Shown: positions 1 to 64,000 of the stretch, in pieces | Layout: every line of letters starts with the position of its first letter | Numbering within the stretch: the first letter of the stretch is position 1 | Assembly: GCF_900129775.1 (NCBI RefSeq) | Contig: NZ_FQWV01000008.1 | Span: 1 to 64,000 of the forward strand | Length of the DNA stretch: 64,000 nt | Source of the DNA: Halobaculum gomorrense | GTDB taxonomy: Archaea; Halobacteriota; Halobacteria; Halobacteriales; Haloferacaceae | Direction: 5' to 3' | Program-made: the position numbers and the translations under genes | The notes under the pieces: generated by a model | Told to the model about the DNA's origin: nothing | The model's input: the letters and a program-made list of their open reading frames with translations, nothing else | Database searches by the model: none

Positions 1-33
1 AAACTCTAAGTTGATCTGGTCGATACTCCCGCT

Positions 34-80
34 GAGGCGTGTGTTTTCGGGCATGAACCACTCAGAAAACACACCGCCTC
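34..80. repeat. Imperfect inverted repeat (hairpin), 15-16 bp arms
   Basis: The arms at 34-48 and 65-80 are complementary (gaggc-gtgtgttttc against its reverse complement with one extra base) around a 16-base loop. No coding region is visible from 1 to 442. Apart from this hairpin and the dispersed repeat at 146-312, I see nothing there. It may be a transposon end or a terminator for a gene outside the window. Confidence 0.5.
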
Positions 81-145
81 ACTCTTCATCCTTATTTGAA
101 CACGATGTTTCACACTGTCATCAGATAGATAGGCTTTCATCTGTC

Positions 146-312
146 GATTAGGGTCAAGTCACGGAGTATGTCGTTTAGAAACGTTTTCTGAGTGATAGAA
201 ATGTCGAACCACAAGACTGCTCCTGTTTCACAGATTTAACACATGAACAGAAGGCACACATCAAAACCATCCTCCGAGGTTGTGGATCCCCGGTACGACG
301 GGGAGTTGAGAC
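146..312 (+). repeat. Dispersed repeat, copy 1
   Basis: Aligned by eye with the reverse complement of 37141-37292 and with 43195-43342. Shared blocks run in the same order: gattagg, ggagtatgtcg, a short A/T palindrome (tttagaaacgttttctga), agac.gctcc, and the 15-mer cctccgaggttgtgg. After ggttgtgg, this copy has about 16 extra bases before the shared gttgagac. It lies about 130 bp from the end of the neighbouring transposon. It could be a non-autonomous element or the end of an unrecognised mobile element. Confidence 0.6.
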
Positions 313-442
313 TACAGTGGGTTTAGTGGGGCTGTGATGCGTGGTTTCGGGCGAATTTTCGAGGCGAAGCTGCTTCGGATCTACTCTCGATAGTCTTCTT
401 GTGTCGTACTACCAACTAGACCGGTGAATTTCTAAGATCCCC

Positions 443-2266
443 GACAGCGTTGCCACTCAGGAATCCGGATTGTCCCGGACAGAGTATCTCTCTATCCGAT
501 TCCGGTCTCCTTCTTCAGCAGCGTGAGCGTATTGTCGGCTGTCACAATGGGTGAGTGCTCGTACTCATCGGTCAACTCAACCTGCACGAGCAGATCGACC
601 GCTCGCCAGATAGAGTACAGCAGACACGCAAACGCGAAGTAGAAGAATCGAAGCCCGAAATCCTTCGACGTCGTCGCTGCCATGAACCGTTTGATCGACC
701 TGTACCCACTCTCGATCTCCCAGCGATAGCCATACTCCGTGAGGTGCCCACTCCCGCAATTCGTCATGAACACCGAGTACTGCCGGTGATCGTCGTGCTC
801 GGAGTCTTCATTCCGGCGGTAGACCAGCGTCGTTTCGTGCCACTCGTTCTTGCCCAGATGGAGCGTCCGGTCGGTTTCATACCGGTCTTGGTCCCGCTGG
901 AGTAATCGCTTGGCTTGGGCTTTCTCGCTGGTCTGCATCCGCTTCGGCACGACATACGACAAGCCACGCTGGCTAAGCATCTCCAGGACGTGCTGACTAT
1001 CGAACTCTCGGTCCATCAGCACGTTATCGACGTGGACGAGCTCTTCAGCCGAATCCAGCAAATCCCCGACGATCTCCTTGCGTGACTCGCCTTTCCGTAC
1101 CGGGCGGGCATCAAGCACGAGTGGGATAGCGTTGCCGACCAACTGGACTGTCGCCCATTGGTAGGCGTACTCGTCGGTCTTCTCCTTCGTCCCGATGATT
1201 TCGTCTTCGTGGCCCGTTCTATCACCGGTGAAGGGGTTGGCCTCGGTGATATCGATGGCGATGATTCCGGCTCGGAAGAACTCCTCTGTCTCCTCGACTT
1301 CGCTCAGGAGCGTGTTGACGGCCTGTCGGTACATCTCGCGAGTCTCTGATACCGAGAGATTACGAATCTGCTCGCGATGGGCGTGACCTAACGGCGTCCG
1401 GTTTCGAGTTGACTCGTAGGTGAAGCTACGAGCGCCCTCGTTAGCAGCCAGCCGCTCGCGAAGCCCCAGATACGTCTGTAAGTCCCAGTAGGCGTTCTCG
1501 TGGATCTCGCAGCCGTCCCCACGATCCAGCGAAAATGCCGGGAAGACGACGCGGCTGACGTGGTCGGTGACCTTCTCTGCCTGCTCCAACGTAGTTTGAT
1601 CGTCCGGGTCTGACTCACCAGACTCGTTCCCGTGGTATCGGAGCTTTCGTGTCGGTTCACGCGGAACCCCGACACCTGCATTCTGGGCTTTGATGAGGAT
1701 CGTTCGAGCGGCTGTCTCCACTGTCTCTCGGAGGTCAGGGGTGAACCGCTCGTGCCAGCTTCGCCACAGTGTCGACTGGTCCGGGATCGTCCCGAAACCC
1801 AGTTGCTCGCAGAGGTCAGGACGATTCCCGAGATAGTCGACGAGTGCGGTTTCGTGCTCCCACCCGTGGCATTCTTGCAGGACGAACACCCGGAAGAGAG
1901 TGGCCATCTGGTAGCGTGTCGGCCCCGCATATCGATCGTGGGCGCTGAACCGGAAGTAGGCTAGCGGGAGTGCACAGACGAACTCCTCAACTGAGTGGTG
2001 GCCCTCGTGGTCGAACCACGTCTCTGAGACTGTCCTGACATCCGATTCCAGTCCAGCGAGCGACGTTCGATCATACAGTGGTGTCGAATTATAGGTCGGC
2101 CACTCGTGGTACGACATCATCGCAATCGATCGAAAGACGTCTCGGCGCGTGTGCTGAGTCGATTCCATTCGGTATAGCGAGAAAGGATCGCAAGAATGCA
2201 TCTGTCGTCGTAGCACATCCACTACATTGGGGCTCAAATCCATCGCCCATTTTGGCAACTACCGAC
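443..2266 (-). mobile_element. Insertion sequence with DDE transposase
   Basis: The transposase gene is bracketed by weak inverted ends that share GTTGCCA (gacagcgttgcca near 443 and, inverted, tggcaactaccgac ending near 2266). The limits are approximate, and no clear target duplication was found. The element abuts the 3' end of the Tat-exported protein gene at 2333. Confidence 0.55.
492..2243 (-). CDS. IS4-like (DDE) transposase, 583 aa
   Basis: Transposase that would cut and rejoin the ends of its own element. The N-terminal part contains a helical DNA-binding region; the catalytic part follows. The middle has an acidic TAIDITE-like strand (IIAIDITEANPF) and later a conserved block VLMDREFDS, with the C-terminal YRWEIESGYRSIKRF typical of DDE_Tnp_1 enzymes (Y-x-x-R-x-x-IE pattern). 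It is clearly related to the transposase at 40624-42132, which has the blocks VLCDREFDS and YSRRWQIENEYNSLKY. The open frame extends 15 bases upstream to a TTG at 2258, but that lies inside the putative terminal repeat, so I prefer the ATG at 2243. The frame is intact. The exact IS family was not determined. Confidence 0.85.
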   Translation of the reverse strand: MDLSPNVVDVLRRQMHSCDPFSLYRMESTQHTRRDVFRSIAMMSYHEWPTYNSTPLYDRTSLAGLESDVRTVSETWFDHEGHHSVEEFVCALPLAYFRFSAHDRYAGPTRYQMATLFRVFVLQECHGWEHETALVDYLGNRPDLCEQLGFGTIPDQSTLWRSWHERFTPDLRETVETAARTILIKAQNAGVGVPREPTRKLRYHGNESGESDPDDQTTLEQAEKVTDHVSRVVFPAFSLDRGDGCEIHENAYWDLQTYLGLRERLAANEGARSFTYESTRNRTPLGHAHREQIRNLSVSETREMYRQAVNTLLSEVEETEEFFRAGIIAIDITEANPFTGDRTGHEDEIIGTKEKTDEYAYQWATVQLVGNAIPLVLDARPVRKGESRKEIVGDLLDSAEELVHVDNVLMDREFDSQHVLEMLSQRGLSYVVPKRMQTSEKAQAKRLLQRDQDRYETDRTLHLGKNEWHETTLVYRRNEDSEHDDHRQYSVFMTNCGSGHLTEYGYRWEIESGYRSIKRFMAATTSKDFGLRFFYFAFACLLYSIWRAVDLLVQVELTDEYEHSPIVTADNTLTLLKKETGIG

Positions 2267-2332
2267 AAAAAACGAACGAATTATGAGCTCATATCGCCCC
2301 CTAGCGAGATGATAGGTAGGCGTGTGATGCTT

Positions 2333-4495
2333 TCACTCTGGATGAGGAGACATGATCGCGTTGTCGTGGAACAGCGGGTCGAACTGGTAGAAGACGAACC
2401 CAGCCGCTCGCGCTCCTTCGATGGAGGTGGTGATGTCGTCGTTCCCCCCCACCGGGGTCCCCTGGGAATAGGTCTCGTCAATCCAGTAGCCGTCGCTGCC
2501 ATCGGTCCCGTTCTTGAAGAGGGTACCGTTCTCCGGGCTCAGGTACCAGAACGGCTTCCAGAGCGGCGTTGGCGGAATGATATCGCCACCGCCGTCCGCG
2601 GGATTGCGGAGGAACTTCGGGAAGATGAGCTCCTTGTCGCCGTCACCGTCGATGTCCATGTTCGTCAGGTTGCGAGGGTGAACGTCGCTGAGGTCGCCCT
2701 TCGGCATCTTTGCGACGCCGAACTGCTCTGTTTGACGGCCCATCAATAGCCCCTCGGTGCCATCGCTCTCGTGGAGTTTCTCCTGGCTGGGGTTGTCGGC
2801 GGTCCCGATGATCTTCTTCGGCGGGTTGAACCGCCAGGTGTTGTCGCCGCTCGTCGTCGAGAACCGGTAGCCGGTGTGGGATTCCCCATCGCCGTCCGTG
2901 AATGATTCCAGCTGCTCGCGATCAGTCGATCGCGGGAACACATCGTACTGCTGGATAACGTCTTTGTGCGGACGGAACCCCCAGCCAGAGCGCCACTGCA
3001 TCTCGCCGCTTTTGGGCGCGCCATACAACGGCTTGAGATTCATGATCTCGAAACTGTGGCTCGCCCCCGACAGGTCCAGCGAGTCCGGGGCCGTCCGGAT
3101 GTCGTCACCGACGCGGTAGCCGAAGTCGACCGCCCTGTAGTAGTGGGTGTGATCGTCGAGATTGATTACCTTCACGTCGAGCTGGTCGCCCTGGCTCCAG
3201 GGCTCCATCGTCTTGGCGCCGTCTGGCCCGTCGCCGTACATCTCGTTGTTGGCGTAGACAGTAACGTAGCTGTACGGCCCGAACTTTCCGCGGTCGATGC
3301 CTTCCTTCTCGAGGACATCCCAAGCTTCCGGCGGGAGCTGGAGTGGGTCGGCCATGAGATCGACCCACCCGTCGGCCGTTCCCCGCGGGTCGGTGCTGGA
3401 GTCGGTGAGCATCGCGTTGACCTCGCTCGGGCTGGCCGTGTCGTCCAAAACCGCACTAGCGACGGTGTAGGCTTTCTTTTCAGGGGCAGCGTCGCCGATG
3501 TCGTCAATCGAGAGGTTTCGGTTCCGGACGGCGAAATTCTTGCTTGGCGGATCGAGGACCACCTGGCCGTCGATATCGGTCTCGAAGACAGGCTGGAGAA
3601 ACTGAATCTTTGGCGGGTGATCGCGCCAGCCCCACGTGTAGATGCCCCGAAGCAGTCCGAGGGGGGGCTTGTTGACCGAGATGTGTGCGACCTCGTCAGT
3701 GTGGACCTCGCTCCAAGTGGAGTCGAAAATCTTGAACGGGAGTCCGGCCGCGTCGTTGACGGCTGTTCCGGGGGAGAGTTCTTCTCGTTCCAATGAGTAG
3801 ACATGGTAGTTCACCCGGAGCAGATCGTTCGGATGGGCATCGACAGGGACCCGCAGGAGGAACGTGTCGGCGTCGAACGACTCGCCGTACCAGAGCATGT
3901 TGACGTCGACCTCCCAGACGGTACGCTCCTTGCCGCCGATGCTCGTCTGGGTCTCCCCGGAGTCCCGCAGGCGCTTCATCTTGTACTCGCCGTCAATCTG
4001 GTCCTCGAGGTGGCCGCCCTGCGAGTAGTTCAGCAGCGGGAATCCATCGTAGATCCGCCCCTCGGTGTTGCCTTTGAGGATGGCCTCGATCTCATTGGCG
4101 GCGTCATCCATGGCGGCGGTGTCGCCGTCGTCGGCTGCCGTTGCCAGCTCGTCTAGTGCAGCCTGAAGGTCGTCGTGTGGGTCGCTGACTTGGGTGATCT
4201 CGTGGCCACGAACGCTGGTCGCACCGTCCGCATCCTCGACCGTATGACTGACCACCTGGTGAAGTTCCCCGTCTTTGACCTGATCGGTATTCGGGATACG
4301 GATCTCCGATCCGGACAGTTTCGTCTTGAGGGGTTCGAGGATTCCCGGATCATTGGGATCAGTCGATGCGGCCGCTGCTGTTCCGACTGCTGGCAGTCCA
4401 GTTGCCGCAAGTCCAGCTGCACCGCCCACTAGTCGCATGTAGTCTCGTCGGCCTAGGCCCGCACCTGACGTGTTCGATTTATTGTTTTCTGTCAT
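2333..4495 (-). CDS. Tat-exported protein of unknown function, paralogue A (720 aa)
   Basis: Secreted protein of unknown role. A twin-arginine signal (RRDYMR, residues 16-21, then a hydrophobic run and an Ala-rich end) predicts folded export. The mature protein has no family I recognise. It contains a D-D-H-T-H-Y-Y motif in the middle, a calcium-type DxDxDG loop near residue 614 followed by KELIFPKFLRNP, and an invariant C-terminus ending HDNAIMSPHPE. It is closely similar, end to end, to the 718-residue protein at 13649-15805. That one sits beside a giant multicopper oxidase; this copy has no oxidase and is followed only by a transposon. Likely extracellular. A link to copper or redox chemistry is inferred only from the context of its paralogue. 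Confidence 0.85.
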   Translation of the reverse strand: MTENNKSNTSGAGLGRRDYMRLVGGAAGLAATGLPAVGTAAAASTDPNDPGILEPLKTKLSGSEIRIPNTDQVKDGELHQVVSHTVEDADGATSVRGHEITQVSDPHDDLQAALDELATAADDGDTAAMDDAANEIEAILKGNTEGRIYDGFPLLNYSQGGHLEDQIDGEYKMKRLRDSGETQTSIGGKERTVWEVDVNMLWYGESFDADTFLLRVPVDAHPNDLLRVNYHVYSLEREELSPGTAVNDAAGLPFKIFDSTWSEVHTDEVAHISVNKPPLGLLRGIYTWGWRDHPPKIQFLQPVFETDIDGQVVLDPPSKNFAVRNRNLSIDDIGDAAPEKKAYTVASAVLDDTASPSEVNAMLTDSSTDPRGTADGWVDLMADPLQLPPEAWDVLEKEGIDRGKFGPYSYVTVYANNEMYGDGPDGAKTMEPWSQGDQLDVKVINLDDHTHYYRAVDFGYRVGDDIRTAPDSLDLSGASHSFEIMNLKPLYGAPKSGEMQWRSGWGFRPHKDVIQQYDVFPRSTDREQLESFTDGDGESHTGYRFSTTSGDNTWRFNPPKKIIGTADNPSQEKLHESDGTEGLLMGRQTEQFGVAKMPKGDLSDVHPRNLTNMDIDGDGDKELIFPKFLRNPADGGGDIIPPTPLWKPFWYLSPENGTLFKNGTDGSDGYWIDETYSQGTPVGGNDDITTSIEGARAAGFVFYQFDPLFHDNAIMSPHPE

Positions 4496-4506
4496 AGATT
4501 GGTTGT

Positions 4507-4572
4507 CCGTGGCCGCAGTTTGTTCAATGTGCCACGGCTACCTCCTACATTGGAGTGAGAGGATATATAATC
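4507..4572 (-). promoter_or_regulatory. Probable promoter and operator of the 2333-4495 gene
   Basis: On the minus strand a TATA-like box (ttatatat, 4563-4570) lies about 70 bp before the ATG. Downstream of it, where the start of transcription is expected, is a 7-bp inverted repeat CCGTGGC (4507-4513) / GCCACGG (4531-4537). The placement fits a repressor site covering the start, but the regulator is unknown. The tandem HxlR gene at 5102 is divergently placed and is the obvious candidate. Confidence 0.45.
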
Positions 4573-5101
4573 TATCTAACAATAACGTAACGTAGTACCG
4601 TCCTGATTACCGAGCAAGGGATTCCTCCTCTAATACCGTCCAGTCAACCGAATATAGCTGCTCAAATGCTGTATCAACTGGCATAGTTACTTACGCTGCA
4701 GTAACCGAGTCTAATCAAGACATCATAAATAATGAATATATCTCACTTTCGAGACCCGGCGATCTTTGATCGACTAATTTCTCTATTAGAGAGTATATCA
4801 TGAGAAATTAAAATATCAAGGTGGTATAACGAGGACTATTCGAGCTAAACGAATTCGCCGAAAATACGGTTGGAAAATCGTGTAAGCGGCATTTCGGAGC
4901 GTCGATCAAGCAACCCGAGATATTGAATCCGTTGTTTGGGCCCGTTCGCAGAAAATATTTGTAAAACGACTACTTCTCATAATCGCAAGACGGGGAAATG
5001 ATAGCAGAGTCGAAAACGGATATCGAAAGTGAGAGTAGACGTGTAATAGAGGTACACACGCGGGGGGCATTGATATCCTAGTCGAACAACTATTAGCACG
5101 G
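4573..5101. other. AT-rich intergenic region
   Basis: About 530 bp between two divergent genes, clearly poorer in GC than its surroundings. I see no credible coding frame or RNA gene. It presumably holds the promoter of the HxlR gene at 5102. Confidence 0.5.
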
Positions 5102-5761
5102 ATGTCATCCGAAACAAACGAAGCTCTGGACTTCGGCGACTCTGTCGGCAAGGCCAACACGTCACGAGTGAATGTGAACTGGCGTGCCGTCAGAGCGACA
5201 CTTGACCAGATAGGGCACAAGTGGCATCCATCGATAATTGATGAGTTGCTTGTGGAGAGCCCACAACGCTTCAGCGAACTTGAGGAGAGACTCGATGGTA
5301 TTTCGAGTGCAACGTTATCGAACAGTCTCGAAGATCTCCAACAGAAAAAGCTAGTTACCCGTAGTGTTCAGGGTACAAGACCAGTTCGAGTTCAATACGG
5401 GCTAACCGAAAGGGGAAGGTCATTTGAACCAGTACTGGTTTCATTAAAGAATTGGGGGAAAGCCAACGTTTGCACGAAACGATTCCTCCAGAATAAATAT
5501 CACCCCGAGATTATTTATTTACTAATGTTCAATGAACGCCTTTATTTCGCCGATTTAAAAGATTCGATCGGATTGGCAAATAAGTCACTCTCTGATAGTC
5601 TTGAACGACTGGAGAATATTGGAATCGTAGCTCGAACAGTTGAAAATAAAAAACCAGTTCGTGTCTCGTATTCGATCACGGAGAGGGGAGAATCCCTTTC
5701 TCCGGTCTTCCAGTCGTTATCCACCTGGGGAGAACGGGAGCTCGAAATCGAGAATCGATAA
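5102..5761 (+). CDS. Tandem HxlR-family transcription regulator (219 aa)
   Basis: DNA-binding regulator made of two winged-helix HxlR domains in one chain. Domain 1 (about 23-105) runs from IGHKWHPSIIDELL through RFSELEERLDGIS to the wing and YGLTERGRSFEPV. Domain 2 (about 110-215) repeats the pattern with KYHPEIIYLLM, YFADLKDSIG and YSITERGESLSPV. HxlR proteins normally have one domain and dimerise, so this looks like a pre-formed dimer. The neighbouring divergent gene (4495-2333) carries a palindrome near its start, so a local regulator-target pair is possible. A single-domain HxlR protein lies at 7869-8237. Codon use is poorer in GC than in the core genes. Confidence 0.85.
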   Translation: MSSETNEALDFGDSVGKANTSRVNVNWRAVRATLDQIGHKWHPSIIDELLVESPQRFSELEERLDGISSATLSNSLEDLQQKKLVTRSVQGTRPVRVQYGLTERGRSFEPVLVSLKNWGKANVCTKRFLQNKYHPEIIYLLMFNERLYFADLKDSIGLANKSLSDSLERLENIGIVARTVENKKPVRVSYSITERGESLSPVFQSLSTWGERELEIENR

Positions 5762-5764
5762 TAT

Positions 5765-5791
5765 GCGACGCTCTTGTGGCGAAGATTGTCG
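5765..5791 (+). repeat. Solitary IS1595-type end
   Basis: The 27 bases from gacgctcttgtggcg to attgtcggt match about 23 of 27 positions of the right terminal repeat (inverted) of the IS1595-type element at about 16.7-17.7 kb. No transposase of that type is nearby, so this is a relic or a non-autonomous end. Confidence 0.5.
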
Positions 5792-5899
5792 GTAGGGAAT
5801 TTCCGTAGTGATCGGATCCACTCGAACCCCGATAGAAACGGTGATGGCTACGCTCTATCCTGTCGGTAAGGAAGTCGTCCCTACAGTAGTTAGTTATTG

Positions 5900-6831
5900 T
5901 GCTCTATTGAAAATGCGGTACGGTAGTACGATCATAGCTTCTCGGTGATCTTCTTGATGTTGTGGATCGCGAACATGAGGATGATCTCACGGAACTGGCG
6001 GTACCAGAACCGCGAACGCAAGGCGGAGTCTTGCGTTCGCTTGATCGTTGAGTAGGACGTTTCTGCCATCCAGCGTTGCGTGTACCCCTTCGCTCGGTTG
6101 AGGGCGTTGTGAGCTGCTGCCATCGGTGTTGAGCCGCGGTGGTGAACAAGATAGTCGAGATCTAGCGCAGCCAGCTCGTACTCGGTGTGCCAGTCCTGGA
6201 AGCCGTTGTCGGCGAGTACGGCCCGCAGGTCGTCCGCGTTCCGGCGGACGACCCGCGGGCCAGCCCTTGTATCGTGTTCCCGCTCGATACAGCAGTGGAC
6301 GTCCAGCACCGCAAGTGACTCTGTATCGGTCAGCGTTGTCGCTTTGATCGTCTTGACGGTCCGTCCACTTCGCTGGAGGTAGTACTGGGAGGCTTGCTTG
6401 CGTTCGAAGAACGTGCTATCGAGGGCGACCTGTCCAGACTGGCGGAGTTGCTGCGCCGACGCGCGCAGCAACGCCCGCCAGACGTACATCGCGTAGCGGT
6501 CGAGCGAGTGATAGAACGTCGTTGGATCAGGCAGCGCATCCGGGTGAAGTCCAAGGAGTGCGCACACCTCCGGCATGAGTCCAAGCCGGTCGACGAGTTC
6601 GGTGAAGGTGTGGCTCTCTTCTTTGCGAATACAGTGGGCGACGATGTGGGCCTCGCGGGGAAGCCCGCCGGAGGCGGGCCTTCCCGCTCGATCCCCTAAC
6701 GCTTGTTTAGCTACGCGTCGGACGTTCCGAACGAAGTCGAGGAGTGCGATTGCCATATCCCCCTCCTCGGCTTCGACTTCTCAAACGCTTCCGGAGTCAT
6801 CCCGACGCAGTCCGTCGTTTTCAATAGAGCA
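5900..6831 (-). mobile_element. IS5-type insertion sequence, about 930 bp
   Basis: Inverted ends TGCTCTATTGAAAA at 5900-5913 and its reverse complement ending at 6831 flank a single complete transposase gene. No clear target duplication was seen. The element separates the tandem HxlR gene from the three-regulator cluster. Confidence 0.75.
5932..6756 (-). CDS. IS5-family transposase (274 aa)
   Basis: Transposase of a small haloarchaeal IS5-type element. The N-terminal half contains a helical region (MPEVCALLGLHPDALPDPTT). The DDE core shows VALDSTFFERK (first Asp), LAVLDVHC, DNGFQD (second Asp) and a C-terminal AETSYSTIKRTQDSALRSR, where the Glu-x6-Lys pattern of the Y-(2)-R-(3)-E-(6)-K signature is recognisable. 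The reading frame is intact and the terminal repeats are present, so it could be active. Confidence 0.85.
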   Translation of the reverse strand: MAIALLDFVRNVRRVAKQALGDRAGRPASGGLPREAHIVAHCIRKEESHTFTELVDRLGLMPEVCALLGLHPDALPDPTTFYHSLDRYAMYVWRALLRASAQQLRQSGQVALDSTFFERKQASQYYLQRSGRTVKTIKATTLTDTESLAVLDVHCCIEREHDTRAGPRVVRRNADDLRAVLADNGFQDWHTEYELAALDLDYLVHHRGSTPMAAAHNALNRAKGYTQRWMAETSYSTIKRTQDSALRSRFWYRQFREIILMFAIHNIKKITEKL

Positions 6832-6845
6832 GTCCAGAGCCGTCC

Positions 6846-7463
6846 CTACTCGTCTGGAAACGAGTTCCAGAAGATATCGGGGAGCTCCCGATCAGGGCTC
6901 TCCTCGAGATATCGCCGTTTCGTCAGGTTCGCTTCCTCGATCAGCGTGGCCGCCTCTCCCGCCCAGACGAAGAATCCGACGAGGCTCTCGCGGCGCATCC
7001 GCTCGAGATCGACCGAGTGGTACACGTTCACTACGCCACCGCCCTCCCGGTTCAGTTCGGCCCGCTGGAGAAGCCCGAGTTCAACGAGCTCGTTCAGGTA
7101 TCGCGTCACCGTACTGCGGTCGTAGCCGAGCGCGTCGGCGACGTCACTCGCCGGGAGTGGGCCGTCCCCGATGACCCGCAGGCAGATGTCCAGTCCTGCC
7201 TTCGGGAGCCCGAAGGCTTGGAGGAGTACCTGCCTGACGTCCGGCCGCCGCACGTCCATCTCCGGGTCGGTCACGGGCTCCATCGGCTCCCCGTGACAGG
7301 TCATCGATGCCCCGTCACGACCGAGCGAGAGGACGGTGTTGTCACAGTGGGTGCATTCGAGGATCGTGTACCGGCTCGTCGACCGGTCGTACTGGACCCC
7401 CTCGTCGGTGTCGTCGCCGGGATCCGGCGTGCTTGACGACGTTGTCCGGTACTGGTGGCTCAT
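6846..7463 (-). CDS. Zinc-ribbon plus winged-helix transcription regulator, copy A (205 aa)
   Basis: Predicted DNA-binding regulator. Residues about 33-63 hold CTHCD...MTCHGEPM, which resembles a desulforedoxin-like metal knuckle (CxxC with a late Cys-His). Residues about 85-145 form a TrmB/MarR-like winged helix (LPASDVADALGYDRSTVTRYL). The tail is rich in Glu. The start overlaps the stop of the preceding gene (ATGA at 7460-7463), so the two are translationally coupled. A close paralogue lies at 23866-24468. The metal knuckle could let it sense redox state or metal, which would suit the oxidase upstream, but that is inference. Confidence 0.8.
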   Translation of the reverse strand: MSHQYRTTSSSTPDPGDDTDEGVQYDRSTSRYTILECTHCDNTVLSLGRDGASMTCHGEPMEPVTDPEMDVRRPDVRQVLLQAFGLPKAGLDICLRVIGDGPLPASDVADALGYDRSTVTRYLNELVELGLLQRAELNREGGGVVNVYHSVDLERMRRESLVGFFVWAGEAATLIEEANLTKRRYLEESPDRELPDIFWNSFPDE

Positions 7464-7867
7464 GGTTCGGGGACGAGGACCCCCCGGAGTTCATCACGGG
7501 CACGCTCGGTCCACGCGTCGAGTCCGTCGCGGAGCAGTTCGCGGGCCTCTTCGATCTCGGTCGCGGTGTAGACGTAGCAGTGCCCGCCCTCCTGGAGGAG
7601 CCGTTGACGGCGACGAACGAGGTCGCGTTCGCGGAGTCGACCGAGCGAGCGGTTGACGTTCGAGCGGTCGATACCGACGACCTCCGCGAGCTCGTGGGTA
7701 GTCGCGCTGGGCCGGTCGATCAACGCGTGGTAGACCCGGAGGTCGTGCGTGCCCAGATCGAACGCCACCGAGAGGACGTCGTCGACCTCTGGCGAGACCG
7801 AGACGACGGTCCGTTCCTCCCGACTGGGGAATCCGCCTGCCGGGGATTCGGCGGTGTTACCCGACAT
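7460..7867 (-). CDS. TrmB/MarR-like winged-helix regulator (135 aa)
   Basis: Small regulator with a clear helix-turn-helix: TTHELAEVVGIDRSNVNRSLGR followed by a basic wing (RERDLVRRRQ) and HCYVYTATE. A longer open frame exists upstream, but its sequence up to residue 70 is the shadow of the HxlR gene in another frame, so the ATG at 7867 (MSGNTAESP) is chosen. It starts one base after the stop of the HxlR gene and overlaps the next gene by 4 bases, making a tight three-regulator operon (8237 to 6846). Confidence 0.8.
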   Translation of the reverse strand: MSGNTAESPAGGFPSREERTVVSVSPEVDDVLSVAFDLGTHDLRVYHALIDRPSATTHELAEVVGIDRSNVNRSLGRLRERDLVRRRQRLLQEGGHCYVYTATEIEEARELLRDGLDAWTERARDELRGVLVPEP

Positions 7868-7868
7868 C

Positions 7869-8237
7869 TCAGGCCACCTCCGGGTCCATGTGCTCGGTCG
7901 CCCAGTCGAGCATCTCCCCCAGCAACGGGTCGAGCGACTCGCCGCGTTCGGTCGGTTCGTACGTGACCCGGAACGGACGGTCGCTGACGACCGACCGCTC
8001 GACGAGTCCGTACCCAGTTTCGAGGGTATCGAGGCTCTCGGTGAGCATCTTCCCCGAGATACCGTCGATGTCACGTTTCAGTTCGCTGAACCCCATCGGG
8101 CCGTCGCGAAGCACTCGATAGAGGACGACCGGACACCACTTCCGGCCGAACAGGTCGGTCATCGAGATCAGTGACGCCTGGGGATGGGCCACGGTTCCGT
8201 TCCACCCGTGCGTGAGTCGTGATTCGGTGCTGCTCAT
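7869..8237 (-). CDS. HxlR-family regulator (122 aa)
   Basis: Single-domain HxlR winged-helix protein: LFGRKWCPVVLYRVLRDGPM, FSELKRDIDGISGKMLTESL, then YEPTERGESLDPLL. The Cys within RKWC is a position used for redox sensing in some family members (known for the family; here it is only seen). The ATG at 8237 begins MSSTESRLTHGW; further upstream the frame has no protein-like sequence. It is the first gene of a three-regulator operon. A two-domain relative lies at 5102-5761. Confidence 0.85.
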   Translation of the reverse strand: MSSTESRLTHGWNGTVAHPQASLISMTDLFGRKWCPVVLYRVLRDGPMGFSELKRDIDGISGKMLTESLDTLETGYGLVERSVVSDRPFRVTYEPTERGESLDPLLGEMLDWATEHMDPEVA

Positions 8238-8427
8238 AGTGATTCGCTCTACTCCTCTCGTGTGTGGACATCCTCCTGAAACGCGTCCCTGTGATCGTCG
8301 GTCGGCAGTACTCGAAACACGTTGGTACCGACACTCGCATCGATTCGACCACCCCGAGGCTACCAATGTACGTTGGGTCCGTGTCCGTATTCCGGCCGAG
8401 AACCCCTCGTGACCCCTAAGGCACCGT

Positions 8428-8790
8428 TCAGCCGACAGTAAGCAACCGGTAGCCGTCGGTCGCGAGTCGACCCACGTCGGGGCCATGCTCGTCTGGCCCG
8501 CCGTATAGTCGGAGTCCCGCGTCCAGACAGGTATCGCCGACGCCGTACCTGTGGGCACAGAACCCGCACGCACCCGCGATCAGCGACCGTTCTCGAGCCT
8601 CGTCGTAGTACTCCCGGAGCGGGTGATCGGCCATCGATTCCAGTTCACCGGGCCACTTGGTCGCCGGGCCGTCGAGGAACACCGAGACCTCGTGACCGTG
8701 GTCATCGAGCCTGAGGGCGTACTGGAGGGCGTTGACCGGCGGACCCACGCCCGCCGGGCCGGCGTTGAGCAGGATCGCGTATCGGGCCAT
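8428..8790 (-). CDS. DsrE-like protein (120 aa)
   Basis: Small cytoplasmic alpha/beta protein of the DsrE/DsrF-like type. It has the opening strand YAILLNAGP, a glycine-rich segment, HEVSVFLDGPATKWP, and the ACGFCAHRYG block with paired Cys, as often seen in this family. Family members act in sulfur relay or as small redox partners; the substrate here is unknown. It follows the giant oxidase (stop at 8988) by about 200 bp on the same strand. A GTG one codon upstream is also possible. Confidence 0.75.
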   Translation of the reverse strand: MARYAILLNAGPAGVGPPVNALQYALRLDDHGHEVSVFLDGPATKWPGELESMADHPLREYYDEARERSLIAGACGFCAHRYGVGDTCLDAGLRLYGGPDEHGPDVGRLATDGYRLLTVG

Positions 8791-8987
8791 CACCGACGGT
8801 TAGGAAGGGTGGAACATATGTCGCTCTCACCTGGGAGTGGGGGCGTTTCACGAGCGTAACCGGGGGTCGGTTCCCGATTCGGCAGTCCGACCCGGACGAT
8901 CGCTGAACCCGACGTGGACGTGACTGCGGTCGAGAACGGGTAGACGCGGCACCCCGCCGGTACTGGCAGCGGCGAGAGCGACCTAGC

Positions 8988-11900
8988 TCACTCGCTGGCT
9001 AATTCGAGCGGGACGATCGCCTCGACGTCGGTATTCGTCGTGTTTCGCACGAACTCGTCGAGACCCGAGTCCGGCGGTGAGGCGACGAGATCGAGCAGTG
9101 CCTGACCGCCTTCGATCCGTAACGCTTCGCCATTCGTCCGCCCCACGAGAACGTCGCGGCTCCCGTCGTCGGCTTCCTCCGTCAGTGTTAGGTCGGTTCC
9201 GGCCCGCTCGCCCGCCGTCTCGCTCAGCACCTGCAGGTCAGCCCCGGAGAGGTCGCGGACGTGACCGGGCGGGGTGTCGAGGAACAGGTAGACGCCTCCC
9301 CCCTCGTGGGCTCCGATATCGCTGTCCGGGACGCCGACGACCACGTCCGGACCATCGCGCCCGGTCAGGTCGCCGACCGCGACGACGTAGTCGGGACGCG
9401 CCACGAGCGGGACGTCGTCGGCCCTGTCGGGGAGCGGATGGGTACCTCTCTCGGAGGTGGTCCCCTCGACGTGCTCGTTCCCGACCCGGAGTATCCCCCA
9501 CATGCCGGACTCCAGGCGGCGGCGCTGTTTCGTCTCCTGATAGATGTAGTCCCCCGGCGTCTCGGTGGACCCGCCCGCACCGCCGATGAGTTCGAACGCA
9601 TCGCATTTGCCGGGGATGTACTGCCCGTCGACGCCGATGACCGGCGACTCCGGGACGCCCTGGTACCGCTGCCACTGGTGGCCCGCGAGGTGGAACGAGA
9701 CCCCACGCGCCTTGTCGGCCGCGTGAGCCACCCGGAACACGACGGGGTCGCCCGGGTCCGTCCGCAGGATCGGCGTGGCCGGGTCGCCGTGGACCCGTGA
9801 GCTGTAGACGAGGTGTTGTCTGTCGTCGGTCTCGAAGCGGCGGGCGAACGGCGCCGAGCGGTAGTTAACCGCCCCGTATCCCTGGCTCTCGTCGTTCCCG
9901 AGCTGGTTGCACGGTGCCCCGGCGTCCATCTCGTCGCCCGGTGGGACGACACACCTTGATGAGTCCTCCTCGTTGACGATGTACTGTGCGTCCGCGAACA
10001 CCAGTGCCTCGGTCCGGAAGTCCTCCTCCCCGTCCGGGGTCTTCACCATCGCGGCCGCGGCGGTCCCGGACGCCTCGGCCGTCCCGTTCTCGAGGGTGAT
10101 CGCGTCCCGCTGCTGGACGATCAGCTGGCCGTAGGCACCGTGGTGACGGTTGTTCCGCACGTCGGCCCAGTCGTTCAATACGACCGTCCCCAGCTCGATG
10201 TCGGCGTACCACTCGTAGGTGACCGTCTCCCCTCGGCCCACGGTCGTATCGTGGTTGAACCCCACCGCCGCCCCGTCGGAGCCGTTCACGTCGTAGCGGA
10301 TCTGGTTGGGATGCAGCGATATCCGGGTCGAGCGGTCCCACTCCCGGTCGACTCGCATCAGCGGATGCGCGTGGTCGTCGTCGAGGCTGGCAGGGAGGTC
10401 GTTCGTGAGGTTGATCCTGATGCGCTCGCCGGCGTTCGCGCGCAGGGTCAGCGGTTCGGGCTCCCGCACCCCCTCCCTGATCTCCTCGACGTACCGGTCG
10501 GGGGCGAAGACGATTCCGTGAGGATCGTGGTCCCCGTGGTCGTTGTACGGGATTTCCGTCTGGAACGCCGTCACGTCGAACTCCCGGACAGGAGCGTCGT
10601 CAGGCGAGGGCTCTCCGGGACCGTCGGGGGACTCGGGGGGCTCCCCGACGTTGGGGTTCCGTCGGGCCGACTCGTCGGCCGGCAGCAGCCGGTCGTCGCC
10701 CTCTGCGTAGAGGCGTCTGGCACGCTGACCCGTCTCGGTCCAGTCGAATTCGGCGAACGGTGCCGGGTGTCCCATCTGTTCCAGGTCCTCGTTCGTGACC
10801 GTCTCGCTCGGCGACCCGTGGTCCTCCAGCGGCCGGAGGTGATCGACCTCGCCGCCCCAGACGCGCACGAGCCCCCACATCCCGGTGAACAGGTCGTCCA
10901 CGACGTTCGACCCGTACCGGTAGTCCCGGACCGGCAGGCCGTCCGGGTTGGTCATCCTCTCGAACGGGAGCTGGGTCGCCTCCGGCTCGACGTCGAAGGT
11001 GAACGCCTCCGACGGGCCGATGATCTGCGAGACGCTGTCGGAGGGGGCGAACCCCTCCGGATCGATCCGGAGCCCGTCGAGCGCGAAGTTGTGACTGTCC
11101 TCGTAGGCACCCTGCAGGATCCGTATCTTCAGCGGGTCCCCCTCGTACGCTTCCAGGACTGGCGTCGCCGGATCCCCGTGGACGGCCGAGCTATGGACGT
11201 ACGCCGAATCCGCGTCGTTCCGGTCGTAGAAGGGCGCGTTGCGGTAGTTGATGGCGAACGTCCCGAGGTTGACGTCGTGCTCCCGGTTCGTGTTGATGAG
11301 CTCCCCGTTCCGGTCCCGCAGGGGCACGAACCCGTGGTAGTGCAGTCCGATCTCTCGGAAGTCCTGCTCGTTGGCGTCCTCGGGGGTCAGGATGTCGGCC
11401 TGTGCGCCGCTGAAGATCGGGTCGCCCGAGTGGGGGTCGCGCCACTCCGAGTCCTGTGGCTCGACGAAGATGCCACAGAACATCCCGTGCATCCCCTCCT
11501 CGATGGCGAAAATATGGTCGTGGAAGAATATCGCCCCCGTCTCGTCGGCGTACCAGCGGTACTCGTTCGTCTCCGTGGGGTCGGTGCCTTGGCGATAGTT
11601 GTAGCCCATCCCGAGCGAGTCCGACCCGAGCACGTCGTACCCGACGAAGTGCGGGTGGATGGAGGCGCCGACGTCGAGTTCGTTCTTCAGGCGCAGCACC
11701 ACCTCGTCGCCGACGTTGGCCCTGATGAACAGCGGTTCGGGGTTCATCTCCCCGTTCCGGACCAGTTCGGCGTCCTGAACCGGCACCGTCCCGTCGGTCA
11801 CACCGGGGACGTTCGCCTCCTCGAGGACGTAGACGATGCCGTCCGGGTCGTGTTCGCCGGCGTCGTTGTACGCGACGGACGCCTCCATCACCGCGATGGT

Positions 11901-13460
11901 GTACTCGACGGTCCGGTTCGGATCCTCCGGGATCGGGTCGGCGTACGGCGCCCCCGGCCGGACGTCGTCACCGAGGGCTTCCCGTTCCTGCTCCGTCGGG
12001 TCACGCGGGTCCGTACGGGACAGCTCGGGGGGCTGGGGGGCATAGTAGCCCACCGGGTCCTCGACACCCTCGACCGCCTCGATGGCGTCGCCGACAAAAT
12101 CCGGATAGCCGGGCGTAGAGGAGTCCGCAGGGACGAGCCCGCTCGTGTTCGGGAGCGACCGGAGGGACTCCCGTTCCTTGTCGAACACTCGCATCCCCGC
12201 CCACATCCCCTCGGCGTAGTGGGGAAAGAGATGACAGTGGAAGAGGACGTCACCCGCACTGCCGTGGACGTACCCGGCCCCGACTTCGAACGCCTCCTCG
12301 AAGCTCATCTCCGGGCGGACCGTCCCTTCACCGTGTCCGGCGACGAGGAACGACTCGAACGCGTCGCCGAGCCCGATCGTCTGTGCGTCGACGGTATCGG
12401 CGTCGGTTCTCGCGGCCTCCTTGTACCGGTGGTTGTGGAGGTGGTGGACGTGGTTCTCCTCGTGGCTCGCGCCGACGAAGACCAGTTTGACTGGGTCACC
12501 CGAGTACGCCTCGTAGATGTTGTCCCCGCCGCCGGGGTCGCCGTTCGTCCAGGAGTGGTAGAACGCCTCCTTCAGGTCGCCGTCGGGCAGTTCGTCGTTG
12601 ACGCGCTGTCCCATCGGGTCCGACCGGTAGTTGATGGCGTGGATCGACTGCTCGGTGTCGCTGTCCGGCCACGTGACCTCCGGGGCAGTCCCCTCGGGGG
12701 TGTGGTACATGGCGACGAACTCCCGGTAGCTCGTCCCCAGCCCGTTCGGGTCGTGGACGTCGGCACGGAGGCCGCTCCGGAGCGGCTCTCCCGTCTGCGG
12801 ATCGGTCCACGTTGCACCCGGCGGTTCGACCACGACGGCCCCGAACAGCCCCCGCGAGAGGTGGTTGGCCTCCTCGGGCGGCTCGGCGGCGCTGTCGATG
12901 GCCTGATGGGCGCCATCGTAGAAGAAGTGGGCTCCCTGGTGAGTCGCCTCCCAGCGGTAGGTCCGCGACTCGCCCGGCGCGACCGTCGTGTCGTTGTTGT
13001 ATCCGACGGCCATCCCGTCGGAGGTCCGCACGTTGTACGGGAGGCCCGTCTGGTGGATCGAGGCACGCTGGTCGAGGTGGTTGACGAACTCGATCTCGAT
13101 GGTATCGCCCTCGTTTGCCCGGATGACGAGCGGCTGGATCGGGGACGGGTCCTTGCGGTTACCGTCCTCGACGGTCGCGTAGGCGTCCTCGAGCGGCTCG
13201 CCCGACGCCTCTCTCACGGCGTCGAGGTCCTCCTCGAGGACGTACATCGCGCCGTTCGGCACGTGGAGGTCGAACCGGTTCATCACGATGTCGACCTCGA
13301 CGGCGTGGACGGTGAACGTCCGAACCTCGCCGCCGGCCGTCCCGCGCGAGAGCTGGAGCCGCTCTCTGACCCGTTCGTCGTCGAGGAGTGACGTCGAAAT
13401 CGGTAGGAGTCCGATACCCTGGACGAACGTTCGACGCCGGATCTGCTCCGAGAGGCCCAT
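8988..13460 (-). CDS. Giant Tat-exported multicopper oxidase with three two-domain repeats (1490 aa)
   Basis: Extracellular copper oxidase. A Tat-like signal (RRRTFVQG, residues 8-15) precedes three tandem cupredoxin-pair repeats, about 45-430, 518-870 and 958-1327. Each has a strand of the type LxIRANxGDxIxIxxxN and a late GMWxxxRV. Copper motifs: HVHHLHNH (337-344, L3-like) and HCHLFPHYAEGMW (408-420, L4 with type 1 copper ligands) in repeat 1; HPH (602-604, L1-like) and HDH (647-649, L2-like) in repeat 2. Repeat 3 keeps the fold signature but little of the copper set. So one trinuclear site is likely, formed between repeats 1 and 2, with motif order permuted relative to laccases. The C-terminus (about 1357-1396) has an FG-GAP-like stretch. 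Length resembles large bacterial Mn(II)-oxidising or ceruloplasmin-type enzymes. The substrate is unknown. Probably leaderless: a TATA-like box lies about 25-30 bp before the ATG. Confidence 0.88.
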   Translation of the reverse strand: MGLSEQIRRRTFVQGIGLLPISTSLLDDERVRERLQLSRGTAGGEVRTFTVHAVEVDIVMNRFDLHVPNGAMYVLEEDLDAVREASGEPLEDAYATVEDGNRKDPSPIQPLVIRANEGDTIEIEFVNHLDQRASIHQTGLPYNVRTSDGMAVGYNNDTTVAPGESRTYRWEATHQGAHFFYDGAHQAIDSAAEPPEEANHLSRGLFGAVVVEPPGATWTDPQTGEPLRSGLRADVHDPNGLGTSYREFVAMYHTPEGTAPEVTWPDSDTEQSIHAINYRSDPMGQRVNDELPDGDLKEAFYHSWTNGDPGGGDNIYEAYSGDPVKLVFVGASHEENHVHHLHNHRYKEAARTDADTVDAQTIGLGDAFESFLVAGHGEGTVRPEMSFEEAFEVGAGYVHGSAGDVLFHCHLFPHYAEGMWAGMRVFDKERESLRSLPNTSGLVPADSSTPGYPDFVGDAIEAVEGVEDPVGYYAPQPPELSRTDPRDPTEQEREALGDDVRPGAPYADPIPEDPNRTVEYTIAVMEASVAYNDAGEHDPDGIVYVLEEANVPGVTDGTVPVQDAELVRNGEMNPEPLFIRANVGDEVVLRLKNELDVGASIHPHFVGYDVLGSDSLGMGYNYRQGTDPTETNEYRWYADETGAIFFHDHIFAIEEGMHGMFCGIFVEPQDSEWRDPHSGDPIFSGAQADILTPEDANEQDFREIGLHYHGFVPLRDRNGELINTNREHDVNLGTFAINYRNAPFYDRNDADSAYVHSSAVHGDPATPVLEAYEGDPLKIRILQGAYEDSHNFALDGLRIDPEGFAPSDSVSQIIGPSEAFTFDVEPEATQLPFERMTNPDGLPVRDYRYGSNVVDDLFTGMWGLVRVWGGEVDHLRPLEDHGSPSETVTNEDLEQMGHPAPFAEFDWTETGQRARRLYAEGDDRLLPADESARRNPNVGEPPESPDGPGEPSPDDAPVREFDVTAFQTEIPYNDHGDHDPHGIVFAPDRYVEEIREGVREPEPLTLRANAGERIRINLTNDLPASLDDDHAHPLMRVDREWDRSTRISLHPNQIRYDVNGSDGAAVGFNHDTTVGRGETVTYEWYADIELGTVVLNDWADVRNNRHHGAYGQLIVQQRDAITLENGTAEASGTAAAAMVKTPDGEEDFRTEALVFADAQYIVNEEDSSRCVVPPGDEMDAGAPCNQLGNDESQGYGAVNYRSAPFARRFETDDRQHLVYSSRVHGDPATPILRTDPGDPVVFRVAHAADKARGVSFHLAGHQWQRYQGVPESPVIGVDGQYIPGKCDAFELIGGAGGSTETPGDYIYQETKQRRRLESGMWGILRVGNEHVEGTTSERGTHPLPDRADDVPLVARPDYVVAVGDLTGRDGPDVVVGVPDSDIGAHEGGGVYLFLDTPPGHVRDLSGADLQVLSETAGERAGTDLTLTEEADDGSRDVLVGRTNGEALRIEGGQALLDLVASPPDSGLDEFVRNTTNTDVEAIVPLELASE

Positions 13461-13482
13461 GAGCGAGGGTGATGTCGTCGTC

Positions 13483-13490
13483 GGTTATAG
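13483..13490 (-). promoter_or_regulatory. TATA-like box of the multicopper oxidase gene
   Basis: On the minus strand ctataacc lies 23-30 bp before the ATG at 13460, the spacing expected for a leaderless haloarchaeal transcript. It suggests the oxidase can be transcribed separately from the Tat protein gene upstream. Confidence 0.4.
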
Positions 13491-13648
13491 TGATATCTGA
13501 CCGAACGGTGACCGACTGAGGTGGAGGTAACCCGCAGGGTCCGAGTGTTCGTCCGGACGCGAGATCTCGGAGGCGCGCCGGCCCGAAAGGAACGGAGCGG
13601 GGACTTGCGGGACAGCCCCACGGTAAGTCGTCCCAGCAGTCGGTCGGG

Positions 13649-15805
13649 CTACTCCGGATGGGGTGACATGATGGCGTTGTCGTGGAACAGCGGGTCGAAC
13701 TGGTAGAAGACGAACCCGGCCGCGCGTGCGCCCTCCATGCTGGCGGTGATGTCCGCGTTGGCGCCGACCGGCGCACCCTGGGAGTAGGTTTCGTCGATGC
13801 GGTAGCCGTCGCTGCCGTCCGTCCCGTTCTTGAACAGCGTGCCGTTCTCCGGGTCGAGGAAGAGGAACGGCGCCCACAGCGGCGTCGGCGGGATGATGTC
13901 CCCCCCATCGTCGGCAGGATTTCGCAGGAACTTCGGGAAGACCAGTTCCTCCTCGCCGTCCCCGTCGACGTCCACGTTCGTCAGCCCGCGGGGGTGGACG
14001 TCGCTCAGGTCGCCCGTCGGCATCTTCCCGATACCGTACCCGGGGGTCTGCTGGCCGACGAGGAGCCCCTCGGTCCCGTCGTACTCCTTCAGCCGCTGTG
14101 AACTGGGATCGTCGGCGGTACCGATGATCTTCTTCGGGGGGTTGAACCGCCAGGTGTTCTGGCAGTGCGTAGAGGAGAACGTGTAGCCCTCCCGTTCGTT
14201 CCCCTCGCCGTCCGTGTACGGCGAGAGGTACTCGCTGTCGCTTCCCCGCGGGAAGACGTCGTACTGCTGGACGACGTTCCTGTGCGGGCGGAAGCCCCAG
14301 CCGGTCCGCCACTGCATCTCCGCGCTCTTGGGCGCACCGTACAGCGGTTTGAGGTTCATGATCTCGAAGCTGTGACTTGCCCCACTGAGGTCCAGCGAGG
14401 TCGGGGCGCTCCGGATGTCGTCACCGACGCGGTAGCCGAAGTCGACCGCCCGGTAGTAGTGGGTGTGGTCGTCGAGATTGATCACCTTCACCTCGAACCG
14501 GTCGCGCTGTTCCCAGGGCGTCATCGTATCGGCGCCGTCCGGCCCGTTGCCGTACATCTCGTTGTTGGCGTACACCGTGACGTAGCGGTAGGAACCGAAC
14601 TCACCCCGCTCGATTCCCTCCTCTTCAAGCACGTCCCAGGCCTCGGGCGGGAGCTGCAGCGGATCCGACATGAGGTCGATCCAGCTATCGTAGGTCCCGC
14701 GAGGCTTCTTGTCGGCGTTCGTGAGCATCCCGGAGACCTTGCCCGGCCCCGCGTTCTCCTCGAGGACCGCGTAGGCGACGTGGTGGGCCTTCTTTTCGGG
14801 GGCGGCATCGCCGATATCGTCGAGCGAGAGGCTCCGGTTCCTGACGGCGAAGCTCGCACTCTTGGGGTCGAGGGTGACGTTCCCGTCGACCTCGGTCTCG
14901 AAGACGGGCTGGAGGAACTGAATCCTCGGGGGGTGTTTGCGCCAGCCCCAGGTATAGATGCCCCGGAGGAGGCCGAGTGGTGGCTTGTCGACGGAGATGT
15001 GGTGGACCTCGTCGCCGCCGACCGCACTCCACGTGGAGTCGAAGATCTTGAATGGGAGCCCGCCCATGTCGTTGACGGCCGTCCCGGGGGAGAGTTCCTC
15101 GCGGACGAGCGAGTAGACGTGGTAGTTCACCCGGAGCAGGTCGTTCGGGTGAGCCTCGACGGGGACCCGCAGGAGGTACGTATCAGCGTCGAAGGACTCG
15201 CCGTACCAGAGCATGTTGACGTCGACCTCCCAGACGGTGCGCTGGGTACCGTCGAGGCTCTCTTTGGTCTCGCCGGAGTCCTGCAGGCGCTTCATCTTGT
15301 ACTCCCCGTCGACGTGATCTGGGAGATCACCACCTTTCGAGTAGTTCAACAGCCGGAACCCGTCGTAGATGCGGCCCTGCGTTTCCCCGGTGAGGATGGC
15401 CTCGACCTCCTTGGCAGCCGCTTCCATCGCGGGCTTGTCGCCATCGTCGGCCGCGTCGGCGAGGTTTCCGAGCGCGGTGCTGAGGTCCTCGTGTGGGTTA
15501 CTGACCTGCGTAATCTCGTTGCCACGGACGCTAGTTGCCCCGTCGGCGTCCTCCGAGGTGTGGCTCACGACCTGCTGGAGTTCGCCGTCCTTGACCTGGT
15601 CGGTGCCGGGGATCCGCACCTCGTTGCCGGATAGTTTCGTCTTCACAGGTTCGAGGATCCCCGGCTCGTTTGGATCGAGCCCTGCTGCGGCAGACGTTTC
15701 GCCGAGGCCGATCCCAAGCGCGGACGCGCCTGCGAGCCCACCGATCGTTTTCATGTAGTTCCGTCGCCCAATGCTGAACGCATCGCCGATGTCCTTCCGT
15801 TCCAT
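13649..15805 (-). CDS. Tat-exported protein of unknown function, paralogue B (718 aa)
   Basis: Upstream neighbour of the giant oxidase (188 bp apart, same strand). The Tat signal (RRNYMK, residues 14-19) is followed by a hydrophobic stretch. The mature part begins LDPNEPGILEPVKTKLSG, as in paralogue A at 2333-4495, and the two align over their whole length. Common features are the D-D-H-T-H-Y-Y block, the DVDGDG loop (about 612-617, dockerin/VCBS-like calcium ligands), FVFYQFDPLFHDNA and a terminal SPHPE. I do not recognise the family. Close pairing with a secreted oxidase suggests a partner, substrate-binding or matrix protein. The gene is more GC-rich than paralogue A, so the copies have had different histories or have drifted. 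Confidence 0.87.
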   Translation of the reverse strand: MERKDIGDAFSIGRRNYMKTIGGLAGASALGIGLGETSAAAGLDPNEPGILEPVKTKLSGNEVRIPGTDQVKDGELQQVVSHTSEDADGATSVRGNEITQVSNPHEDLSTALGNLADAADDGDKPAMEAAAKEVEAILTGETQGRIYDGFRLLNYSKGGDLPDHVDGEYKMKRLQDSGETKESLDGTQRTVWEVDVNMLWYGESFDADTYLLRVPVEAHPNDLLRVNYHVYSLVREELSPGTAVNDMGGLPFKIFDSTWSAVGGDEVHHISVDKPPLGLLRGIYTWGWRKHPPRIQFLQPVFETEVDGNVTLDPKSASFAVRNRSLSLDDIGDAAPEKKAHHVAYAVLEENAGPGKVSGMLTNADKKPRGTYDSWIDLMSDPLQLPPEAWDVLEEEGIERGEFGSYRYVTVYANNEMYGNGPDGADTMTPWEQRDRFEVKVINLDDHTHYYRAVDFGYRVGDDIRSAPTSLDLSGASHSFEIMNLKPLYGAPKSAEMQWRTGWGFRPHRNVVQQYDVFPRGSDSEYLSPYTDGEGNEREGYTFSSTHCQNTWRFNPPKKIIGTADDPSSQRLKEYDGTEGLLVGQQTPGYGIGKMPTGDLSDVHPRGLTNVDVDGDGEEELVFPKFLRNPADDGGDIIPPTPLWAPFLFLDPENGTLFKNGTDGSDGYRIDETYSQGAPVGANADITASMEGARAAGFVFYQFDPLFHDNAIMSPHPE

Positions 15806-16103
15806 TGTCTTGTCTCCGGGACGGGATGTGGGGTGGTCATCGTCGCGGGCGAGTGTTCCTCTTCGATAGCCGACGTGCCCTGTGCCCCGTCCGCGTGAGA
15901 GCCGACGGCTGACTGTGGTATATGTCTAAAAGAGCTGAAAGTTAGAGACTGACCCGCACGGAATTACAGCCGTGTTATCGGATTACCTGTCCGAAAGTCC
16001 GCGGACCGTTCCGTTCATCACCCTCGGCGAAGACCTTTCCAGAGCGAACACGGAGACACACGAAACAAGAACCTATTTTCGATGCAGTCATTCAACAGGA
16101 GTG
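15806..16103. other. Intergenic region between divergent genes
   Basis: No coding frame beyond weak upstream extensions. On the minus strand a TATA-like cttttagacata near 15920 may serve the gene starting at 15805. On the plus strand aggag just before 16104 is a possible ribosome binding site for the SnoaL-like gene. Confidence 0.4.
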
Positions 16104-16514
16104 ATGATTATCCCTGAAAACGAACGCCTCGTTCGGGACTTTGTCGCCGACGTGTTGAACGACAAGCGATACGACGCTATCACGGAGTACTGTCATGAGG
16201 ACGTGGTCATGCACCGGCCCGGTGACGTCGACGAGGTAGGTCTGGATGCATACATCGAGCACTACCGCCACCTTCACCGGGCGTTTCCCGATTTCCACGC
16301 GACGATCGAAGATGCCCTCGCCGATGGTGACCGTGTCGGGCTCCGGCTCGCTCTGACAGGTACCCACGAGGGGGAGTTACTCGGCCGAGCCCCGACGGGC
16401 ACGAGCGTCTCGTTCTCCGCACAGATCATCTACCGGCTGTCGGACGGTCGGATCGCCGAGGAGTGGCACGAGAGCGACCGGCTCGGACTCCTCAGACAGC
16501 TCAGCGCGCTCTGA
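16104..16514 (+). CDS. SnoaL-like / NTF2-fold ester cyclase-like protein (136 aa)
   Basis: Small cytoplasmic NTF2-fold protein: LVRDFVADVLNDKRYDAITEYCHEDVVMHRPG, HYRHLHRAFPDFHATIEDALADGDRV and IIYRLSDGRIAEEWHESD match the SnoaL polyketide-cyclase-like pattern, including the conserved F-P-D-x-H and the closing W-H-E. Substrate unknown. The frame is open upstream to 15972, but the ATG at 16104 (MIIPENERL) is preceded by aggag and fits family length. No operon partner: an IS element follows. Confidence 0.75.
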   Translation: MIIPENERLVRDFVADVLNDKRYDAITEYCHEDVVMHRPGDVDEVGLDAYIEHYRHLHRAFPDFHATIEDALADGDRVGLRLALTGTHEGELLGRAPTGTSVSFSAQIIYRLSDGRIAEEWHESDRLGLLRQLSAL

Positions 16515-16688
16515 GCGACGACTCCGTATCCGACGGCCGTCCCGCTCGTGTTGGTTGGGAACGTCCCTGAAGCCTGTGTCTACCCCCGGCATCGGGAGGA
16601 TGGCCGACTCGGCACCGGCGGCATCACCGATCTGTAGTATGGACATCATTTATCTGCCTACGACGCCGGATGTGCCGTTAAGTAAGTG

Positions 16689-17700
16689 TTCGCTCATGGG
16701 TAGAGGATTGTTGGTCAGGTTGCAGCAGTAGCTGAAAGTCGTAGCGGGCAAGGGTGGCGCGTTCACGCCACCCGACGAAAGCATGATTCCACTCAAGACG
16801 TTCGTCTCGGAGCGTCGCGCCGCGAACCTGCTCCGACAGGTTCGCTGGCGTGACGGCGTCTATTGCCCACGCTGCCGTGCCGAATCTGTGATTCGGTACG
16901 GCAGCTATCGGGTGTTCCAGCGATACCGCTGTAAGAATTGCGACCGCACGTTCAACGACCAGACGAGCACCGTCTTTGAACACTCGGCGGTCGAACTCAG
17001 GAAGTGGTTTCTCGCGGTCTACACCTACATCCGCTTCAACACCAGTCTTCGGCAGTTAGACGTTGAAATCGATGTCTCCTACAAAACTGTGTACCGGCGC
17101 GTCCAGCGCTTCCTGCGAGCGCTGGACGCGCCTCATCCACAACTCGAAGGGCCGGTCGAGATTGACGAACTGTACGTGAAAGCCGGGCTCAAAGGCCGCG
17201 AGCGCGACCGACCGTCGCGCTCGCGTGGCCTGTCCACGCGCGGACGTGGCACGTACGAACAGGACAAGCTACCCGTGTTCATTCTGGCTGATCGCGGCAC
17301 CGGCGAGCGCTACGTGATCCCAGCGAAAGCCGCCGACGAATCGACGATTCGACTCTTGCTTGCTGACCGCAATGAGGAGTCGCTGACCGTCTATACTGAC
17401 GGCTTTCGGGCGTACGAACCACTTGACGAGGACGACGCATTCGACCGCGAATACGTCGTCCACGGCGACGGAGAATACGCCGATGGAGACGTTCACGTCA
17501 ATACCTGCGAGAGCCACGGATCGCTGGCGCGATCCTGGCTCTCGCCCCATCGAGGCGTCTCCAAGGACAAGCTCACACCGTATCTCAGAGCCTTTCAACT
17601 TCGTCGTCGTGTCTACCGAAAACCAGGGAAAGAAGCGCTCAAAACCATTCTTGAAACTGTACTCTAACTCACCAACAATCTACGCCACAAGAGCGAAGTG
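16689..17700 (+). mobile_element. IS1595-type insertion sequence
   Basis: Inverted ends: ttcgctcatgggtagagg... from 16689 and, inverted, ...ctacgccacaagagcgaa ending near 17698. They match at about 21 of 27 positions and include attgttggt. They enclose one intact transposase gene. Exact tips and target duplication are uncertain. Solitary relatives of these ends occur at 5765-5791 and 32213-32246. Confidence 0.7.
16783..17667 (+). CDS. IS1595-family transposase (294 aa)
   Basis: Transposase with an N-terminal zinc ribbon (CPRCRAESVIRYGSY...YRCKNCDRTF, residues about 29-60), a helix-turn-helix (SLRQLDVEIDVSYKTVYRRV) and a DDE/ISXO2-type core. The core shows EIDELYVKAG, VYTDGFRAYEPL and HVNTCESHGSLARSWL, where the Asn/Glu of the ISXO2 signature and the neighbouring His are visible. 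Complete and probably functional. Confidence 0.85.
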   Translation: MIPLKTFVSERRAANLLRQVRWRDGVYCPRCRAESVIRYGSYRVFQRYRCKNCDRTFNDQTSTVFEHSAVELRKWFLAVYTYIRFNTSLRQLDVEIDVSYKTVYRRVQRFLRALDAPHPQLEGPVEIDELYVKAGLKGRERDRPSRSRGLSTRGRGTYEQDKLPVFILADRGTGERYVIPAKAADESTIRLLLADRNEESLTVYTDGFRAYEPLDEDDAFDREYVVHGDGEYADGDVHVNTCESHGSLARSWLSPHRGVSKDKLTPYLRAFQLRRRVYRKPGKEALKTILETVL

Positions 17701-17850
17701 TTTATGACGAAGGAATACGGTAGGTCCTATGTGTGGCAGCAGCTGTGTTCCGGGACGGCGGGACGAACGACGGGAACCCCGACGGCTCGGATCAGAGGAT
17801 TCCTTTCCGTCGATACGTGAGGACTTCGCGAGACACCGCAGGGAGCTTCG

Positions 17851-19335
17851 ATGGCGAGTGACCTCGACGTCGCGACGGTCGTCGCGGTCGGGGGGTATCT
17901 GTGTCTGGTGGCCCTGATCGCCTACTACGGGTACACGCGGACCGTCGACGAGGCGGACTTCCTGGTCGCGGGCAGAGAGGTCGGGCCCATCGTCGGCGCG
18001 GGCACGCTACTCGCCTCCCAGATCAGCGCCAGCACCGCCATCGGGGCGGTCGGCATCCACTACCTGTTCGGGCTCGGATTCATCTGGGTCTGGCTGGGTA
18101 TCCTGGTCGGCTGGCTCGTCGCGCTCGCGTTCATCGCCCCGCAACTCAGGCGGTTCAGCGGCATGACCGTCCCGGACTTCGTCGGCACCCGGTACGCCGA
18201 CGACGGGGCCGACGGCGACTACGCCCGCGCCATCAGCACGGTCCTCATCGTGGCCGTCTTCACGCTGTTCCTGACGGCACAGTACACCGCCGGCAGCCTC
18301 GTTTTCCGTGAACTCCTCGGCGTCCCAGAGCCCGTCGGGATCGGCCTCACAGCCGCCATCGCCATCGCCTACACCGCCTTCGGCGGGATGCGTGCGAGCG
18401 TCGTGACTGACTTCCTCCAGGCGGTCGTGCTGGTCGGCGGCCTGGCGCTCGTGGTTCCGGTCGCGCTGGCCGAGGTCGGCGGCGTCGGGACGCTCCTCAC
18501 GCGACTGGAAGCGATCGACCCAGTGCTGGTCGGGCAGGCGTTTCCGCTCCCCCGGATTACCGGGTTCGTAGTGGCGTCGGCGGTCGGAATCGCCGCTGCG
18601 CCGGTCGAGATCTCCCGCTTTTATGTGATGCGCGACGAGGACACCGTTCGGACGGCTATCCGCATCTCGCTGGTCGCACAGGGTGTCATCGCCCTGTCGG
18701 TCGCCGCGCTGGGGCTGAGCGCACGGGTCCTCTTCCCGGAGCTGGGGACGCCGGACATGGCGGCGTTCGTCCTGACGGGACAGCTCCTCGGACCGGTTCT
18801 CGGCACGCTGTTCGTGTTAGCGGTGCTATCGGCGATCCTGAGCACCATCGATTCGGTGATGCTCGTCTCGAGCGCCGGGATCGCCCACGACGTCTACGCG
18901 CGCCTGATCCGGCCGGAGGCGTCCGAACGGCGGAAGCTCTGGGTCAACCGCGCTGCCGTCCTCCTCGTCGGGACGCTGCCGGTCGTGCTAACGCTCTACC
19001 GGGAGTTGTTCGGTGGGCTGATCACGCTAATCACGCTGTTGAACCTCTCCCTACAGGGCTCGATGCTGTTCGTCCCCGTCCTGCTGGGGATGCACTGGCA
19101 ACGGGCGACGACCGCGGGCGGGATCGGAGCGATGGTATCTGGGTTCTTTACAGTCGTAGCGTGGCACGTCGGCACGGAACTGACCGGGGTCATTCCGCAG
19201 ACACTCGCCGCGAGTATCGGGGATCCGGTCGTACCCGGGATATCCGTGAGCTTCGTTGTGTTCGTCGGGCTCTCACTGGCCACGGCCCCTCCATCGGATC
19301 GGTCGACGGAACCGTTCTTTTCCGAGACGGAGTGA
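17851..19335 (+). CDS. Sodium:solute symporter family (SSS) transporter (494 aa)
   Basis: Membrane transporter that would couple solute uptake to sodium. About 13 hydrophobic segments are visible. Family marks are DEADFLVAGREVGPIVGAGT near the N-terminus, SQISASTAIGAVG in TM2, AYTAFGGMRASVVTDFLQA in the core and LSAILSTIDSVMLVSSAGIAHD (the Na2-site Ser-Thr region). Length is normal for the family. The substrate is not evident; it is not obviously PutP or acetate permease. The downstream gene is convergent (ends at 19576), leaving 240 bp without a gene. Confidence 0.88.
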   Translation: MASDLDVATVVAVGGYLCLVALIAYYGYTRTVDEADFLVAGREVGPIVGAGTLLASQISASTAIGAVGIHYLFGLGFIWVWLGILVGWLVALAFIAPQLRRFSGMTVPDFVGTRYADDGADGDYARAISTVLIVAVFTLFLTAQYTAGSLVFRELLGVPEPVGIGLTAAIAIAYTAFGGMRASVVTDFLQAVVLVGGLALVVPVALAEVGGVGTLLTRLEAIDPVLVGQAFPLPRITGFVVASAVGIAAAPVEISRFYVMRDEDTVRTAIRISLVAQGVIALSVAALGLSARVLFPELGTPDMAAFVLTGQLLGPVLGTLFVLAVLSAILSTIDSVMLVSSAGIAHDVYARLIRPEASERRKLWVNRAAVLLVGTLPVVLTLYRELFGGLITLITLLNLSLQGSMLFVPVLLGMHWQRATTAGGIGAMVSGFFTVVAWHVGTELTGVIPQTLAASIGDPVVPGISVSFVVFVGLSLATAPPSDRSTEPFFSETE

Positions 19336-19575
19336 CCGTCGAGGTCGAGGGTCCGACCGGGGTTGCGAACGGTCGCGGCCGACAGCGAGTGTGAACGTCA
19401 CGCGGACCACGACGCGTGGATGCCGACGTCTCTACGTGCGTCGGCAATCCTCCCGTCCCGGGGCGCGGGCACGGACGCGGTGGGTGTCCGGAATGCCGAA
19501 CGGGACGGCGAGACCGCCGGTGCGGCCCGCCTCGTCCACCGTGAGCAGTACCCGTGCGAGGCGCGAGCGGGCGCG

Positions 19576-20616
19576 TCACTCGGTCTCGTCCCCAGCGCCG
19601 GTCTCGACCTCGGCCTCGATCCCCACCGGTTCGGCGGTCCCGTTCGGGTCGTCATCCTCGGCGCGGTCGAGACGGTGGAACGTCTCGCTGTACCGGCGGA
19701 CCTTCCGGAGGAGGTACAGCCCCCAGACGCTGTCGTAGACGATCACGTACCCGATGAACCCCACGAGGGGCGGGACGCCGAGGAGGCCGGCGATGAGCGA
19801 CGACCCGATGCCGACGGTCGAGTTGTACGTCGCGTGGATGAACGCCGCGATCAACAGCCCCTTGACGATTATCGGGCCACGGTTCTCGGGATTGAACTTC
19901 GCGAGGCCGAGGTAGTAGCCGGCGACCGCCGAGTAGATTACGTGGCCCGGCCCGGCGAGGGCACGAACGGCGGTGATCCCGCCCCCGACGCCGATGAGTT
20001 CGAGGACGCCGACGCCCATCCCGAGGTCGCCGACCTGCCGGGTAATGAACAGCGAGTTCTCGACGGTCGCGAAACCGAGGCCGGCCATCGCGCCGTAGAC
20101 GGCACCGTCAATGACGCAGTCGAACGTGGGCCGGCCGTAGGCGTACAGCCGGACGGCGAGGAGTTTCACTGTCTCCTCGACCGGCCCGACGACGAGGAAG
20201 AACATGACGACCATCCCGAGGAAGCCGAACGGGTCGAACAGCGGCCCGAGGAGCGTGTTGACGACCGCAGCGAAGTTCGCGGTCAGGATCCCCAGCAGGA
20301 ACGTCGCGACGAGCGCTGCGAGCGGTTCGCCGCTCGTCGTATCGCTGTAGTAGACGTAGAGGGCGAGGCCGAACGCCGGGATCGCCGAGAGCGCCGTCAG
20401 GGTCCCGACCTGCGGGTCCGTGAGCGCCGACAGCCCGCCGATCCCCAGCAAGATGAGTAACGCCACGACCACGACAGTCGCCCGGAACGTCAGCCTGAGG
20501 AGCCGATAGATAGTCGCGGCGAGGCGGTCGATCGGGGTACGCCGCTCCCACGTCGCGATGTCGTACAGGTCCAGGGAGCTGTCGTCCATGGCCCTGACCG
20601 GTTCTCGCTCGTCCAT
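19576..20616 (-). CDS. PrsW-type intramembrane metalloprotease (346 aa)
   Basis: Polytopic membrane protease of the PrsW type. All family motifs are present: GPVEETVKLLAVR (EExxK), GFATVENSLF (FxxxEN), GHVIYSAVAGYYLG (HxxxxxxxG) and FIHATYN. In Bacillus, PrsW cleaves an anti-sigma factor; archaea lack that system, so the substrate here is unknown. The tail is acidic and cytoplasmic. The start at 20616 is chosen; a second ATG lies 9 codons later. Confidence 0.85.
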   Translation of the reverse strand: MDEREPVRAMDDSSLDLYDIATWERRTPIDRLAATIYRLLRLTFRATVVVVALLILLGIGGLSALTDPQVGTLTALSAIPAFGLALYVYYSDTTSGEPLAALVATFLLGILTANFAAVVNTLLGPLFDPFGFLGMVVMFFLVVGPVEETVKLLAVRLYAYGRPTFDCVIDGAVYGAMAGLGFATVENSLFITRQVGDLGMGVGVLELIGVGGGITAVRALAGPGHVIYSAVAGYYLGLAKFNPENRGPIIVKGLLIAAFIHATYNSTVGIGSSLIAGLLGVPPLVGFIGYVIVYDSVWGLYLLRKVRRYSETFHRLDRAEDDDPNGTAEPVGIEAEVETGAGDETE

Positions 20617-20818
20617 ACCCGTGTCCTCTCGGAGTAGCGACTAATCCCTTGATTACCCGTGCGTAACTCCGAAGACGGTCGAGTCGAGGGTCGACAGTCG
20701 AGTCGGGCGTGGCGGGAATCACAGGGACCGTCCGCTACGTTGGCTACGACCGTCCGGAGAACGGAACGGTTGAGGCACGTGAAGGAACCATCAGTTCGGG
20801 TTCGAAGTGACTGGCGTC

Positions 20819-20899
20819 ATACGGTCGTGCGTAGTCTTTTACCGGCGATAACCGATCTCGTCCGGGTAATCGCCAGTAAATCGTTACGCACGACCGTAT
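20819..20899. repeat. 81-bp near-perfect palindrome at the 3' end of the PAS/GAF regulator
   Basis: The outer arms atacggtcgtgcgta (20819-20833) and tacgcacgaccgtat (20885-20899) are perfectly complementary. Inside, tttaccggcgat and atcgccagtaaa pair again with small mismatches, giving a stem of over 30 bp with a short loop. It begins exactly at the stop codon of the gene read on the minus strand. It could be a strong terminator hairpin or a short palindromic mobile element. Confidence 0.65.
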
Positions 20900-23676
20900 C
20901 AGTCCTCAAGGACGGCGGCCAGCAACTTCCGTTCTGCCGTCCGGAGGTGCTGGTGGAGGGTCGCGGAAGCGACGTCCAGCGACTCGGCGAGCTCCTCGGC
21001 CGTGCTCCCTCGCGGCCAGTCGTAGTAGCCGGCGTAGTACGCCGCGGTGAGCGCGGATTCCTGCTTCTCGGTGAGCTGTTCGTCGAGTCGCTCGCGGACG
21101 GCGGCCGTCGTCTGCACACCTCGGTCGGTTTCGCGCTTGGCGACCAGCGACGACTCAGGGTTCCGGGCCGTGTACCCGTCGATGACCTCCCGGATGTCGG
21201 CGTCCGGCGGGGCCTCGACCACGAGGGTTCCGACCCCGTCCTCGGCCGTCGCCCTCGTGATGGTCGCGCCGACGTCCATCATCGCCTCGGCACCGGATTC
21301 GGTCTTGCGGACCTCAAGGAGACAGCCGTCCTCGTACTCGTCGACCACCCGGCAGTCCGCGACCGCTGTCGCCTCGGCTGTCACGGCCGCAGCTGTCTCG
21401 GCATCCACCCCGTCGACCCGCAGGTAGCAGAGGTGGTTCCCCTCGCGGGTGAGTACGGCCTGCTCGATGGCTGCGTAACAGCCGAGCTCCTCGGAGACGT
21501 CGACGGCGAGACACCGCTCGTCGGTCACCTCGAACTCGAGTTCGACCACCTCGTCGGAGAGAAGCAGCCGCCGGCTCTCGACGGCGTGGATGGCGAAGCC
21601 GATCGTGTCACCCAGCACCTCCAGGCCGGGCCTGATATCCGGGCCGAACGCGTCTGGATCGTCGGCCTTCAGCACCAAGACACCGTAGAGCCGGTCGTCG
21701 TAACTCAGCGGCACGGCAGCGGTCGAGTCCACACGAGTCGGCTCCGCGACGGTGGCCGCGCCCGGCGCCCCGTCGGTCCGGTAGTTACTGGTCACGCCGA
21801 ACTCGCCGGTCTCGGCGGTCCGGGCGACGACGCCATCGTCGACCTGTTCGAGCGGGAGTTGTTCGACGAGCGTGCGGTACCCTTCGGAGAGTCCGGCGCT
21901 AGCCTTGAGCACTCGCCAGTCACCGTTGACATCCGTCTCTGCAAGCCACGCCCCCTTGTACCGGTCAGTGTCCGCGAGTCGTTCGCAGACCCCCTGCTCG
22001 AGTTCCTCTCGCGTGGGCGCTTCGATGAGTTCTCTGATCAGGTCCTGGACGAGTTCGTTGACGCGGTTGAGCGAGCTGAGTCGATTCCGTTGCTCGCGGA
22101 CGGTTCGCTCGCTCTCGCGGAGCTCCCGTTCGCGCTCGGCCCGTTCAAGGTCGGCTGTGACGGTCTCTGCCAGCGCCTCCACCAGTCGTTGGTCCCCCGC
22201 AGAGAGCGTCTCGTCCGAACCGATCAGAACAGTGAGGATCCCGTACTCACTCAGGGGGACGTGGAGACTCCCCCACTTCGGCGTCTCGACGAACGGGTCG
22301 TCGGGATTCGGTCGGTCGAAGACCGGCTCGCCGGTCCGATACGACCGGCCGGCGAGCGTGGACTTCAGGTCGAACGCCGAACGGGACTCGACCAGCTTCG
22401 ATGCATCGTCGGTCATCGCCGCCAGTTCGAACGAGTTCGAGTCCCGGTCGAACAACCGGACACAGGCGACGTCAGTCTCAAGGAGGTTTTCGGCGGTTTC
22501 GACCGCGGTCTCAGCGACCGCCTCTGCGGTGCGTGCCTGTGAAAGGTCGTGACTGGCCCGGTTGAGCACCTCCAGACCGCGGGTCCGTCGCCGGGGTTCA
22601 CTGACGTCACGAACGACACAGACGTACCCGCCGTCGTCGAGCCGACTAATCGAGACCTCCTGCGGGAACGTCGAGCCGTCGGTGCGCCGTCCGGTCGCCT
22701 CGCCGCGCCACTCCCCTTCCTCGCGGACGGTCGGGAGGACGTCCCAGCGGAACCGTCTGGCCTCCTCGGCCCCATAGAGGATCTCCCACGATTCACCGAC
22801 GAGATCTGATGACGACTCGCAGCCGTAGATCTCCGCGTGCGCCTGGTTGACGTAGACGAACTCGCGGTTCTCATCGAGGATCGCGATACCGTCCGACGCG
22901 GCGTCCATCGCCTCGGATCGACGGCGCAGCCGTGCCTCGCGCTCTCGATGCTCGGTAACGTCCCGGAGGTGGACCAGTACGTGACGATGCCCACCGACCG
23001 AAAAGAGCGAGAGGGTGATTTCCACGGTCGGTCGCTCGTCCCTGTCCGTACAGCAGTTGAGCTCTCCGGTCACTCGCCGACCGGTCTCCGCGAACTCCAG
23101 GAGCGACTCCGGGTCGTGCGGGAGGAGTTCGGCCGGTCGCCGGCTGAGCAGGCTCTCGCGTTCACAGCCGAGCAGGGCACACGCCCGGCCGTTGCAGTCG
23201 GCGACCCGGTCGGCAGTCGGGTCGATCACGAGCAGCCCGTCGTTACTCTCCTTGAAGACCCCCCTGAGGACACCCCCCGTCTGATCGAGCGCCCGTGACC
23301 CGGCCTGCCGTGGCGGCTCCGTCAACGAGAGCGTGTAGTGTTGCTCTCCGTCGTGGTCGGTCGTTCCGACCTCGATCTGGGTGGGGAAACGACGGCCCTC
23401 GGCGTCGGCGAGGTGGACGGTAAAGGTCCCGTCGAGGAGTCCGCCGTCCGACCGTGCAGCCTCCCTGACCCTCCGCATCACGTTGCCGTCCTCGTCGGCG
23501 AACAGTTCGTCGAGGGGTCGGTCCGACAGCCTCTCGGGCGAGCGTCCGACGAGCTCTCCGGCGGCGTCATTAGCAAAGACGATCGTCCCCAACCCGTCGA
23601 CGACGACGAGACCGCTCTCGAGGCTCTCAAGGACGCCACGGAGAAACGTGTCCTCCTCCGTGCGAGTAATCGACAT
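20899..23676 (-). CDS. PAS-PAS-PAS-GAF-GAF-HTH_10 (Bat-type) transcription regulator (925 aa)
   Basis: Large haloarchaeal sensor-regulator. PAS domains at about 8-120 (SGLVVVDGLGTIVFANDA), 135-245 (DGLLVIDPTADRVADCNG) and 255-365 (DGIAILDENREFVYVNQAHA). Two GAF-like domains follow at about 375-520 and 555-700, then a Bat-specific module. It ends in an HTH_10 domain (LTEKQESALTAAYYAGYYDW, then STAEELAESLDVASATLHQH). Such proteins bind DNA directly and respond to redox, light or small ligands; there is no kinase domain. The cue is unknown. A long palindrome coincides with its stop codon. It is transcribed alone. Confidence 0.88.
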   Translation of the reverse strand: MSITRTEEDTFLRGVLESLESGLVVVDGLGTIVFANDAAGELVGRSPERLSDRPLDELFADEDGNVMRRVREAARSDGGLLDGTFTVHLADAEGRRFPTQIEVGTTDHDGEQHYTLSLTEPPRQAGSRALDQTGGVLRGVFKESNDGLLVIDPTADRVADCNGRACALLGCERESLLSRRPAELLPHDPESLLEFAETGRRVTGELNCCTDRDERPTVEITLSLFSVGGHRHVLVHLRDVTEHREREARLRRRSEAMDAASDGIAILDENREFVYVNQAHAEIYGCESSSDLVGESWEILYGAEEARRFRWDVLPTVREEGEWRGEATGRRTDGSTFPQEVSISRLDDGGYVCVVRDVSEPRRRTRGLEVLNRASHDLSQARTAEAVAETAVETAENLLETDVACVRLFDRDSNSFELAAMTDDASKLVESRSAFDLKSTLAGRSYRTGEPVFDRPNPDDPFVETPKWGSLHVPLSEYGILTVLIGSDETLSAGDQRLVEALAETVTADLERAERERELRESERTVREQRNRLSSLNRVNELVQDLIRELIEAPTREELEQGVCERLADTDRYKGAWLAETDVNGDWRVLKASAGLSEGYRTLVEQLPLEQVDDGVVARTAETGEFGVTSNYRTDGAPGAATVAEPTRVDSTAAVPLSYDDRLYGVLVLKADDPDAFGPDIRPGLEVLGDTIGFAIHAVESRRLLLSDEVVELEFEVTDERCLAVDVSEELGCYAAIEQAVLTREGNHLCYLRVDGVDAETAAAVTAEATAVADCRVVDEYEDGCLLEVRKTESGAEAMMDVGATITRATAEDGVGTLVVEAPPDADIREVIDGYTARNPESSLVAKRETDRGVQTTAAVRERLDEQLTEKQESALTAAYYAGYYDWPRGSTAEELAESLDVASATLHQHLRTAERKLLAAVLED

Positions 23677-23865
23677 ACACGATATAAGATGGATGAGGAG
23701 TAAAAATCCCTACCTAAGCACGTTGGTACCCGGAGGAACCGATTTCGGGGCCCACGTTTCCCTCGTCGAGCGCAGTCAGCGAGAGGTATAGGAACTCCTC
23801 GCCGGTGACGGTCACCCTCACCAGTCATCAGGGTACACCCATGCTGAGACACTCCCCTCGAACAG

Positions 23866-24468
23866 TTACTCGTCCGGGGATGACTCCCAGAAGATATCCG
23901 GCAGCTCTTGATCGGGGTTTTCTTCGAGATAATCCTGTTTCGTCAGATTCGCGTCTTCGATGAGGGAGGCTGCCTCCCCGGCCCAGACGTAGAACCCGAT
24001 GAGCGTCTCGCGGCGCATTCGTTCGAGGTCGACCGAGTGATACACCTTGACGACGCCGCCACCCTCTCGATTGAGCTCGGACCGTCGGAGCAATCCCAGA
24101 TCGACGAGTTTGTTGAGATACCGCGTGACCGTACTTCGGTCGTACCCGAGCTGTTCGGCAACTTCGTTCGCCGAGAGGGGCCCCTCACCGATAACGCACA
24201 GACAGATATCCAGTCCGGCCTTCGGAAGACCGAACGCCTGGAGGAGAACCTGTCGCACATCCGGGAGTTTCACACTCATATCCACCTCTGTCACCCGCTC
24301 CATTGGTCGATCGTGACAGGACATCGGTGGATCGTCGTTCCCGACCACGAGAACGACGTTGTCACAATCGGAGACGGTGCATTCGTAGATATCGTACCGA
24401 CCGGAATTCGGATCGTACTTGACCTCGTCACTCTCGTCGTCGGACTGGGTTGTACTTCGATCAGCCAT
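23866..24468 (-). CDS. Zinc-ribbon plus winged-helix transcription regulator, copy B (200 aa)
   Basis: Paralogue of the regulator at 6846-7463. It has the same order: an N-terminal Cys-rich knuckle (YECTVSDCDN...MSCHDRPM), a long conserved helix (PDVRQVLLQAFGLPKAGLDI), a winged helix (SANEVAEQLGYDRSTVTRYL) and the tail ending LPDIFWESSPDE. Spacing of the first Cys pair differs from copy A (C-x4-C instead of C-x2-C). It stands alone here, 190 bp after the large Bat-type regulator starts. Function unknown. Confidence 0.8.
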   Translation of the reverse strand: MADRSTTQSDDESDEVKYDPNSGRYDIYECTVSDCDNVVLVVGNDDPPMSCHDRPMERVTEVDMSVKLPDVRQVLLQAFGLPKAGLDICLCVIGEGPLSANEVAEQLGYDRSTVTRYLNKLVDLGLLRRSELNREGGGVVKVYHSVDLERMRRETLIGFYVWAGEAASLIEDANLTKQDYLEENPDQELPDIFWESSPDE

Positions 24469-24547
24469 CGGTAGTGGGTACCTCCATTTATATCGACTGT
24501 TATGTGGGGAGCCGATAAATACTGGCCTCTCGATCGGTTCGCAGCTC

Positions 24548-24802
24548 CTAATTCGAATCGACGATCACCAGTTCATCGGTATCGAGAGCCAGTAGCTCTT
24601 CGCCGGTAATCGTTATCCTGACCCGACCGTCCGGGTACGTTCGGACCAGTTCGCACGCTGCGAGTCCATTCAGATGGGATTCGATCGTCCCTTCGTCGAT
24701 CTCGAGCATCGCTGCGAGCGCCGCCGTCGTCGTCGTCTCTCTCTGGTCTGCGTCGCTTGCTGTGGCGAGTTGTTCCAAGACGGCTCGTCTCGTTACGGAC
24801 AT
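24548..24802 (-). CDS. Small winged-helix protein (84 aa)
   Basis: Short predicted DNA-binding protein: TTTAALAAMLEIDEGTIESHLNGLAACELV is a helix-turn-helix, followed by a wing (YPDGRVRITITGEELLAL). It lies downstream of the broken RimK-RimB gene on the same strand, about 140 bp away, and may have regulated it. No close family recognised. Confidence 0.65.
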   Translation of the reverse strand: MSVTRRAVLEQLATASDADQRETTTTAALAAMLEIDEGTIESHLNGLAACELVRTYPDGRVRITITGEELLALDTDELVIVDSN

Positions 24803-24940
24803 GGTTGAAAGGCGTCTGTGTGTACCGTACGGGTCGACACGGGCGGTTGTACCGGGGGTAGCGAGTTGGAGACAAGGATTCGCTCCGGAGATGGTCCATC
24901 ACTTCGATATCCAACGACGGATCGACTTCGCTGCATGTGG

Positions 24941-26329
24941 TTATTCCTCGACTGTCTGGCTGATATCGAGCGTGTACGCTTCGAGGACGTCACGTCCGAG
25001 AAGGACAGGATAGGTCATCTCGGACCGATCGGTGATACTGGCTGTGACAGTCCGCCAGCTCCCGTTCAGACACAGATCCACGTCGACGAGTGGGCGTGTT
25101 TCGGTTCCACTGACGGTCCCCGAACGCACCTCGGTCGTCCCGACCATCGGGCCAGCCCCGATTTGACCCGCCAGGTCGGTGTCAATGCTCGTTCGCTTCG
25201 CACCGGTGTCCGACTTGGCGACGGCCTTCTCTGTTCCGTCCCGGCCGTGAATCCTGATCCGGGTGGTGTACCCGAGTACGTCCTCGTCTCCCTGATCCTC
25301 AACGAGCGGTGGCTTGCACTCCGGAACGGAATCGTCGAGGGTCGATTCGAGGTCGCTGATTGCAGAGTCCTCGACGGACCCGCCGGGCCGTTCGATCGCC
25401 AGTCGGGCGATGTGCGGTGCCGCAGAGATCCCAGTCGCGGAAAAGAGGCCCTTGAACCCAGCCGTGGCGTTCACCTCCAGAATATACCACGAGCCATCGA
25501 TCGACATCAGGTCGACGCCGGCGACGTCTAATCCGAGCACCTGTGTCGCTTCACGCGCGAGCCGACGGGGTTCCGACTCGAGTTCATCCGTTATGCCTTC
25601 GACCTCACCACCGAGGGCCACATTCGTCCGCCAGTCACCGTCCGGAGCGTGTCGTCGCATGGCGCCGACGATGTCGTCACCGACGACGTACACCCGAACA
25701 TCGGAGGGACGGTCACCACGTTCCTCGAGGAACTCTTGCACGAACGATTGCTCGTCGTCGATCGTCGGGCCGACAGGCTCGTTCTGGGAGACCACGGACA
25801 TCCGCTGTCCGTTGGTTCCGATCGTGTGTTTGTGTGCGGCCTAGTCGGGCAGATGCTCCGGCCACTCCTCGAATGTTCGCGGTGATCGGCCGAAGTAGGC
25901 GTCGGGCACCGGGAGCCCCGCTGTGGCGAGTTTCGTCCCCGATCGGTATTTGTGGAGTGTGTTCGCGACTGCCTGCGGTGGGTTCACAACGGGTGTGGTG
26001 TCGGCGTAGAGTGCGGCCAGCTGGAGGTCCTCAAGCTGTTGGTCGCTTTTCGTGAGCAACAACCGGTTGACGAGCACGTCGACCTGCGGCGAAAGTTGAA
26101 CGCTCCCGTTCTCGATCCACGAGCTAACGTTCTCATCGCGAATCCAGACCGGTTCGTGACCCAGAACGCGAACGGCGTTGAGGATCGCTTTGGTCTCCTT
26201 GCTATTGTGTGGACTCAACACACCGACACGGCACACTCCCGTTGCAGTCTGGGCACAATCGACGCTCGCAGACCGCGTCGTCTCCGTCATCCCGTCCGAC
26301 TGTGATGAGTCGGGAGAAGCGCTTGTCAT
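24941..26329 (-). pseudogene. RimK-like ATP-grasp ligase fused to a RimB-like retropepsin domain, interrupted by one in-frame TAG
   Basis: One continuous frame of 462 codons with a single TAG at 25841-25843. Before it (26329-25844) is the RimK pre-ATP-grasp part (RVGVLSPHNSKETKAILNAV). After it the reading resumes with the glycine-loop (HTIGTNGQRMSVV), the ATP-grasp body (FVQEFLEE, LGLDVAGVDLM, WYILEVNATAGFKGL) and a C-terminal retropepsin-like domain (KSDTGAKRTSID with the DTGA active-site triad; YPVLLGRDVL). RimK-type enzymes add glutamate or other amino acids to a carboxyl group; RimB-type domains are the paired protease or modulator. A divergent AstE-like gene at 26445 is a usual partner. 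Most simply a nonsense mutation (or a base error); both halves are otherwise intact. Confidence 0.8.
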
Positions 26330-26410
26330 GGGAGTTGCCTCCCGTCTAGATCATCGGTGCCATCTATTACCGGTTCGGCGGGCGTGCAAGACAGTTACAC
26401 CCGTTCTTCT

Positions 26411-26419
26411 CATTTAATT
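26411..26419 (+). promoter_or_regulatory. TATA-like box of the AstE-like gene
   Basis: catttaatt lies 26-34 bp before the ATG at 26445, the spacing of a leaderless haloarchaeal promoter. It sits in the 115-bp gap shared with the divergent RimK-RimB gene. Confidence 0.45.
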
Positions 26420-26444
26420 CGTAAGCCGTCCGAGTTTTGGGGCA

Positions 26445-27473
26445 ATGAGCGATCAGCCGGAACCATTCACGTACGACGGTGGGCGGGTCGAACCGGGGGA
26501 GACCCAGCAGCTGCGCTACGCGGTGAGCGAGACGTATCTCGGTGACCCGGTTCGGATTCCCGTGACGATTATCAACGGGCCACGTCCTGGGCCGACAGCA
26601 TTTCTCTCGGCAGCCATCCACGGCGACGAACTGAACGGGATCGAGGTCGTGCGTGAGGTCGCTCAGGAGTGGAATCACACGGACGTCTGCGGGGCCATCG
26701 TCTGTCTTCCCGTGTTGAACGTTCAGGGATTTACTGCGCAGGAACGCTATTTACCAATCTACGAGCGCGACCTCAACCGGGCGTTCCCGGGGAAACAGAA
26801 CAGCACGAGCTCAAATCGCATCGCCCACAGCATCTATCACAATTTCATCGCCCCGTGCGACTTCGGTCTCGATTTTCACACCTCGACGCGTGGCCGGACC
26901 AACATGTTCCACGTCCGTGCCGACATGGACGATGAAGGTGCTGCTAGGCTCGCTCGGGCGTTCGGGACGAACCTCATCATGGCCGGTGAGGGTTCCTCGG
27001 GGATGCTCCGGCGCGAGGCGACCGAGGACGGAATTCCCACGATTACCCTCGAGATGGGCGAGGCCCACCGCTTCGAACGGGAGCTTATTGACCACGCCCT
27101 CGACGGCGTTCGAAGTGTCTTCGCCGAGTACGGAATCTATCAACAGGAGACCGTCCGCTGGCCGGGATGGCGAACAGTCATCGAGGGTTGGAGCGAGAAG
27201 ACGTGGCTCCGGGCTGACGCCGGCGGCATCGTCGAGATGCGGCACGAGCGGGGCGATCTCGTCCACGATGGAGAGACGATCTGCCGGATCACGAATCCGT
27301 TCAAATCCGATGCGACAGTCGTCGAGGCGCCGTTCACGGGACTACTCGTTGGCGTGCTCGAAAATCCCGTGGTCTATCCAGGAAACCCGCTCTGTCATTT
27401 CGTCAAAATCGAGGAGATGCAAGAGCGGATCATCGAAGAACGAACGGGACAGACACACGAATCGACGGCGTAA
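26445..27473 (+). CDS. AstE/AspA-family (succinylglutamate desuccinylase/aspartoacylase-like) amidohydrolase (342 aa)
   Basis: Zinc-dependent deacylase-like enzyme, M14 fold. AAIHGDELNGIEVV gives the His and Glu zinc ligands (H-x-x-E), DLNRAFPGKQN is the conserved DxNRxFPG block, and FGLDFHTSTRGR gives the third ligand (D-x-H). ITLEMGEAHRFE contains the catalytic Glu. The C-terminal third (VEMRHERGDLVHDGE, APFTGLLVGVLENPVVYPGNPL) is the barrel-like domain typical of the family. It is divergent from the broken RimK-RimB fusion, a common pairing, so it may hydrolyse the product or substrate of that ligase. A relative is at 48958-49917. Confidence 0.85.
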   Translation: MSDQPEPFTYDGGRVEPGETQQLRYAVSETYLGDPVRIPVTIINGPRPGPTAFLSAAIHGDELNGIEVVREVAQEWNHTDVCGAIVCLPVLNVQGFTAQERYLPIYERDLNRAFPGKQNSTSSNRIAHSIYHNFIAPCDFGLDFHTSTRGRTNMFHVRADMDDEGAARLARAFGTNLIMAGEGSSGMLRREATEDGIPTITLEMGEAHRFERELIDHALDGVRSVFAEYGIYQQETVRWPGWRTVIEGWSEKTWLRADAGGIVEMRHERGDLVHDGETICRITNPFKSDATVVEAPFTGLLVGVLENPVVYPGNPLCHFVKIEEMQERIIEERTGQTHESTA

Positions 27474-27482
27474 TTGCGTGAG

Positions 27483-28178
27483 AGGATGCGTTCAATATCC
27501 ACACGCTGATGCTGGGACCGGCGCTGACCGACCTGATCGAAGACTATCTCCTACTGTGGATCCTGCTCTCGGTCGGAGCAGTTTCATGATATTGACGCCC
27601 GGACGCTCGGCCTCGTTCTCCCTGGGTACCTCACGGACCCGGTTTTTTGACTTCAATGTCGCCCAGGGATTCGGGTTGTCGCAGGAACTGGCGGTTGGGT
27701 TCGTCGTCCTCGTCGCAGTCACGCCCGAATTCGTGACCCTGGTGATGGCCAATCTCGCCGGCGGCGACATGGTACTCTCAACGACTGCACCGGTCGTCAT
27801 CGGCGCACGGACGTACCAGCCTGAGCGCGTCGGCAGCTAGGACAGCTACTGTCCGGCGGTTTCGGTGTCGATAGTAATCCTCATGATCGGCAGAGTGACC
27901 GCGACGAACGCCGAAATCATTCGGACGACCCTGTCGTGCTGGTCGGAGTCGGGGCTGGCGTCGTCACGCTGAACGGCCTCGGCTACACAGTTGGGTTTCT
28001 TGTCGGCAGTCGGGGTTTGAGACCGAAACGAATCTTCTCGATCCTCTCGACCGGGATGCGGGACTTCGCTGTTGCAGCCGCACTCGTGAGCGCAGCCGGT
28101 CTCCAGACGATCGCGGCGCTTCCAGCAGTCGTGTTCCGTATCGTCAAGATGACGACGGGTATCGGTCTCATAAAATAA
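27483..28178 (+). pseudogene. Relic of a bile acid:sodium symporter (BASS) family transporter
   Basis: Membrane-protein pieces in several frames. The stretch GFGLSQELAVGFVVLVAVTP followed by MANLAGGDMVLSTT (about 27660-27790) and the piece 27936-28178 (VGSRGLRPKRIFSILSTG..., ALPAVVFRIVKM) match the BASS transporter pattern in order. Between them the frame shifts and stops (27838). The middle of the protein is mostly gone. It could not make a working transporter. Confidence 0.6.
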
Positions 28179-28245
28179 TTTAGTCGAGGGACCTGAATTT
28201 TAAATCTAGGGAATGCGGGCTCTTTCGGTCACGAATCGTGTCGAG

Positions 28246-28539
28246 TCATGCCTGAATACGCCAAGCAACTGTCGCAGCCTCGAGGACCTCAAATGCGATC
28301 TCACTTCCGTCGGCGTCCCCCTTCTCAAACTCGGCGTCACCCTGTCCCATCTCATTCGTCACGTATGCGAAACAGACGACTGGCCGGGATGGCTCTCTAA
28401 CAAAGGTATAGAGCGCAGGGACTTCCGTTTCGACGGAAAGAATCTCTTCCGACCGTGCGCGGTCGATTGCCGCCTGCGTTTCGCGAAACGGTGCGTCCGT
28501 GGTCCACGTCGCCCCAGTGTACACCGGCCGGGACACCAA
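28246..28539 (-). pseudogene. C-terminal fragment of a nucleoside phosphorylase-like protein
   Basis: The readable part (TDAPFRETQAAIDRARSEEI, VETEVPALYTF, PVVCFAYVTNEMGQ, then GDADGSEIAFEVLEAA) looks like the C-terminal third of a nucleoside phosphorylase, with VExE near the usual VEMExA site. The N-terminal two thirds are absent. No credible start. Confidence 0.5.
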
Positions 28540-28544
28540 TCGAC

Positions 28545-28667
28545 TCAGGAGTAAATCCGTTCGCCTTCTTGTTCAAACTCGAAGCGAGTCTCTCCACTCA
28601 CTTCCCCTGTACCGGTGTTTGCAACGCCAACAAGCGTCCGACCATCGAGTGAGAGACCGTCTGTCAT
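28545..28667 (-). pseudogene. Truncated small protein, 40 aa
   Basis: The ATG at 28667 opens a frame reading MTDGLSLDGRTLVGVANTG and then a short acidic stretch, ending at TGA 28545. The opening resembles small haloarchaeal proteins of about 100 residues with an LDGRxxxxVxNxxxGEV start, so this is probably the N-terminal remainder. Gene debris. Confidence 0.35.
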
Positions 28668-28861
28668 AGCCCGTTGTGTGCTCTATGGGGGCAAAAACCC
28701 TCGAATAGCGTTGCTGGCCACACTCTCTGGATCGCTCACGGTGGTAGTGGCAGACGAGTGGGCTCTCGGCTGTCCTTGTCGAATCGCGAACGCAGCTCTC
28801 GCGGCGACCCGACGTGTCGTGAATAGATCGGGTATCCAATCAAACCAGTCAGAGACGACCG

Positions 28862-29428
28862 GTGTCACTCTTGCTTCTCGCGGTCGTCACGACGGGTGTG
28901 GCACCGACCATCCACTACGAGGAGACCCAGTACTTTCGACAGGCGTGGCTGTGGGCGCTGCTGGTGGGAAGTGGCATTCCCGCCGCACTACTGGGTATTG
29001 GCGCCGTCGTCGCCGATGCGGAGGCGAGCACGAACGCCCCGCTGTGGGCCGCGGTCGTCCTCGTAGTCGTGTTCGGCCCCCTCATCTTGTTCTCCCGGTC
29101 AAACCTTCAGATCGAAGTCCACGATGATGTCTTGTTGTTGCGGCTGTGGCCGTTCCACCTCAGAGCGCGGCGCGTCCCACTTGGGGAGATAGACTCGATC
29201 ACTGCGATGGAAATCTCGCCGATGGGTGATTTCGGTGGCCTCGGAGTACGGATTGAACCCACGTTCTACCGCTGGGGCATCCGTTTTGATGGGCCTGTTG
29301 GCTACATCGTCGAGGGAAACCGAGCCATCCGCATCACCCGGACGGATGGTCGTGAACTCGTCGTGACTTCGACCGACCCGCACACGCTCGTCCGAACGGT
29401 CGAACGGGTCGGAGAGAGTGGAAGGTGA
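28862..29428 (+). CDS. Membrane protein with PH-like domain (188 aa)
   Basis: Two hydrophobic segments (about 1-14 and 25-70: WALLVGSGIPAALLGIGAVV, APLWAAVVLVVVFGPLILF) precede a soluble part that looks like a bacterial PH domain (LQIEVHDDVLLLRLWPFHLR, then RRVPLGEIDSITAMEIS and a closing TSTDPHTLVRTVERV). The start is a GTG at 28862. The N-terminal hydrophobic segment begins immediately, so the true start may lie further upstream or the 5' end may be lost in the neighbouring debris. Function unknown. Confidence 0.6.
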   Translation: MSLLLLAVVTTGVAPTIHYEETQYFRQAWLWALLVGSGIPAALLGIGAVVADAEASTNAPLWAAVVLVVVFGPLILFSRSNLQIEVHDDVLLLRLWPFHLRARRVPLGEIDSITAMEISPMGDFGGLGVRIEPTFYRWGIRFDGPVGYIVEGNRAIRITRTDGRELVVTSTDPHTLVRTVERVGESGR

Positions 29429-29710
29429 AGCGACTTGGGCACTCGTGTCGTCCCCACAGTACTGCTGCGATACCGACGCGAACGGTGAAACGGATGCGAG
29501 CGCGGGGGGTTGCGGCGCCTGAACTGTCGCGTACGGTCCCTCGATGCAGCCGATCTCAACAAGTCCAAGTACGACGCCAGAACTCCCGCGCTGGTTCAGT
29601 TCAACCCGACCTCAAGAAGAGCTCACTAAGTCCACCGCCTGTATCTCGCACACCCGTTCTGACTGGATACGAGGCGTTCGTCAAGGCCGTGCTGGATAGC
29701 GGGCGTGAGT
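29429..29710. other. No gene recognised
   Basis: About 280 bp between the PH-like protein and the IS6-like end at 29711. A weak open frame exists, but its translation is not protein-like. Probably eroded sequence. Confidence 0.4.
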
Positions 29711-30169
29711 GGCACTGTTGAAACCCTCAGCAACTGATACGAATCGTGTGCTGAATACAGAGGATGTATTGGGCGATCTGTCACCCTTCATTTGGTGCTT
29801 GAAGGAGTGAACTGGCCGATAGAGACAGAATAGGTGGTTAGGATTGGACGCTTTCCCACGTCATAAGCAACCCGGCTATCAGGTTTCCCAGGGCTACCAA
29901 CAACCAACCGGTTATATTCATAATCGAACCGTTTTCAGACCCCCGCACTACGAAGAGAAAAGCGATCAGTGCAGCGATGAAGCAAAACGCTCCGCCGACT
30001 GCCTTAGTCCGATTCGATTCGAGCGATTCCCTTACCTCTGAGGTCATAGAGGAAGGGTTCACAGCAATAACACATTAACATGTTTGGACGACCAACGAGT
30101 GACCGATTCGCGCCCTCTATGCAGCACGGCCTCAATCAACTGTCACAGGTAGCGGATGTCAACAGAGCC
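29711..30169. mobile_element. Short element bounded by inverted IS6-like ends
   Basis: The left tip ggcactgttgaaa (29711) and the right tip, inverted, ggctctgttgaca (30169 inwards) face each other and continue inwards with related sequence: a CAGCAC block, ctgtattcagcac on one side and ctctatgcagcac on the other. The tips resemble IS6-family ends (IS26 begins GGCACTGTTGCAA). No transposase is present; the only gene inside is a 74-residue membrane protein. It could be a non-autonomous element or an IS whose transposase was replaced. No target duplication seen. Confidence 0.5.
29838..30062 (-). CDS. Small two-helix membrane protein (74 aa)
   Basis: Two predicted membrane helices (AVGGAFCFIAALIAFLFVV and IMNITGWLLVALGNLIAGLL) with a charged N-terminus. 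No family recognised. It lies alone between two inverted IS6-like ends, so it may be cargo of a short mobile element. Codon use is plain and AT-richer than the core. Confidence 0.5.
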   Translation of the reverse strand: MNPSSMTSEVRESLESNRTKAVGGAFCFIAALIAFLFVVRGSENGSIMNITGWLLVALGNLIAGLLMTWESVQS

Positions 30170-30177
30170 CGAAATCA

Positions 30178-30624
30178 CTATGACGACCATAGTGTCTCTA
30201 TACGTTGGTCTATCGCCGTGAGGATGGTGGAGTATACTTCGAGTGGATGGAGCGACGGGAGGTCGAGGTCGGTGATTTCGGTGGCAGACGGTGGCTTGTG
30301 GAAGTGCACCCGGGTGTTGTGCGCGTTCGGGTGCCGGTCCCAGCGACATTCCCAGCGTGTCCCGTCCTCGTGCTCTTCGACGTAGTGGACTGAGAAATCG
30401 CCAGTCGTGAACCATCGGATGTCGAGACGGGCCGCTGGTACTGGGTCAGGATATCGTCCAGCGTCGAGCAGTCCACGAAGCAGTCGAGGTTCGTATGAAT
30501 CCGGGTCGAACGCAGTCTCGGCGATGAGCGAAGCCGACGACAGGTGTCGCTCCAGCAGGCGCAGCGTCTGTCTGTCCGCTGGCCCTGTCGAGTGTGAGCC
30601 CGAATCCTCCGGTGGCTGGCGCAT
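30178..30624 (-). CDS. Conserved haloarchaeal-type protein of unknown function (148 aa)
   Basis: Soluble acidic protein. Visible features are a helical N-terminus (LRLLERHLSSASLIAETAF), then a beta-rich part with WFTTGDFSVHYVEEHEDG and WDRHPNAHNTRVHFHKPP. It starts immediately after the stop of the winged-helix gene at 30625 (no gap), so the two are made together. The pair regulator plus small acidic protein recurs in haloarchaeal genomes in my memory, but its job is not known to me; a toxin-antitoxin-like or stress module is possible. Confidence 0.65.
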   Translation of the reverse strand: MRQPPEDSGSHSTGPADRQTLRLLERHLSSASLIAETAFDPDSYEPRLLRGLLDAGRYPDPVPAARLDIRWFTTGDFSVHYVEEHEDGTRWECRWDRHPNAHNTRVHFHKPPSATEITDLDLPSLHPLEVYSTILTAIDQRIETLWSS

Positions 30625-31152
30625 TTAGGCCGGAATCAGATGGCCGTCGTTCTGGGAGAGCTGGCGAGCAAGTTCGTACAGTCTGAGATCCCGAATCACG
30701 CCCTGCCACTCGCTGATGGCGGTCATCCGCTCGTGGATGGTCTCGTGACTATCGTGATCAAACACGTTGACAGCCGTTGGGTCTGTCGTCTCGAACTGCG
30801 CTTCGTATTCCGTTCGCTGGGCTTCAAGCGCCTCCACGCGGTCGATGATCGCGTCGAGAGAGAGCTCGGTTGCGATTCGACTGGCCTCCTGCCATTCGAG
30901 ATACCCCTCGTTTCGCTCGTATGTCGCCGGGCGAGTGTCTCTCTCGGCTCGAACAATGCCCATCTCTGCCAACCGGTCGAGGTGCTTTTTGGCAGCATTC
31001 GGAGAGCAGTCTGCACGCTCAGCGATCTCGGTGTAGGCAGTTGGAGAGGTAACGCCGAGGACGACATCGTAGACGCGACCAAACGTGTCTGTCTCCGTCT
31101 GCCACCGGCGCTGCGTATCGTCGGACGTGGGGGCCGGATCGAACTCGGTCAT
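30625..31152 (-). CDS. Winged-helix regulator with C-terminal helical domain (175 aa)
   Basis: N-terminal winged helix (SPTAYTEIAERADCSPNAAKKHLDRL, with MGIVRAERDTRPATYERNE as the wing) and a long helical C-terminal part with a coiled-coil-like stretch (IDRVEALEAQRTEYEAQFE). It is directly followed by the small acidic protein at 30624, with no intergenic base. Likely autoregulates this two-gene unit. Confidence 0.75.
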   Translation of the reverse strand: MTEFDPAPTSDDTQRRWQTETDTFGRVYDVVLGVTSPTAYTEIAERADCSPNAAKKHLDRLAEMGIVRAERDTRPATYERNEGYLEWQEASRIATELSLDAIIDRVEALEAQRTEYEAQFETTDPTAVNVFDHDSHETIHERMTAISEWQGVIRDLRLYELARQLSQNDGHLIPA

Positions 31153-31216
31153 ACCTCTCTGTAGGCGGCTACTCTCAATATATCTTTGGATTATTCAAAT
31201 ATATGTAACTGGGTGC

Positions 31217-31363
31217 TGTGTTGAGTTACGGTTTTTCGGATTCTGCCTCCTTGCGGCGGGTGTCGCACTCCTCGCCGTCGTTCAGTTTCAGGTCAACGCG
31301 TGGCTACTGTTCCCGATAGCTATTCTCCCCCTCGCGATCCTGACTGGCGTGGATGGGTACTGA
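31217..31363 (+). other. Fragment coding two membrane helices
   Basis: The frame reads LRFFGFCLLAAGVALLAVVQ and AWLLFPIAILPLAILTGV before a stop at 31363. There is no ATG or GTG start at a sensible place. Probably a piece of a small membrane protein, or an undersized gene with a non-standard start. Confidence 0.3.
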
Positions 31364-31412
31364 CGGGCACGGGCGTAACCGCTCACCGGATCGAACCATT
31401 CAGATCAGCCTC

Positions 31413-31441
31413 CGGACCGATTCGCGCCCCGTATGCAGCAT
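31413..31441 (+). repeat. Internal piece of IS6-like end sequence
   Basis: gaccgattcgcgccc followed by cgtatgcagcat matches the inner part of the right-hand end at about 30100-30130 and of the end at 32102-32171. Here no gttgaaa-type tip follows. A relic. Confidence 0.4.
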
Positions 31442-31611
31442 CGGCTGGCAGAGCTACCGAGCATCTGCCAATACTCCTGTACGAAATACAGAGAGTGTAT
31501 GCAGCACGAGCTTTGGGGGTGTCGCTCGCTCTCCTCTCTGGTCGAACACGTCGGCGTATCGCTCACGGCCACCGACACAAGATGTGTGTCGACACTCCGT
31601 CGAACAGAGGT

Positions 31612-32043
31612 ATGAATCGGCGGGCGACACTCGCGGTACTCGCGATGAGCGTCCTGGTCGCCGGCTGTTTCGGCCCAACGATTACCGACCCGAACCTGTA
31701 CGTCCACAACGAGGCGAACGAATCGGTGACGCTCCGAATCACCACCTACGACGACCTCCCCGGGCGGTCTGCAGAACCCGTCTTCACAACGACGGTCAGC
31801 GTTCCCCCGGACTCCATGCGCGCGGTGAAAGTCGTTGAACGTGGGACGGTGAGCGACGGCGCTGAGGGACAGTTCGACCTCGTCGTCGAGCGGGGTTCAC
31901 AGTCCGTGCGGTTCACCGCGCGGCCAATCTGCCGGTCGGCAACGACGAATGTCACGGTCGAGCCGTCCGGGAATCTCTCGTACTACGTGACGTACTGCGA
32001 GGGGAACCCCGCGACGGGCGTCGCGACAACGGGCACTGCCTGA
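31612..32043 (+). CDS. Secreted lipoprotein of unknown function (143 aa)
   Basis: Starts MNRRATLAVLAMSVLVAGCF: an arginine pair, a hydrophobic core and the lipobox LVAGC, so it should be anchored by lipid at the Cys (residue about 19). The mature part is beta-rich with NESVTLRITTYDD and FTTTVSVPPDSMRAVKV, suggesting an Ig-like fold, and has two late Cys. The frame is open far upstream, but the signal fixes the start at 31612. No functional family recognised. Confidence 0.7.
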   Translation: MNRRATLAVLAMSVLVAGCFGPTITDPNLYVHNEANESVTLRITTYDDLPGRSAEPVFTTTVSVPPDSMRAVKVVERGTVSDGAEGQFDLVVERGSQSVRFTARPICRSATTNVTVEPSGNLSYYVTYCEGNPATGVATTGTA

Positions 32044-32101
32044 TAGAAGCCCGGACGGCTGAATCAGCTGATTCAATCAGACCGCTTGTGGCCACCCGCT
32101 C

Positions 32102-32171
32102 GTGACCGACTCGCGCCCTGTGTTCAGCACGACCTCAAAAAATGTCAGTAACAGAGGATTTCAACAGAGCC
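32102..32171 (-). repeat. Solitary IS6-like end
   Basis: Read on the minus strand from its tip at 32171: ggctctgttgaaatcctctg, then on to gtgctgaacacagggcgcga. It parallels the right-hand end of the element at 29711-30169. No partner end or transposase was found nearby. Confidence 0.45.
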
Positions 32172-32212
32172 GACATTGTCAAACACAATCTCTAAAAAAT
32201 CAGCAGAGGGCT

Positions 32213-32246
32213 CTCCACCAACAATCCCCTACACAAGAGCGATTTT
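32213..32246 (-). repeat. Solitary IS1595-type end
   Basis: Read on the minus strand: tcgctcttgtgtagggg followed by attgttggtgga. It matches the right end of the IS1595-type element at about 17.67-17.70 kb at about 22 of 27 positions. No transposase. It lies 40 bp from the IS6-like end. Confidence 0.45.
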
Positions 32247-32536
32247 TTGTGTCGATACCGGCCAGTTTGAATCGCGGTCAGCTATAATCGCAGTCAGATC
32301 CTGTAGTATCACGACTGAGCGGTTGAACGCCTACGGACGTGTCGAGACAGACTAAAATATATATTAATGATATTAAATTCTGTCCGAGGAGTCGCGACGC
32401 AGACGGATTTCCTAGTCGTGTGATATCACGTTGATCGGAAAATAGTGTTGTCTCTTTTACCGGAAAATTATCAGAAAAAAGAAGGGTTTTATAGTGGGAC
32501 GATAGGTCGGTCAACTATTATTCGTCTATTGAATCT

Positions 32537-33199
32537 TTAGTCGTCCTCGTTCTCTTGTTCGTTCTCGTCTTCCTGTTCGTCCTCGTTCTCTTGTTCGTTC
32601 TCGTCTTCCTGTTCGTCCTCGTTCTCTTGTTCGTTCTCGTCTTCCTGTTCGTCCTCGTTCTCTTGTTCGTTCTCGTCTTCCTGTTCGTCCTCGTTCTCTT
32701 GTTCGTTCTCGTCTTCCTGTTCGTCCTCGTTCTCTTGTTCGTTCTCGTCTTCCTGTTCGTCCTCGTTCTCTTGTTCGTTCTCGTCTTCCTGTTCGTCCTC
32801 GTTCTCTTGTTCGTTCTCGTCTTCCTGTTCGACTTCTATTTCCTTCTCGGTTCGGAATACATCACCGGAGGACCCGTCTACTCGGACCTCGGCCTCACCG
32901 GTGAGGTCGCTCGACTGAAGGGCGAACCGGAAACGGTAGTAGCCGTCATCTTCATGCACGCTCGACCTGACGAGCGTCCAGTCGTACGCCGAGCCAAGTT
33001 CGACAGTGGCCGTCTCCAGCGCAGTACTCCGGTTTACGTCAAGAGTGGTGCTGTTGTCGGTCCCGTCGATGTCGGAAAGTACGCCCGTCCCCACGGACGA
33101 TTGTCCGATGTTGTTAGTCGATGCCGCCATCGCAGCACCGCTGCCGACGGTCACCAGCAGGACCGCCAGACCGATGCTGAGTAGCTTGTTTGGTTCCAT
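32537..33199 (-). CDS. Secreted PepSY-like protein with long acidic repeat tail (220 aa)
   Basis: Signal peptide (LLSIGLAVLLVTVGSGAAMA), then one PepSY-like domain at about 50-125: STALETATVELGSAYDW... and GEAEVRVDGSSGDVF. The C-terminal 96 residues are eight perfect copies of a 12-residue Glu/Asp/Gln/Asn unit (EQEDENEQENED), highly acidic. A very similar PepSY-like domain occurs in the protein at 34785-36263. PepSY domains bind or inhibit extracellular enzymes or calcium in known cases; the tail could bind cations. The start at 33199 is preferred because a TATA-like box lies 23-38 bp upstream. Confidence 0.75.
   Translation of the reverse strand: MEPNKLLSIGLAVLLVTVGSGAAMAASTNNIGQSSVGTGVLSDIDGTDNSTTLDVNRSTALETATVELGSAYDWTLVRSSVHEDDGYYRFRFALQSSDLTGEAEVRVDGSSGDVFRTEKEIEVEQEDENEQENEDEQEDENEQENEDEQEDENEQENEDEQEDENEQENEDEQEDENEQENEDEQEDENEQENEDEQEDENEQENEDEQEDENEQENEDD
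32541..32828. repeat. Tandem array: eight 36-bp units
   Basis: Exactly 288 bp of a 36-bp unit, each made of two similar 18-bp halves. As far as I can read, all copies are identical. It lies in frame inside the gene and codes the acidic tail. Such arrays change copy number by slippage, and assemblers can miscount them. Confidence 0.85.
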
Positions 33200-33221
33200 G
33201 CTGCAGTCGAACTGTAGAACC

Positions 33222-33237
33222 AATATATTATAAATAG
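33222..33237 (-). promoter_or_regulatory. TATA-like box of the acidic-tail protein gene
   Basis: A run of A/T (aatatattataaatag) located 23-38 bp before the ATG at 33199, consistent with a leaderless transcript. Confidence 0.45.
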
Positions 33238-33381
33238 TATAAAAAGTCCCAGTGATTTGCGTGCAATTCGGTGAAAAAGTGATGCAAATAGATGGAAATC
33301 AGTGCAAATATGGACTCGCCGATTTGGACTCACCAAGGCAGCCTAGAGGATCACAGTCTCGTCGATCGATCCCCTCGTCAA

Positions 33382-34524
33382 TCAGTCGTCTTCGGTGTCG
33401 GGGAGGCTGATGACGTTCTCGCGGCCGATACGCAGTTTTTTCACCTCTCCTTCGTCGGTTAGCCTGGAGACGACGCGCGAGGTCTTAGAATCCGACCAGC
33501 CGAACGCCTCGACAATCTCCTTCTGTCGGACCCGACCGCCATGCTCCTGAAGGAAGGTGCGGACACGGTCCCCATCAGTCAGGAGGTCGTCGGTCTGCTC
33601 CCTTGGTGCACCGCTGACCCCGTTCGTCTTCGAAGTCGGGTCTGTCACCACGGCATCCTCCGTCCTTTCGGCAGCAGGTTTGTCCGCCCCTCCATCGATA
33701 CGACGCAGATAGAGCAGCCCTGCAACGCCGAGCGCACCCAGAACCCCGAGGATCACGAGCACTGTCGAGAGTGGACGGTCCTCACCGCCGTCAGATCCAT
33801 CGTCACCGGTGCCGTCGTTGTCTCCCTCGGCGGCATTTGTCCCGTTCGAAAGGGTAGACTCGCTCGGAAGAGTACTCGTCGGCGTCGTGGAGTTGGGCTT
33901 GAAACGGACGCGTGGCCGGTCGTCGGCGAAGTCCACGCGACCAACCCACGTGAGTGTCCCGGCGTCTTGTCGATCTGGCGCGGGAGACACAGAATCGATT
34001 CGGTAGCCTGTCGGTGCGGCGATAGTGAGGGTGTCGTTCGCGGTGATAAAGAAGCCTCCACCGAAGACATCGCTGACGATGATAGCATCACTGTCGGGGC
34101 GAGTGACGGCGAAGTCCGTCCACGTGAACTCGTAGACCACGACACCCCACCGCCGGGGGACTTCCTGTATCCGGGTCGAGATGGTGAAGTTCCCCGCAGT
34201 CATTTCCCGCCCCGTCGCGTTGGCTGCGTCATTCACCACACCTCGCATACGCTCTCGGAATGGACTGAGATGTCGATCGCTGTTGTTCCGGATCCGCATT
34301 TGAAACACCTGAAATTGCTCAACGTCCCGTGCCGTCGTCAGCCGTGTCCGAATCCGGATGGTCCAGTGAGCCGTCCCGTTTTCGTAGACCTGGATCCGCG
34401 TGGCGGTGTTGTCGGCTTCCGGTTGGACCTGTGCTACCTGAAGGGTCCCCGCGACCGGGCCCGCGGCAGAGACCAAGAGCATCACCGCGAGAACCGACAG
34501 GACGCGACGTCGCAAATCGGCCAT
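33382..34524 (-). CDS. Membrane-anchored regulator: signal, extracellular domain, one helix, cytoplasmic winged helix (380 aa)
   Basis: The signal sequence (residues 1-27) leads an extracellular beta-rich domain with Asn-glycosylation-type sequons (NNS, NAT, NFT). A Ser/Thr-rich acidic linker and one membrane helix (about 258-278, STVLVILGVLGALGVAGLLYL) follow. The cytoplasmic part ends in a winged helix (GRVRQKEIVEAFGWSDSKTSRVVS). This layout lets an outside cue reach DNA directly. The gene is divergent from the secreted PepSY-containing protein at 34785; the 260-bp gap is probably its target. Confidence 0.8.
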   Translation of the reverse strand: MADLRRRVLSVLAVMLLVSAAGPVAGTLQVAQVQPEADNTATRIQVYENGTAHWTIRIRTRLTTARDVEQFQVFQMRIRNNSDRHLSPFRERMRGVVNDAANATGREMTAGNFTISTRIQEVPRRWGVVVYEFTWTDFAVTRPDSDAIIVSDVFGGGFFITANDTLTIAAPTGYRIDSVSPAPDRQDAGTLTWVGRVDFADDRPRVRFKPNSTTPTSTLPSESTLSNGTNAAEGDNDGTGDDGSDGGEDRPLSTVLVILGVLGALGVAGLLYLRRIDGGADKPAAERTEDAVVTDPTSKTNGVSGAPREQTDDLLTDGDRVRTFLQEHGGRVRQKEIVEAFGWSDSKTSRVVSRLTDEGEVKKLRIGRENVISLPDTEDD

Positions 34525-34784
34525 CTCTCTATTGGTTCGTCCGCCAGTGCATAAGTCGGTTTGGCAAGGATGTGTCAGTCCAGACCTCTGCAGTACCGAT
34601 TTTCTCCATTGTGTTGGGATGAGTGTCCGTCGGCACCGATCCCTCGGTCATTTCGCCCGCGGCAATAAAATAAATGCAGCCACCTAGCTAGGACGGTCCG
34701 CAAACGTCTGCAAATGTTCCGAACTGAATTTAATTGACTGGGAAGAACCAATCCTCATATGATAGGCGGGCCTGTAGGTCAAGT

Positions 34785-36263
34785 ATGAACCGACCCGTCG
34801 TCTACCTAATTGTCGTTGCATTGGTAGTCGTCGGGACAGCCTTTCCAGCGAATTCGGCCGCAGCTCTCGGGGAGATTGTACCAAACGCAGACGCGGCCGA
34901 CACATCTGTTGCGGACGATACCGTATCTCGCACGGAGAACCACACCCAGGTCGAAGTCGGGACAGGCGCCCAGCTTGCCACAGTTATACAAGTGACTGAC
35001 GACGACACACGGACGGATATGAGGGAAGGGGGGTTCGATCTGGCGTACGAAACCGATCGCTTGGCGGCGGTCGCCGACCGTAGCGAAGAGCTTCGAGAAA
35101 GGGCCGCGGAAATACGCGATGACTACACGGAGGCAACCGAGGCCTACCGCGAGGGTGAACTCACCCGGTCGGAGTTCGCACAGCGACTGGCGACCCTTTC
35201 CGCCCGTGCGGGAAACGTTCTCGCATCCTACAACCAGCTCCGCTCGCGCATGGCGACCGTATCCGACGCAAAACTCCGCGCAGCCGGAGTGAACCGCTCT
35301 GCGCTTCGAGTCAGCATGGCGGGCTTGGATAGTTTGCAGGGAGCAGGCACTACAGCGTTGCTTGCCCGATTCACCGGCCAGAGCGATGGAGAGGTCCAAT
35401 TGAGACTTAAGGATGGGCTCTTCATTGAGGTGGAAAGCGAGGGGGGTGAACGGTCCCGAGAGATCGAACGACCTCGAGACGACGATCCCGGCCTAACAGT
35501 CAACCAGTCGACGGCGCTTGACGCTGCCCGAAGCGCTCTCAGCACACCTGAAAGAGGAACTTGGACGCTCCAATCGTCCGATATCGACAAAGAAGACGGT
35601 GTCTACACCTTCGAGTTCGGGCTCAGCGCGACGAACCTGACCGGTGAGGCCGAAGTGGAGGTTGATGGGTCATCCGGCACGGTGTTCTCGCTCGAAGAAG
35701 AAATCGAGCAAACAGACGGGACAGAAAAGACAGAGAGCAGTAGCGACGAACTCGTTCTGAGTATTGTGGAAGGGGCCCTTGAACCAGAAGAGACTGTGAC
35801 GATTCAGGTTCGAGCGGCCGGTCGCCCGGTTCGAGATGCCGTCGTCAGGCTGAACGACCGTGAGGTGGGAACGACTGGAAACAACGGTACGATCGAGATC
35901 ACGCTCCCCCCGGGTGGCGACGTTGAAGTAAGCGCGACGAAAGGTGATAGCGACGGTAGATTGAGGTTCGAACTCGAAGAGACCCGAGATGCGGACGACG
36001 ATGGGGATACACGGGAGCTCAGTCTCAGCGCATCTCTTGATAATAAAACGGTGACCATCGAAGTGACCAAGGGTGGGTCGACCGTCAATGGCGCGTCGGT
36101 CTTCGTGGACGGCGCCCGCGTGGGATCGACCGAAATCGACGGGCTGCTCGCGTTCCCACTTCCAGAAGACACCGACGAATTCGAGGTGACGGTCCTCCAC
36201 GACGGGGCAGAGATTGAATCAGAGTACGTTGTACAGAATGGATCGTTGGTTCCGGAGAAGTAA
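34785..36263 (+). CDS. Secreted multidomain protein: helical region, PepSY-like domain, two Ig-like/carboxypeptidase-regulatory-like repeats (492 aa)
   Basis: Signal peptide at 1-30 (VVYLIVVALVVVGTAF). About 75-190 is helical and charged (DRSEELRERAAEIRDDYTE). A PepSY-like domain (about 240-310) is close to that of the protein at 32537-33199, with GEAEVEVDGSSGTVFSLEEE. Two repeats then share one pattern: VTIQVRAAGRPVRDAVVRLN and VTIEVTKGGSTVNGASVFVD, each followed by xVGxTxxxGxxxxxLP. They resemble carboxypeptidase regulatory or surface-adhesin modules. The ATG at 34785 is chosen because the signal starts there. Likely cell-surface; no enzyme active site seen. Confidence 0.75.
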   Translation: MNRPVVYLIVVALVVVGTAFPANSAAALGEIVPNADAADTSVADDTVSRTENHTQVEVGTGAQLATVIQVTDDDTRTDMREGGFDLAYETDRLAAVADRSEELRERAAEIRDDYTEATEAYREGELTRSEFAQRLATLSARAGNVLASYNQLRSRMATVSDAKLRAAGVNRSALRVSMAGLDSLQGAGTTALLARFTGQSDGEVQLRLKDGLFIEVESEGGERSREIERPRDDDPGLTVNQSTALDAARSALSTPERGTWTLQSSDIDKEDGVYTFEFGLSATNLTGEAEVEVDGSSGTVFSLEEEIEQTDGTEKTESSSDELVLSIVEGALEPEETVTIQVRAAGRPVRDAVVRLNDREVGTTGNNGTIEITLPPGGDVEVSATKGDSDGRLRFELEETRDADDDGDTRELSLSASLDNKTVTIEVTKGGSTVNGASVFVDGARVGSTEIDGLLAFPLPEDTDEFEVTVLHDGAEIESEYVVQNGSLVPEK

Positions 36264-36321
36264 TATTTGAGATCCATACCACCTGTCTAATGTATGTCGT
36301 CGCTCGAACATGCTGATCGGG

Positions 36322-36648
36322 TCACATCACCAGACTGGACCGAGATCGCGCGATTCGGAGCTGGCACGGGGCCCCAAACTGAGCGATTTCGTGCGACTCA
36401 CCCCACGGGACGACTCGGCTCTCGTCTGGTGTACCACCACGAAGCCAACTCTCCTCGGGAATGTTGATGAGCCCATCCATCCATGATTTTGAGGTCAACG
36501 TGAGTGCGATATACTGCTCGCCGTGGAACGGACGGCCTTCGTGGTTCGAGAGGATAAGCCAGGGACGAGCGTCTTCCTCGCCTTTGAACGGGTCATCGCC
36601 ATAGACGACGTCGCCCCGCTCAAAGATCGGTGTCTTTTCGTCGGTCAC
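36322..36648 (-). CDS. MazF/PemK-like toxin (108 aa), divergent C-terminus
   Basis: Looks like an mRNA-cleaving toxin of the MazF/PemK fold: FERGDVVYGDDPFKGEEDARPWLILSN has the conserved G-D-V start and the R-P-W-L-I strand, followed by LTLTSKSW and SRVVPWG. The last 25 residues do not match the usual helix with the QGRL motif and may be out of frame or truncated, so activity is uncertain. The GTG start overlaps the stop of the upstream winged-helix gene by 4 bases (36645-36648), the layout of a toxin-antitoxin pair. Confidence 0.65.
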   Translation of the reverse strand: MTDEKTPIFERGDVVYGDDPFKGEEDARPWLILSNHEGRPFHGEQYIALTLTSKSWMDGLINIPEESWLRGGTPDESRVVPWGESHEIAQFGAPCQLRIARSRSSLVM

Positions 36649-37016
36649 TGCTCATTCTCGGCGCTCGGGTGGGGCTCCTCCGGTGCGTGCTCGCGCCACG
36701 CCTCCTTATCCTCTGCACCGAGTTGGTCGTTGAACAGTGCGGTCGCCCGCTCGTACCCGCTGTATCCTTCGAGGCGTTCAGCATCGTCAGTCACCGCCCA
36801 GTACGTCGCCTTGTGTTCGACCAGACCGCGGTCCTTCAATCGTGAGAGCGCAGTACTCACCGCCCCCTCATCAACGCCGATTTGAGAGGCAATTTTGCGA
36901 GCCTTGAACGCCCGAGCCTCGTTGGCGGCGAGAAACCCGAGGACCTGATCTGGGATCGAAAGATCCGCGAGCTCATCCTCGCTCGTGTTCTCGAAAGTGT
37001 CTCGGTCGATGGACAT
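36645..37016 (-). CDS. Winged-helix protein, probable antitoxin/regulator (123 aa)
   Basis: A helix-turn-helix (FKARKIASQIGVDEGAVSTALSR) with a basic wing (GLVEHKATYWAVT) is followed by a tail rich in Glu and His. Placed directly upstream of the MazF-like gene with a 4-base overlap, so it is likely the antitoxin and autorepressor. Most MazF antitoxins are AbrB-, MetJ- or Phd-like; a MarR-type partner is less usual. Another ATG lies 7 codons upstream (37037). Confidence 0.65.
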   Translation of the reverse strand: MSIDRDTFENTSEDELADLSIPDQVLGFLAANEARAFKARKIASQIGVDEGAVSTALSRLKDRGLVEHKATYWAVTDDAERLEGYSGYERATALFNDQLGAEDKEAWREHAPEEPHPSAENEQ

Positions 37017-37140
37017 CGTTGAAGAGAGATACGCCATTCACTGTAAAGAGTGTTAGGTCTGAAAGCTGCGAAAGTACCGGAGGCGAAAAAATCACCGTTG
37101 ACGATGAAGCGATTCGAGAACCGTATGCATTGAGACGACC

Positions 37141-37385
37141 AGTCTCAACTTCCCACAACCTCGGAGGATGGCTTTGATGTGTGCCTTCTGTTCATATAAA
37201 GGACCTGTGAAACAGGAGCTGTCTTGCGGTTCCGTAATTTTATTACTCAGAAAACTTTTCTGAGCGACATACTCCGCGACTGCAGCCTAATCGCCGGACG
37301 AAAGACGATCCATCCACAGACCACGTGAAAATAAGGCACGCATCAAAATCCAAACTCCGAAACTCTGCAACTTCCCCGGTACGAC
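37141..37385. repeat. Dispersed repeat, copies 2 (minus) and 4 (plus, partial), as an inverted pair
   Basis: 37141-37292 reversed matches copy 1 (146-312) block for block, up to gattagg and down to ggttgtgg and gttgagac. From about 37251, a weaker plus-strand copy follows with ggcacgcatcaaaatcc and ccccggtacgac, which are shared with copy 1. The two meet at a palindrome ctcagaaaac/ttttctgag (37246-37264). The stretch 37038-37408 holds no gene. This pair marks the border between accessory and core sequence. Confidence 0.55.
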
Positions 37386-37408
37386 AATTCGATATCGCGC
37401 TGTAGAGT

Positions 37409-37912
37409 TTACGCCGGCACGAAGGCCTCCACCGGTTCCGGGTCCGCGATCCGGCAGAGGGCGTCCGGGGTCAGCGCGAACACCGCGTCCGGCGTTCCGG
37501 CCGCAGCCCAGATCCGGTCGTGAGCGAGCAGCGACTCGTCGAGGTACGTGGGGACCGACGACTCGTGGCCGAACGGCGGAACGCCGCCGATGCTCCAGCC
37601 GGTCGCCTCCTTCACTTCCCGGGGGTCGGCGGTTCGAACGGTGTCGACGCCGAGTTCTGATGCGAGCCCGTCGGTGTCGACGCAGTTATGGCCCACCGTG
37701 AGCATGACGATCACTTCGCCGTCCGCCGCGAACACGAGGCTCTTGACGATCTGAGCGATCGAACAGCCGACCGCCTCGGCCGCGTCCGCCGCGGTCTTCG
37801 TCCCCTCCAGAAACTCCTCGATCGCCGCCTCGAAGCCGTACTCGTCGCCGACGCGCTCGGCGAACCGTGCCGCGCTGGTGTGTATACCGACACGGTTTCC
37901 GGCGATCTGCAA
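37409..37912 (-). CDS. YbaK/ProX-type aminoacyl-tRNA editing protein (about 167 aa)
   Basis: Free-standing editing-domain protein that would hydrolyse mischarged tRNA. Family blocks: AADAAEAVGCSIAQIVKSLVF (with the K that contacts the substrate), VMLTVGHNCVDTDGLAS, SIGGVPPFGH and YLDESLLAHDRIWAAAG. The start is uncertain. Family members usually begin MHxxAxRFxxR, but here that Met position reads ATA (37885-37883). No ATG or GTG exists nearby; a TTG at 37912 is the first alternative and is used here. The upstream open frame to 38167 is not protein-like. Head-to-head with metG. Confidence 0.75.
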   Translation of the reverse strand: MQIAGNRVGIHTSAARFAERVGDEYGFEAAIEEFLEGTKTAADAAEAVGCSIAQIVKSLVFAADGEVIVMLTVGHNCVDTDGLASELGVDTVRTADPREVKEATGWSIGGVPPFGHESSVPTYLDESLLAHDRIWAAAGTPDAVFALTPDALCRIADPEPVEAFVPA

Positions 37913-38134
37913 GTAGCTACGGGCGCCGACACCGCTCCGAACGATCGCCAGAGGAGCAGACAGCGAGCGTCGCCCCCGACCGTGACACCCCGGCCGGTTC
38001 GATGCACATCGACGAGTGCTTCGGCGTCGGGTGGAGCGTCCGCGGCCGCCGCGGCCCGTAACGGGATCGCGACGACGACGGCGCGCCGGCGGGGCACCGA
38101 CGACGCCACGGGGGGAGACGGTTCGTTTGTTTCG

Positions 38135-38151
38135 GCGGGCTTTAGGCCCGC
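38135..38151 (+). promoter_or_regulatory. Palindrome with TATA-like core before metG
   Basis: gcgggc-tttag-gcccgc lies 19-35 bp before the ATG at 38170. The central tttag is at the -27 position of a leaderless promoter. The palindrome could be an operator or chance in GC-rich DNA. Confidence 0.3.
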
Positions 38152-38169
38152 ATCCACGACACCACATCC

Positions 38170-40278
38170 ATGAGCAGCAAGGACACCGACACCCGCGAGG
38201 CGTTCCCCACGGACGCGCCGGCGGTGGTGACGTGCGGGCTGCCGTACGCGAACGGCGACCTCCACATCGGCCACCTCCGGACGTACGTCGGCGGCGACGT
38301 GTACTCGCGAGCGCTGGAGTCGCTCGGCCAGGAGACCGCGTTCGTCTGCGGGTCGGACATGCACGGCACGCCGATCGCCGTGCAGGCTATCGAGGAGGGC
38401 ATCGACCCAGAGGCGTTCGCGCTGGAGTGGCACGAACAGTACGAGGAGACGTTCCCGAAGTTCGGCGTCGAGTTCGACAACTACGGCCACACCCACGAGG
38501 ACGCGAACCGGGAACTCACCTACGAGATCGTCGAGCGCCTCGAATCCGAGGGCTACGTGGACGAGAAGAAGATCAAGGTCGCGTGGGACCCCGTCGACGA
38601 GCAGCCGCTCCCCGACCGCTACGTCGAGGGGACGTGCCCGTACTGCGGCGAACACGCGCGCGGCGACGAGTGCGACGAGGGCTGCGGACGCCACCTCGAA
38701 CCGGGTGAGATCGAAGATCCCGTCTCGACCATCTCCGGCAACCCGGCGGAGTACCGCGACCGAACGCACAAGTTCTTCAAAGTCTCCGAACTCGCCGACT
38801 ACCTCGACGGGTTCCTCGACCGACTCGAAGGAACCTCGAACGCTCGCAACCAGCCCCGACAGTGGCTCGAAGACGGCCTGCAAGACTGGTGTATCACCCG
38901 GGATCTGGACTGGGGATTCGACTACCCCGGCGAGGAGGATCTGGTCCTCTACGTCTGGGTCGACGCGCCCATCGAGTACATCGCCTCGACGAAGCAGTAC
39001 ACCGACCGCGTCGGGATCGACGAGTACGACTGGGAGGAGACGTGGCGCGACGACGGAGAAATCGTCCACATCATCGGCCGCGACATCATCCAGCACCACA
39101 CCATCTTCTGGCCGGCGATGCTGGAGGTGGCGGACTTCCAAGAGCCGCGCGCCGTCATGGCGAGCGGCTTCATGACGCTCGACGGGGCCGGCTTCTCCAC
39201 CTCCCGAAACCGAGCGGTGTGGGCGCGCGAGTACCTCGACGAGGGGTTCCAGCCCGACCTGCTGCGCTACTACCTCGCCACCAACGGCGGCTTCCAGCAG
39301 GACGTGGACTTCTCGTGGGAGAAGTTCCGCGACCGCGTCAACAACGAGTTGGTCGGGACGGTGGGCAACTACCTGTACCGCTCGCTGCTGTTCGCCCACC
39401 GGAACTTCGAGGGCACGCCCGAGGCCGAGGTGAGCGACGAGGTCGAGCGCCGCATCGAGGAGGCGATCGACGACTTCGCGGCCGGCGTCAACGACTACTC
39501 CGTCAGGGCGGTCGGAACCGCCACGGTCGAACTCGCTCGCTTCGGCAACGAGTACATCCAACGCGAGGAGCCGTGGAACCTCGTCGGCGAGGACGACGAG
39601 GCCGCCGCGCAGGTGATCTGCGACTGCGTTCAGATCGCGAAGGCCGTCGCCGTCCTCTTCGAGCCGATCGCCCCCAGCGCGAGCGAGGAGCTGTGGGAGC
39701 AACTGGGCGAGGACGGCTCCGTTCACGACGTGACAACGGATGCCGCGCTGGCGGCGCCCCCGCGCGACTTTGGCGCGCCCGAGGAGCTCTACGAAAAGAT
39801 CGACGAGGAACGAGTCGAGGAACTCAACGAGAAGCTCGAATCGCGCGTCGCCGAGGCGGCCGGCGCCGACGGGAACGACGGCGAGGCCGCCGAAACCGAA
39901 AGCGACGAGGCCGAGGCAGACGCCGGGTCGGCCATGAGCGACATCGAACCCGTCGCCGACGACCGCATCAGCTTCGACGAGTTCAGGCACCTGGACCTCC
40001 GCGTCGGTGAGATCCTGACGGCCGAGCCGATCGAGGACTCCGACAAGCTCGTCAAGCTCACCGTCGACATCGGCGTCGAGGAGCGGCAGGTCGTCGCGGG
40101 TATCAAGCAGCTCCACGCGGTCGACGACCTCCCGGGGACGACGGTCGTCATCGTGGCGAACCTCGAGAAAGCCGAGCTGTTCGGCCAGGAGTCCAACGGC
40201 ATGCTGCTGGCCGCGGGCGAGGGCGCGGATCTGCTGACGACCCACGGCGACTCGCCGGTCGGGACGAAGATCCGGTAA
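38170..40278 (+). CDS. metG: Methionyl-tRNA synthetase with C-terminal tRNA-binding domain (702 aa)
   Basis: Class I synthetase charging tRNA-Met with methionine, in the cytoplasm. The Rossmann part has GDLHIGHLRTYV (HIGH signature, near residue 34), a zinc-binding insert (CPYCGEHARGDECDEGCGR) and the KMSKS-equivalent region in the form FSTSRNRAVW, as in halophile enzymes. An anticodon-binding helical part follows, then an acidic linker (about 570-590), and from ISFDEFRHLDLRVGEILTAE a full EMAP-II/Trbp111-like domain that improves tRNA binding. Intact and of normal length. The linker is strongly acidic, in keeping with salt adaptation. Confidence 0.95.
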   Translation: MSSKDTDTREAFPTDAPAVVTCGLPYANGDLHIGHLRTYVGGDVYSRALESLGQETAFVCGSDMHGTPIAVQAIEEGIDPEAFALEWHEQYEETFPKFGVEFDNYGHTHEDANRELTYEIVERLESEGYVDEKKIKVAWDPVDEQPLPDRYVEGTCPYCGEHARGDECDEGCGRHLEPGEIEDPVSTISGNPAEYRDRTHKFFKVSELADYLDGFLDRLEGTSNARNQPRQWLEDGLQDWCITRDLDWGFDYPGEEDLVLYVWVDAPIEYIASTKQYTDRVGIDEYDWEETWRDDGEIVHIIGRDIIQHHTIFWPAMLEVADFQEPRAVMASGFMTLDGAGFSTSRNRAVWAREYLDEGFQPDLLRYYLATNGGFQQDVDFSWEKFRDRVNNELVGTVGNYLYRSLLFAHRNFEGTPEAEVSDEVERRIEEAIDDFAAGVNDYSVRAVGTATVELARFGNEYIQREEPWNLVGEDDEAAAQVICDCVQIAKAVAVLFEPIAPSASEELWEQLGEDGSVHDVTTDAALAAPPRDFGAPEELYEKIDEERVEELNEKLESRVAEAAGADGNDGEAAETESDEAEADAGSAMSDIEPVADDRISFDEFRHLDLRVGEILTAEPIEDSDKLVKLTVDIGVEERQVVAGIKQLHAVDDLPGTTVVIVANLEKAELFGQESNGMLLAAGEGADLLTTHGDSPVGTKIR

Positions 40279-40584
40279 GCCGTCCGCCGCGTCGCCGACT
40301 GTTCCGTTCGAGCTGCCGACTCGCCAGCCGCTGCGCCGTTTCTCGAGCCGTCCGAAGCCGTGAGACCCGTGACAGAACCGGAGCCAGTTGATAAATCGCT
40401 ATCTGCGATACAGAATGTCTGCTCGGACGAAGTTCACAGTTTCGGATGATTAGCTAGTTTTGGGGTAAATATCCGTAAACTCGCCAAGTTATTCACTAAT
40501 ATGGAATTGGATTTGAATCTATTTTCCAGAACTACCCGACGAATATGAGAAAATCACATGAATTTTGGCAGTGCTAAAGAGTAT
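40279..40584. other. Intergenic region with a drop in GC content
   Basis: The first 120 bp are GC-rich like metG; from about 40400 the sequence turns AT-rich with no gene. The change of composition marks the start of an accessory insert that ends near 43342. Confidence 0.45.
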
Positions 40585-42182
40585 TGCCACTCCAGAGTGG
40601 CAGACTCAGCGGAGTGCAGCCGTTTAGTCGGGCGGAATCAACGCCGAGGTGATTAGCTCCGCACACTCGCCGGCAGTTAACACGGGTGCGTAGTCGATCT
40701 CACCGTCGACGCCCGCTTTCAGCAGGAAGTCGGTGAGCCGCCAGATGTTGTATAAGAGCACGGCGAACACGAAGTAGAACAACCGAACGCGATAGTCCTT
40801 CGAGGAGGTCTTCGCGAGGAAATCGTACTTGAGCGAATTGTACTCGTTTTCGATCTGCCAGCGGCGGCTGTAGCGCCGACAGAACGACTCAGCCTCTTTC
40901 GGGCCGACTCGGATATTCGTGGTGAAGACGGTTGTGGCCTCACCATTCGTCGACGGCACGTACAGGAACTGCATCGAGTGACTTCCTGATTCGACGTGAA
41001 CAGACGCCGATTCTACCGCGACAGCTTGTCCGTTGGTCTCCATTGTTTCTATGGCTTCCCGCTCAGTGCTGTTGATTCGCGTGGGAACGAGGTAGTTCAC
41101 CCCGAGATTCGAGAGCGTCTGGTAGACGTTCTTGGAATCGAACTCGCGGTCACACAGCACTGTCTCCACGGGGACGTGTTCTTTCGCTCGTTGAACGAGC
41201 CGACGGACGACGCGGTGAACCTGATTCGGCGGATTCCTATCCCACGCCGAACTCTCCCGAATCGGCTCCAAAGCGAGCACCAGCGGGATGTTCTCGCCGA
41301 CAATCGACAGCGTCGCGAACTTGAATGCCCGCTCTTCCTCGCCCTGCATCCCACTGACCATCGGCATCTCTTCGACGTCGCCGTAGTACGGGATTGTCGT
41401 GATGTCGATTGCCGCAGTCACCGGACGCCGAAACGATGCCTCCGAGGCGATAGCCGAGAGCAATCGGTCGCTCGCCTGATCGAAGCCCTCGATTAGCGCT
41501 TCCGGCTCGAATTGCTTGACCGCCCGTAGATGCGTGTCCCCATGCGGGCCATACTCTTCGCCCCGTCGGAATTGAAACCGTGCGGCGCCCTGCGCGGTGC
41601 CACAGCCGACCATTCCCATGAACGTCTGTAACTCGAAGAACTGTGTATCCTCGTAGGAAGCGTTCTGTGCTCGATCAGAGTCGAACCCATCGAAGCCATA
41701 GTCCCGTGCGAGGCGTGTCGTCCGGTGAATCTGCTCGTCTGAGAACTCAAGAGCCCCAGGCTCGTCGTTCCCATCGTCTTCGGACGACTCCGGCTTCGGG
41801 TCGGTGACTTCCTCCCTTGGACGTACTGCGGGGGTTGTGGGGCCGTAGTCGTGGATCTCTTTGACCACAGAGTGAGCGGCGACGGTCACGTATTCACGAA
41901 CACCATCGTCGAAGCGGGTCCGCCACGTGCGTGAGAGGACAGATTCGTCGGGGATGTGGTCCAAACCGAACGGTTCGGCGATTTCCTGATACGTTTCGAG
42001 CGTTCGGTAACTGTCGCCCGGGATCTCTCGATAGATGAACAGCTGGAGCATTCCCTCGAACGACTCGGGTGCCGGATGCCAGTCTGGATACCCGTCCTCG
42101 AGATATTCTGTGTAAATAGCGACCTCGCTCACAGCCGTCCGGAGACACTCCTTCTACAGAGTGTCCTACTCTGGACGACAGT
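40585..42182 (-). mobile_element. Insertion sequence with IS4-like transposase
   Basis: Inverted ends share tccagagt and ggagtg (left from about 40585; right, inverted, from about 42182). The left end also holds a local palindrome tgccactccagagtggca. The element cuts into a gene whose remainder is at 42183-42692. Limits are approximate. Confidence 0.55.
40624..42132 (-). CDS. IS4-like (DDE) transposase (502 aa)
   Basis: Transposase of the same superfamily as the one at 492-2243. Shared blocks: VTAAIDITTIPYYGD (first catalytic Asp), VPVETVLCDREFDSKN (second Asp) and RYSRRWQIENEYNSLKYDF (Glu region). The N-terminal part (YRTLETYQEIAEPFGLDHIP) is helical. The start is a GTG at 42132. The frame is complete and could be active. 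Confidence 0.85.
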   Translation of the reverse strand: MSEVAIYTEYLEDGYPDWHPAPESFEGMLQLFIYREIPGDSYRTLETYQEIAEPFGLDHIPDESVLSRTWRTRFDDGVREYVTVAAHSVVKEIHDYGPTTPAVRPREEVTDPKPESSEDDGNDEPGALEFSDEQIHRTTRLARDYGFDGFDSDRAQNASYEDTQFFELQTFMGMVGCGTAQGAARFQFRRGEEYGPHGDTHLRAVKQFEPEALIEGFDQASDRLLSAIASEASFRRPVTAAIDITTIPYYGDVEEMPMVSGMQGEEERAFKFATLSIVGENIPLVLALEPIRESSAWDRNPPNQVHRVVRRLVQRAKEHVPVETVLCDREFDSKNVYQTLSNLGVNYLVPTRINSTEREAIETMETNGQAVAVESASVHVESGSHSMQFLYVPSTNGEATTVFTTNIRVGPKEAESFCRRYSRRWQIENEYNSLKYDFLAKTSSKDYRVRLFYFVFAVLLYNIWRLTDFLLKAGVDGEIDYAPVLTAGECAELITSALIPPD

Positions 42183-42692
42183 CCGACACAGGACCCAAAA
42201 CCGGACAGTATCCGATACGAGGTAGCAATCGCTGATGCTGAGAACTCCAGTGACCTCTACTTTACTGCTCAATTTCCGCAGCAGGGGGATTCTGATTCGA
42301 CCAATGAGGAACTGGATTTGGCTTTGGATATAATCGGTGGGACAGGTGCCTACGCAGCTATCGGTGCAGCTGTGGGCAATTATCTCATAAATAGTGACAA
42401 TGTCAGCGTTGATCTCCCTGGCGATCAGTCGTCAGTCACATGAGATATGGATCTCACGGGGGATTCGGATGACCTTCCACAAGAAAAGAATGGGGAAGCG
42501 AAAGCAGTGCAGCTGAGTACACGAGTGCACAATAATTATGATAGCGGCGATCATTACGTGAAATTTATCCCTGAATATACGATGCGAATTCCTCGCATTG
42601 ATCAGGTCAACTGCCGCTGTGAGCCGTACACACTTTATAAAACGACTGCACCCGGCGTAATCGGGTTTGCAGGGTACGAAGCACAGCCGTAG
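42183..42692 (+). pseudogene. 3' remainder of an unknown gene, cut by the transposon and split by an in-frame TGA
   Basis: One frame runs from the transposon end: IRYEVAIADAENSSDLYF..., DIIGGTGAYAAIGAAVGNYL (a hydrophobic glycine-rich segment), then TGA at 42441-42443. It resumes in the same frame at ATG 42447 with MDLTGDSDDLPQEKNG and goes on to 42692. The 5' part is missing. Family not recognised. The ATG at 42447 could also start a separate 81-residue protein. Confidence 0.45.
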
Positions 42693-42705
42693 AATATCTG
42701 CTGCC

Positions 42706-43119
42706 TTAGTTTTTTGAAGAACTACGACTGTACACTTCAAGTCCGCTCTGCTTAGTAATACGGATTGTAAATCGGTTTAAACAATCTTTAGCACATGACA
42801 CGCTCAGGTTTGTCAATTGATCCTCTGATTCGTTAGTCAGTGAGACTGTCAATTGAAGATTATCACCCTGTTGAAGTTGACTAAACTCCGCCTCAAATGT
42901 GTAATTATCACCATCGGGTGTTACTCCAACATCCAGCGATAGAGACGCCAGTTGCTCGTCCTCGTGGGTGAGTGTGCAGTCAATTGGTTGAATTCTATCA
43001 GATACGTTGAAGAGAAGTATCCGAACAGTCTGAGTTCCACCGCTCTGGATAGCCGAGCATCCAGTTATTCCGATTGTTAGCGGTAACGCAGCGATCATTC
43101 TCCGTCTCGTGAGGGACAT
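42706..43119 (-). CDS. Secreted lipoprotein of unknown function (137 aa)
   Basis: Begins MSLTRRRMIAALPLTIGITGCS: twin arginine, hydrophobic run and lipobox ITGC, so Tat-exported and lipid-anchored. The mature part looks Ig-like (FTIRITKQSG, LQLTVSLTNES) with two late Cys (VSCAKDC). Codon use is AT-richer than the core. Function unknown. Confidence 0.65.
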   Translation of the reverse strand: MSLTRRRMIAALPLTIGITGCSAIQSGGTQTVRILLFNVSDRIQPIDCTLTHEDEQLASLSLDVGVTPDGDNYTFEAEFSQLQQGDNLQLTVSLTNESEDQLTNLSVSCAKDCLNRFTIRITKQSGLEVYSRSSSKN

Positions 43120-43194
43120 AATTTATAACTGTTTCACTAGTATATTAACTCCATGGTCTATCTTGACTTGTTGTTGGGTAGGCTCTCGTCTGGT

Positions 43195-43342
43195 GATTAC
43201 CGAATTGAGGATGCGTGTGTCGTTCAAAAAGTTTTTGAGTGATATAAAACCGAAACCACCAGACTGCTCCCCGTTCACGGCCACTTCTGAAGAATAAAAG
43301 AGACGCATCAATTCCGTCCTCCGAGGTTGTGGAAGTTGCGAC
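43195..43342 (+). repeat. Dispersed repeat, copy 3
   Basis: Same blocks as copies 1 and 2: gatta at the start, tgtcgttc, an A/T palindrome (ttcaaaaagtttttga), agactgctcc, and cctccgaggttgtgg near 43318-43332, then gttgcgac. It is the last AT-rich stretch before the GC-rich core resumes at about 43345. Confidence 0.55.
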
Positions 43343-43388
43343 CGTTCGGAGCGTCAGGGGACTACGGCCTGAGGAGGAGATGCGGGAA

Positions 43389-43883
43389 TCACGACGGGGT
43401 TGTCCCGCTCGCGAGCACCGCGGAGTCCTCGCCGTTCGCCGACACCCAGATCACTCGCACGGTCGCCCCCGCATCGACGCCCGTGACGGTCGCGATCGAT
43501 CCGGCCGACACCGCTCCGTCGAACTCGTCGGTTCCACCGGGCGTCAAGAGCTTCACGGTCTCCGGTTGCGGGATCGTGTCGCCGCCGGTGTGCCTCGCCG
43601 TCACGTTGTAGGTGCCGCCGCCGGCGTCACTGTAGTCGAACTGGAAGTTCGCGTTCGGCGAACTCGGCTGTACCTGACCGCCGATCCCGAAGACGAACGA
43701 GCTGACGACCGCGGCCAGAATGACCGTGATCGCGACCATGAGGATGACGCCGATGATCGGCAACACCGCGCGCTCGTCCTCGCGTTCGAGTAGTGCGTGT
43801 AGCTTTATGATCGTGCAGCCCGTCGAAGCACGAGGTATCCCCCCTCGGCGTGGCCGGGCGCTGATTGGGGTCTCTCCGAACAC
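43389..43883 (-). CDS. Type IV pilin-like protein (up to 164 aa)
   Basis: Archaeal pilin N-terminus: EREDERAVLPIIGVILMVAI, with the prepilin-peptidase-type site followed by one long hydrophobic helix that assembles the fibre. The rest is a beta-rich C-terminal domain. Usual pilins have only 6-15 residues before the cleavage site. Here the only standard start in frame is a GTG at 43883, giving about 30 extra residues; the codon at the expected Met position is ATA. The start is therefore unsure. Confidence 0.7.
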   Translation of the reverse strand: MFGETPISARPRRGGIPRASTGCTIIKLHALLEREDERAVLPIIGVILMVAITVILAAVVSSFVFGIGGQVQPSSPNANFQFDYSDAGGGTYNVTARHTGGDTIPQPETVKLLTPGGTDEFDGAVSAGSIATVTGVDAGATVRVIWVSANGEDSAVLASGTTPS

Positions 43884-43973
43884 GACATAAATCCCGCGTA
43901 AGAATCTGTTGAACTAATATGGCGTTCGAGAGACAAGATACCGGGGGCGACGGGAGCTCGTCCCGCTGTCGAC

Positions 43974-46238
43974 CTACTCGTCTTCGCCCTGGGCGTCGAC
44001 GACGGCGACGCCAGCGAGGTTGACGATGTCCTTGACTTCGTCGCCGCGCTGCATCACGTGGACCGGCTGGTCCATCCCGACGAGCATCGGCCCGATCGCC
44101 TCCGCGCCGCCGAGGCGCTGGAGCAGTTTGTAGCCGATGTTCCCGGATTCGAGGTTCGGGAACACGAGCACGTTCGCGGGCCCGTCGAGCGTCGAGAAGT
44201 CGTAGGTGTCCTCGAGGATGTCCTCGACGACGGCGGTGTCGGCCTGCATCTCGCCGTCGACGGGGAAGTCGACCTCGGGGTCGTCGTGGAGCAGCTCGAC
44301 CGCCTCGCGCGGCTTGCGCGTCCCGGGGTTGTCGACGGAGCCGAAGTTGGAGTACGACAGCATCGCCGCGCGCGGCTCGACGTTGAACCGCCGCGCCAGC
44401 GTCGCGGTGTGTTTCGTCACCTCGGCGAGCACCTCGGCATCGGGCGCCTGGTTCACCGTCGTGTCGGCGCAGAACACGACCCGGTTCTTGAACGTCAGCA
44501 TGTACACGCCGGCGACGTACTCGGCGTCGGGAGCGGTCCCGATGACCTGCAACGGTGGCCGCAGCGCGCTCGGATAGTGGTGGGTCAGGCCGGTGAGCAG
44601 CGCGTCCGCGTCGTCCTGCTCGACCATGACGCTACCGAAGTAGTTCGTGTCCCGGCGGACCAGTTCGCCGGCCTCAGATCGGGTCACTCCCTTGCGCTTG
44701 CGGAGGTCGTGGAGTCGATCGGCGTACACGTCGGCCTTGCCGTCCGCGTCGGGGTCGACGACCTCTGGGTCGAACTCCAGCCCGAGGTGCGCGGTGGTCG
44801 ACTCAATCGTGTCGCGGTCGCCGAGCAACACCGGGTCGGCGATCCCCTGTTCAGCCATCTGGTAGGCGGCGCGGATCATCTTCTCGTCGGTTCCCTCCGC
44901 GAGCGCGACGCGCTTCGGCTCCGACCGCGCCTTGTTGAGGACGACGCGCATCATCTCGCGGCTCTTTCCGAGCCGTGCCTCCAGCTGCTCGGCGTACTCG
45001 CCGGTCTCGACCTCGGTGCGGGCGACTCCCGATTCCATGGCGGCCTCTGCCACCGCGGGCGCGACCTCGAAGAGGACGCGCGGGTCCAGCGGCTTCGGGA
45101 TGACGTACTCGGGGCCGAACTTGAGCGGCTGATCGCCGTACGCCTTCACGACCGCGTCGGGCACGTCCTGGCGGGCCAACTCCGCGAGCGCCTCCGCGGC
45201 CGCGCGCTTCATTTCCTCGTTGATGTCGGTCGCGCGCACGTCGAGCGCGCCGCGGAACAGGAAGGGGAACCCGAGGACGTTGTTCACCTGGTTGGGGTAG
45301 TCGGAACGGCCGGTGCCCATGATGACGGTGTCGTCGCGGGCCTCCTTCGCGTCGTCGTAGGTGATCTCGGGGTCCGGGTTCGCCATCGCGAAGATGATCG
45401 GGTCCGAGGCCATCGACCGCACCATCTCCTGGCTGACGATCCCGCCGACCGAGAGGCCGACGAACACGTCCGCTCCCTCCATCGCGTCGGCGAGGTCGCC
45501 GCCCTCGCCCTCGGTGGCGAACTCCGCTTTGTACTCGTTCACGTCGCCGGCGGCCGCGCGCTCCTCGGTGATGATCCCGGAGGAGTCACACATCGTGATG
45601 TTGTTGGGATCCGCCCCGAGTTCGACGTAGAACTTCGCGCTCGCGATGGCGGAGGCGCCCGCGCCGGAGAAGACGATGTCGAGGTCGACGAGGTCCTTGT
45701 CGACGATGTCGGCGGCGTTGATCAGCCCCGCGCCCGAGATGATTGCCGTCCCGTGCTGATCGTCGTGGAACACGGGGATGTCCATCCGCTCGCGGAGGCG
45801 CTCCTCGATCTCGAAGCACTCGGGCGCCTTGATGTCCTCGAGGTTGATCCCGCCGAACGTCGGCTCCATCGCGGCGACCGTCTCGACGATGGCGTCGGCG
45901 TCGTCCTCGTCGAGCTCGATGTCGAACACGTCGATGTCAGCGAAGCGCTTGAACAGGACGCCCTTCCCCTCCATCACGGGCTTGGAGGCCTGGGCGCCGA
46001 TATCGCCGAGGCCGAGCACGGCCGAGCCGTTCGAGACGACCCCAACCATGTTGCCCTTCGCGGTGTACTCGAACGCGCGCTCGGGGTCGGCGTCGATGTC
46101 GCGACATGGTGCGGCCACCCCCGGTGAGTACGCCAGCGAGAGGTCGCGTTGGGTGTTCGTCGGCTTCGTCGTCGATATCTCGATCTTTCCCGGCGGCTCA
46201 GATCGGTGATACTCCCGCGCGTCGTCGTCTAGTCCCAT
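43974..46238 (-). CDS. maeB: NADP-type malic enzyme with C-terminal phosphotransacetylase-like domain (754 aa)
   Basis: Converts malate to pyruvate and CO2 with NAD(P)+, feeding acetyl-CoA and gluconeogenic pathways. The N-terminal malic part (1-420) has [48 protein letters not shown] and [13 protein letters not shown] (the nucleotide loop). The C-terminal part (430-754) resembles phosphate acetyltransferase ([30 protein letters not shown]) and is regarded as regulatory in bacterial MaeB. Intact, normal length. Confidence 0.93.
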
Positions 46239-46323
46239 ACCGTCGCGACCGCAGGATAATGGAAAAATCTACCGAGCCGACACCTGGATCGCCCGATCTC
46301 TGAAACAAGAACTCGCGGGCGAG

Positions 46324-47682
46324 TTACTCTCGCTCGCCTCGGTGTTCCTCCTCCGTATCGCCGGGCGACTCCGTCCCGTCAGTCGGCTCTTCGACTGCCG
46401 TGGACGCCGGCACGAATCCGCCGAATTCGTCGGCCTCAGGCGTGTCGTCGTTCTCGCCGCCGTCTTCCTCGTCACCGCCGTCGTCGTCCTCGTCACCGCC
46501 GTCGTCGCTGAAGGCGGTGTCGTCATCGTCCTCGTCGTCGCCGTCATCTCGGTATCGCCCGACCAGATCCAAACTCTCCGAGAACCGACCGAGCGCGGCA
46601 AGTTCGTACGCCCGCTGGTACGTCACCGTCAGTACCTGTATCGGGAGCAGGACGACGGCGACGAACACCGGGATTCCGACCGCGGCCCCGGCGAAGACAC
46701 CGACGCCGACGCCGACATCTGTCGAGACGGCGCCGCTCGTGACCGCGCCGACCGCGAAGCCGATCCCCGCGGCGACCGCGCCGACGGCGAGGAGCCCGAC
46801 GAGCAGCAAGACGACAGAGACGATCGAGACGCCGATCCCGACGAGCACGTGCATCACGATGTAGACGACCGTCTGGCCGAGCTGCTCGCGCAGACGCGGC
46901 CACACCCGCCGCCAGCCGTCGATGACGCCGCCGCCGTCGGCCACCATTGCCGGAACGACGAACTCGACGGTGAAGCGGTCGAGAAACGCGAACGCGAGGA
47001 CGTACGCGAGCGCCACCAGCGCCAGCGCGACGACCACGGGGACGTTGTCGAACAGCGGGGCGACCCGGGTGTCAGTCAGAACTACCGCGGCGACCACCGC
47101 CGCCGGCGGGACGACGAACGCCGCGAACAGCCCGATGCGGAACCCGATCAGCCGGATCCCGTTTGTCAGGTGAGTGCGGGCGTCGCGGAGGACCCTGAGG
47201 TCGTCGCTCGCGATGGCGTCGACGAGGACGAACTCGAAGATCGGGGGGAGCAGCACCGCGATCAGGACGACCGCGAGGACCACGACGAGGAAGGCGATTC
47301 CGAGCGTGCCGACGGCGCCGACCTCGGGGATCCGCCCCGCCTGGAGCACGGATCCGGTGCGGAGGGCCTGTCCGGCTCGGAGGAGGCCGTCAGCTCCTCG
47401 GAGCGGACCGCTCGTGGCGACCGCGCCGACCAGGACCGCCGGGACCGAGAGCACCAGCGCGGCCCACGCGCCCGCGTTCCCGGAGGTTCCGGTGTATCCG
47501 GTGCCGGCGAGGCGCGCCCCGAGGTTCCCGGCGTTGCTGGCGATCTGGCCCGCCCCGCCACCGCCGCCGGTGAAGAGGCTCACGACCGCCATCCTGATCC
47601 ACCGACCGACGCTGAAGGGAAAGAGGAACTCGCGGGTCACGTCGATCGCGTCGTCGACCGCGTCGACGCCGTGCCAACTCAT
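46324..47682 (-). CDS. Polytopic membrane protein of unknown function (452 aa)
   Basis: About six or more membrane helices: a glycine-rich start (TGGGGGAGQIASNAG), VVVLAVVLIAVLLPPIF, FVVPPAAVVAAVVL, VVVALALVALAYVLAFAF, and a long Val/Gly-rich segment near 290-350. The C-terminal 80 residues are an acidic Asp/Glu/Gly tail in the cytoplasm. It resembles DUF-type haloarchaeal proteins without known function. It follows the M24-like gene on the same strand, 62 bp apart. Confidence 0.75.
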   Translation of the reverse strand: MSWHGVDAVDDAIDVTREFLFPFSVGRWIRMAVVSLFTGGGGGAGQIASNAGNLGARLAGTGYTGTSGNAGAWAALVLSVPAVLVGAVATSGPLRGADGLLRAGQALRTGSVLQAGRIPEVGAVGTLGIAFLVVVLAVVLIAVLLPPIFEFVLVDAIASDDLRVLRDARTHLTNGIRLIGFRIGLFAAFVVPPAAVVAAVVLTDTRVAPLFDNVPVVVALALVALAYVLAFAFLDRFTVEFVVPAMVADGGGVIDGWRRVWPRLREQLGQTVVYIVMHVLVGIGVSIVSVVLLLVGLLAVGAVAAGIGFAVGAVTSGAVSTDVGVGVGVFAGAAVGIPVFVAVVLLPIQVLTVTYQRAYELAALGRFSESLDLVGRYRDDGDDEDDDDTAFSDDGGDEDDDGGDEEDGGENDDTPEADEFGGFVPASTAVEEPTDGTESPGDTEEEHRGERE

Positions 47683-47744
47683 GGCGGCACCTCATAGTCA
47701 CACAACATGAAGGTTGTTCCTCGGACTCCTGACGAGTCCAGCCG

Positions 47745-48842
47745 TCAGTTCTCAAGGATCGCAGGACGCTGGAGCGCGAGCCCGTCGGCTTCGACGGTCT
47801 CGGTCGGCCACCGTCCGGAGTCGGTGAGCACCTCGACGGCGTCGTCGGTGACGTAGGCGGTGTCCTCGCTTTTCGCTCCCCGAACCGTCGGATTCCACGC
47901 GTAGGCGGCCTCGCTCGCGACGGGCGCGTCGCTGTCGGGGGCGGCGAACCACTCGCGGCCGGCGTAGCCGGTCGCCCCGCCCTGGTGGTGCTCGCGCCAC
48001 TCTCCGTCATACCCTTCTTCTGCGTACGCCTCCCGGATCGCCGCGAACACGTCGCCTGCGGTGCCGTCGTCGCGGCCGGCGGCCTCGCGGGTCGCCGCCA
48101 GCGCGCGGGTCTCGACGCGCTGTGCCGCGCGGTGGCGCTCCGCCAGCCACTCCGGCGGGTCGAACGCGACCGTCCGGGTGCAGGAGGCGTGCAGGCCGCC
48201 CCGCCGAGCGGTGACTATCACGAGCGCGTACTCGCCCAGCGCGGCGTCGGTCGGCGTCGGGTGGCGGTACTCGGGGGCGCGCTCGCCCCCGCCGACGAGC
48301 ACGACCGGCGCGTCGATGTTCCGGCCGGCCAGCGAGATCCGTAACCCTGCGGCGACCTCGTGTTCGGTGTCCTCCGGCTGGAGTTCGCGACACACCGTCT
48401 CGACCGCGAGCGCGACCTCCCGGCCGAGGTCGCGGTACGCGGCGAGGTCGTCCTCGCCGAGGCGCAGGCGCAGGCGCGTCGGGTCGACCGACTCCAGTCT
48501 GGGGACGTCGAAGTCTGCCGCCGCGGGCGTCGGCGAGCGCGCGGCGACCGACTGCCCGAGTGAGGACTCGTACCAGTCGTCGGCGGCGACGGACATCGAC
48601 AACTCCGCGGGCAGCTCCTCGGCGGTCAGCCGCTCGGCCTCGATGTTGTTCGTGACGACCGTCCACTCGCCGTCGCCGAGGTAGCCCGCCGCGGCGTCAC
48701 CCATGTCGGCGCTCGCATCGACCCAGTTGTCGCCGCCGGTGAGCCACGCGAACGCGTTGGGACGCGCGAACCACACCGCCTCGTACCCCTCCTCAGCGAG
48801 GAAACGCTCCAGCCGCTCCTCGCGCTCGTCGATGTCGACCAT
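47745..48842 (-). CDS. M24-family (creatinase/Xaa-Pro peptidase-like) protein lacking most metal ligands (365 aa)
   Basis: Creatinase-type N-terminal domain (FARPNAFAWLTGGDN) and pita-bread C-terminal domain. In active M24 peptidases the metal ligands are two Asp in the VxDxG...HxDxTRT region, a His, and two Glu. Here that region reads YALVIVTARRGG then LHASCTRTV, so both Asp are gone. HHQGGATGY keeps the His region, and KSEDTAYVTDD keeps a Glu. Either a non-metallopeptidase member (creatinases work without metal) or a binding protein. Intact frame. Confidence 0.75.
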   Translation of the reverse strand: MVDIDEREERLERFLAEEGYEAVWFARPNAFAWLTGGDNWVDASADMGDAAAGYLGDGEWTVVTNNIEAERLTAEELPAELSMSVAADDWYESSLGQSVAARSPTPAAADFDVPRLESVDPTRLRLRLGEDDLAAYRDLGREVALAVETVCRELQPEDTEHEVAAGLRISLAGRNIDAPVVLVGGGERAPEYRHPTPTDAALGEYALVIVTARRGGLHASCTRTVAFDPPEWLAERHRAAQRVETRALAATREAAGRDDGTAGDVFAAIREAYAEEGYDGEWREHHQGGATGYAGREWFAAPDSDAPVASEAAYAWNPTVRGAKSEDTAYVTDDAVEVLTDSGRWPTETVEADGLALQRPAILEN

Positions 48843-48957
48843 ACTCGCGGGTCCGACCGCCCGGGCTTCAATCCCGCGGCATCGTCGCCGGCAACCGGCG
48901 TCGCCGGGCGCTGGCGGACCGAACCCCTAAAGAGGCGATACCCGAAACCCCGACGTA

Positions 48958-49917
48958 ATGATGACGACGCTCGGGAGCGCGAGTGCGCCCCCCGGGGAGT
49001 TCGACGCGGGACGGCTCGCGGTCGGCGAGACCCGCGACGGCTCGACCGTTGGGCTGCCCGTGGCGGTGCTCAACGGCGCCGATGACGGAAAGACGCTCTA
49101 CGTGCAGGCCGTCAGCGACGGCGACGAGCTCAACGGGCTCGGCGTGATCAACCGGCTCGTCCCGCAGCTCGATCCCGCGGAGATCGCCGGCGAGATCCTC
49201 CTCGTCGGGATCGTCAACTACCACGGCTTCCAGGTCGCCGAGCACCGCAACCCCATCGACGACACGAAGATGAACCGGGCGTACCCCGGCGACGCCAACG
49301 GCACCTCCTCCGAACGCATCGCCGCCGCGACGTTCGAGGCGGCCAAGCGCGCCGACCTGGTCGTCGACCTCCACCAGGGACGCACCTCCCGGATGATCAA
49401 CGAGGCGCGCGTGCGCTGCGGTCCGCGTCACCGGCTCCACCGCGAGTGCCTGGAACTCGCGAAGGTGTTCGGCACCGGCTACGTCCTCGACCAGAAGGGC
49501 CCGGACGGGCAACTCGCGCGGGCGGCGCCCGACAACGGGATCCCGACGATCGACCCCGAACTGGGCGGCGCGGTCGGCTGGGACGAGGAGTCGGTCGAGG
49601 TCGGCTTGGAGGGGATGCTCCGTGTGCTCCGCTACTACGGCTTCCTCGACGGCGACGTGGAGCGCGAGATGCAGACGCGCGCGTCCGGCTTCGACCAGTA
49701 CGGCTCGCCCGCCGGCGGGCTCGTCAGCTTCGAGAAGGGTCTCGGCGAGCGCGTCGACCGGGGCGACGCGCTGTTCGAGGTGACCGACACGTTCGGATCG
49801 CTCAAGGGACGCGTCACCGCCGACAACGACGGCATCTTCTGGCGCTCGCGGCGGCTCCCGCAGGTCGCGACCGGCGAGTACGTCTGCTCGGTCGGGACAG
49901 ACGTAGACCAGTTCTAA
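48958..49917 (+). CDS. AstE/AspA-family deacylase-like protein (319 aa)
   Basis: Same family as 26445-27473. Conserved blocks are VQAVSDGDELNGLGVI (where HGDE of the usual zinc motif reads S-D-G-D-E, so the first His ligand is replaced by Ser-Asp), DTKMNRAYPGDANG, LVVDLHQGRTS (third ligand) and TIDPELGGAVGWDE (catalytic Glu region). The last part is the barrel domain with a lipoyl-like turn. The altered first ligand makes catalysis less certain. Divergent from the M24-like gene. It is the core-genome relative of the accessory copy. Confidence 0.8.
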   Translation: MMTTLGSASAPPGEFDAGRLAVGETRDGSTVGLPVAVLNGADDGKTLYVQAVSDGDELNGLGVINRLVPQLDPAEIAGEILLVGIVNYHGFQVAEHRNPIDDTKMNRAYPGDANGTSSERIAAATFEAAKRADLVVDLHQGRTSRMINEARVRCGPRHRLHRECLELAKVFGTGYVLDQKGPDGQLARAAPDNGIPTIDPELGGAVGWDEESVEVGLEGMLRVLRYYGFLDGDVEREMQTRASGFDQYGSPAGGLVSFEKGLGERVDRGDALFEVTDTFGSLKGRVTADNDGIFWRSRRLPQVATGEYVCSVGTDVDQF

Positions 49918-49926
49918 TTTCGACGC

Positions 49927-49973
49927 GGTTCGCGCGGTCTCAGCATCGGTTCGCGCGGTCTCAGCATCGGTTC
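49927..49973. repeat. Two 21-bp direct repeats
   Basis: Two identical tandem 21-bp units (ggttcgcgcggtctcagcatc, the last base aside) and the first 5 bases of a third, starting 10 bp after the stop at 49917. Non-coding. Probably slippage. Confidence 0.7.
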
Positions 49974-50161
49974 ATTCGCTCGGGCTCGACAGTCGCTACC
50001 GACCGGTTCCCGGCCCGGAACCAGCTCGAACGGACGATGCACGTATCGTGGAGAAGCTCGATGCCCACCTGTGACGGAATGAGACGCATACTCTGGTAGC
50101 CTGAAGACACCTTCATGACCGGACTCGAGTAAGCACGTCCTATGCCGGGTGAGACCGCTCG

Positions 50162-50395
50162 ATGTCACTGAAGCAACGTATCGGCGCGAACGGGGACGCG
50201 CTCGATCAGGTCGCGGGGATCACGGGGATCGGCTGGACGGCGTCCGTCCTTGGGTATCTGAGCGCCGTGATCGGGTACGGTAACTCGCTTGTCACCAATC
50301 CGCAGGCGCTGTTGTACCTCGGCGGTGCGTTCTTTATGACGACGCTCGGTCTCGACCGACTCAGGTCGAGGCACTCCGAAGATCCCAGCGAGTAG
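50162..50395 (+). CDS. Small membrane protein (77 aa)
   Basis: Two hydrophobic stretches (GIGWTASVLGYLSAVIGYG and ALLYLGGAFFMTTLGL) between charged ends. No family recognised. Position between two conserved genes on the same strand and intact GC-rich codons support a real gene. Confidence 0.6.
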   Translation: MSLKQRIGANGDALDQVAGITGIGWTASVLGYLSAVIGYGNSLVTNPQALLYLGGAFFMTTLGLDRLRSRHSEDPSE

Positions 50396-50471
50396 TCGAG
50401 CGACGGACACGTTCTCGCCGCCGGTACTTCGAACCGTCACCTACTGGTCGCTCGACCCCCGGCGATCACGC

Positions 50472-51608
50472 ATGACCGCTCCGTCGCTCCGCTGTCCCGA
50501 CTGCGGCGCCGTCTACGCCGACCGCTGGCGCTGCGAGTGCGGCCAGCCTCTCGACTACGCCGACCGGCCGCTCCCGGACGGTCCCACGCCCGACCCCGCC
50601 GCGTTCGACGCGCGCGACGGGCTGTGGTCGTTCGCCGAGTTCATTCCCGAGTCCCCGCTCGTCACGCTTGGGGAAGAGATGACGCCGCTCGTCGACGCCG
50701 ACGGGTGGGACGCACAGTTCAAGTTGGAGTACGTGTTCCCCACCGGCTCGTTCAAGGACCGCGGCGCCACGACGACCGTCTCCCGGGCGGCGGCACTCGG
50801 CGTCGACACGCTCGTTGAGGACTCCTCGGGCAACGCCGGCGTCGCGATCGCGACCTACGCCGCCCGTGCGGGCATCGACGCGGAGATCTACGTGCCCGCG
50901 TCGGTGAAGGACGCGAAGCTGACGGCGATCCGCCGCGCCGGCGCGACGCCCGTCGAGACCGAGGGACCGCGCCAGGCGACCACCGAGGCCTGCATCGATG
51001 CGGTCGAGCGGGCGGCGCGAAGCGCCGCCGACGGGGCCAGCGGCGACGAGCCGCGAGTCACCCGCGCCGGCTGGTACGCGAGCCACGCGTGGAACCCCGC
51101 CTTCTTCGCTGGGACGGCGACGGTCGCCTACGAGACCGCCCTCCAGCGCGACTGGGAGGCGCCCGACGCCGTGGTGCTCCCGCTGGGCCACGGCACGCTC
51201 TTCCTGGGCGCCTACCGCGGCTTCAGCGCGCTCCGCGGGGCCGGCTGGATCGACGAGCTTCCGCGCCTGCTCGGCGCGCAGGCGGCGGGCTACGCGCCCA
51301 TCGTCGAGGCGCTCCACGGCGCCGAGGCGGCCGCCGGCGACAACGACGCAGCGGACGGGATCCAGATCCCCGAGCCGGTGCGCCGCGATGAGATCCTCCA
51401 GGCGGTCGACGACAGCGACGGCGACGCGATCGCGCTCGGGAGCGACGCCGTCGAGGCCGAACTGGCCGACCTCCACGCGGCCGGCTTCTACACCGAACCC
51501 ACCTGCGCAGTCGCGCCCGCGGCACTTCGCGCGTACCGGGAGCGAGGGGTCCTCGACGGCGACGAGGATGTCGTCGTGCCGCTCACGGGGAGCGGGCTGA
51601 AGACGTGA
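50472..51608 (+). CDS. thrC: PLP-dependent enzyme, threonine synthase-like (378 aa)
   Basis: Fold-type II PLP enzyme. A short N-terminal Cys knuckle (CPDCGAVY...CECG) is followed by the lysine that binds PLP (FPTGSFKDRGA, K95), the phosphate-loop equivalent DSSGNAGVA and a late ALRAYRERG. It fits the threonine synthase family (O-phosphohomoserine to threonine). Haloarchaea often carry several homologues, so the substrate is not certain. Confidence 0.8.
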   Translation: MTAPSLRCPDCGAVYADRWRCECGQPLDYADRPLPDGPTPDPAAFDARDGLWSFAEFIPESPLVTLGEEMTPLVDADGWDAQFKLEYVFPTGSFKDRGATTTVSRAAALGVDTLVEDSSGNAGVAIATYAARAGIDAEIYVPASVKDAKLTAIRRAGATPVETEGPRQATTEACIDAVERAARSAADGASGDEPRVTRAGWYASHAWNPAFFAGTATVAYETALQRDWEAPDAVVLPLGHGTLFLGAYRGFSALRGAGWIDELPRLLGAQAAGYAPIVEALHGAEAAAGDNDAADGIQIPEPVRRDEILQAVDDSDGDAIALGSDAVEAELADLHAAGFYTEPTCAVAPAALRAYRERGVLDGDEDVVVPLTGSGLKT

Positions 51609-51648
51609 CCCCGGACTCGTCGGTGCGGCCCGACGGGGTGGTCCTGCC

Positions 51649-52161
51649 GTGATCACCGTTGCCGGCGACCACTGCCCGCTGTGCGGCACCGAACTCGACC
51701 GCGTTCGCGTGGACGGGCGCGACCGACGACACTGCCCCGCGTGCGACCGCGTGGTCTGGCGCAACAGCAAGCCCGTCGCGAGCGTCGTCGTCCGCGACGG
51801 GGACGAGGTGCTGTTGGGCAAACGCGACGTGGACCCCCACCGCGGGCTGTGGGGCGTCCCCGGCGGCAACCTCGAACACGACGAACACCCGGCCGCGGGC
51901 GCCCTCCGCGAGCTTCGCGAGGAGACCGGCGTCCGCGCCGACCCCGACGACCTGGAGCTGGTCTCGGTGGACCACATCGCGAAGAAGCGACAGTCGGTGG
52001 TCGGCGTCCGCTACGTCGTCGACCGGGGCGCCACCGCGGGCGGGCCGACCGCCCGCGACGAGACCAGCGCCGCGCGCTTCGACACGCTCGACGCGTTCCG
52101 CGCGGACGGCGGGATCAGCCCGTGGGAGCGCGACCTGCTCGCGGCCGTCTTCGACCGGTAG
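51649..52161 (+). CDS. NUDIX hydrolase with zinc ribbon (170 aa)
   Basis: Hydrolyses a nucleoside-diphosphate-linked compound. The N-terminal zinc ribbon has CPLC and CPAC (9-12, 29-32). The Nudix box spans about 73-95: GGNLEHDEHPAA followed by RELREETGV, with all Glu/Arg ligands present. The layout resembles NADH-pyrophosphatase-like or ADP-sugar members. Start is GTG at 51649. It follows the PLP enzyme on the same strand by 40 bp. Confidence 0.85.
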   Translation: MITVAGDHCPLCGTELDRVRVDGRDRRHCPACDRVVWRNSKPVASVVVRDGDEVLLGKRDVDPHRGLWGVPGGNLEHDEHPAAGALRELREETGVRADPDDLELVSVDHIAKKRQSVVGVRYVVDRGATAGGPTARDETSAARFDTLDAFRADGGISPWERDLLAAVFDR

Positions 52162-52197
52162 CTCCCGGCGCTGGCGTGGGGAACCGACCGAGCGGCG

Positions 52198-53544
52198 TCA
52201 CCGCTCGGGATGCGTCGGCGCGTCGAAGCCGCCGCGCACGAGCGGCTTGCTGATGTGCCGGCGCGCGCACGGCGGCACCTCGTACCAGCCGGGGTCGAGA
52301 TCGCGGTCCAGCGGCGCCTCGACCCGCTCCGGCTCGCTCGTCCCGCAGTCGCGACAGCGGTACCCCTGCCCGGCGCCCGCCGACTCCATCGACCGTTCGC
52401 AGTCGGGGCACGCGGGTACCACCCGCTCCGTCTCGACGAGCTCGCGGACGGCGAACTTCTCCAGCTTCAGCGTGCCGTCGGCGACCTCGCCGCAGACGGT
52501 GAGGCGGTCGTCGACGCGGAGGGCGCGCACCCGGTCGCGGAAGCGCTTCGTCGGCTCGAAGGCGACGCAGTCGACGACGGGACTCGCCCGCTCCGTGGCG
52601 TCGTTCGGGTCGGCCACCCCGAAGAACACGTGGCCGCCGCGGCGCGTCTCCGGGGCCGCGGTCACCGTCGCGTCGACGCGGTACGCGCGGCCGTCTTGAA
52701 GGTCGCCGAGGTCGCCCTCGCGGAGGTGCGCGTCGGTCCCCTGGTTCGTGACGAACAGCGCCGCGCGCTCGGCCGGCTCGCTCTCGATCCCCGCGGCGAC
52801 CGCGCGAACGGCCTCGCGGTCGTCGCCGCGGACCCCGTGGAGGATCGGGCCGGGCGCGCTCGGGACGCACACCGCCTCGCCCTCGCCCCGGTCGACGGTG
52901 TCCCACGCCTGCGGGTACGCCTCGGCGGCCGCCTCGAAGACGCTCGCCTCGGCGACCTCGCGGGGCGTGCCGCACCGGTCGAACTCGCGGTACGTGATGC
53001 GCTCGAAGGTCCAGTCGTCGAACGCGCGCCAGGCGCCGACGGCCGCGAGCGCGCCGATCCGCCCGCGACCGGCGACGGCCCCGTCCTCGCCGCCGCTGGA
53101 GGTCGCGCTGAGGGGGTCGCCCTCGCTGCCTCCCCACCCGCGATGGTCGAACCCGGCTTCGTCGGCGAGCGCGACCGCGTCGCCGAGGTCGTGGAACTCG
53201 CGGACGGCCTCGCGTGCGAACGCGGCGACCCCGTCCGGCACCTCCTCCGGGGCGCAGTCGGCGACGACGAGTCCGGGGGAGGTCCGGGGGTCGTCGCCGG
53301 CGGCGTACGCCTCGACCAGGTCGCTGGCGACGGCGAGCGCCTCCTCGGGGTCGGCGTTCGTGTGGAGCGCGAGCGCGGCGTTCCCGCGGGTCTTGTGCTC
53401 GACGGCGGGGTTGAGCCGGACGAGCAGGCGACGGCGGACGGCCGCGCCGGTCGCTTCGAGGGCCTCGGCGGCCAACGCGGCGAGGTAGGTGCTGCACATC
53501 CCCGCGGTTCGCGAGTCGGTGTCGTCGATGCCGAGGACCGTCAC
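52198..53544 (-). CDS. tiaS: tRNA(Ile2) 2-agmatinylcytidine synthetase (448 aa)
   Basis: Modifies C34 of the tRNA-Ile that reads AUA, attaching agmatine; an archaea-only enzyme. N-terminal VLGIDDTDSRTAGMCSTYL is the hallmark of the TiaS family kinase-like domain, followed by RLNPAVEHKTRGNAALAL. The middle contains GRGRIGALAAVGAWRAF. The C-terminal part has an OB-like domain (GGHVFFGVADPN) and a zinc ribbon (CPDCERSMESAG...CRDCG). Normal length and intact. Confidence 0.92.
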   Translation of the reverse strand: MTVLGIDDTDSRTAGMCSTYLAALAAEALEATGAAVRRRLLVRLNPAVEHKTRGNAALALHTNADPEEALAVASDLVEAYAAGDDPRTSPGLVVADCAPEEVPDGVAAFAREAVREFHDLGDAVALADEAGFDHRGWGGSEGDPLSATSSGGEDGAVAGRGRIGALAAVGAWRAFDDWTFERITYREFDRCGTPREVAEASVFEAAAEAYPQAWDTVDRGEGEAVCVPSAPGPILHGVRGDDREAVRAVAAGIESEPAERAALFVTNQGTDAHLREGDLGDLQDGRAYRVDATVTAAPETRRGGHVFFGVADPNDATERASPVVDCVAFEPTKRFRDRVRALRVDDRLTVCGEVADGTLKLEKFAVRELVETERVVPACPDCERSMESAGAGQGYRCRDCGTSEPERVEAPLDRDLDPGWYEVPPCARRHISKPLVRGGFDAPTHPER

Positions 53545-53733
53545 GCGCGGTGGGAGGTCGGGGGCGGAGTTGTGCCTTTCGCGTCCCGGGCCGGAGGCGT
53601 GCTCGTGGAGCGGCCGGAGCCGTCTCCGATAGCTCTATCAGCCGTAGCGGCCCATAGACCGGTTGACGGCGCGGGACACGGCGTGACGGCCCCGGCACAA
53701 CCCCTTTAAGCTGTGAGTCGCCTATGTACGGGT

Positions 53734-54717
53734 ATGTCGCGGAAGGCGTTGGTCGGGAACGTGACCGCAATGCTCGCCGACGCCGACTTCCTGGTCAGCG
53801 ACCGCTGTGCGGTCCGCCCCAAGAGCTTCGACGTGGCCGCCCGACGCGGAGAGGACCTGCTCCTCGTGAAGGTGCTGGGCAACGTCGACGCGTTCGACCG
53901 GGCCACGGGCGCGGAGATGCGCCGGCTCGGCGAATACCTCTCGGCGACGCCGATCCTCGTGGGGATGCGGACGCGCGACGAGGACCTCAAGCCGGGGGTC
54001 GTCTACTTCCGGCACGGCGTCCCGGCGATTCACCCCGAGACGCTGTACGACCTGCTCATCGAGGAGGTGCCGCCGCTCATCTACGCCGCTCCCGGCGGCC
54101 TCTACGTCAATATCGACGGCGACACCGTCGCCGACGAGCGCAAGGACCGCGGGTGGAGTCTCGGCCAGCTCGCCGACGAACTCGGCGTCTCCCGGCGCAC
54201 CGTCGCGAAGTACGAGGACGGCATGAACGCCTCCGTCGAGGTCGCGGTCCAGTTGGAGGACCTGTTCGACCGCCCGTTCTCCGACCCCGTTCGGGTGATG
54301 ACTGGTGCCGAGGAGGTCCGCGAGGCCGACCCCACGCCGGAGCCGCCGGACGTGGACCCAGACGACGAGCACGTGTACGGCGTGCTCTCGCGGGCGGGGT
54401 TCGCCGTCCACCCGACCCAGCGTGCGCCGTTCACCGCCGTCGGCGAGGACGAGGCCGAACCGCGGGTGGAGTTCACCCTGCTCACCGGGCACTCGCCGTT
54501 CACGAGGACCGCACAGAAGCGCGCGAAGCTGATGGGCTCGCTCGGGCGCGTCACCGGCACGCGGGCCGTCTACTTCACCGAGGGCGACGACGAGCCGAGA
54601 GAGGAGACCGTCGACGGCACCGCGATCGTCACGATGGTCGAACTCTCGCGCGCCGACGACCCCGAACGCATCCGAGAGCTGATCCGCGAGCGCTCCGACG
54701 AGCCCGCGGAGGCGTGA
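53734..54717 (+). CDS. Archaeal XRE-type HTH transcription regulator (327 aa)
   Basis: Conserved archaeal regulator with an N-terminal alpha/beta domain ([20 protein letters not shown], like a nuclease-type fold), a central helix-turn-helix at about 140-195 ([21 protein letters not shown]) and a C-terminal domain repeating the first ([16 protein letters not shown]). Targets are unknown to me. The ATG at 53734 (MSRKALVGN) fits family members better than the one 7 codons upstream. Confidence 0.85.
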
Positions 54718-54744
54718 GCCTCGACCGGACACCGACGCCAGCAG

Positions 54745-56010
54745 TCACGAATCGTCCGCGTCCAACCCCGACAGCGCCGCGGCCGCGTTCGTCGCGAGCA
54801 CGCGACCGAGGTACTCCTCGGTCTCGGTGACTCCGTCGCGCTCCGGGTCCGACAGCGTGAGCAGCCCCCACCCGTCAACCGGGAGGTACACCTTGCTCGC
54901 GACGCCCTCCCGCTGGAGGGCCGCATCTCCCGACACCGTGATCGATTCGCCCTCGTCGAAGGCTCGCCACGCGTGGGCCGCGTTGGGGTCTCCGCGCTCG
55001 TACGCCGTCCGTTCGCGGTCGTACCGCTCGGCGGCGCTCGCGGTCGTCTCGCCCGGAACCAGTCTGTCAGCCGCCCGGTCGTACCGGCGCGTTCCGTTGT
55101 CCGGGAACCCGAGCACGTCGGCCGCCGCCGACAGCGCGATCCGCTCGACCTCCTCGGGGATGGTGGCGGCCATGAGATCCCGCGTCGCTTCGTGCAGGTC
55201 CGCGAGGGCCCGTTGTCGCCGCTCTGCTCGTCGATATCGGTGAACACGACGTTACCGCTCGTCGCCGTCGCTCCCGGTGGCGACGACCGTGACGAGGAAC
55301 TCGTGCTCGCCGGCGGGCGTCCGACACGTCAGCTCCTCGCGGACCCCGGTCGACGCGCCGGCGACCGCCTCGACGGACCCCTCGCCGACCACCTCGACGA
55401 GCGACGCGACCGCCGCGCCGATCGTTCGCTCCGGGTCAACGTCGAAGCGCCGCGTGAACGCGGGATTCATCTGGGAGACCGGCATCGTCGGGTCCGTGGC
55501 GGCGACCACGACGGCCGGCGTGGGTATCGACTCGAACAGCGACTCCAGCGTCGCGTCCTTGGCTGCCAGCGACCGCCGCGCGGCCTCGTGCTCGCGCTCG
55601 GCTCGCATCCGGGCGAGCGCCCGCTCGACGCTGTTTGCGAGCACGGTGAACGACTCGGATCCGCCCTTCTGGACGTAGTCGGTGACGCCCGCCGAGATCG
55701 CTTCGCTCGCGATCTCCTCGCTCCCGCGACCGGTGAACAGCACGAACGGGAGCCGGTCGTCGATCTCTCGCACGCGCCAGAGAAGCGACAGCCCGTCGAT
55801 GTTCGGCATGTCGTAGTCGGAGACGAGACAGCTCGGCTCCCCGCGCTCGACCGAGTCGAGCGCGGCGGCCGGGTCCGTCGTCCCCGACACGGCGACACCG
55901 TCGAGGTCTCGCTCCAGCCGCTCGGTCAGGAGGTCCGACATCGCCGGGTCGTCGTCGACGACCAGCACCGGCTGGGACGACGCGACAACGCCGCCGAGCG
56001 GAACGTACAT
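54745..56010 (-). pseudogene. Response regulator-PAS-GAF protein with paired frameshifts
   Basis: Receiver domain (PVLVVDDDPAMSDLLTER, VSDYDMPNIDG with the phosphorylated Asp, GVTDYVQKG), then PAS (SIPTPAVVVAATDPTM, FTRRFDVDPERT), then a GAF-like part from MAATIPEEVERIALSAAADV to 54745. The frame is shared from end to end, but a TAA at 55252 interrupts it. The 50 bp after it are readable only in another frame (VVFTDIDEQS), then the first frame resumes with RRQRALADLHEATRDLMA. One extra A near 55252 and one missing base about 35 bp later restore a normal protein. Either mutation or sequencing error. No HTH seen. Confidence 0.75.
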
Positions 56011-56072
56011 CGACCGTACGTCACACCCGAATCAAAAAGGTCCGAGCGACTGGCAGCCGTCGGATACCGCCG

Positions 56073-56333
56073 TTACGCCGCTGCGTTGCCGCCGTACGTC
56101 TCTTCGAGGTACGCGACGATGTCGTCGGACTCGGGCATCCCCTCGACGCCGTGCGCCTCGTCGACGAGGACGGGAACGCCGGTCTGACCCGACACCTCCT
56201 CCACCTCGGTGCGCTCGTCGTGCGAGCGCGGCACCATGATCGACTCGTATTCCAGCCCGAGTTCGGACAGCTTCTTCGTCACCTTCGCGCAGTACGGGCA
56301 GCCTTCCAGTTCGTAGAGGATGAGATCTGACAT
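56073..56333 (-). CDS. Glutaredoxin-like protein (86 aa)
   Basis: Small thiol-disulfide protein. YELEGCPYCAKVTKKLSELG has the CPYC active site, and TGVPVLVD supplies the cis-Pro. It reduces disulfides or mixed thiols in the cytoplasm. The ATG at 56333 (MSDLILYE) is preferred over one 3 codons upstream. Confidence 0.9.
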   Translation of the reverse strand: MSDLILYELEGCPYCAKVTKKLSELGLEYESIMVPRSHDERTEVEEVSGQTGVPVLVDEAHGVEGMPESDDIVAYLEETYGGNAAA

Positions 56334-56616
56334 CGCATCCATCTGTAGCGCCGCCTGTAACTTAAACTCCGTCGGGGTGTGCGCCCGCGGTGCGGAGGCG
56401 ATCGGGGAGCGAGTGACTCCGTGCCACCGGTGCGCACACGCGAGGGACGGGGTATCCGCGCCGGCGCGACCGCCGACGCGTCTTCCCCGACCGAATCTTG
56501 ACGGAGGGGCTCCGACTGGACCGTCACGCCGCCGCCGTCGACGAGCTCGCCTGCTCCGAGCACGCCCGCCGACGGCGGCCGGTGACCGACCGTCGGTGTG
56601 ACCCGCCCGGTCGCGT

Positions 56617-57813
56617 TCAGTCCTCGTCGCGGGCGTCCGCGATCGCTCGCTTCGTTCGCTCGTCGGCGCCCGCGACGACAGCGCCGCTTTTGATCACGAC
56701 GCATGGGTCGTGCAGCGTCGTCAGGTCCGCGGTCGGGTTCGAGTCGAGGACCAGCAGGTCCGCGTGCGTCCCCGGCTCCAGCGTTCCCTGGCCGTCGAGG
56801 CCCACGGTCTCGGCGGCGGTCTCCGTCATCGCGACGATCGCGTCCAGTGGCTCCAGCCCGTGCTCGTGCATCAGCAGTACCTCGGTGGCGTTGGTGCCGT
56901 GCATATTAAACGGCGTCCCCGCGTCGGTGCCGCCGGCGATCCGGACGCCCGCGTCGACGGCGCGGCGGAAGGAGTCCAAGTGGCGTTCGTACACAGCCTC
57001 GGTCTTCTCGCGGTCCTCCGCGGTCGCGGCCTCGACGTTGCGCACGATGCGGTGGGGCGCCGACAGCGTCGGCACGAGCGTCACGTCCGCGCGGGCGAGC
57101 GCGTCGACCGCCTCCTCGTCGAGGAGCGTCCCGTGCTCGACGGTGTCGACGCCGGCGGCGACGGCCGCCTTCACGCCTGCGGCGCCGTGAGCGTGGGTCG
57201 CCGCATGGAGGTCGCGGCGGTGGGCCTCGTCCACGATCGCCTCGACCTCCGCATCGGTGAGTGCGACCGCGCCAGGGTCGCTGCCCGGCGTCGTCACCCC
57301 GCCGGTCACCATGAACTTGATGAAGTCGGCCCCCCGCTTCGCCTGCTCGCGGACCGCCCGACGGGCGTCGGCAGCACCGGTGATCTCCCGCCCGAGGTGG
57401 TGGCCGTGCCCGCCGGTCGCCGTGATCGACCGGCAGTTCGCGACGGTCTGTGGCCCCGGGAGCTCCCCGGCGTCGACGCGGTCTCGCACGTGCACGTCCA
57501 CGTCGCGCGCGCCCATCACGCGGGCGCCGGTGACCCCCGCCTTCAGCGTCCGGCGGGCGTTGCGCGCCTCCACCAGCGCGAGTTCGGCGTCGCTCAGTCC
57601 CGCGACCTCCTCGACGGTACGCTCGCCCGACAGCGAGAAGTGGACGTGCGCGTCCACCAGCCCCGGTACCACCGGCGATCCACCCAGGTCGACGACGGAC
57701 TCCTCGCTCCGGGCGGTCAGGTCGCCGGCGCCGTCGATCCGTCCGTCGTCGACCCTGAGATCGCCCGGCCGAACGCCCGCGCCGTCGACCAGTGTCGCAT
57801 CCCGCAGAAGCAT
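56617..57813 (-). CDS. Amidohydrolase-family protein, imidazolonepropionase/prolidase-like (398 aa)
   Basis: Metal-dependent hydrolase of the amidohydrolase superfamily. VVPGLVDAHVHFSL gives the HxH ligands, ADFIKFMVTGGV the carboxylated Lys region, DLHAATHAHGAAGVKAAV and VDTVEHGTLL the two further His, and GVRIAGGTDAGTP the final Asp. Closest in style to Xaa-Pro dipeptidase/imidazolonepropionase-like enzymes. Substrate unknown. The ATG at 57813 (MLLRDATLVDG) begins the usual first strand; the upstream extension is not protein-like. Confidence 0.85.
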   Translation of the reverse strand: MLLRDATLVDGAGVRPGDLRVDDGRIDGAGDLTARSEESVVDLGGSPVVPGLVDAHVHFSLSGERTVEEVAGLSDAELALVEARNARRTLKAGVTGARVMGARDVDVHVRDRVDAGELPGPQTVANCRSITATGGHGHHLGREITGAADARRAVREQAKRGADFIKFMVTGGVTTPGSDPGAVALTDAEVEAIVDEAHRRDLHAATHAHGAAGVKAAVAAGVDTVEHGTLLDEEAVDALARADVTLVPTLSAPHRIVRNVEAATAEDREKTEAVYERHLDSFRRAVDAGVRIAGGTDAGTPFNMHGTNATEVLLMHEHGLEPLDAIVAMTETAAETVGLDGQGTLEPGTHADLLVLDSNPTADLTTLHDPCVVIKSGAVVAGADERTKRAIADARDED

Positions 57814-57925
57814 GCTCGTCGGTCCGACTGGCGGTCGAAAGAGCGTTGCGAATCCGGGGGCGGACGAGTGGGGAGTCCGGTGGCGAGCCACAACGAGTTT
57901 GTTTCGCGGCGGCGTCCGAGAACCC

Positions 57926-58540
57926 ATGGGGGATCCAGAGGCGACGGCGACAGCGACGGGAACGAGCGCAACCGGGCTCCGCGAACGCGTGTCGCTCGCG
58001 CCCGGCGCGGCCGCGGGCGTCGGGGCGTACCTGCTCGGCTACCTCGCGACGTACGCGACGCAGGCGAGCGCGGTGCGCGAGCGGATCTCGGCGCTGAACT
58101 TCCTCGCGAGCCTATTCGGCGGCGATCCGATCGCAGCGTGGCAGGGGGTCGGCTGGTACTTCTACAACGCCCACTTCGTGGCGACCGTGGCGCCGGCGCT
58201 GGGCGGCGGGACGCGCTCGTCGAACCTCCTCGCGAGCGCCGACGCGAGCGTCGCGTACCTGTACGCCGTGCCGCCGCTCGCGCTGCTAGCGGCCGGCGCG
58301 GCGCTCGCTGTCCTGGACGACGCGACCGATCCGACCGACGGGGCGCTCGCAGCCCTCGGCATCGTCCCCGCGTACTTCCTGCTCGCGGTCGGCGGCACGG
58401 TCGCGTTCGCGTACGGCGTCGGCGACGCCGGGAGCGTCCACCCGGACTCCGCCACCGGCGCGCTGCTGGCGGGCGTCGTGTACCCCGCCGTCTTCGGGGG
58501 CGCCGGCGGCGCGGTCGGCTCGCTAGTCGGTGACGCCTGA
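57926..58540 (+). CDS. Membrane protein of unknown function (204 aa)
   Basis: Four to five membrane helices: PGAAAGVGAYLLGYLATYA, a middle amphipathic segment with WQGVGWYFYNAHFVA, YAVPPLALLAAGAALAVL, IVPAYFLLAVGGTVAFAYG and AGVVYPAVFGGAGGA. Resembles haloarchaeal proteins without known role. Divergent from the amidohydrolase gene, with about 110 bp shared upstream. Confidence 0.75.
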   Translation: MGDPEATATATGTSATGLRERVSLAPGAAAGVGAYLLGYLATYATQASAVRERISALNFLASLFGGDPIAAWQGVGWYFYNAHFVATVAPALGGGTRSSNLLASADASVAYLYAVPPLALLAAGAALAVLDDATDPTDGALAALGIVPAYFLLAVGGTVAFAYGVGDAGSVHPDSATGALLAGVVYPAVFGGAGGAVGSLVGDA

Positions 58541-58569
58541 GGGACCGGACGCGGCGACCGCGCTTCCCG

Positions 58570-59157
58570 CTACAGGTCCCGGGCGACCATTTCGCCCCAG
58601 TGCTCGAAGCCGTACCGCTCGTAGAACGCCCGAGCGCGGTCGTTCTCGCGGTCCACGTCGAGCACCATCCGATCGAGCGGCAGGTCCTGTTCGCGGGCGA
58701 CCCCGAGCGCCGCGTCCATCAGGTCGTCTGCGACGCCCGTCCCGCGGTACGCGGGGCGCACGTACACCTCGTTGAGCACGGCGGCGTCCCAGACGAACGA
58801 CAACGACTCCGGAAAAACGAACACGTAGCCCGCGAGAGACGACGAATCGGCCTCGTCGCCGCTGGCGTCCGCCTCGGTCTCTGTGGCGCTGTCGGCGATG
58901 TCGGCGGTCGCCTCCGCGACCGTCACTGTGGCGGACTGTTCGTCGACGCAGCGGTCGACCCACTCGAGCCAGCCTCGCCGGTACTCCCCGGTCAGCTTCG
59001 CATCGTACGTCGCGGCCTTCTCGTCGCCGCCGGTCCCGGCGCCGAGCCCCGTCTCGAAGCCGCGCTTAAGTGTCCACAGCGCGTCCGCATCGGCGTCTTC
59101 GTACGGTCGGATCGTCACCGCCGGCTCGCTCGACTCACTCGAATCGCTCACACCCAT
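58570..59157 (-). CDS. GNAT-family N-acetyltransferase (195 aa)
   Basis: Transfers an acetyl group from acetyl-CoA to an unknown amine. Family marks are TIRPYEDADADALW at the start, LNEVYVRPAYRGTGVADDLM (motif A, Q/RxxGxG/A-like), and FYERYGFEHWGE at the end. An acidic Ala/Glu/Asp insert (about 85-110) is unusual in length. Ends convergently to the gene at 57926. Confidence 0.85.
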   Translation of the reverse strand: MGVSDSSESSEPAVTIRPYEDADADALWTLKRGFETGLGAGTGGDEKAATYDAKLTGEYRRGWLEWVDRCVDEQSATVTVAEATADIADSATETEADASGDEADSSSLAGYVFVFPESLSFVWDAAVLNEVYVRPAYRGTGVADDLMDAALGVAREQDLPLDRMVLDVDRENDRARAFYERYGFEHWGEMVARDL

Positions 59158-59208
59158 CCGTTCGACGGCGGCGGAATCAAGCCGCCGGTGCCGGCGAGGC
59201 GGGCGACG

Positions 59209-59829
59209 CTACCGCTCGCGAGCGCACCGAACCGCCAGCACGCCGGCGCTCGCGACGATCAACAGGAGCTGCCAGCCGGCCCACGCGAGCGGGAACACGC
59301 GCTCAACGTGCTCGGGCTCCGCGCCCGGCGACGGGTCCACGCCGGTCGCGTAGTGGAGGGTTTCGGTCGTCCGGACCCGCTCGGGCGACAGGTCGACGAA
59401 CGTCTGGAAGAAGCCCCGTTGGTTCGACAGGCCGGCCCGACCGTTCAGCGTGTAGAACTGGTCGTGGATCGGCCAGAACAGGTTCACGCCGTTAGTGACG
59501 TAGTCCAGTCCCACCCCCGCGACTGCGACGCCCGCGAGTGCGACCCACGCGACCGCCGGCGCCGACGGGCCGAACCGGCCGCGGAGCCACGAGCGGTCGC
59601 GAATGCGGGTGTCGTACGCCACGGCCCCAACCAGCGCGAGCGGGAGAAAGACGTTGTGACCGAGCGATCGGTGCGCGCCCGCGAGGAACGGCGAGACGAA
59701 CGAGTCCAGGTCCGGGAGGACGGCCGCCACGAGGACGACCCCGACCGCGCGACGGCCGAACTCGTCCTCGCGCAGCAGCGCCGCTGCGAGCAGCCCCGCG
59801 AGCGCGACGTGAACGAGCGTGGACGGCAC
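59209..59829 (-). CDS. YdjM-like membrane-bound metal-dependent hydrolase family protein (206 aa)
   Basis: STLVHVALAGLLAAALL, VLPDLDSFVSPFL and HRSLGHNVFLPLAL show the His/Asp pattern and membrane helices of the YdjM family. Its true activity is unknown even in bacteria. The last helix (WQLLLIVASAGVLAVRC) anchors the C-terminus. Confidence 0.8.
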   Translation of the reverse strand: MPSTLVHVALAGLLAAALLREDEFGRRAVGVVLVAAVLPDLDSFVSPFLAGAHRSLGHNVFLPLALVGAVAYDTRIRDRSWLRGRFGPSAPAVAWVALAGVAVAGVGLDYVTNGVNLFWPIHDQFYTLNGRAGLSNQRGFFQTFVDLSPERVRTTETLHYATGVDPSPGAEPEHVERVFPLAWAGWQLLLIVASAGVLAVRCARER

Positions 59830-59939
59830 GGGGGGAGCCTGGGGTCGTGCGGGTATGGCCGTTTCGGCGCGCCGACCCCGCGAGGACGCGGACCGGCCGC
59901 TCCGACACCCTTACACCCGGGTGCACCGACCTCAGGAAT

Positions 59940-60659
59940 ATGACTGTGGGCGAGGACCCCGGCGAGGCACGCGCGCAGCTCGCCCGACGGATCGCGGGCG
60001 AGATCACCCTCTCGACGGACCCGGGAGCGACGCTCCGGAAGTGGCGCACGGACTTCGACGTCTCCCAGACGGAGCTGGCCGATCGGATGGGCGTCTCCTC
60101 GTCGGTCGTCTCGGACTACGAGAGCGGGCGCCGCGAGTCGCCCGGGATCGGCCTCGTCTCTCGGGTTGTCGAGGGGCTGCTCGACATCGACGAGGCTCGG
60201 GGCGGCTCGCGCATCCGGCAGTTCGCCCGCGTCGTCTCGGCCGGCTTCGAGTCCGACATCGTCCGTGACATCCGGGAGTACCCCGCGGCGATCCCGACCG
60301 AACGGGTGTACGAGGCGCTCGACGCCACGGAGGTGGCGCCCGGCGAGCGCGATACGGTCAACGGCCACACGGTGATCAACTCCATCGAGGCGATCACGTC
60401 GCTGTCGTCCGAGGAGTTCTACCGGCTGTACGGCCAGTCGACCGACCGCGCGCTGGTGTTTACCGGCGTCTCCCGCGGGGAGTCCCCGCTGGTTGCGCTG
60501 CGCGTGGTGACGCCGACACCGAACGCGGTGATCCTCCACGGCCTCGACGAGGCGGCGCTGTGGGACCACGCCGCCGCGCTCGCGCAGGTCGACGGGTTCT
60601 CGCTGGCGGTGTCGACGGCGGAGCTGGACCCGGCCCTGGAGGCGCTTCGGTCGCTGTGA
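59940..60659 (+). CDS. XRE-type HTH regulator (239 aa)
   Basis: Helix-turn-helix at about 33-70 (FDVSQTELADRMGVSSSVVSDYESGRRESPG) in a helical N-terminus, followed by an alpha/beta C-terminal part (RALVFTGVSRGESPLVALRVV) that may bind a ligand. Conserved archaeal architecture; target unknown. The ATG at 59940 (MTVGEDPGE) begins the conserved region; sequence upstream of it is the shadow of another gene. Confidence 0.85.
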   Translation: MTVGEDPGEARAQLARRIAGEITLSTDPGATLRKWRTDFDVSQTELADRMGVSSSVVSDYESGRRESPGIGLVSRVVEGLLDIDEARGGSRIRQFARVVSAGFESDIVRDIREYPAAIPTERVYEALDATEVAPGERDTVNGHTVINSIEAITSLSSEEFYRLYGQSTDRALVFTGVSRGESPLVALRVVTPTPNAVILHGLDEAALWDHAAALAQVDGFSLAVSTAELDPALEALRSL

Positions 60660-60689
60660 GGTCGCGACTGGGTCGATTGGGTATCGGTG

Positions 60690-61076
60690 TCAGCGGTGCG
60701 ACTCGACGAACTCGACGATCCGCTCGGCGCCGACGAAGCCGTCGGCGATGCGGTCGACCTCGACGGGCTCGCCGTTCTCGCCCACCTCGAACAGCGCGAG
60801 CGTCGGCACCGACCGGATGGCGTACTCTTCTGCGAGCGTCGGGTCCGTCTGTGGATTCACGAGCAGTATCGGCACCTCGGCCGCACGGGCGACGCTCCCC
60901 AGCACCGGTTCGATGCTCTGACACAGCGTACACCCCTTCGTGTACACGTCGACGAGCACGAGGTCGTGGTCCGCGACCGCGGCGCGCAGTTCCTCGCGGA
61001 AGGCGCGCGCGTTCACGTCTCGGGGCTTCGGGATCGCCGGCGTGTCGTCGGCAGTCGTGGCGGTCGTCTCGCTCAT
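60690..61076 (-). CDS. Thioredoxin-family protein with CTLC site (128 aa)
   Basis: Thioredoxin fold: LVLVDVYTKGCTLCQSIEPVL has CTLC in place of the classic CGPC, IRSVPTLALFEVGENGE has the cis-Pro, and the C-terminal helix FVGAERIVEFVESH is intact. Probably a thiol-disulfide carrier with altered redox potential. Cytoplasmic. Confidence 0.87.
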   Translation of the reverse strand: MSETTATTADDTPAIPKPRDVNARAFREELRAAVADHDLVLVDVYTKGCTLCQSIEPVLGSVARAAEVPILLVNPQTDPTLAEEYAIRSVPTLALFEVGENGEPVEVDRIADGFVGAERIVEFVESHR

Positions 61077-61178
61077 AGGACTCCTTCGACGCCCGCGGGC
61101 AAAAGGCGTTGCAGTCGTGTGTGAGAGCCGCGCACCGGCGCCCCGGGTCGACCTCGCTCGTCGGTGATGAGCGCGACG

Positions 61179-62516
61179 TTACTCGACGTAGTCGTACTTC
61201 CGCTCGCTCATCCGGCCCCAGCCGGTGAAGACGAACTCGCCGTCGGGGTGGGTGAACTCCTCCAGTTCCACGTCCATGTCGTGGTTGTGGCGGTCGTGGA
61301 CCTGCTCGTACTCGTCGTACGAGAGGTCGTACCGCCGCTGGAGCTGGTCCTCGAGGTCGGCCGCCTCGATCTCTTCTTTCCAGCCGTCGGCGACGGTCTC
61401 GGCGTGGATTTCTGCCTGCGCGCCGGAGCCGTACGACGCGACGAGGAGCTTCTGTCCCGCGAGGTCCACGTCGTTCGCGGCGGCGTGGCGAAGCGCCGAG
61501 GCGCGAGCGATGTGGACCGATCCGGTGTACCAGTTGCCGACGCGTCGCGAGATGTCTAGTGTCGGCTCGATTATATCTGCGTACCAGCTCTGGTACTCCT
61601 CGGTCTCTTTGAGGTCGTCCATGTACGCGCGGATGGCCTCCTCGTACGACTCCCAGTCGTCGAAGTCCTCCTCTCGGGGTTGGCGCCCGATCCGGCCTTC
61701 GAGCGCGTCTTCGATCTCGGTGTCGCGGATCATGTGTCGGTAGCCGAGCAGGCCCGCCTTCCGGACCATCCCCGGGAACGGCGTGTGGAACGGCACGTAC
61801 GCGAAGTCGTCGGGATGGGCGTCCCACGCGACCGACTCGAAGTCCGTCAGCGCCTCGCGCATCCGCGCGAGATACACCTGCATCGAGCGCTTTCCGTCGA
61901 CGCTCGGGAACTGCTGGTTCGGCTTCAGGAAGTCCGTCTCGTCGGCGCTGCCGTACCCCTGCTCGGTCGACAGCTCGACGACCGACGGGTTCTCGGAGAT
62001 GAGCATCGCCACCGCGCCCGCGCCCTGGGTCGCCTCCCCGGGGTCGCCGCGGGCGTACAGCGCCGTGTCGGTCGCGATGACCAGCGCCGACCGGCCGCGG
62101 TTGCGCCCCGCCTTGATCCAGTTGTACGCGTCGTCGATGGACTGCGTGCCGGCGACGCAGGCGAACTTCCGCTCGCCTTTGTTCGCGTGGTGGAAGTCGC
62201 CGTCGTACACCTGCTCCAGACACCCCGCGATGTACGTCGAGACCGGCTTGGAGTTGTCGAAGGCGGACTCGGTCGCCACGTCGATGCGGCCGATGTCCTG
62301 CGGGTCCAGCCCCTTGCGGTCCATCAGGCGCTTTGCGGCGTTTGCGCCCATCGTGACGATGTCCTCGTAGGCGTCCGGGAACGAGGACGTCTCGAGGCCG
62401 AGGCCCTTGGTGTACTTGCCGGGGTCCTCGCCTTTCGCCGGGGCGAACGTCTCCGGGAGATTCAGTTGGAGCTTCCCGGTCCAGATCTCGATCGCGTCGA
62501 TGCCCACTGCTGTCAT
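61179..62516 (-). CDS. mvaS: Hydroxymethylglutaryl-CoA synthase (445 aa)
   Basis: Condenses acetyl-CoA and acetoacetyl-CoA to HMG-CoA, the entry to the mevalonate pathway that makes archaeal lipid side chains. IDVATESAFDNSKPV holds the catalytic Glu, GERKFACVAGTQSIDDA the acylated Cys (residue 120), and AYVPFHTPFPGMVRKAGLL the active-site His. Length and frame are normal. Confidence 0.93.
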   Translation of the reverse strand: MTAVGIDAIEIWTGKLQLNLPETFAPAKGEDPGKYTKGLGLETSSFPDAYEDIVTMGANAAKRLMDRKGLDPQDIGRIDVATESAFDNSKPVSTYIAGCLEQVYDGDFHHANKGERKFACVAGTQSIDDAYNWIKAGRNRGRSALVIATDTALYARGDPGEATQGAGAVAMLISENPSVVELSTEQGYGSADETDFLKPNQQFPSVDGKRSMQVYLARMREALTDFESVAWDAHPDDFAYVPFHTPFPGMVRKAGLLGYRHMIRDTEIEDALEGRIGRQPREEDFDDWESYEEAIRAYMDDLKETEEYQSWYADIIEPTLDISRRVGNWYTGSVHIARASALRHAAANDVDLAGQKLLVASYGSGAQAEIHAETVADGWKEEIEAADLEDQLQRRYDLSYDEYEQVHDRHNHDMDVELEEFTHPDGEFVFTGWGRMSERKYDYVE

Positions 62517-62604
62517 GGCTGGCCCTAAACGAAACTGGGTTGTAGGTCTGTCGATGGTGAGATACGTCGATTGTCGAACTCAGGCGAGGTGGTGACTCTG
62601 TCAC

Positions 62605-64000
62605 CTACCCGTCGATGGTTCCTTTCTCCGGCTGCGGTCCGTCTTCACCGTTCTTCGTGCCACTCTGGAGGATCAGGGTCTGTGCGTTACCGTTCGGGCG
62701 TTCGAGTCTAGTCCCCAGTTCTCCCCCACCCGCCTGGTTGAACAGGAGTTCCCCGCCGGGCGTACTGGCTGTCATTCTGTTGCCGGGGTTTCCACCGACG
62801 AGCCGTGCGTTTCTGATGTCGATATCGAACCCGGCCGTGTTCTGTGACGCTTTCAATTCGATAACGTTGCCGTTGCCGGTCTCCACCGTCGACCCGCGGA
62901 GGTCGATTCCCCGGTTCGTCGAGATGACGACGTCGTTCTCCGTCGTCGTCTCGACCGTGACGTCACGAGCGGTGAACGATCCCGCACTCATATCGAGTTT
63001 CCCGACGGTGATGTCCTTCGCCAAGACGATGTCTTGGTTCCCGAAGTCACCGTTAGGTCCGCTCCCAGCGTTTGCGTCGAAGTCGGAGGCGGTGTAGGTC
63101 GTCTCACCGCTGTCGTACTCGCCATTGCCGTTGGCGTCGTTGAACGCGTCGGCGTTGGACGGGAGTGTCCCGGCACCGCCTTCACCGCTGGCGGTCGGCC
63201 TGGGCGTCAGCACGCTTGTCGGAATCGCCTGCTTCCCGCCCGTTCCGGGACCCTCCCAGGACACGTCGAGAACCTGTCGTCCCCGATTCTCGTACATGTA
63301 GATGGTGATGTTGTGCTGGCCTTCGGTCAGCGTCACCGACCCACTCTCCTCTTGTGCCGCGTGGTCGCCGCCGTTGTCGACGATCTGAGTCCCGTCGATG
63401 TACAGCCAACTCCCGTCGTCGGAATTGGTGTAGAACGTGTACGTCCCGTTTTGCGGTACGTCGATGTACGCGGTGTAGGCGTACGCGAAGTTGTCCTCTC
63501 GGTTCTCCGGGCCGATGGTGAACTGTAGCTTCTCGCCGGTTTCGACCGGCGTTCTGGAGTCGAGGTTCAGGTCAGACGGCTGACCCTCGTTACCGAAGTC
63601 GGCTTCGTAGTAGCGGTAGTAGATACCCCCGCCGCTGCTGCGGATTCTGACCGAGAGGATGTCGCTCGATTGCGCCGAGGAGGCGTACACCTTCGCCGTC
63701 TGATTTCCAGCACCGAGGTCCATCGTCACCGTCGACCGACCATCGTTGCCGGTCACGCCCTCGGAGTCGCCGCCGGTGAAGTCTGCGCCTGCGGTATTGT
63801 TCGAGGCGTAGTCGACCGACACGCCTGAGACGTCGTCACCCCCGTCGGTCGCTCGCGCGGTCATCTGGAGGCTTCCCCCTGAAGTGGCTCTGTCGACGAC
63901 CAGCGTGTCGTTCGCGGCGTAGTACGTGACGCCAGTGTTGTCGCTCGTGATCCTATCGGTGTCCCACACCAAGTCGTAGGTGCTCGCTCCGCCGCCACCG
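62605..64000 (-). CDS. Secreted PA14-domain protein, 5' end beyond the window
   Basis: The frame continues to the right edge without a start. Visible parts: an Ig-like strand set at the edge, a PA14-type domain in the middle (YIDVPQNGTYTFYTNSDDGS followed by WLYIDGTQIVDNGG and GQHNITIYMYEN), then a calcium-type DANGNGEYDSGE loop. The C-terminal part looks like a beta-helix (FTARDVTVETTTENDVVI, IDLRGSTVETGNGNVIEL). PA14 domains bind carbohydrates, so an adhesin or surface protein is likely. Partial. Confidence 0.75.
   Translation of the reverse strand, partial: GGGGASTYDLVWDTDRITSDNTGVTYYAANDTLVVDRATSGGSLQMTARATDGGDDVSGVSVDYASNNTAGADFTGGDSEGVTGNDGRSTVTMDLGAGNQTAKVYASSAQSSDILSVRIRSSGGGIYYRYYEADFGNEGQPSDLNLDSRTPVETGEKLQFTIGPENREDNFAYAYTAYIDVPQNGTYTFYTNSDDGSWLYIDGTQIVDNGGDHAAQEESGSVTLTEGQHNITIYMYENRGRQVLDVSWEGPGTGGKQAIPTSVLTPRPTASGEGGAGTLPSNADAFNDANGNGEYDSGETTYTASDFDANAGSGPNGDFGNQDIVLAKDITVGKLDMSAGSFTARDVTVETTTENDVVISTNRGIDLRGSTVETGNGNVIELKASQNTAGFDIDIRNARLVGGNPGNRMTASTPGGELLFNQAGGGELGTRLERPNGNAQTLILQSGTKNGEDGPQPEKGTIDG

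Follow-up and report, generated by a model that had tools for sequence, protein, structure and literature searches.

MnxG, the manganese oxidase of the Bacillus Mnx (MnxEFG) complex, belongs to a prokaryotic type of multicopper oxidase in which six cupredoxin domains are arranged in three repeats. In this type the trinuclear copper ligands lie only in domains 2 and 3 and the type 1 site only in domain 2, and a trinuclear site between domains 2 and 3 was described in 2013 for bacterial and for two haloarchaeal proteins. The family members include Hlac_1576 of Halorubrum lacusprofundi and Htur_3146 of Haloterrigena turkmenica, and an ancestor with three sites has been proposed (PMC3600357). Activity of the Bacillus Mnx complex needs MnxE and MnxF (PMC5622069). 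No structure or activity report was found for a haloarchaeal member.

The window analysed here is a stretch of 64,000 nucleotides of Halobaculum gomorrense (contig NZ_FQWV01000008.1). The oxidase encoded in it is of a known kind, MnxG-like, to which it adds a haloarchaeal member.

The oxidase gene and its copper ligands

The features of the gene are the following:

8988..13460, reverse strand: six-domain multicopper oxidase, MnxG-like, 1490 amino acids (open reading frame, match to 9bxa, Pfam)
13371..13460, reverse strand: Tat signal peptide, RRRTFVQG and then a hydrophobic stretch (sequence, twin arginine in relatives)
12036..13325, reverse strand: repeat 1 (domains 1-2), with the type 1 copper ligands, L3 and L4 (repeat alignment)
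12429..12452, reverse strand: L3, HVHHLHNH, residues 337-344; H337 type 1, H340 and H342 trinuclear (alignment of relatives)
12204..12239, reverse strand: L4, HCHLFPHYAEGM, residues 408-419; H408 and H410 trinuclear, C409, H414 and M419 type 1 (alignment of relatives)
10746..11921, reverse strand: repeat 2 (domains 3-4), with L1 and L2 (repeat alignment)
11649..11657, reverse strand: L1, HPH, within HPHF at residues 602-605; H602 and H604 (alignment of relatives)
11514..11522, reverse strand: L2, HDH, residues 647-649; H647 and H649 (alignment of relatives)
9426..10589, reverse strand: repeat 3 (domains 5-6), with H1050 and H1257 as vestiges of the lost copper sites (repeat alignment)
9282..9386, reverse strand: single FG-GAP repeat of the C-terminal tail, degenerate (PF01839, 11.2 bits)

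The reading frame is open over its whole length, and the four motifs L3, L4, L1 and L2 lie where the initial annotation had placed them. Cu-oxidase_3 (91 bits) and Cu-oxidase_2 (44 bits) were the only Pfam domains found in the oxidase. The N-terminus carries a twin-arginine motif followed by a hydrophobic stretch, MGLSEQIRRRTFVQGIGLLPISTSLL, and the arginine pair is common to most relatives in the alignment. Export in the folded state is expected of copper enzymes, and from its twin-arginine signal the oxidase is probably exported in this way.

Mutual alignment and off-register matches to MnxG define three homologous repeats at about residues 46-475, 514-905 and 958-1345, which hold the six cupredoxin domains. 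When the three repeats were superposed by alignment, all eight trinuclear histidines were found at the interface of domains 2 and 3, one of eight at that of domains 4 and 5, and two of eight at that of domains 6 and 1, where ceruloplasmin-type enzymes have their trinuclear site. The trinuclear ligands are thus confined to domains 2 and 3 and the type 1 site to domain 2, and the earlier proposal of one trinuclear centre spanning repeats 1 and 2 is borne out. A full extra set of ligands was looked for in repeat 3 and is not present; what remains there is one L1 histidine and one L3 histidine, L4 being absent. Most simply, the protein would be pseudo-threefold, its three interfaces being equivalent and two of them decayed.

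Conservation of the site was followed in an alignment of 22 archaeal and five bacterial relatives. All 22 archaeal proteins, two of them from a Nitrososphaeraceae MAG, share every one of the twelve canonical copper ligands, and the sole exception among the bacterial proteins is that of Rubrobacter, with Phe in place of the axial Met. The L3 motif reads EENHVHHLH in most archaeal members versus KETHxFHxH in bacteria, the additional archaeal histidine replacing Phe.

Among solved structures the best match is MnxG of the Bacillus Mnx complex (9bxa), aligned over residues 47-881 and 926-1332 with an E value of 1.2e-192; this value, together with the twelve ligands identical in the 22 archaeal relatives, rules out a chance resemblance. 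The score against the NCBIfam equivalog NF041487 (copper_ox_MnxG, a model of 1894 positions) is 153.8 bits, far below its cut-off of 3100 bits. An AlphaFold model of domains 1-4 made from 21 sequences reached a pTM of 0.66 and a mean pLDDT of 64, and a Foldseek search with these modelled domains ranked 9bxa first (E=2e-57, TM 0.71), in agreement with a predicted MnxG-like fold. As the copper loops of the model are of low confidence (pLDDT below 50), it is the homology evidence that places the putative copper site. We have little doubt that the protein has the MnxG-type architecture with its site between domains 2 and 3.

Repeat 3 and the C-terminal tail

Repeat 3 and the tail had initially been given a separate role, such as binding a substrate or a partner. 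More simply, since MnxG has repeat 3 too, this repeat is probably best read as completing the pseudo-threefold six-domain fold. The suspected FG-GAP-like tail is real in this family: three relatives score 27.5-51 bits for PF01839 in their tails, above the cut-off of 22.1. In H. gomorrense, however, it is degenerate. In most haloarchaeal copies a C-terminal tail, often 130-220 residues long, carries one FG-GAP repeat; the tail is absent from Priestia MnxG and from the few haloarchaeal copies that end near domain 6. It may serve for attachment or stabilisation.

Distribution and gene neighbourhood

Of the 391 genomes of the class that were sampled, 24 had the gene at E<=1e-60, about 6% of the sampled haloarchaeal species; among the sampled members of the genus it was detected in H. 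gomorrense only. Its occurrence in haloarchaea is sporadic, and several copies are plasmid-borne. The phylogenetic tree separates the archaeal proteins, as a clade, from the bacterial proteins (100/100) and groups the haloarchaeal proteins together (99/99), the H. gomorrense oxidase being placed with the copies of Halorientalis marina and of QH/QS Halobacteriales. Outside the Halobacteria, two MnxG-like genes occur in the Nitrososphaeraceae MAG (L079 and L081; JALDRC010000001.1 and JALDRC010000006.1); both keep all copper ligands, and the reading frame of the second is split. The Nitrososphaeraceae are an ammonia-oxidising lineage.

Across 23 loci no conserved operon surrounds the MnxG-like gene. 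MnxE and MnxF are recognisable in the Priestia operon. Neither was found in the H. gomorrense genome or in the flanks of 23 archaeal loci, Priestia alone being positive; this is a weak negative, since proteins so short and divergent could be missed. Of the Mnx complex, H. gomorrense has the MnxG subunit with all its copper ligands.

Five of 23 loci (L073, L074, L075, L076 and L080) encode small proteins belonging to a single cluster, at most a few kb from the MnxG-like gene, and the member of this cluster that was tested carries a CHRD domain (PF07452). A CHRD protein also adjoins the MnxG-like gene on a plasmid of Halalkalicoccus jeotgali (L094:2039-2845).

The window also encodes two Tat-signal proteins of 718 and 720 amino acids (13649-15805 and 2333-4495, both on the reverse strand) which are 77% identical and fall outside all known Pfam, NCBIfam and PDB families; contig C5 of the same genome has a third copy. 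Full-length homologues of the pair were present, among the sampled Halobacteria, only in the own genome and in one other (G061). The neighbours P0002 and P0003 are unlikely to be partners of the oxidase, their homologues being found in two of 118 relatives (own genome and G061); G061 carries them yet gave no MnxG-like match, and the wider sample added one weak match. The single-sequence structure model of P0002 was unusable (pLDDT 34). PADLOC detected nothing.

Three genes related to transposition are located around the oxidase: a DDE_Tnp_1 transposase gene (5932-6756, reverse strand), an IS1595 type transposase gene (16783-17667, forward strand) and a transposase-like open reading frame of 588 amino acids (492-2258, reverse strand). 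Their presence suggests that the region is mobile and plasmid-like.

Proposed mechanism and substrate

In the mechanism that we propose, the three two-domain repeats would close into a pseudo-threefold ring whose three inter-repeat interfaces are equivalent, and a trinuclear copper site would be kept only between domains 2 and 3, where it would be fed by the single type 1 copper of domain 2. Electrons from the substrate would enter at the type 1 copper and pass over C409 and the H408-H410 link to the trinuclear site, at which O2 would be reduced to water. A cell-surface metal ion, with Mn(II) as the best candidate, would be the likely reductant. Reduction of O2 to water is established multicopper oxidase chemistry, and the conservation of all copper ligands makes it very probable that the protein is an active oxidase performing it.

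Homology makes Mn(II) the leading candidate for the substrate, somewhat better than an even bet, and the full-length collinear match to MnxG upholds the link with manganese-oxidising enzymes made in the initial annotation. Failure to find MnxE and MnxF in the genome or near related genes leaves this substrate short of secured. The same copper architecture could act on Fe(II) or Cu(I), with ferroxidase or cuprous oxidase activity as in ceruloplasmin or the algal FOX1, a reading which we consider possible but on the unlikely side: the ferroxidases of Chlamydomonas and Dunaliella also have their trinuclear site in domains 2-3 (PMC3600357), the relatives in Hymenobacter and Microvirga have metal-efflux genes nearby, and the undetected MnxE and MnxF fit it as well, but the closest characterised homologue is a manganese oxidase and the haloarchaeal genes have no conserved operon for iron or copper uptake next to them. 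A laccase-like oxidation of organic substrates is improbable and ranks last of the three substrate classes, since the similarity to two-domain laccases, which share the cupredoxin fold and some local sequence (about 50 bits), is limited to single domains, while that to MnxG spans all six.

The weakest reading, with next to no chance of being right, takes the enzyme to be genuinely permuted and the order of its copper sites to be new: L3-L4 do precede L1-L2, unlike in laccase and ceruloplasmin, as had been noted when the motifs were called permuted, but the identical order is found in bacterial MnxG (9bxa and Priestia) and was published for the family in 2013, and the vestigial ligands at the other two interfaces fit differential loss instead. 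Natural MnxG encoded on a Priestia megaterium plasmid (L088) aligns collinearly with 36% identity over residues 46-1332 and 722 bits, versus at most 301 bits in registers shifted by one or two repeats, so that the domain order is that of MnxG and permutation is refuted. The order is the normal one of MnxG-type enzymes, and the central proposal of a site across repeats 1 and 2, right as it is, was already in print.

The H. gomorrense protein might even, though this is less likely than not, be a stand-alone archaeal Mn(II) oxidase working without MnxE and MnxF, whose C-terminal FG-GAP element would serve attachment or assembly at the haloarchaeal cell surface. Should its product act on Mn(II), the gene would indicate enzymatic manganese oxidation in hypersaline archaea; the open literature searched gave no report of haloarchaeal manganese oxidation by an enzyme of this sort. 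An MnxG homologue possibly working without MnxE and MnxF may be a simpler system for studying two-electron manganese oxidation.

Comparison with known systems

MnxG of Bacillus sp. PL-12 and Priestia has six cupredoxin domains as here, collinear over about 1290 residues, and the same placement of the twelve copper ligands. At the type 1 histidine after HCH, which natural Priestia MnxG retains, the 9bxa chain (1227 amino acids) has Ala, since by its entry title this structure is of the H340A complex, position 340 being the engineered Ala. In distinction to the H. gomorrense oxidase, Priestia MnxG ends after domain 6 without an FG-GAP tail and its operon supplies MnxE and MnxF, neither of which was detected for the haloarchaeal enzyme. 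The MnxG-like proteins of other haloarchaea, such as Halorientalis marina and Halomicroarcula rubra, are of the same family, most of them with an FG-GAP-type tail, and show ordinary divergence only (about 49-71% identity). Hlac_1576 and Htur_3146 belong to this family by their description (PMC3600357).

Ceruloplasmin, hephaestin and factor VIII likewise have three two-cupredoxin repeats with one trinuclear site at an inter-repeat interface, ceruloplasmin having retained its site at another of the three equivalent interfaces. The algal ferroxidase FOX1 of Chlamydomonas is described as having its trinuclear site between domains 2 and 3, as here (PMC3600357). The order of the copper sites in the H. 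gomorrense oxidase adds nothing new in itself, and illustrates that six-domain oxidases can retain any one of several equivalent interfaces.
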